Positions 1 to 64,000 of a stretch of DNA of 64,000 bases are shown here, piece by piece. Location of the stretch: NCBI RefSeq assembly GCF_949628265.1, contig NC_088790.1, positions 1,616,545-1,680,544 of the forward strand. Direction: 5' to 3'. The notes below the pieces were generated by a model that worked only from the letters and a program-made list of their open reading frames with translations, made no database searches and was not told where the DNA came from. This stretch comes from Cloeon dipterum. Its lineage: Eukaryota > Arthropoda > Insecta > Ephemeroptera > Baetidae. Each line of letters begins with the position of its first letter. Position 1 is the first letter of the stretch. The position numbers were made by a program, and so were the translations under genes.

Positions 1-318
1 TACAGGCCATATTTCCAGTCCATGGTAAAAATTTTAAAAAATGGCTTTCCTTATCATGGTTCATTATAAGACTAAATAAAATCCGATCTGACCAAAATCC
101 GATCTGACCAAAATCCTAATTTTTAACATTCAAAGATGTGATTTCTGCACTTTCTTGAACAGAATTACATGGGAAATAGAAAATACTCTTATATATCTAA
201 GCACATGTACACGGGACCGACAGTCAAATTTTCAGGTGGGAACCATTGATTATTTTTCTGCCGCGACGGACGCCAACCGAGAGACGGCACGCAAAAAAAT
301 TTAATCATATGATCTCAC

Positions 319-953
319 CATTCATTTTGGCTACATTGCACGCCAACGTGGCTGCCGCAGCCTCTGCATTATGGATGTACGGCGAGGGGAAAGGCACGCT
401 CGCGTTCCTGAGTGACATAGTAAGGCAAATCAAGTATTAGAATAATTAACACAATTAAGACTCACCTTGGGTGGTGCAATCCAAAGCTGATACCAACCCC
501 AGATGCAGCTGCAGTGCAGTATCCAGCCGTGTACACTTTGCAGAAGCTCTTCTCGTCCGGCAAGAAACTCATTGGAATCTGCATTTCTTGGTTTCTTCGG
601 ACCAGTGGCTCCTCGGCTTGTACTTTGTCCACGCTGGCAAGGGCAGTGTAAATCGTCTGAACCTTGGCCTTCTCCACCCTGACTATTTCCTGCAAGGCTG
701 CGATACGTACTTTTGTTTCCTTTTGCTGCTGCCGCAATCTCTTCAGCCTGTTCACTCCAACACACTCGAAAACGTTTAGGACTTGCTCAGGCTGACACAT
801 GCTCGCAGTTTCCACAAAAAGATCCTTCTGCTTCTTTATTCTAACCGGGCGATGCCGTTTTTCATTCGGCTGGCCTCTAGACAAGCCTATGCCCTCTGTG
901 CCCATAGCAGCAGCAGCAGCTATTTTAGCACTACTGCTCCTCGTGCTAACCAT
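319..953 (-). CDS. RNase H1-like protein, 5' part (gene 1), catalytic Asp lost, runs off left edge
   Basis: Two coding exons are visible, 953-466 and 407-319, with a GTGAG donor at 465-461 and a CAG acceptor at 410-408; the gene should continue left of the window. The first exon begins with a basic, Ala/Ser-rich N-terminus and a predicted coiled coil around RLKRLRQQQKETKVRIAALQ. The C-terminal half reads like the start of an RNase H1 domain: VYTAGYC (family YTDGxC), SGVGISFGLHHPRNAS (family GxGVYFGxxHPxNxS) and HNAEAAAA (family NxxAEIxAA). RNase H1 cuts the RNA strand of RNA-DNA hybrids using four acids. Here the first acid is Ala, while the second (Glu of NAEA) remains; the last two lie outside the window. 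Losing the first acid predicts an inactive enzyme. The RNase H assignment is inferred by eye from motif order and from the intron positions shared with the gene starting at 1702. The start at 953 is the first Met of the open frame. Confidence 0.6.
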
Positions 954-1701
954 CCTGGAAATTTTTTCTCACCTCAATAAAAAATTCAAAGCTAAAATAT
1001 TCAATAAATTTACATAAATCGCTATTATACACATGTTACTTTCCAGTCTCATACTGGATAAAATATTACGAAACCTGATACAAAAGAGGCAATATAATTT
1101 AATTAAATTACCTTTCCCCTATTCTTTCAGGGACAGCTAGAGACGAAGGTCTTAGGTCTGACAGGAATCTTAATAGGTCTTGACGAGAATCGGCACAATC
1201 ATAACAATAACAATGGAGGAGATGAAAAATGTCTGACTGTGTCTAATGACTAATGAATTTATATGATGATGATAGTTAACTCTTGGGAGGGAAATCGGTG
1301 GGGGCGTGGCCTGGATGGTCCGTTTCCGTTCCACGCATTCTCTGTAGCCAGTTTTTATTCTTATGAAAACCGGTATGTACTTAAAACAATTTGGCTTTTT
1401 GAATTAAATCAAGAGGATTTAGTACAAATTTACAAAAAAACTCAATGAGTTGAATTTTTCATTTCAAATCACGAGTTTTGACCGCTTCAAGATCCGAAAC
1501 GTTTTCAAATTGGTACCGGTACATATATGTACGATTAAGAAAGCTTTTTTTCATTCGCTCGTCCTGTTCTTGTTCTCGTCGCTGATTGGTGCGGCTGCGG
1601 CACTGCGGCAGTCACAAAATCACAGAGCAGTCAGAGCTCACAATCAGAGCACAGTGTTGTGACACGAATTGACATAATCCTGAGCGCACTGCGAAATCGT
1701 T
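954..1701. promoter_or_regulatory. Divergent intergenic region between RNase H-like genes 1 and 2
   Basis: About 750 bases separate the two divergent start codons, so promoters of both RNase H-like genes should lie here. It includes one GGGGGCGTGGCC motif near 1300, of the type repeated through the window. I see no clear TATA box. No other gene is supported. Confidence 0.35.
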
Positions 1702-4379
1702 ATGTCGCTGTTTTCATCTCCAGGTATGCATTTTGCGCATATAATTTGCAGTAATTAGCCCTGATTTATGTTTGTTTATGCATTTTTAATGAAACAGGTA
1801 GATATTCATAAATTTTAAGAACCACGTACATCTTAGCTGTGTTTGCATAATATGCATGTAATGTACATTATGTAATAATAACTATGTAAAATATGATTGG
1901 AAAAAATTACACTTTTCGCCGCCGACAAACAGTTTTTGCCATCCATATTTTCTTATAGAATATCCTCATAAGAATTGGCAAGATGTGTAACCCGGCGGAA
2001 CAGTAATTTTTTCAATGTTTAATGTATGATTTGTATATATACAAAATATTGTAAAAGTATGGTTTTAAATTACTTTAATGATCAAATTCGAATTTTCTCA
2101 TTATATCCGTGTTTTTTCAGTCAAAACACCTGCTGGTGACACGGATGGGGGCCCGCCGTGGACGCAGGAGCCTGAGTTGGTGACTGTTGAGCCCGATTTA
2201 GTGTCAGTGGAGCCCGAGTCACATCATCAGGTGGTGCTGAGCACATCCGAGGGCTGCAGCTGGGTCTCTGAATGCCCGGCCCCGGTGCCTCTGCCCTGGT
2301 TCCTAGCCGACGAGAAACCCACGAGATCGGACAACCAGGATGCGGTGGCCGGATCGTCCAAGGCAGACTTGGGCCAGACGATCAGCATGGCAAGACTGCG
2401 TGCGGCGGAAGGCCTTGCCGCGCTGCAGAAAACCTACATCCACTTCCAGAAGAGCAGGGACGCGATCGCTCGTGTGGATGAGCCCGAAGTCGTCCTTGTC
2501 GAGGACGAGGAGCCGCAGCCGCTGCAGGAAAAGGTTGTCGAACAGCCCCAGCAGCCTGGTGACTCAGATTTGGAGGTGGTGGAGGTCACCATTGATGAGC
2601 CGGTGGCGAAGATCAACTACAAGGAGCCTGTGCATCTGGAGACACGAATGCCTGGCCCCTTACTCTCAGTCGACGACGACAAAAGCGGCGCGTGCATCGT
2701 CCACATCGATATCTACGGATGCAAGTGGCAGACTCCCCAAGTTTTGGCCGGAGTTGGTGCATTTTTCGCCTTTTGGCATCCATGGTATATAAATTGATTA
2801 TTTTTTATTTGATTTTTGCGCGGAAATATTTGAGAATAATTTTAAATAATTTTTTAATGTTATAGTCATTATTAAGAATGAATTTTTATTTTCAAGGTTT
2901 TGAAAGTTGTCAGGCGTGGATATAAATTCGCAAAATTCGGGATTTTTTGCTGCACTTTAAAAAATTCTTCTTTGAACGCGATCAACATCGCTCGACGTCA
3001 GGGTAGTGGTGTTTGAGACATTTGAAAATATGTTCAGTATAATATCACTGCTCTTAAAAAATAAGAATTAGCAAGTTGCTTATAGGCCCTCACTTAGTGT
3101 TGGAAAGCCGCCGACAGATGGCGCCACCGGTTTTCAGCACGTCAAAAGATAGCATATATATTAAGTGAAGAATGCTCAGTTTCAGGATTAAGTCTGATTA
3201 AATTGCAGCGGAAGTACCTCAAAATTAATTTTTTTTTTTTTTTAATAAATTATTCAGTCGCGGCATCTGTTGGCGACTTTCATCATAAAAAGTTAACACC
3301 AATTAACTAACTGATGTAATTAAAATTTGAATTTTTCCGTTGAGATTTAAAGGCGACAGTTGGCAAGAACTGCCAAATTTTTATTTGCCTGGCGCGCGTT
3401 GGCGGCTGGTCATTTTCACCAAGCGACATTGGCGCGGCTGACATATATTTCAACGTGTATTTTGATAGTGCTTGTTGGCCTGAAGGGCTGCAAGACATTT
3501 CCTTTGCACTTTTTAATTTCGACTCTTTTTCACCAGCGGCTGGCGTTGCTAGCGCAGCTTGGCCACATTCACGGTGGCTGGCCCGAAATACGCCGGATGT
3601 CGGTCGCGGCTGGTGAAGACCTTAAATATGTATATAAATAAAAAATCGAGGTCTCATTGTCGGCCAGCCTCGCTGCGCCGCGTAAGCCTGCAAATTTTGG
3701 ATCACGTCGTCGGCAGCCGCGCCAGCCGCCGTGAATCTGACTTAAAATTAGCTGCGCTAGCCACGCCAGCCGTGGGTAAGAAATTAAAAAGTGCAGGAGA
3801 AAGAAATGTCTCCCGACTTTTCGAGCCGTTAAATCATGATCAAACTCCACTGTCAAAATACTGTCAGCCGTGGCTGAGACCTGTAGTAAAAAATCTGGCA
3901 GTGAAATCTGAATTTTTGTTCTGTTTTTCAGCAACGTGAGCCGCGCGCTGGACTCTCGTGTGGAGTGGGACAAGGACGACGCGGCAGTCGTGGCCGCCAT
4001 CTTGGCCTGTCAACGTGCCAGAGCAGCAGGTAATTGACTTTCCATTCGCAAAACTGCCGTTTCTGATATGTTTTTTTAGGGCTGCACAAGTTGAGGATCT
4101 GCACCAGCCACAAAAAATTGAAAGGCCTGGTTAAGCGTCACCAGAGGCGCGCTGCGCCCATCGGAATCCAGACGCACCGGTCGCAGAGCATGCGACTTGC
4201 CACTCTCGGCATGCAGATCGAGTGGGTGAGTATACAAGCTCCGCCTTTAATCGCCATTTCTCACATTTTTGTCTCTGTCTCTGCTCAGACGGTCGTTTCT
4301 GCAATCTCTGCAGGCCAATGTTGCGCCTTCAAGCTCGCCTTCCAAGGAGCCCGCGACCAAGTTGGCCCCATTTGGTTGA
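1702..4379 (+). CDS. RNase H1-like pseudoenzyme, complete five-exon gene (gene 2)
   Basis: Exons 1702-1723, 2121-2784, 3932-4029, 4080-4225 and 4314-4379 join with matching phases into 331 residues, ending at TGA. Residues 1 to about 200 are acidic and Pro/Glu-rich (VEPDLVSVEPE, VVLVEDEEPQPL) and probably disordered. The last 120 residues follow RNase H1 order: IVHIDIYGC, VLAGVGAFFAFWHPWCNVS, DDAAVVAAILAC, GLHKLRICTSHKK, GMQIEWANVAPS, PATKLA. Against the family (TDG, AEI, TDS, GMDIQWxHVPGHSG, ADRLA) only the first catalytic Asp is kept; Glu is Val, the second Asp is Ser and the last Asp is Thr. The His-containing GHSG loop is also lost. The protein should therefore not cleave RNA, but the fold and perhaps nucleic-acid binding may remain. 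The frame is fully open, and a poly(A) signal AATAAA lies at 4459-4464. The intron positions in the domain match gene 1. Family assignment is inference from motifs without a search. Confidence 0.72.
3108..3286. mobile_element. Short MITE-like element with GATGGCGCC-type inverted ends
   Basis: This element of about 180 bp lies in intron 2 of the RNase H-like gene. It starts with GCCGCCGACAGATGGCGCC and ends near GGCATCTGTTGGCGAC, an imperfect inverted pair. Its interior (cagcacgtcaaaag, ttaagtgaagaatgc, ggattaagtctg) is shared with copies near 34.8 and 50.3 kb. It encodes nothing. Confidence 0.55.
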
Positions 4380-5590
4380 CTGCCGATCAGCAAGTAATTT
4401 GCTAACTCTCAATTTGATGCGGAGTCTTCTTAAACTGTGTGCTACACAGATATACTTAAATAAACGTTGTGAAATCTTAAAAAATTGACTTAATAGAAAC
4501 TAATTTAAATTTTACTTGGTATACACCGAGAAAAAGATGTTTTAAACCCTTCAAATTATGTAAGAAATATTTTCCAGTCTTTTTCTTGCAGATCAGAATA
4601 AAATCCTTGTGTTCGAATAGCATCTATAGGAGAAGTTTCAAGATCTCACGACTCAATTAGCATGGCACCTGAATGAAGGATGAAGAGGTTGAAGGAAAAA
4701 ATATTTACTGAACAATATTAGATCCCACCTTTTTCCCACAATTTATTAAGCAAACATGGTTGAAAACAAAAAGATGTTTTATTTATTGCTGTTCAGAATA
4801 TTTTCAATTTCACATTATTGAATTATTGTTCATCTTGATTAAATGAAAATTATAAAAAATCCAGGATATCGGAGAATGCTGTAGAACCATATGCCAAATC
4901 CAGAGGTTGAAATTATACCTATACAGAGGAATTAAAAAACAGGCTTTAGGGATCCTCTCACTAACTAAAAACGAATATTTTTGAAAATTAAATTGGACGT
5001 AAGCACAGCTGTTTGACACCTGGTTGGCCACTTGCTAGGCAGCAGCAGCAGCGAATTAGCTTCGCGGGAGTGCGGAACGTTAATAATTTTTCTATGGTTA
5101 CGCTCACTTTCTGCTTGATTATTCTTGTCTCTGGAGATTATAGACCTAGTACCTTGACTACCTGATTTGGCTCAGCCTGACACTCGACATACCTGTACCT
5201 GTGGAAGGTCTCGCCCTATGTCAAAGGGTAAGTTATATGTATGTTATCGCAATCGCAGGCCGAGGCGCCGGCAGGAGTGATCCTATAATTTACGCATCCA
5301 TTCGTTTATTTCTGATTTTTCTCTTTTGAGAGCTGATCGCAAAAATTGAATGATATGATACAAAAAACATTACATTACATTATGGGGGTTGTAAATTTAC
5401 CACCGAAACATAAAATTTGCATAAAATCATGCAATTTGACTATTTTTTCCAGAGCAGCGGTATATTAGCCGGTATACAGGAAGAGCCCTTGACAAAGTTT
5501 GAGAAGATGGGCGAGAAAGTAAAGCGCAAAAAAGACGTTCCTAAGGAGCAAAAAAAGGCAACATAAGATAAGAGGTTGGTAAAAAGCAGC
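4380..5590. other. Intergenic region between RNase H-like genes 2 and 3
   Basis: This is AT-rich sequence with the poly(A) signal of gene 2 near its start and a short CAG run near 5040. A first exon for the degenerate copy downstream would be expected here, but I could not find a convincing one. Confidence 0.3.
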
Positions 5591-5599
5591 GTGTGGTGC

Positions 5600-6136
5600 T
5601 GCCGGCGCCCGGGTCCCCTTTTCTTCGAACCCGCTACTGGCGCCTGCACCGTCCACATAGAGGTTTTCTGCAGAGACTGGCAATCCTCGCAACTCGTGGC
5701 TGGCGTCGGCGCCTTTTTTTCTTTTTTTTTTCTTTTCGCAGTGTAATTTGAGCCAGGCACTAGACCCGCGTTTGCGCGCTATAGAACGCCAAGGCCACAG
5801 GTTGGCCGAGAATTTTGCGTACCTGCGATCTACTGGACAACATTTTGCAATTTTTATTTTGCAGGCCTGTACAAACTTGATCTGCACACACTGGAGCAGG
5901 AGGCTCAGGGTTGCTATTAACCGTCACCGCAGGGGTGCTCCACTCGGGGGCATGCAGCCGCTTCTCTCCCCCAACGTGAGGGAGGTATATTTTCGGGGCT
6001 GGATATTCCGTGGGTGAGATTGCTCCTCCCCTTTTTCATTGACCGCCATTTTTAATTTTTGTATTTTCCCTAAAGCCGCGTGCCTCATGTCTCTCCTTCA
6101 AACGGGCATTCGAAGGAGCCCAGCACTCCGGATTAA
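5600..6136 (+). pseudogene. Degenerate RNase H-like copy (gene 3)
   Basis: This stretch repeats the C-terminal half of the gene at 1702-4379. PGPLFFEPATGACTVHIEVF matches its PGPLLSVDDDKSGACIVHID. VAGVGAF, CNLSQALDPRL and RHRRGAPLG follow, and SKEPST matches SKEPAT before the stop at 6134-6136. The first catalytic position is Glu instead of Asp. The intron after VGAF is reduced to a poly-pyrimidine run (about 5711-5741). The next intron has no usable donor in phase. Two reading frames alternate in the fourth exon: LYKL and GLDIPW lie in one frame, RHRRGAPLG in another. A continuous frame does exist from 5742 to 6013, splicing in phase to 6076, if the small intron is retained, so expression cannot be excluded. 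No start or first exon was found. A decayed tandem duplicate is the best reading. Confidence 0.6.
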
Positions 6137-6470
6137 CTGTGTAAAATTGTCACTTACAGTTGTTGAAAATGTTTATTATTACGTGTTTTATTAGAGAGAC
6201 ATATATAATGAGGATATTGTTACACAAATTTACACGCCGCCAACAAATAAATCGAGAACAGTAGTAGCGCGGAAGCAGATAAAATTTATTAAAAAACGGC
6301 CTTTTCTTGCCGAAGAAAGTTATCTGGGTCAATAAGCAGAAAACGCTTTTTCATCCTACACCTCATTCTTTGGTCCAGCGAACGCGGCCGCTTTTGTTTC
6401 TGCGCCTGGTGCGATTGCATCTGAACATTTTCGACTAAGAATTCTCATTGTTTTGCACTACTAAATTTTC

Positions 6471-6717
6471 GCTACTTGCTGGTTTGCACCTTTCCAGCGT
6501 GCGTGATTATTTTGGCTTCACGGGACGAATGTCTAGCGTTTTCAATGCAGTCCTCGGTGTGGAGGCAATTGGCACTTGAGTGGGCTGGGTCCCTGTGGCG
6601 GCCTGGTGCGCCCATGTTATCCGTTCGCGGTGTTATTGGCACCAGGGTTTCAGCATTCGTGCTAGCACGGTGCGCGCCCTTCCCGGTCCTCGGACAAAGA
6701 TAAAAAGAGCAAAAAAA
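6471..6717 (+). mobile_element. SINE-like repeat, 5'-truncated copy
   Basis: This copy begins at gctacttgctggtttgcacc and runs to the shared 3' end CCCGGTCCTCGGACA followed by gataaaaagagcaaaaaaa. It lacks the first ~190 bases present in the copies near 8.3, 11.6 and 51.2 kb. 5' truncation with a common A-rich 3' end is what target-primed retroposition leaves. Confidence 0.6.
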
Positions 6718-6993
6718 TCATTTGAGCTGTTTTTAAAATAATTAAATCAAATATAGCCTCTTCATATTTTCCGAAGCGTTGCCATTGACCAAAAGACTAT
6801 CACCGGCAATACCGTCAGGTCGCGTGACCTGAGGAAGTTCGGTGAAAGGAAAGGGCGTAAAATCGTCACCGAGTGTCGTCAAATGTGCTCGAAATTACTG
6901 AAAAATGAAAAAAACCAGTCTGAGCGGATCTCAGGTCGCGGTACCCTGAAAAAGGTCATAAGGGTATCCCAAGTAAAAGAACAATCAAAGACC

Positions 6994-7530
6994 TGATCGA
7001 TGAGGGATCGTGGTCAATGATCGGACAAACGGCCAAATTTTAATAAAAATAATACATTTTGGAAATTTTTGACTTTTTTGACTAATTAGCCCGAACAAAT
7101 TCATAATAAATTCTAAAAATGGTCCGATTTTGGAAAACCGCATACGAGGCTCCCGACCAAGGGGCATCGATTCGAAAAGAAATCGGCACTTTCAGGCCCA
7201 TACCCCGTAAACAAAGTTTGAAATGTCACAAATTTCGTTTTTATGGACTTAGATCGGCACCTATGAGTTGTAGAGTTAAAAACCAAAGTTTATTAGACTC
7301 GCCGTGGAATTCTGCGTCTTTGAGACCATTTGGCCACCCCCACCCGCCCCCAAAATCTGCACTATTTTTAAGTTTTTGGTTTTATTTTATTTTTTTAATA
7401 CGTTCCAATGGTCCAAATTAGATTTTTGACTTAAAAATACGAAAAATAAAAAAAGTAAAAGTCCGATGAGGGTTTGTGGTCGATGATCCGACTAGCGGCG
7501 GAATTTTATGAAAAATAAAACCATTTTTGT
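6994..7530 (+). repeat. Diverged direct repeat of about 65 bp, spacing about 465 bp
   Basis: The stretch at 6997-7050 (gatgagggatcgtggtcaat, then ggacaaacggc and aattttaataaaaat) recurs with changes at 7465-7520 (gatgagggtttgtggtcgat, then gactagcggc and aattttatgaaaaat). This may be an old tandem duplication or two fragments of one repeat family. Confidence 0.4.
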
Positions 7531-8328
7531 CCGTAAAGCAGAAAAATCCATATAAAAATATTTTTTCTATGGGTGCGAAAAATCTGAAAATCGGTTTTTC
7601 CAGACCAACGGTGGTCTTTTGTATGCGATGGAGTCAGTAAAATTCTTTAAACTTTCTCCGTTTGGAATAAATAGCGAATTTTGGGATTCCTTATGGAGAT
7701 GAGAGTGCAAAAATCACGATTTTGAAAACTAAAAATTCGAAATTTTATCAGACCAGGATTGTTTTTGAAATGATTCCAGATCAATTTCACGTCGACCGAG
7801 AAGCCTACAAAGCTCTAAATTCCCATCAGAAGAGAGGTGACAAAAAGTTGGAATTGATTTGATGGAAATATGCGCCAATGCCTACGAGGTTTTTCTAAAA
7901 AAGTGCCATAAGGATTAGGTCACTCAAAATGTGAATTAATGATCTTTTTCTTTTTGGTTTCGTAACATATAAATGTTGTTTTGGTATTCAAAATTTCGTT
8001 TTAAATTTTCCTAGACTTAAAAAAATTGTAGGCGAGAATATAGGAGAGAAAAACGGTCAAGTGTGAAGTTCGCAACAGGCACTGCTTTTAATCGCCGCGG
8101 GTTGCATACTTTCTTTTATTCCAGTTTTCGTACTCGAGTAAATCGTGCACTTTTTAGAAGAAATTATCGAAATTATTCTACTCTGAGAAAAGCGACAAAA
8201 CCAGAAAAATGGTCAATGCGTGGGACAAGGAACTCGCCGAGAAGTGGGTCCAAGAAGTGGCTCTTACACGTCAATGACTTCGCAGTTTTCTGGCATCTTT
8301 AATCTGGTCACTGAATTGGACCAGCCCG

Positions 8329-8743
8329 TTGGCTCTCGCATTGTTAAGGCACTCTCAGAAGTGTCAAAGCTATAGGAGGTATTTGAGCAGTTCGGAGATC
8401 TAATCCTGGCTACCGAATGTCAGAGATGGCAAAAAGTGCGGTTAGTTTAGTGACTCGAATTGCTCAAATTGCTCAACGGGCTGGGAGGCGCACCGGCGCC
8501 GACTCGTTACTTGCTGGTTTGCACCTTTCCAGCATGCGTGATTTGGCTTCACGGGACGAATGTCTAGCGTTTTCAATGCAGTCCTCGGTGTGGAGGCAAG
8601 TGGCCCTTGAGTGGGCTGGGTCCCTGTGCGGCCTGGTGCGCCCATGTTATCCGTTCGCGGTGTTATTGGGACCCGGGTTTCAGCATTCGTGCTAGTGCAG
8701 TGCGCGCCCTTCCCGGTCCGAGAGGAAAGGGATGAAAAGAGCA
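8329..8743 (+). mobile_element. SINE-like repeat, near full-length copy
   Basis: This copy of about 415 bp begins around ggctctcgcattgttaaggc and ends at gatgaaaagagca. Its head contains a weak B-box-like stretch (gcagttcggagatctaat) and possibly an A-box-like one, so a tRNA-derived SINE is possible. The body carries ggcgcaccggcgccgactcg and gacgaatgtctagcg, shared with the other three copies. Short frames inside it are not conserved between copies. Confidence 0.6.
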
Positions 8744-9298
8744 TTTTTGATTCATCCTATAAAATTTAAATCCATCAGAGAAGTAATTTTCTAATTCTTG
8801 AGAGGGTAATGTATTGTTGATTAAAAACATTTCACATTAAGTTAATTTCCCTCCTAATGGAATAGCAATGAGGTAGAAAATAAGACATGCTAAGCTGATA
8901 CCACTTCTTTTCATTTACCAAAAGGACACTAGTTAACGAAACACTTTTCTCAAGCATTATACAGCAGCTCTTTTCAACTTCAAGGATGTATATTGTTGAC
9001 TTAACCTACGGTGTGAGTAATATATTTTATAGGTTTAAGCTGCGTGTTAGAAAGTGGAGTGTTCTACTCCAAAGGGGCGAAGGTTAATTTTGATCATTGT
9101 CTTCCAAATTCGATGGGTTGGAAGCTCAATTGAATTTCATGATAGCAATAGTTAAATTTCTTACCCAACTAATTTTTTGAGGTTTTAATTACTTTCATTT
9201 CTGTTAGACGGAAGAGGGAGAGAAGAAACAGCAAAAATCGAGGTCATCGTGCAGGTGAAATGGGACAATAGAACAGTAATAACGCAAAATGAACGCAA

Positions 9299-10544
9299 AT
9301 GAAACCTTTTTTCAGTTTCTGCATCCGCATCACTCTCGTTGCCCTCCTGATAATTTTGCTAATCATTGCGATCACCACCACCCTTTCCTTTTTCCTAGGC
9401 AAAGCTGGTAAGTTAATTGGATGGCATATATCCATATGCACGTTATATCCTTTATAATATATTTATGTATGTGTGCATTTGACAGAGATCGATCATAAGG
9501 GACGAAACAATTCAGATCCAACAACTCAGAGCCCAACATCAACGACGACAACTACAACCACCATCACCACCCCACCACCACCAACAATCACCCCCAAACA
9601 GCCCCCAACAACAACCCCATCACCACCCCCAACAACAACAACCACAAAAACAAGCACCACGCCACCAACAACCACAAAAACAACCACACCACCACCACCA
9701 CTACCGCCAACATTTAACGTCATGATTTCCATTAACAACGACGAGAGGTTTTGTGGTGGATCGCTCATTAAGAAAAATAGAGTGCTGACTGCTCGACAAT
9801 GCTGCATGGGGTGAGTTGGCCACAGAAATATAGAAATTGACGAAATTGACAAACTTTTGTCATAATTTTAGAGCAAACACATTCACTATCTTCCTTGGCG
9901 GTATTGACGAACCCAGCCGGCAGATTGGCAAGTCGACTATATGCAAGACACACGAGAGTAATAGATTGGACGACGGTGTCTGCGTTATTAACCTAGACGC
10001 TCCAGTTTCTGGCGAGGGCCTCAGGACCATCCGCATGCCATCTTGGTCTATGCGCCCAGAAACCTATGAAAGATATAAAGCTACCATCTCTGGCTGGGAA
10101 CGCACTTCAAATGGTACCAAAATTCCTGTTGGTGATTACCAGGGGACAAAAATTTTAATTCCCAACTTGCCTGTTTAGATGTTACCTCTAACACTCGGCT
10201 TATCTACACTGACGTCTTCGTCAACGAAAAGAAAATTTGCAAATCGATTTACCCTAATGTGAGCACTGAAAAGACAATTTGCACGTACGACACAAACGGA
10301 TCCGACGATTGCGGTGTACGCTTTATTCGCTTTTTGCTCCTTAAAATGTATTTACAAATTTTGTCAACAGGGATACGTCGGCGACCCCCTCACCATCACT
10401 GAATCTGACGGAGTGGAGACCCAAATTGGAATCGCCAGCTTTGGTCCTCACACAGAAGCAGAGTGCCACAGCGAAACTGGTTATCCCGACGGCTTCGTCA
10501 GAGTCACATCTTACTCTCCCTTGATCAATATTTGGAGTGACTGA
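9299..10544 (+). CDS. Membrane-anchored serine protease homologue, catalytically dead
   Basis: Exons 9299-9407, 9486-9810, 9872-10113, 10179-10315 and 10371-10544 join in phase into 328 residues. The N-terminus (MKPFFSFCIRITLVALLIIL) is a hydrophobic signal-anchor. Then comes a Thr/Pro-rich, mucin-like linker (about residues 45-115), followed by an S1 trypsin-like domain. The domain keeps FCGGSLIKKNRVLTA, two Cys after the His site, SGW and the late PLTITESDGV core. All three catalytic residues are replaced: TAAHCC is TARQCC (His to Gln), NDI is DGV (Asp to Gly), and GDSGGP is GYVGDP (Ser to Val). The activation motif IVGG is missing, because the linker runs straight into FNVMISIN. It should therefore be a non-enzymatic type II membrane binding protein. 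The triad-bearing gene at 15136-16765 is its closest neighbour-paralogue (shared PLTITESDGV and intron phases). The start is the Met directly before the hydrophobic stretch. Confidence 0.75.
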
Positions 10545-10929
10545 GATATCCGCCCTTAATGCTCTGTCAAGGATCGTTTTGTAATGAATCAAATTATCCA
10601 CATTGCTAACTTTTGAAATATCATTTGACTAACCCTTGCATCAGTTTTTAACTTATAAAGTTAGGAGCATATTTCTCTCTATAGAGAGCGAGTATCTGTT
10701 ACTCTAAATTCACCCTGTGTATTTGCCAAGTCACGTGATTTTTAACCGTCTATTTTATCATCTGGATTAATTAAAATGAGAAAAAATACATTAATTGTTT
10801 AACAAATGTCATAATGTGGTAATTTGTTATTACTTTAGGAGACTTTCCAAAACAATAATCTATCTGTTTGTGAGGTGATAACAAGAGTAAATGTTTCTCT
10901 ACATTGTCGGTCTGAAATTGAGAAATTCA

Positions 10930-11520
10930 TCTAGGTTATAGGATTTGTTAGAGTAAACAACAAGTTTCAGCAACTTCTTGAACTCCGGATACTGAGCTTC
11001 ATTTCGCACCTGTTCAGGAAGGCGCGGTTGTACAAATCAAGCATGTATATCTGGAGATTTCGATTTGCTGCCGAAAAAACCTGAGTAGGAACAAAATAGC
11101 CATTCTTTGAACAAGTGTTGAGCTTCCCTGACCAACTGAAAATAACGAGTATATCGGCGCACGAACTTGCAGCATTCCATCAAGTTTATTGAAAAAACGG
11201 GCAGCAAATTAAATTTTTGAAAATAAGGCCGGGCAGACTGAAGCTGCTCTGGAGACAACCAATAACGGACTCCTGCCATCGCACGAATTAATCTGTTCTG
11301 AGCAACAAAAACATCTTCTCGCACTCTGCCGTGACACGAACCCCAAACAATGACTTGCGTACTGAAGATGGGAATAACCGAAAGCACAGTACACATTCAA
11401 CACCTGCTTGAAATCCACAACTTTCAACAGAGACATCACCATAAACGTAGCAGAATGCAGCTAGTTGAAATAGTTGGAATAGTTTAGGATAATGTTTACC
11501 TGGAAGGTTGCTTTTCATAA
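10930..11520 (-). mobile_element. Non-LTR retrotransposon remnant, C-terminal reverse-transcriptase region
   Basis: On the minus strand several frames piece together the C-terminal part of a Jockey/CR1-type ORF2. LLKVVDFKQVLNVYCA is followed by YSHLQYASHCLGF, then VFVAQNRLIRAMAGVRYWLS, NLLPVFSINLMECCKFVRRY and a final EFKKLLKLVV. This matches the usual ALFQSHLxYGIxxWG, VFxLQKRxIRxI and LPSLYIYExxxFV order. At least two frame changes are needed, so the copy is dead. The exact ends are unclear. Confidence 0.7.
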
Positions 11521-11615
11521 AGCATGTGTAGCAAATAAGTCATAAATATTCTTGTTTATTGTTGCAATAGTCAATACAATAAATACATTGAAAAGAAATT
11601 TTAAAAGCAAGAACC

Positions 11616-12045
11616 AGCTCAGTGGCTCGCATTGTTAAGGCATTCTCAGGAGTGTCAAAGCAATGGGAGGTATTTGAGCAGTTCGGAGATCTAATACTGG
11701 CTACCTAATGTCAGAGATGGTAAAAAGTGGTTAGTTTATAGTGACTCGAAATGCTCAAATTGCTCAACGGACTGGGGGGCGCACCGGCGCCGACTCACTA
11801 TACTTGCTGGTTTGCACCTTTCCAGCATGCGTGATTTGTGATTTGGCATCACGGGACGAATGTCTAGCGTTTCAAAAAAAAGTCCTCGGTGCGGAGGCAA
11901 GTGGCCCTTTCAATGGACTGGGTCCCTGTGCGGCCTGGTGCGCCCATGTTATCCGTTCGCGGTGTTATTGGAACCCGGGTTTCAGCATTCGTGCTAGTGC
12001 AGTGCGCGCCCTTCCCGGTCCTCAGACAGGGATAAAAAGAGCAAA
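11616..12045 (+). mobile_element. SINE-like repeat, near full-length copy
   Basis: This copy of about 430 bp is similar throughout to the copies near 8.3 and 51.2 kb. It begins near agctcagtggctcgcattgt, where agctcagtggc resembles a tRNA A box. It ends cctcagacagggataaaaagagcaaa and lies 260 bases upstream of the GPCR start. Confidence 0.6.
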
Positions 12046-12304
12046 CTTGACTAACTGAATATTAAAATTATATTAATTAATATTAATATTCTTTGCTTTC
12101 AAAATCTGTCTAGAACACGCATAATTAAAAAAAATTTATTCGGATGTCGCTCTTCCCGGAAAGAAATGTTTTGACTGAACGAAACAAATAAAATTAATTG
12201 AGAATGCAATGATTATTCTTATTTATCACATTCACTTCCTACTGATAATTGTTACTATGTTGATGCCTTTTTTCAAATCATTTTTTATCGTTTTCTCCTG
12301 CGAA

Positions 12305-14381
12305 ATGATTGGACTTTTACGCAACAGCGCTGTTTTATCAGCCTTGATTTTCAGTTTGGCCTCAAGCGAGAATTATTGTAAAGAGGACCTCCGGAGCAAG
12401 GTTACAAATGCAACGGTGCTAGGAAACGGCACCCTGCTGACTAGCGATGGTGTAAATCACCCTGAAAACACGTTTTGGCAAAAGGACGATCACTGGTGGG
12501 TCTGCCCGTGCCTTGCAGGCGTTTGCATCAGAAAATGCAGTCATGGTGAGCAATTTTTTAAAACCCAAAGTGTTTTTTTTAATTAATGTTTCCGTGTGCG
12601 TCTCTGATTTGCTTTAGAATCAAAATGAACAGAAAAAAAATCAAATTTAAAGATTTTAAATTAAACTACAAATTCAATGCTTTTTTGTAAATAACATTTG
12701 CTATTTCGTCTTATAAAGATATTTATTGCAGAATACGCGGAAAGACTTGGTTTGACCCTAAAGGAAGAAACGGCGAGGATTCCCGTCTGGGATAGTGACC
12801 GTGTGACGCACGCCAGCCTAGATAAAGCGTTTAGAGTGGCCTACAACCACAGTTGCGACGTGGGCTTCCCGCCATTGAGGGATAAAAACTCGTTTCGAAT
12901 ACTGGCTAACGGTTCACTTCATGCTGCGCACTTACAAGATTCTCCATTCAGCGTTAATCGATTTTGCGTTTTTCCTCTGGTTTCAGACTGCCAATTTCCT
13001 GAAAATTGACCTTTTGAATGACACGCAGCATTTTTCTAGGGAAATGACGAAATCGCAGCGGTCGTCTGTTTATTGCAAGAACAATACTCAGTCGTGCACG
13101 AAGAGCAGTACAGCACTTTGAAGTACACGTTGTACCCGCCATTTTTCATTCTCAGCTCCATTTTCCTGATTTTCACCATCGTGGCCTTTATGGTCACTCC
13201 GGAAAACAAAACTTTCCACGCCAAGTCTGTGGTTTGTCATTCCGGATGTTTGTCTATCGCCTTTCTCGGTTTATCAGTAATTTACTTGGCTGGGCCCTCG
13301 TTGCAAAACATGAAAATTTGTTCTGTTATTGGTAACTAAATTTTACTTTCTGTTCCTCTTGAAATTAAAACAACTTTAATTTGACAGTATATGGGACGAA
13401 ATATTTTATCATGACTGCAATTTTCTGGTTAAACGCGATGTGTATCGACATTTATTTTGCTTTTAAAGGGTAAGAATTAATGTATTTCAAAATTATTGTG
13501 TAAGTAGATATTAATAGTGCTACAAGACACCTTGAATTTAAGAAAAAATCTAGCTGATGTGAAAGTTTAGCTTTGCAGAACCATAGTTTCTAAGTCTTAA
13601 TTTTAACTATGAATATATATTTATTTTAGCACTCAGTGAATGAAGTTAATACATTAACTCAAACAAAACACCTTCAAATAGAGGAGTTTCAATAGCCTAT
13701 CGCAAACTTTATGAGCTATGAATAATTATTAAAAAGCCATTTAAATTGAAAATCATGTTGCAGACTGGTTCGATCAAGCATGAGCCACCTGAAGTTTTCA
13801 ATTTACGCTTGGACCTCTCCTCTATTTATCGAGACAATCTCAGTGATTTTGGACCTAACGACCTCACATCCCAAATTTAGTCCCGGCATCGGCAAAGAAA
13901 AGTGTTGGATTTCTTGTAAATACGTATTATTTTGCTTCAGCCGCGTTTAATTGAAATTAAAACTTGACAGCTTACTGGGGTGAGCTACTTTACTTCCAGG
14001 GACCGATTTTCGTTGTGCTGGTGGCCAACGTAGGCCTCCATGCGCGAGTCGATCCGCACTTTAAACAGGGCCAACAGCAAGGTGCACGTGCACAACAGAC
14101 ACGACCGCCAGCGCCTCTGTCTCTACCTCAAGCTGTCCTTGCTGATGGGCTTCACGTGGCTCACCGAGGTTATTTCTTGGGCGGTCGGTGGGCCCCCGGA
14201 GTACTGGTATTTTACCGACGTGCTCAATGCCCTGCGCGGAGTGTTTATCTTCTGGATTTTCGTCTTCTCTAACAAGAAGATGAGGAGCAACCTGCAGGAG
14301 AGAATGCAGAAGGGCAAGTTTGACGTCAGCGCCAGTGCCAACCTTTCTGAACAGCAAACTTCTGCTTCAACTGCTTTTTAA
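12305..14381 (+). CDS. Methuselah-like class B GPCR, one frameshift
   Basis: Exons 12305-12545, 12732-12979, 13040-13331, 13388-13469, 13764-13915 and 13971-14381 give about 474 residues. After a signal peptide ([20 protein letters not shown]) comes a Cys-rich ectodomain with Methuselah hallmarks: [29 protein letters not shown] and a final AVVC. A seven-helix part follows: [17 protein letters not shown] (TM1), [15 protein letters not shown] (TM2), [18 protein letters not shown] (TM3), [19 protein letters not shown] (TM4), [16 protein letters not shown] (TM5) and [17 protein letters not shown] (TM6), then TM7 and a short tail. Phases agree at every junction. However, the frame shifts by one base between LVANVGL and MRESIRTL, around 14030-14040, where the second frame is closed upstream by TAG. 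This is either a real loss-of-function indel or a sequence error. The internal Met at 12305 was preferred over 12209 because it gives a clean signal peptide. Methuselah-like receptors act at the cell surface; the ligand is unknown here. Confidence 0.8.
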
Positions 14382-15135
14382 CACTATTTTTCTCACTTTA
14401 GGAATTAAAGAGTATTCATACCCTTGGAAAATTCTCTTTGTCTACAGTAGCAGGCGAAAGGTACTGGGGAGGGGGTTCACGCCGCTGTATTCCGCGTGAC
14501 CACTTTTTGAGCGGTTAATCTGCTTTTAGTGTTTTCAATTGATTTGTTTGAAGCATGTAAATTTATTAAAAAAATATCCCGCCTACTTCAAAAAGACCAG
14601 GTATTCACAATTTCCTATTAAATTATATATTCATTATTTATAGATTAAAAGTACCGTAAGGCTAACAAGTTAACAGGAATCATGCATATTAAAAACTCAA
14701 CTCTCCATCGTGTACGCCTTGCACTGGGAAGGAAACTGTGCAGCTGCACAGTCGCTCAGTGCGGGTTACATATCATTTCGCTCTTTGGCGTCACCGATTT
14801 CAAAGCGCCTTTAAATATATCTCATTATCAATCATGAACAGAAAAATTTATAATACAAAATTATCATATACTATTTCAATACTAGTCAACAATTTTAAGA
14901 CAAACAAAAATTCCTCATGAACGAGATAAAGATAGTTTTAGCTTTAAGGAAATATCCGGAAGTAAATAAATATTATATTGTTTGTATTACTTAATCGACC
15001 CTATCAACATTGTTCGTGCGCAAGAAAAAACTACGTGTTGATTGGCAAGTAAAATTGCGATAACATGAGATACACAATTATGCTATTATTGCCTAGAAGG
15101 CAGAAGGTTATTAGTTAAATCACTCAAACGCTGGA
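14382..15135. other. Intergenic region between GPCR and second protease
   Basis: This is AT-rich sequence with ATTAAA just after the GPCR stop. It holds the presumed promoter of the downstream protease. I see no further gene or clear repeat. Confidence 0.3.
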
Positions 15136-16765
15136 ATGAAGACGGTTTCGCCTTGACCCTCGTCCTCGTCCTCGCGGCTCAGGTATATGTCATTTAATCT
15201 CAGGTTTTAAGACTTTGTAAGAATGCATAGTTTCCTTTGCTAAATTTCCCGAAAAGACTTTTGAAAAGTTGATTCTAACAAAACATTTTAAAATGGCCAA
15301 AATGAAGCTGACAACTATATTATAACTAAAAAATATTAAAATTTCTTCACAATTGCTTTTACATTAATTTGTGCATTCGATTTTCCTAGAGCAATTTTTT
15401 AATCCGTCAACTTTTGCAAGAAATTATAGCAAATTAAAATGTTTCAAATTTGTACTCTAACCATAACTATAACACGGGATGAGCTATTTATTTGTAAAAT
15501 TGTTGTCTTTATCAAACAGTATATGCAATATTGTTGCAAAAAACACAAAGTTGTACCGACTTTGCGTTTCCTTATATCAGTGGATATTTTTAAGGAAATA
15601 TGTATATTTACAATAGCTAGTACAGCCAATTCACGCAAATTATCGGCTATATTTCACCTTTTGTACCCACACAAAAATATTCATGAGAGGTAGCTGCTTC
15701 CGCACGTGATTTGAAGCTTGAACAAAACTATAATAACAATTTTCTTCTCAGGCCGTTGACTGGCACAAAATACAATCCTACAAAAACGCCACCAGGGCTG
15801 GTTTGTTAAACAATTCATTTTTGGTGGATAAAGAAAATATTTTTTTAGCAAATTCAAAGAACATCATTCGTGGACACGTCTCCAGCCCTGAATATTTTCC
15901 CTTCCAGGTTGCGATTAACATTACCGGCCGCGAAGATAAATTCTGTGGCGGATCTCTCATTAAGGAAGATAAATTGCTGACAGCTGCTCATTGTTGCTTC
16001 GGGTGAGTGAGTGACATGGCCACAGATAATAAAATTGTACAAAAGTATTATCACAATTTCAGAGGGAGCTCTTTCGAGATCCTCCTTGGCGCGCAGAACC
16101 TTCGGAGCACATCGATTACGGAACCAAACCAGCACGTTATCACGTCCACGAAAGCCACAATGCATGAGTGGTACAGCCACAAACATTTCCACAACGATAT
16201 CTGCATTATTCACCTGGACGACTGGGCTCGTGAGGAGGGAATTTCCACCGTCCGTCTACCCTCTCGCTCTCAGGTCAAAGAAACCTTTGCAGGGCACACA
16301 GCTACCGTCTCTGGCTGGGGAGGCATCTCAAATGGTACCGAAAATCCTTCCAGTGATTTTCCACAGGACTAAATTTTAATTCCTACAGCTGACGCCCCGA
16401 TCAATCCTGAGCTCAAGTATGCTGACGTCACCATCATGGACAATCAACACTATGCAGTTACGTCCTCCCAGAAGCAGTTGCAGACGAGAAGCGACTTTGC
16501 ACTTACAACCCTGACGGTTCGGTAATATGCGATGTAACGGGTTGTTGCCCCTTAATTATTATTTTTACAAATTTTGCCAACACAGGGAGACTCTGGCGGC
16601 CCGCTCACCATCACTGAATCAGACGGAGTGAAGACCCAAGTCGGAATCGCCAACTTTATTCCTGGAATAACCTGCGAAACGCATTATTATCCTGACGGCT
16701 ACGTCAGACTCACAGCTTACCTTGACTGGATCCAAAGGGTGGCTGGAGTCAAAATCCGCAGTTAA
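15136..16765 (+). pseudogene. Trypsin-like serine protease with intact triad but two frameshifts
   Basis: Exons 15136-15182, 15752-16002, 16063-16334, 16389-16533 and 16586-16765 cover a secreted S1 protease. The triad is present: LLTAAHCC, HNDICIIHL and GDSGGPLT. The mature domain starts IIRGHVSSPEYFPFQ (IVGG-like) after SKN, so activation would follow Asn rather than the usual Arg or Lys. The residues before GDSGG read SVICD, so the primary-specificity position is Val, which does not suggest trypsin cleavage. Two breaks are seen. The signal-peptide exon is one base short: after MKTV a shift is needed to read FALTLVLVLAAQ. In exon 4 the frame must change after MDNQH (about 16441-16455) to reach KRLCTYNPDGS. 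The gene is either a recent pseudogene or affected by assembly indels; all other splice phases fit. It is the paralogue of the dead homologue at 9299-10544. AATAAA lies near 16803. Confidence 0.7.
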
Positions 16766-17634
16766 ATCTCAAGCGAGCGCTATACCAAGGACCCCGCTAT
16801 TTAATAAATCACATTACCTATATTCCATACTGTTGAAATTTCTTTTAAATAGCCCATTCTAATTTCTAAAATAGCTGAGAATTCACTGTCTAGAAGATCT
16901 GGATTATAGCTACCTGACGCGAGGGTTTGATTTTTTCCCTTCTCTGATGATGAGTATGACTCCCTGCATGTCTGAGGGTAAAATTCATCCCATCAAGAAA
17001 TTGGATATCCTTAAGAAGGACAGCTTATGTTCAATATCCTCGGATATCCAATTTCTTACCGGGAAGCTATCCGCATGTTAAGACCTATGGATTATTTTAA
17101 AACCTTTAAAGCACCCTGAAAACCAATTAAAAATTAAAAAATTTAGCACATTTTCGACGACGATGGTGAAACAAACTTTCAGAATATAATTTTTCCCCAA
17201 TAATTCCACTCTCTGGCATTTTTCACCGAATGAAAGGAATTTTCTAAAATCAACCAACCCACATGTTGAATTGAAAGTAAAAGCGTTGATACCCCTATTA
17301 GGCTGGACTGCGCACGTTTCACACTATCAGCAAGCCACAGCAATGAAGTGTTGTTTTTTCCTCTTGCACTCTCTCCACTGTTCAGTCTGCTCCTTTTCCT
17401 TGAAATTCTCGAGTAAAAATAAGGGTGGTGCAGTGATTGGCGTCTCGTGCATTTGACTCACGAGAAACAAAAATAATTGTTGGCGTGCTTGGCTAGTGCG
17501 ATTACAGCCGCGACGAGAGAGAGAGAAAGAGAGCAAGAGCAGCGCGGGGGTGGCTGGCTGATGTCGATAGCAGCGCGCGTATGATTTCACATCCTGGAAG
17601 CCGCAGTTCTAGGCCACATACTTAAGCGTGCATC
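16766..17634. other. Intergenic region with a perfect short hairpin
   Basis: This lies between the protease and the Sushi/MAM gene. It contains a GGATATCC hairpin (16995-17057) and a GA-rich run near 17512-17535, just upstream of the next gene and probably within its promoter. Confidence 0.35.
16995..17057. repeat. Hairpin repeat with 16-bp perfect GGATATCC arms
   Basis: The left arm AAGAAATTGGATATCC (16995-17010) is the exact reverse complement of 17042-17057, with a 31-base loop. A related hairpin lies at 36436-36525, so this is a dispersed short element rather than a chance palindrome. Confidence 0.6.
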
Positions 17635-20600
17635 ATGAGACCAACAGGTTTGTTGCTCCTCGCGCTGCTTCCGATATTTTCCAGCGTGGTCCTAGGCCAA
17701 AGTGAGTACAAAATTCTCAGCAATTGAAATTAAACTGGACTTTGTTAAGAGAAAAACAAGGGCTGGTTCCGCTCCTTGTCCACGGCGTGCGGAGACGTGT
17801 CCATTCCGAATGGCGTCGTCAAATTGAAAGACTCCTTCACGTTGCAAGTCAAGTGCGATCGTTTTTTCTACCCTTACGGCCCCAGCACCAAGGTCATGTG
17901 CTTAAGGACCAAAAAGTTTTCTTCGCCTCTGCCGCAGTGCACTAGTAATATAAAAATTATACATTTCTCTGCGACGGTTTACCACCTCTTTCCTATAATA
18001 TACAGAACCTGGCTGTCCACTGCCTGGCGTAATCGAAAATGGCTACTGGAAAACGGAGGCGGAGCACAGCGTCTTGAAAGTTATTTGCAGCCCAGACTTT
18101 GAGGTGCACGAGACAGAAATCATCGTGTGCAATGGGAAAAGTTGGAGCGCCCCCGTGCCTTTCTGCTACCGTATTTGCCGCGCAACTGTTGCATAAAGCA
18201 TAAGTAAAGGTTAATTTGCAGCGAAAAAGCCGTCGTTGACGTGCGACCTGAGCTCGTCGGCGGAGGACCTTTGCGGCTGGCAGCAAGACGGGCAGTCGTC
18301 GGACACCTGGACCTTGCAGAGCAAAGCCAATCCGTACAGGCTCAACAACACCGGTCCAGACAAAGACGACTCAACCGCCGAACTGGGTCTGTAAACCACA
18401 TTCTTTTGTTGCCATATAATACGCGAAATATGGTATAGGATCTTAATTCTTAATATTATTTACATTTTTGGAATCTGCTCAGCGAGACGAATCGAATGAT
18501 GTGTCACTTTCATACTTTTCGTAATTCTCCCAAAATTCTCTTGCGGAAAAGTGTTGGAAAATCACGTGCAGCAATTAAACGGCTTGTCACAAATATTTCA
18601 CTTTTGCTAGGATAGTTTCCACTATATCCAGCTTTATTTTGGCTATTTCAAAATTTCCTTCCAGCAAAATTTTCAAACGGCTTTTCCGGAAAATTAGGGA
18701 AATGAAAAGAACTAATATGGCTGAATTTCAATAAATGTTTCATCTTTGGAATCTGTTCATCGAGACGAATTGATTGATTTACCATTTTCGCACATTTCGT
18801 GATTTCCTTAAATTTTCCGGGAAAATTGCGTGCAACAATTTAACGGTTTTTCTAAACAAGGTATCATATGTATAATAAAGCTGTTATTTGACAATTTTAA
18901 ATTTATTAATACGGTTAAATTTTTAAAACAGCCTTTCCGGGAAATCGGGAAAGGTAAAAATCTAAAGTTGTCGAATTTCAATAAATTTTACATTTTCGGA
19001 ATCTGCTCAGCGAGACGAATCGAATGTTGAGTGGAAAAGTTTTAATTTTCCGTAATTTTAAAATGTTTTAAGAAAAGAGTTCGAATTTGTTAATTGGTCT
19101 CTAGTTAAAATTTTGAGAAAAATTTCCAACTTTCCAGAATACGGTGAGCAAATTAATTTTGAATATTTTATGTGCAGGCAAGTACTTGTACTTGGACAAC
19201 AGCATGGCCATAGAGAATAAAACAATCGCCGTAGCTCGCCTTTACTCTCCAGTGTACGCGAAAAGCTTAAAAAACTGCTTTTCCTTTTCATACCACATGT
19301 TTGGCAGCGAAAAAATAGGTTTTCACATCATTGTATACTGTTGAAAATTGAGTGATTTTTCGCTTTTTATATAGGAACGATTCGGGTTTACATTGTAAAC
19401 GCTGGTCAACAAGTTTCGAACACAACGCTGCCGAAAGCGAATGTGACGGGAGACCAAGGCGACGCGTGGCGGCAATTTTACTTCTCCGCCACCACAAACA
19501 CCTCGATACAGGTTCAAAACTAAATTTTGATTAATTTTCTTTCGTAATTTTCTTATTTCAGTGGGTGATTGAAGCTGAAATCCAAGACGTGGAGAACATC
19601 TCCGTTATTGCCATCGACAACATGAAGCTAAACTTCACTGACTGCCCCAGCGAAAAGAGTGAGTATTCTGATTTCAAGTGGAAAAGATGTTAAAAATTTT
19701 AATGTCAGAACCGGAGTGGGAATTCCCGAGTTGTAAAAATCGATGCACGCACAGCTTGGAGACAAATCTGACTTTGTCCGTGTGCAGTTGCGCCGACAAG
19801 TGCACCATTGAAGACAACTGCTGCTTTGACTTTGAGGTTTACTGCAACGCTGCAGACGATGGTAATCAAATTTTATTACTTTGAGAAATACCAAACCGTT
19901 CTAAGAATAACATGGTTATTTTAAAATTTTAACCATTTTTAGTATCACGTCAGGATTAATAGCTACCAAAATTATTTAAAGGACTATGGATACTCACTAG
20001 GGTCACGTCACGTCAGGTACAGACCCTGAAGATCAATTTCGACCTTAATTGGTACACCCTAGGCCCTCTTGGTATTTCTAAGCAAATTAAATGCGAGAAA
20101 CATATTTCACGATCTGCGCATGAGCGGTTGAGCGGCGTCGAGCGATTGTTTTGTAAATTGCAAAGTTGTTCAGGATCGAGAACTAGGTTGGGCAGTGAAA
20201 ATTTACCTCAACCCGCAGTGAAGGGTTGCAGTATTTTAATAGAAATCGATTTTCGGGGTTTTTTGAGAAAGCGGAAAAATAGGGAATGCTTCAAACCTGG
20301 AAGTATTTTTGCATAAAATTTGCTATTTCAGACGAGGAAGAAACGACAGAAAAGGCCTCAACAGCAAAGCCGCGTGCCACCTCGACTGCCACCACGAGGC
20401 CGACAACTGTCAAAGCAACAACCCCCAGTACAACAACTGTAAAAACCACTGCAACAACCAAAACCACGACAGTTGCTAAAAAATTGATCACCACAATTGC
20501 TCCGAGAGCAACTACCAAACAGATTCGTGAAAACAAGACGACGGTGGTGACGACGCCGCGGAGCAGCCCGCCGATCGCGAGAACCACCACCAACACCACA

Positions 20601-21654
20601 ACTCAAACCACCACCTCCCCCGTCAGCCCCAAGCCCCATGAGTTGCCTGTCACAAAAAAAGGTCGTTCTCCTGAAAATGCTTCATTTGCATAGTTTTACA
20701 ACTTTTAAATCTAATTTAATTTTGATCAAATTTCAAAATCAGCTTTTTAACTTACCAAAAAGAACGGATTAAAATGTCGTCCTGAGTGCGAGAGGCATGC
20801 TTGGAAACTTTTAGTTTTCAAGATGCAGGTCGAAAAAATGCTGGTTTTACATTTAGGGAAAATTAAATTTGATTGATAAAGTTGATTTTGACCCGCGGAA
20901 CATGCCCTGCGGTTGACCCCGACATTTTTTTCTTTTAAAAAATTAAACCTGGCATCAGGGTGAACCAGGAATCGCCAATTTTGCAACACGAAAAATGCAG
21001 GTTTTTTCTCCAAAAACTAGCTGAAAACCCCCGTTTTAAACCCGAAAAAGTTATTATTCGCGCCAAAAGAGAGAGAAATTTTGGAATATTACGATGAATT
21101 AAAATTTTCCATCTTTTGATGAAGCCGCAGTGGCTCTGAAAATTCCTATTTCTGGTCATATCTACCATGAGAATTTTTTATCTTCAATAAAAATCATTGT
21201 TTAAAAAAATGCGCAAAAACCAGTTGTATGCAAATACATATGTATGCAGTGGGGTTTCCCGGAAAAAAACTCGGGGTTTTGCAAACCTTGGGGTGCAAAC
21301 ATAAAATACAAAATCCCTCCATGAATATTGAAAAAGTGTTTAGTTCCCTTTGACTGACTATTTAAAATAAAATAAAATAAAATATTGGCTAAAATCTAAA
21401 TAAATTTCTTTGCAGAGGACGAGAAACCTTCGCATTCGGGCTGGTTTTTCTGGATTGTCGGCGTCGTCGGGGCAGTCGTGGTGGCCATCGGCTTGCTGAA
21501 GTTTGTCTGCGGAAATTTCCTGCGGCGGCGCCAAGTGTTGGGCGAAGATGGCGAAGGGGTGGCCTTCATCTCGAACGACGCCGACGAACCCCAACTCGAC
21601 TTCACCCTCGCCACGCCAAATAATGTCAGAAAATTCGATTATGATGAACTTTAG
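17635..21654 (+). CDS. Type I membrane protein: Sushi-Sushi-MAM-somatomedin B-like-mucin stalk-TM
   Basis: Ten exons (17635-17701, 17750-17944, 18006-18170, 18222-18386, 19178-19318, 19375-19511, 19562-19658, 19709-19861, 20332-20661, 21416-21654) join in phase into 562 residues with no break. In order: signal peptide (GLLLLALLPIFSSVVLG); Sushi 1 (ACGDVSIPNGVVKL to PLPQC); Sushi 2 (GCPLPGVIENGYW to FC); a MAM domain (CDLSSSAEDLCGWQQD, CFSFSYHMFG, IAIDNMKL); a Cys-rich somatomedin-B-like module (SCKNRC, CSCADKC, CCFDFEVYC); a Thr-rich stalk of about 110 residues, probably O-glycosylated; an EDEK hinge; a helix (WFFWIVGVVGAVVVAIGLL); and a tail of about 50 residues ending FDYDEL. Sushi and MAM domains mediate extracellular protein contacts, so an adhesion, immune or matrix receptor role is plausible but not shown. 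I do not recognise a named orthologue. AATAAA lies at 21673-21678. Confidence 0.85.
18465..19060 (+). repeat. Tandem repeat, about 2.2 units of 250-280 bp, in an intron
   Basis: The phrase ggaatctgctcagcgagacg recurs, with changes, starting at 18470, 18748 and 18998, and the sequence between matches in order (aatttcaataaat, acggcttttccgg, gtgcagcaattaaacgg). It fills most of the 790-base intron after exon 4 of the Sushi/MAM gene. Confidence 0.65.
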
Positions 21655-22631
21655 GTGTGAAAAAGAGAAAATAATAAATTTTAATTCATTTCAAAAAGCA
21701 GGTGATTTTTCAATTTTCAATCAATTTTTTTCTCGAAACTTTCCGATTTAAATAGAAGGAACAAACCCTCGGAGCAGTTGAAGAGCGGCTACTGCCACTG
21801 CAAAGAAATTGAAATATGATTCCGAGAAGGCTCGCACGCACTGCGGTGCAAAAGACTGTTTCGCCAATCAGGAGGCAATGCGACAGAGATGGTGTTGCTT
21901 CCAAGGCTAGGTTTGGCAACCTGCAGCATTCCTGCCGTTTTCTGTATTTTTGATCAGGAAGGCATAAGAGCGCAGAAGGTGGGCGTGTCTGCAACTTGGC
22001 ACTAAACACACGCGCTCTCTCGGCTGCCCGATTGTGCCTTTTCGATTAGGACAACAGCAAAGGGCAGGAGGTGCGAATATGCGCTGATCCGCTCTCGCAC
22101 TCGCTTTTTCGTCTGCCTCGTCTAGCCTTTTCGACTAGGAATGCATGAATCGCCAAGAGGTGTTCTATGTGTATACGCAAAAATCACACATGAATTCGAA
22201 AATCAGTCATTGAGTGCCGACTTAAAATTATCGTTTTCAAATATTTTTGAAGGAAAAAAATGACGATCTTTTGTCGTAAATATTGGGACAAAATATTGAC
22301 AGCAAAAATTCTTTCCCAATTTAAAAATAATATGTGCTTCGGATTCCTCTCGCTGAGCCCAATTGAACTGATACCAAACTCTATATCCCGGACCAAGGTC
22401 AAAGGATACTGATAATTTTGATAATTAATTTGATTAAATTTTTGGAAATGAGCTCAGCTCAATGATTGTAGAATTTTGCAAATATGCTCAGAAGTTTTTC
22501 CATGACTTGTGTGAACATCGGTGAAAATTTCAGACAGGCGCGTTATCCATTTTCTTGTTTTTTTTTTTTTATTTTCGACTTTTCGAGCTTTGTAGTTTTT
22601 GTCAACTCCTAATCTCTGGTTCTAACCATCA

Positions 22632-23732
22632 GAATTGCAAAAACTGCAGACCATTCGACTCGTTTCAACCTACCCTAAATAGCCATCGGAATTTGGGTTG
22701 GATTTTTTTCAATTTAAGAGGGTTTTATCTGCGATATAAATTTCTAAAATTGCAAAGCGACGTGATTTTTCTCGTTACTTTAATGCATGGGGTCGAAGGG
22801 GGATGAGGGTTGAGCAACCTCGAAACCCTTCGGCTATCTAGAAGAGGTTGAGACGAGTCGAATGGTGTGCAGTTTTTTCAATTCTCACTTTTAAAATCCT
22901 AGATTAAGCGATGACAATATTGGCATAAAGCGAAATTTATCTTATTTTTGCTAATATTTCCACCGCCTAATCTCTGTTTCTAAAAGTCAAAATTGCAAAA
23001 ACTACCCACCGTTCGATTCGTCTTAACCTCCCCTAGATAGCCGATGGGTTTTGAGTGTGGTCAACTTTCATCCCCCTTCCACCCCGTGTCTTAAAGTAAA
23101 GAGAAAACTCACGTCGGTTTGCTTTTTTAGAAATTTATTCAGAGATAAAAACACTTAAATTGAAAAAATCTACCCCAAATCCCCATGGCTAGGAGGAAGG
23201 GGAAGTTGAGACGATTCGAACCATGGGTAGTTTTTGCAATTATCACCGTCAGAAAGCGAGATTTAGCGCTTGGAATGCTTTCAACAATCAAAAGTTTTAT
23301 TTCTGCCAAATTTAACTGCCAAATCTCGGGCTCGTTGTTCAGAATTTAAAAAACTAACAACCGTTAGACTCGTCTTGACCTTCCCTGACCAGATGAAACG
23401 TTAGGGGTGATTACCCTCCATACCCTGAATAGCTATATTACAATATATCCCTTTGTGAAAATTTATTATAACAGTTAGAAGCTGTATTTGTTAATTCTTT
23501 TTAATTTGATTTAAATTTTGTTTTAATTTCGGAATTGGATGGTAATTTATATGGAGTTTTGGATAATTTTAAATGGGCTTTTAAGCCCTGGGGATCCATG
23601 CTGACAATAATATTTTTGCTATTATAATTGTAGTAAGGGGTGGGAGGGGACGAGGGTTGCAACATCTCATGATAACCCTTCAACTATCTAAGGGAGGTTG
23701 AGACGAGTCTAACGGTGTGCAGTTCTTGTAAA
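22632..23732. repeat. Six copies of a 50-60 bp motif in strictly alternating orientation
   Basis: A motif around accattcgactcgtctcaac with agatagcc appears forward at 22632-22690, 22989-23048 and 23342-23400. It appears reverse-complemented at 22825-22885, 23185-23241 and 23672-23732. Copies are diverged but keep gttgagacgagtc and the tgcagtttttgcaatt edge. Each neighbouring pair could fold into a long stem. No coding capacity is seen. Confidence 0.65.
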
Positions 23733-24792
23733 TCTGAGGATCACAAGCCGAGATGGTGGTGCAAAGAGTAAAAAATCCGGAAAAAACAGGGTTTTTGTAA
23801 AGGAATTTCTCAAAAATGAAAAAGATCACTCTGAAATTTTAGCTCGAGCTCACACATGACACAGGGAATCATTAAGGTTCAATTTTAAAATTTTAAAACC
23901 ACGAGCCTAATTGTTAAAAAAGTTAAAAAGATCCAAAAATTTAAAGGTAATATTTTTTTAATAATCTATAATCTAATAATTATTTATTATTTTTTTAATA
24001 ATTAGGCAGTAAGATGAATTAAGATCCTAAAACCAACACATTTAAAAAATGAGTTATTCGAGAAATTTTTAACCTATTTTAAAAAAAATATCGAAATCGT
24101 GCAAAATTCCCTGAAAAATACAGCTCAAAAGAGGAAGCAACAGGTTTTTGTGGATTAAAAAGCAGTGTTGTAATTATTTTTCAGGTGCTCACCGCACTTT
24201 AATTATGTAATTATACTCATAGATTTTCACAAATTTCTGCATTCAAATTAGAGTTGCATCTTACAATTTAAGGATATACAGCTGGGCTTACAACTGTCAA
24301 ACTTGCTTTTTTGTCGAGTTTCGTTTTGAAAACTGTCGCGCGATAAAACGATGTAACTGCGGTTAAAATTTTTAAATGCACTTCATCATGTTACTTCGCT
24401 GGCATCTTCGGTTTGCTTCGCAATATATAATTCTCTTTGTGTTTTTAAAAACAGCAGCAACTAATATGCGGTTAAAAATTTTACAATGTATAATTATGCG
24501 AGTGCGACGAATTCGACATGAACAATCATTTGTTTAAAAAAAGCGGCGAGTGTCTCTCGAAAAAAGCAATTTGGGGAATATCACATAAAATTATGGACAG
24601 TTAACAAAATCCTAAAATTATCAGAGCGCGCTTAAAGTTAAGAATTTTTTGTTTCAAACAGAAAAATCGTTGCGAAGTCGAACCGAACAAAAGATTTGTG
24701 TGTGTTTAGTAGCGGTTTGGTTAATTAAAATGTTAAGTACTTCAGTCCTCAATGATCGATTTGAGCGAAAATGGCACTGAAAAGAGGAATTC

Positions 24793-24814
24793 GTATGTGT
24801 GTGTGTGTGTGTGT
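24793..24814 (+). repeat. GT microsatellite
   Basis: An uninterrupted run of about ten GT units. A similar run lies at 25753-25772. Confidence 0.8.
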
Positions 24815-25752
24815 CGAAGAGGAGGAAATGCTGCAACGGAAAGGGAGAAAAATCATCGGCGGGCGGCGCCTCTTAAATAGATAATTAGCTAAAATTGATA
24901 TTTTCAGTGAGTATTGCCACGACTCTGCTTTCGTTCGTCTCCCTCCTAACAATTACATAAATTTATTCGAGTGATCAAGGTTCGCTGACTCTTGAGATTT
25001 CAACGTTTCATACATTAAGGCAGTGCTAATTCTTCTCATGCATCGAAAACGAAAATCCACGCAATTCAAAAAACATCGGCCCAGATCTCTTAACTTTACG
25101 CAAATCAGACTACCTCACTTACAAAGGGCCAGAGCAAATCAGTTCTTATACAAAATCAAGTTAATTTCCGATCAGAGATCACCAAGCAACCAAATTTATT
25201 TCCAAAAAATCCGAATCACGAGAAATTCAGCGCACAACACTTGGATAGGCCGTTGAACAAAGGCCGAAAGTCACAACAGGCTGCTGTTTCTCTCAAAAAA
25301 ATTTGCAAAGAAAGGGCAAAGAGACTTGGCATGATCCGAGTTCGGAATAGGGATGCGCAAAACCGACTGTCAAGTTTCCTTCTCTTTGATTTTCCTAGGA
25401 GCCACGCCCCCAATTCCGAAAATTCTGGTTTGGAAAAGAATTAAAAAGTGGGTCTCGATTATTCCAAGCAAAAATCGATTACTGTTGCACATCCCTGGTT
25501 ATCAATTCGTTCCTCGTTAGGCCTACACTGCTTGGTTTCGTTTATATTTAATCATAATGAGATCTCGATGACCTTCAAGACAGGGTTTGTTTGTTTGTTT
25601 CGATTCGTAAAATCGACATCGTTCGTCAGATTCAACAAACGTGGTCCAAATTTTCCGTCAAATGTGTTCATGTGTTTTTATACTAGAGTAATTACAGAAA
25701 AACGAATTTTCTCTCTCGTGTGTTTGTGTACAGCAACTCGAAAAAAGTATAG

Positions 25753-25772
25753 TGTGTGTGTGTGTGTGTGTG
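25753..25772 (+). repeat. GT microsatellite
   Basis: An uninterrupted run of GT units, about 950 bases from a similar run at 24793. Confidence 0.8.
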
Positions 25773-26379
25773 CTAATGTCTATTTGGCCAATCCGATTAT
25801 GGTACACATATTTAAGGGCTGATAATAATTTTACAGTAACAACACAGCGGCAATCCTTCGTTCCGAAGTCCGTAAAAAACCTGCTTGTTCGTCGTCCGAG
25901 CGGCTGCCTGAATTTTCGACAAATTCGCAACGCCTACACTCTTTCTTTAGAATGTCTAATTGCACAAAGAGTCAAATGACACGACACAAAATTGGCTGAG
26001 AGCTGAAGTAGCGGAGAACTGGCAGGGCAGAAGCGGCCGTTTGTCGGGTCGGGAGGGGGGCAAAAATTCACAACTGGGTTTGAGCTTATTGCTGCGCGTG
26101 TTTCCAGCCACTCGTTTGGTCAACTTTGTCCGGGGGTAAAATCAGCGTTAAAAACGGCGGTAAATACGAAATTTCTATTTACACCGAGCGGCAAACGCGT
26201 GCGTCAAAATTAAATTTAAAAACCATTAAAAAGGCAAAAACCAAAGCGAATAAAACGTAGAGAAATTATAAAAAACCAGGAACTGTAAGCAGCGGAGCAC
26301 TGGAATCCTACCAATCGATTTTTGAGGGCCGAGAAATCGAAAATGTCGTTGATTACACGAATTTTGACGTGAATCCAGC

Positions 26380-26460
26380 TCAAGAACGCCGGCAACCAAT
26401 CAGAAACGCTTTAGATCGAGACTGCAGCGCCACAGTGGCAGCCAGTGCAAACTGAGGATT
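26380..26460 (+). repeat. MITE-related fragment
   Basis: The stretch caagaacgccggcaaccaat plus ctgcagcgccacagtggcag recurs with changes at 34378-34460 (caagaacgccagtgaccaat) and near 54109-54180. It is a dispersed, non-coding repeat. Confidence 0.45.
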
Positions 26461-26917
26461 TGTGTCTACGCTTGCGAACCAGACACGCCCACTTCAAGAC
26501 TGTTATTCGAAGAATCACGCACTCGAGGGGGCGTGCCCAAATGTAAACAAACGTGGCGTGTCCCCGCAATCACATCTCTCAATGGTCAACGGTGTTTCAA
26601 GGTTAATTCTAGCCAAAAACCAGCGATTCTTCGCGAATTTTCGCCCAAGCGACCTCAAAAATGGATGGAGTTTAGTGGAAAAAAATTCGTTGCTAGTTAA
26701 AAAAATGAAATTGACCAAAATCGGCGGGTGGGCGGGGGTGGGAGAGGAGGCACAGCCGTTCGCTTGTCGATTCTCAGCTGGGGGCGGGGTCTGGGGGTCA
26801 CTTCCGGCGGCCGCGGCGGCAGTAGGGCGCGCAGGCGGCGGCGGGGCCGCACTCTCCGCACGACCTGAGGCGCGGCCTCAGGCGCACGGCCCAGTCCAAT
26901 TTTGTGCTCAGCCGCAG

Positions 26918-59228
<32,311 letters not shown>

Positions 59229-59248
59229 TGTCCCTTTTGATCCATCAG

Positions 59249-60192
59249 CTGAAACAAACGCTGCCTCCGCTGGCTGGCTCCCTGCTGCTGCAGCTCACCT
59301 TATCCGCTCGGGGTGCAGGCGGCCGGCATGGCGTCGTTATCTCATTCCGTCGGCAAGGGCCCGGATCTAATTGCTCCTCGCTCTCGCACTCTCGTTCGCA
59401 CCAACCAAGGGCAGCCGACTAAAAACACTCGCACCAGCCGCCCAGCACCAGCAGCCTCGCTTGCCTTTGCTGCTTCGCTCACCTCCAAGCTGTTCTTTCA
59501 CCTCCCCTTCCCCTCGAACGGATTCCGAGTGAGACGAGCGGCCGACCTCTGGCTTCCTCTTCCCGCCGTCTCGAGGCGCCACCAAATTAACTCACAAAAT
59601 TCTTATTCGCAACGCCAGCAAATGCCAGCTGCGAATTAATATTTTGACGAAGCGAATTTTTTTATTTTTTCACAATGTATTTGGACGGAGTCAGGACGGA
59701 GTGGAAGGAACATCAATATTTTTATTCAAAAAAACACGCGAATCGCGTCTGGAGATCTGGTGTAAGCCACTTGCATATTCATTTGACAGATGGCAGCTCC
59801 GTTGAGGAAAATTGATATTCTGGCTACCAACCACCACCAACCAAACAAGGAGTGAAATTCGCAGGGAAGAATTTTGCTTTAACACTAACACAGAGTCTAA
59901 AATCACTCAGCATTTTCAAACTGCTTTACCCATTTATTCTGTATTAAAATTAAATTTCATCCCTTTCGCTTTATATTCCACGTAAAATTGTAATTTTTTG
60001 CAGCAGTGCTGGTCCTTCTCGGTTGGCTGCACTGACGTAATTCATTTTCCTGCGCATCGCGTGTTGTTTACATGGAAATTCACACGCAGTTTCACGTTTC
60101 TAGCTAAGATTTTCGTTGTTCTTTTTAATTGGAAAGAGATTTGAATCAAGCAGATCACTTATTTGCCGTTTGATTTGCTATAACGAGTGAAA
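59249..60192. promoter_or_regulatory. Head-to-head region between DYRK2-type kinase and ZCCHC10
   Basis: This is under 1 kb between divergently read genes. The part next to the kinase (to about 59580) is GC-rich and may hold its 5' untranslated exon or promoter. The part next to ZCCHC10 is AT-rich. Shared regulation is possible; no specific factor sites were identified. Confidence 0.4.
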
Positions 60193-60914
<722 letters not shown>

Positions 60915-63900
60915 CTGTAAATGTGTAAAGGAAAGAGACTCCAATAATTCCAATCGGATTTGAAATTTCTTTATTTTTTATTGTTTATCAGGAGGATTAA
61001 ACTAAACCATTTCAATTCAACTTTCTATTCAGGGTTGCATTTGCTTACCACCTGGTTTTTATCACTCAATGTTTGCCCATTTCTTACGCTATAAGTTAAT
61101 TCTTCCATGTTTCCCCTGTGAAAATTTAAATTTTGCGGTTGGATTGGTCAGAATTTCCTCTTCTCTGTAGATTTTGTCTTTTAAATTGCCATTTTCTACC
61201 TCAATTTCTCCAGTTGAGGTCGTAAGCAAAATATTAGAAAATTATTGAAAACAGTTGCAAACAACATTGCCTGCAAGAAACTGGTTAAATTGAATTAAAC
61301 GGTTTATACCAGTGCACTGAATTTGTTTTTATAAAATTCTGCTTTTTCGCAGCCCTGTAATATGTCACCACAACATAGATCAGGAGGTGGAATTCATCAC
61401 CACAAAAATGAACATCAAAGTTCATTAATTTTTCTCACCAAAAATGGTTAATATCACTACTTTGGTTGGAATATATAAATAAATGTATTGCTGTCTGTGT
61501 TCAATGTAAGAAGTGCTGCGATTATTTCCCAATTTTTATGAAAAGACACTTTCTTTCGGATATATTGCACTTTTTTTGAAGTGAATTGAATTTACCTCAG
61601 AGAGATTTTGAATCAAATTCATTTTTACGATATATGAAATCCAGTAGGATAAATTGTCATCAAGTTGTTGGAAAGGGGTTTAAACTAAAATCGAGCCTGA
61701 AAAATAAAAAATATTTTTTATCCAACCCCCTTAAAGAGATTGTGTTTGCAAATTTGGAAGACTAAAGGTGTGAAATTAGGGCGCGCTCGATTTTTTTCTG
61801 CGCTTCTAACCGTCACAAGACAATCTGATAAGCAGAAATCCTGCGACTCGTCTGAACAACTAAAACTAAGAAAAATAAATTGGGCAATTGTCCCCCCGTG
61901 CTATCAAAATTTCAAATGTTTATTTCAGTCACTCCTAATCGCTCGTCATAACACGAAAAATTACTTTCAGCTGAAATATTTCAGACAAATTGTTATTAAA
62001 ATAAAAACTAATGAACTGACTTCATTTGTAATTTTTTACGCCAATATTTGTACATGATTTTTTTGTAAAGTCTTCTCAGCATTTATTTTTTCTTCTATGT
62101 ATTCCTGGAGTGAAGAATTCTTCAGATCATTATGAAAATTGTTAAATAAACCTCGCATAATTAAAATTTTCCGAACGCTATTAATTTTTGTCAGCCGCAG
62201 AAACAAATATTTCAGCAACAAAACTAAATGAATTTTTTAACAATTTAGAGGTTTAATTCCTTTAAACATATTGCAACGTATAAAAGATCCGTGGTATTCT
62301 TTTCAATTTTTTATTTAAATAAAAACATGGACTTCACTACAGAAACAAATCATTTAAAATAAATACAAAAAAGCGTCTTTTAACTTACCACATTTTTGTG
62401 GAACAAAAATATGTATATCAATTTAAGATTTATATGATCATGTGAAATTTAAAAAGTAAATAATCTTCAACGAAAAAATAACTCTAGACTACCTGAAAAT
62501 TGAAAAAAATTTCCAATTTCACAATCGCTTCAGGTTTACGATTTTTTCAGAAATGTGTAACTTTTTAATGGATGGAGAGAAAACATTTAATTTGGTGTCT
62601 AAAACATTCATCACTTCATGCCCAACATTGTAGACTGCCTTCGTCAGTCCAAGGTCAAGGTCACAAAAATTTTTCTAAAAAGCGCATGTGTAAGGGTACA
62701 AACATTTTTTAATTTGAAATAGCCAAAATATGCTTTTTTTTAATGGAGAATAACATATTAAAAAAATTACATCCAAAGATTATTCCTGGTTTTAAAGCAA
62801 ATTGCACCCTGATTTTTTGCACCCCTAAAATGAAACTAATTTGCAAATTCACCGACTTCAACGAAATTTGGTGTCGATGCGATGGAGCTTGACTAACTAT
62901 TAGTTTTTCAGGGGGTTGAAAATACTCTATTCTCCACCTCCAGGGGATAGATTTTCATCAGAAATTAAATATTAGGCCGTTCTTGGTGCCGATGCCTAGG
63001 TTCTCGACCTCGTGGAACTCAATTCTGGTGTCAATTTTGCATGTGATCCTCAGTTTTGAACCTTTAGGATGAGGTCCGAGAATCATGCGCGCGTCATTAT
63101 TGCGCTGAACCTTTCGTCAACTCGCTTCCATAAATAAAAAAAAAAGTAAAAAAGCGAGCGAGCGCGCAGAGTGTCATTTGAGGCGAGTTGGTTGTGCAAA
63201 GTCGGTCAGTTTCCCATTACCATCCGCGCGCACGTTTTCTATCTGATGTCGAAAATAAATTTGCCTCATTTATAATGAAATGAGTGGAAAATAAACACAC
63301 GTGCGCGCAACACTTAATCCTCGAGTGGAAATTTCCGCCTGCTTCACATGCTGGAAAAACTCTATTAATAATGGGGCCATAGAAAGAGATGAGTGTCGTG
63401 TGACTTGCTTGCGACCGAGAGGAGAAATAAAAAATTACAACATTTCCGAGCAACCGAGCATCCAAACAAGAATTGGAGTGTGCGTTCACGGAAACGGAAA
63501 GAGCAGGACACACGCCGCGGCCCGAGGAAGGATATGTTTGTATTTTATCCCCCTTTTGCATTAACGCGCAGGTGCTGACGTTATCAGTGCATTTACTCGC
63601 GCGCCGAGAGCATGTCATTAGTTGTCTGTCATCTGCAGCTTGTAATTTAACAATGAAATCGATTTCGCATTTCGGCCCACGCATCCAACGCAATAAATAA
63701 CCCCAATGCGCTGATGGGATACAAAATTAACATGCCGAAATTTATTTTATTCCTTTTAAAGATTTTTTTATTTTGAAATTCGATTTTCTGTAGAAACTTT
63801 TTTTCTTCCCAATTTAAAAAGGAGCAAAAAATGATCAAAATAATATTTTTTGTCACTGCGTGCGTGTCTTTTTTTTTAAATGGTTTATTATTTGTCTAGT

Positions 63901-64000
63901 AAAATATTGTCATTTTTAAAGATTTTTTTGTATCATTGAGAGTGCTCAGGGAACGCCCTAATGTGTCGTTCCTGACCTTCCAAAAGGTCAAATTGGATAA
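60915..64000. other. 3-kb downstream region without supported gene
   Basis: From the ZCCHC10 stop to about 63.05 kb the sequence is AT-rich, with only short frames lacking recognisable motifs. From about 63.1 to 63.7 kb GC content rises (gcgagcgagcgcgcag, cgcgcgcacg), which could be the promoter or 5' end of a gene beyond the window edge. I found no exon that I can support. Confidence 0.35.

Follow-up and report, generated by a model that had tools for sequence, protein, structure and literature searches.

The standard enzyme for the removal of RNA from RNA-DNA hybrids is RNase H1, whose catalytically dead form serves as a laboratory tool. Does the genome of the insect Cloeon dipterum hold disarmed forms of its own? 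The question is raised by the start of the window, that is, the whole analysed stretch of 64,000 nucleotides (NC_088790.1, positions 1,616,545 to 1,680,544). In the initial annotation, three RNase H1-like pieces were noticed here and proposed to be a local family of pseudoenzymes. These pieces are indeed present, and their descent from RNase H1 is supported by profiles and shared introns. With moderate confidence, sequence comparison points to a lineage-specific RNase H1 pseudoenzyme family, in which the fold is kept, and the active site and the hybrid-reading surface are lost.

Family organization and gene models

The RNase H1-derived family, genes 1-3 of the window included, lies at two places in the 190-Mb genome, named here C3 and C5. 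The C3 array holds M5 and M1, with a full active site, and the inactive M2-M4. The C5 cluster is scattered and partly inverted; it is made up of gene 0, genes 1-3, the inverted 2' and 3', gene 4' and fragments. By sequence, the full active site is found in two genes (M5 and M1) and is absent from nine open-looking ones. M5 is laid out as a hybrid-binding domain (HBD), a long linker and a catalytic domain, and the inactive genes would have arisen via duplication of such an M5-like gene.

Three intron positions with their phases (2, 1, 0) are common to all ten models (M1-M5 and genes 0, 1, 2, 2' and 3'); gene 4', which has no base-level model and is open in pieces, was excluded from this count. 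In all eight inactive genes for which exons with GT-AG borders were modelled, the frame stays open through every domain exon to the stop, the openness at the joints arising by construction since splice sites were picked using homology and an open frame. The family's weakest member is gene 4', whose exon pieces singly reached E 0.24, 0.25 and 1.5; a search with it as the query matched only itself. Further pieces at C5:1603210 (E 0.00013), C5:1594930 (E 0.016) and C5:2074343-2074435 (E 3.9e-4) are incomplete or decayed; a complete model was not possible, and they are therefore outside all counts. Weak matches off both loci, at C2:21994143 (E 0.58), C1:32916950 (E 0.37) and C2:3448268 (E 0.30), were judged to be chance.

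The features of the window genes are collected in Table 1. The last two exons of gene 1 sit 0.4-0.7 kb beyond the window edge; its joined frame is open to the stop, with an AATAAA behind it. Gene 2 has five exons, all with GT-AG borders. The open five-exon frame and poly(A) signal described initially hold good, and the length is 348 residues instead of 331. Its intron 4 could also be retained because it is in frame and stop-free.

Table 1. Features of the RNase H1-like genes at the window start (positions of the window unless prefixed by C5)
Feature	Position	Strand	Remarks
Gene 1 exon 1	466..953	-	N-terminal extension and first strands of RNase H-like domain; ATG at 953, donor GT after 466
Gene 1 exon 2	319..407	-	E186 kept; intron phases match canonical gene
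Gene 1 exon 3	C5:1616110-1615971	-	outside window; profile match E 0.019
Gene 1 exon 4	C5:1615909-1615823	-	outside window; chosen by eye, guided by phase, splice sites and likeness
Segment with genes 2 and 3	1184..6200	.	present again, inverted and with insertions, inside C5:2072751-2065213; blastn 94.0, 89.5 and 83.4% in three blocks
Gene 2 exon 1	1702..1723	+	start codon
Gene 2 exon 2	2121..2784	+	N-terminal part, acidic, plus opening strands of RNase H-like domain; D145 retained
Gene 2 exon 3	3932..4029	+	E186 to Ala
Gene 2 exon 4	4080..4225	+	D210 to Ser; basic stretch; W221 lost
Gene 2 intron 4	4226..4288	+	63 bases
Gene 2 exon 5 and stop codon	4289..4405	+	H264 to Ile, D274 to Phe
Gene 2 polyadenylation signal	4459..4464	+	AATAAA
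Gene 3	about 5461-6136	+	decayed RNase H1-like copy (pseudogene)

Descent from RNase H1

As a single phmmer query, gene 2 reached only E 0.18, and a Pfam scan of genes 1 and 2 gave no RNase H match; the link to RNase H1 thus needed profiles and paralogues. All eight inactive domains match a profile of human RNase H1, M5 and M1, with 27.3 (gene 4') to 122.0 bits (M2), part of these scores being again by construction on account of the way in which splice sites were picked. In the control of 500 shuffles for each domain, the best score was at most 11.7 bits, with 17-97 of each 500 unscored. The gene 2 domain scored 37.2 bits against this profile, and the best of its 500 shuffles 7.1. Inside the family, leave-one-out scores were 53-147 bits, and a profile of C5 members only matches human RNase H1 (E 2.6e-7) in the first half (positions 5-77 of 128). 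A homology search with six inactive members reached E 1.9e-16, with eukaryotic RNase H1 as the best match; for M5 and M1, it reached E 1.3e-36 and 2.2e-37. Further, M2 matches PF00075 with 40.7 bits, and its N-terminal piece matches PF01693 with 50.2 bits.

Loss of catalytic and hybrid-contact residues

The loss of catalytic residues was confirmed by alignment. The D-E-D-D set and the His are kept in 3 of 40 cells in eight inactive members, while M5 and M1 keep all of them. Of the other residues that human RNase H1, M5 and M1 share, the eight inactive domains keep 180 of 384 cells (Fisher p 3.6e-7, the rows being related and the p value only a guide). Gene 2', being a near-copy of gene 2, stands outside these counts, and the gene 0 domain used in them stops one residue short of its stop. 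At the fold-core positions, 162 of 208 cells hold a hydrophobic or small residue.

In gene 1, the residues are D145A, E186 kept, D210S, H264N and D274F, in agreement with the Ala at the first site and the retained Glu of the initial annotation. Gene 2 keeps D145 and carries E186A, D210S, H264I and D274F; the first Asp and the Ser had been read correctly, whereas the alignment replaces the reported Val and Thr by Ala and Phe. The Glu at the first catalytic site of gene 3 agrees with the sequence as well. Genes 2 and 3' both have D274F and the same shortened handle, and they probably split after catalysis was lost. In the family tree, one of the eight inner branches is starred, so single and multiple losses of catalysis are not separated.

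The substrate-contact residues are kept in 7 of 72 cells in the eight inactive members, with 7 gaps scored as lost. The list used for this count includes R179, T181, F213, W225, S233 and N240, which we take to be hybrid contacts. Among the hybrid-reading residues, N151 is kept in 0/8, N182 in 1/8 and W221 in 0/8 inactive members. N151 and N182 are described as hybrid-contact residues of RNase H1 in PMC7657459, and W221 in PMC8960830. By these alignments, the structural core of the inactive members is kept better than their metal-binding and hybrid-reading residues.

N-terminal parts

The N-terminal parts vary widely among members. Acidic extensions had been put forward as a family trait; this does not extend beyond gene 2, whose N-terminal part has a net charge of -21, the other four of the five C5 members tested having +3 to +35. 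In a search of the own genome, an HBD (PF01693) was located only beside M5, M2 and M4, and none was found for the C5 members or the active-looking M1, where an HBD split by an intron could escape. Human W43 is replaced by His and Arg in M2 and M4.

A heptad test on segments chosen by eye covered M5, M2-M4 and genes 0-2, with M1 outside it. The observed signal was equalled by 0, 3, 3, 6 and 10 of 1000 shuffles in M5, M2, M4, M3 and gene 0, and it was weak in gene 1 (68/1000) and gene 2 (88/1000). Windows with proline were skipped, so that genes 3' and 4' gave no score. A family-wide coiled coil was not upheld in this test.

Possible roles of the inactive proteins

The old RNase H1 fold may have been put to a different use. 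The proteins would act as non-catalytic modules: the folded domain would offer a platform for binding, and oligomerisation or targeting would come from the variable N-terminal part (in M2-M4 and gene 0, a helix of heptad type). The likeliest targets would be protein partners, active RNase H1 among them, or nucleic acid on a basic surface, rather than hybrids recognised in the canonical manner.

It is conceivable, if doubtful, that the inactive proteins are regulatory subunits, which join active M5 via the helix ahead of the domain and inhibit, stabilise or target it. The presence of a heptad-type helix before the RNase H domain in M5, M2, M3, M4 and gene 0 is in line with this, but the heptads are weak in genes 1 and 2, genes 3' and 4' gave no score, and the N-terminal parts differ much. 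A broader and speculative proposal, to which we give little credence, is that the pseudoenzymes hetero-oligomerise with the two active enzymes or mutually, and control hybrid removal or serve a new nucleic-acid- or protein-binding task. If so, RNase H1 would be no lone enzyme but a system in which active subunits are joined by disarmed ones.

The initial annotation suggested that the proteins could bind RNA-DNA hybrids without cutting. As natural dead RNase H1 proteins, the family members would shield or mark R-loops, like the engineered D210N. They share fold family and descent with RNase H1, M2 and M4 keep a recognisable HBD, and the gene 2 domain has a net charge of +10 vs +5 for M5. Moreover, an archaeal RNase HI is active although it has neither the basic protrusion nor the catalytic His (PMC9719913), and fly RNase H1 keeps just two of the four HBD residues needed in human (PMC7657459). 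This idea is nevertheless weakened, and we regard it as unlikely, because the hybrid-reading residues are mostly lost, the HBD is limited to M5, M2 and M4, and the tryptophan is replaced in the latter two. The W43A mutation of this tryptophan is reported to compromise binding (PMC10639055).

Selection and decay

Another explanation is that these are ordinary decaying duplicates of RNase H1, recent and old pseudogenes without function. This is accepted for gene 3 of the window, which had been taken as a member gene. It is disabled by an in-frame stop, the end of its first domain exon is gone along with the donor, and the next exon is partly missing; its counterpart 3' (C5:2066415-2065268), 0.44 Mb away, has open domain exons. 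The three incomplete C5 pieces fit decay too. For the open genes, it is rejected as distinctly improbable: the eight modelled inactive genes run to their stops and gene 4' is open in pieces, purifying selection is found in three comparisons, and at the observed distances frames would be unlikely to stay free of stops in the absence of selection. In a neutral simulation without indels, set to 0.43 changes per site, 155 codons escaped stops in 0.55% of 2000 runs.

Between genes 2 and 2', 10 of 1046 coding bases differ, vs 56 of 1641 in introns (p 3.1e-5); the coding sequence has no indel, and the introns have 10 indel events. The coding differences comprise 4 changes among 801 nonsynonymous sites and 6 among 243 synonymous sites (p 0.013). 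Their low divergence is partly due to gene conversion, since intron 2 differs by 2.4% and intron 1 by 6.6%. For the other two pairs, with dS among distinct paralogues near saturation and for many pairs not computable, dN was 0.43 and dS 1.67 for gene 2 vs gene 3' (p 3e-9), and 0.49 and 1.20 for M2 vs M4 (p 6e-5). As read from paralogues of one genome, the three comparisons show purifying selection on the coding sequence, and several inactive relatives seem to be kept by selection. In the pair of genes 2 and 3', selection would have gone on after catalysis was lost. The divergence pattern of gene 2 with 2' and its dN and dS with 3' are signs in favour of the suggestion that it is kept up in the absence of catalysis. 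The two marks of a pseudoenzyme, catalytic loss and signs of maintenance, are both found here, the latter in three paralogue pairs of a single genome.

Known systems

In RNase H domain homology, order of motifs and descent, the family agrees with human RNASEH1 and Drosophila rnh1, and the HBD-linker-catalytic layout of eukaryotic RNase H1 recurs in M5. Drosophila has a single RNase H1 gene (PMC6433063), whereas this genome has two full-site genes and nine open-looking ones without the site. The catalytically dead D210N RNase H1 is an engineered R-loop probe (PMC10639055). D210 is replaced in both, but the probe has one residue changed, while the family is also without most of the listed hybrid-contact residues.

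Reuse of an RNase H-fold nuclease domain without catalysis has a precedent in TEFM, which is a single conserved gene. This mitochondrial transcription factor has a core of the pseudonuclease kind (PMC9950373) and offers a precedent for a clamp role; its RuvC-type domain carries a helix-hairpin-helix motif, whereas the family is RNase H1-type. In a literature search, with most subscription papers outside its scope, no such disarmed RNase H1 family was described in the titles and abstract starts of the papers listed, in keeping with the initial annotation, which knew of none. This genome, in which two active-looking genes are accompanied by about nine disarmed paralogues, would show a natural non-catalytic use of the fold, and the family offers proteins in which evolution separated catalysis, hybrid reading and folding.

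The tether/connection domains of LTR retroelement reverse transcriptases are degenerate RNase H domains without active-site acids. These domains are parts of a polyprotein, whereas the family consists of apparently free-standing, intron-containing genes. Capture of the domains from retrotransposons and not from a cellular gene, to which the degenerate RNase H domains of LTR elements and the interspersed repeats near both clusters might lend some colour, is scarcely credible, as it is contradicted by the three introns, whose positions and phases recur in the RNase H1 genes of this genome, and the HBD of M2 and M4 and the best match to eukaryotic RNase H1 also speak against it.

RNase H1-like genes at two loci

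The window lies at C5:1616545-1680544 in a genome of 190 Mb and 10 contigs. This genome was searched with gene 2, M5, gene 1 (as a partial and as a complete model), g0, M2, g4', g3', PF00075 and PF01693. The matches lie in two places, an array of RNase H1-type genes on contig C3 (M1 to M5) and a set on C5 that includes genes 1 to 3 of the window, along with three matches elsewhere at E 0.3-0.6, which were taken as chance. The number of family genes is a lower bound, as the search scores just its best candidates.

Members of the RNase H1-like family and neighbouring sequences (g2' and g3' are inverted copies of genes 2 and 3)
Feature	Location	Strand	Description
C3 array	C3:18065-18085 kb	-	five genes, M1-M5
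M1	C3:18065034-18066067	-	active-site residues 5/5
M2, M3, M4	C3 array	-	active-site residues 0/5 each
M5	C3 array	-	active-site residues 5/5; hybrid-binding domain with its tryptophan; long linker
g0	C5:1607285-1608704	+	C5 member
g1, g2, broken g3	start of window, C5		C5 members
g2', g3', g4'	C5 2060-2072 kb	opposite strand	C5 members
g4'	C5:2063282-2062164		long Lys/Pro-rich N-terminal part with internal repeats, then degenerate RNase H-like domain
Family pieces	C5:1603210, 1594930, 2074343-2074435
Serine-protease-like sequence	window 8744-10687	+	PF00089 match at 9473-9814
Serine-protease-like sequence	C5:2076501-2095917		beside the second segment copy
Protein kinase exons	window 28699-29100 and 57032-59294	-	PF00069

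The initial annotation had placed three RNase H1-like genes in the window; two of them are open and the third is a pseudogene. In gene 2, GT-AG introns separate five exons that encode 348 residues. Gene 1 has two exons inside the window and two more 0.4-0.7 kb before the window's first base; exon 3 is a profile match at E 0.019, and exon 4 was a manual choice guided by phase, splice sites and similarity. Once joined, the four exons give an uninterrupted frame between ATG and stop, and AATAAA follows. The window copy of gene 3 is damaged. Genes 1 and 2 point away from each other, and their start codons lie about 750 bases apart (window 953-1702), so a promoter region may be common to both. The last intron of gene 2 (window 4226-4288) is 63 bases long, in frame and free of stops; a form retaining it would thus also be translatable.

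Searched on its own, gene 2 is difficult to assign. Its top phmmer match in the Protein Data Bank was human RNase H1 at only E 0.18, and gene 2, g0 and g3' had no match in Pfam; M2 passes the PF00075 cut-off on its own, and M3 and M4 fall slightly under it. With profiles, the RNase H1 identity of gene 2 is clear. Against a profile built from human RNase H1, M5 and M1 only, the eight inactive domains scored 122.0 (M2), 88.5 (M3), 85.2 (M4), 49.0 (g1), 44.1 (g3'), 39.3 (g0), 37.2 (g2) and 27.3 bits (g4'), the best of 500 shuffles per protein reaching at most 11.7 bits, though homology had guided the joining of the exons, which favours these scores. A profile of C5 members (g0, part of g1, g2, g3') listed RNase H1 chains only, matched along its first half (E 2.6e-7 to 6.6e-7), and one of six inactive members (g0, g2, g3', M2, M3, M4) met RNase H1 at 1.9e-16 over almost its full length. 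The gene structure agrees, since three intron sites in the domain, of phases 2, 1 and 0, are the same in M1-M5, g0, g1, g2, g2' and g3'. The proposed RNase H1 descent is thus upheld. The least certain member is g4', which is compatible with the same exon pieces, singly scoring only E 0.24-1.5 and with borders that are approximate rather than set base by base.

Loss of the active site

In one alignment with human RNase H1, whose numbering is used here, the eight inactive members have retained 3 of the 40 catalytic residues, namely D145 (g0, g2) and E186 (g1), which bears out the loss noticed initially. Other residues common to human, M5 and M1 are kept in 180 of 384 cases. G159, G161, N171, A189, A190, A193 and A277 are kept in all eight, and K198, T209 and L276 in seven. 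Core positions are hydrophobic or small in 162/208 cells and identical in 129/208. The genes are filed as RNase H1 members by descent, not as enzymes.

The hybrid contacts were followed at nine positions, among them R179, T181, F213, W225, S233 and N240. The other three come from the literature: N151 and N182 are named as hybrid-binding residues (PMC7657459), and W221 as the residue that stacks on DNA (PMC8960830). Contacts survive in 7 of 72 cells; seven of the lost cells are gaps, and the alignment of the handle region is uncertain, above all in g0, g1 and g4'.

Probable maintenance without catalysis

Window segment 1184-6200 is present again, inverted, about 0.45 Mb away. Between gene 2 and g2', 10 of 1046 coding bases differ with no indel, as against 56 of 1641 bases and 10 indel events in the four introns (Fisher, 3.1e-5 for substitutions and 0.0086 for indels). 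Of those ten coding differences, four change an amino acid (4/801 nonsynonymous against 6/243 synonymous sites, p 0.013). The divergence is patchy (upstream 52/504, intron 1 26/394, intron 2 27/1134), suggesting that gene conversion has acted on the middle part; despite it, exons 2-4 (5/908) differ less than intron 2 (p 0.0009).

Gene 2 and g3' form an older pair with dN 0.43 and dS 1.67 in the domain, and M2 and M4, both E186Q, give dN 0.49 and dS 1.20, values of dS above 1 being rough and dS saturated for many of the 36 pairs. Gene 2 and g3' share Phe274 and an identically shortened handle, so activity had probably been lost by the time of their common ancestor, and any later constraint would be constraint without catalysis. 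Position 274 is also Phe in g1, so a parallel change is possible. Taken together, the low coding change and the dN of the older pair favour the suggestion that gene 2 is maintained without catalysis.

Possible roles of the inactive members

It had also been proposed that such proteins could bind RNA-DNA hybrids without cutting them. The few contacts kept speak against this, as do the His or Arg that replace the tryptophan in the hybrid-binding domain of M2 and M4, a domain otherwise kept in outline (M2, 50.2 bits); W43A is reported to compromise binding (PMC10639055). However, fly RNase H1 keeps just two of the four hybrid-binding-domain residues needed in human (PMC7657459), and the basic protrusion and His are both absent from an active archaeal RNase HI (PMC9719913). 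Hybrid binding is therefore weakened and no more. The engineered dead RNase H1 carries a single residue change, whereas here the cutting site has gone together with most of the surface that reads the hybrid. The fold core has been retained, a pattern that fits a binding scaffold better than a hybrid clamp. Judged from sequence, most weight goes to a protein-binding or regulatory role over canonical hybrid binding.

A regulatory function is plausible for the stretch that precedes the domain, since the long linker of Drosophila RNase H1 modulates activity (PMC7657459). A heptad-type helix is predicted there in M5, M2, M4, M3 and g0 (matched by 0, 3, 3, 6 and 10 of 1000 shuffles); the signal is weak in g1 (68) and g2 (88), and g3' and g4' are unscorable.

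Pseudonucleases with an RNase H fold are known, TEFM being one (PMC9950373); the present case would be a set of several RNase H1 pseudoenzyme genes that have introns in common, of which no description was found in the literature searched.

For M1, which looks active, no hybrid-binding domain was found in the own-genome searches, and M5 has one. It is possible that nuclear and mitochondrial roles are split between them, the fly covering both with one gene.

Neighbouring sequences

Adjoining the C3 array, near 18063.8 kb (+), is a small secreted-peptide frame that resembles eclosion hormone. Together with the make-up of the genes, it points to an arthropod. Serine-protease-like sequences, with 67-81% DNA likeness, adjoin both copies of the duplicated segment, and an older duplicated block may thus be common to both regions. 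The N-terminal kinase piece at window 58563-59294 had no match in Pfam but resembles a DYRK-type kinase. Should the kinase exons form a single gene, its length would be about 30 kb.
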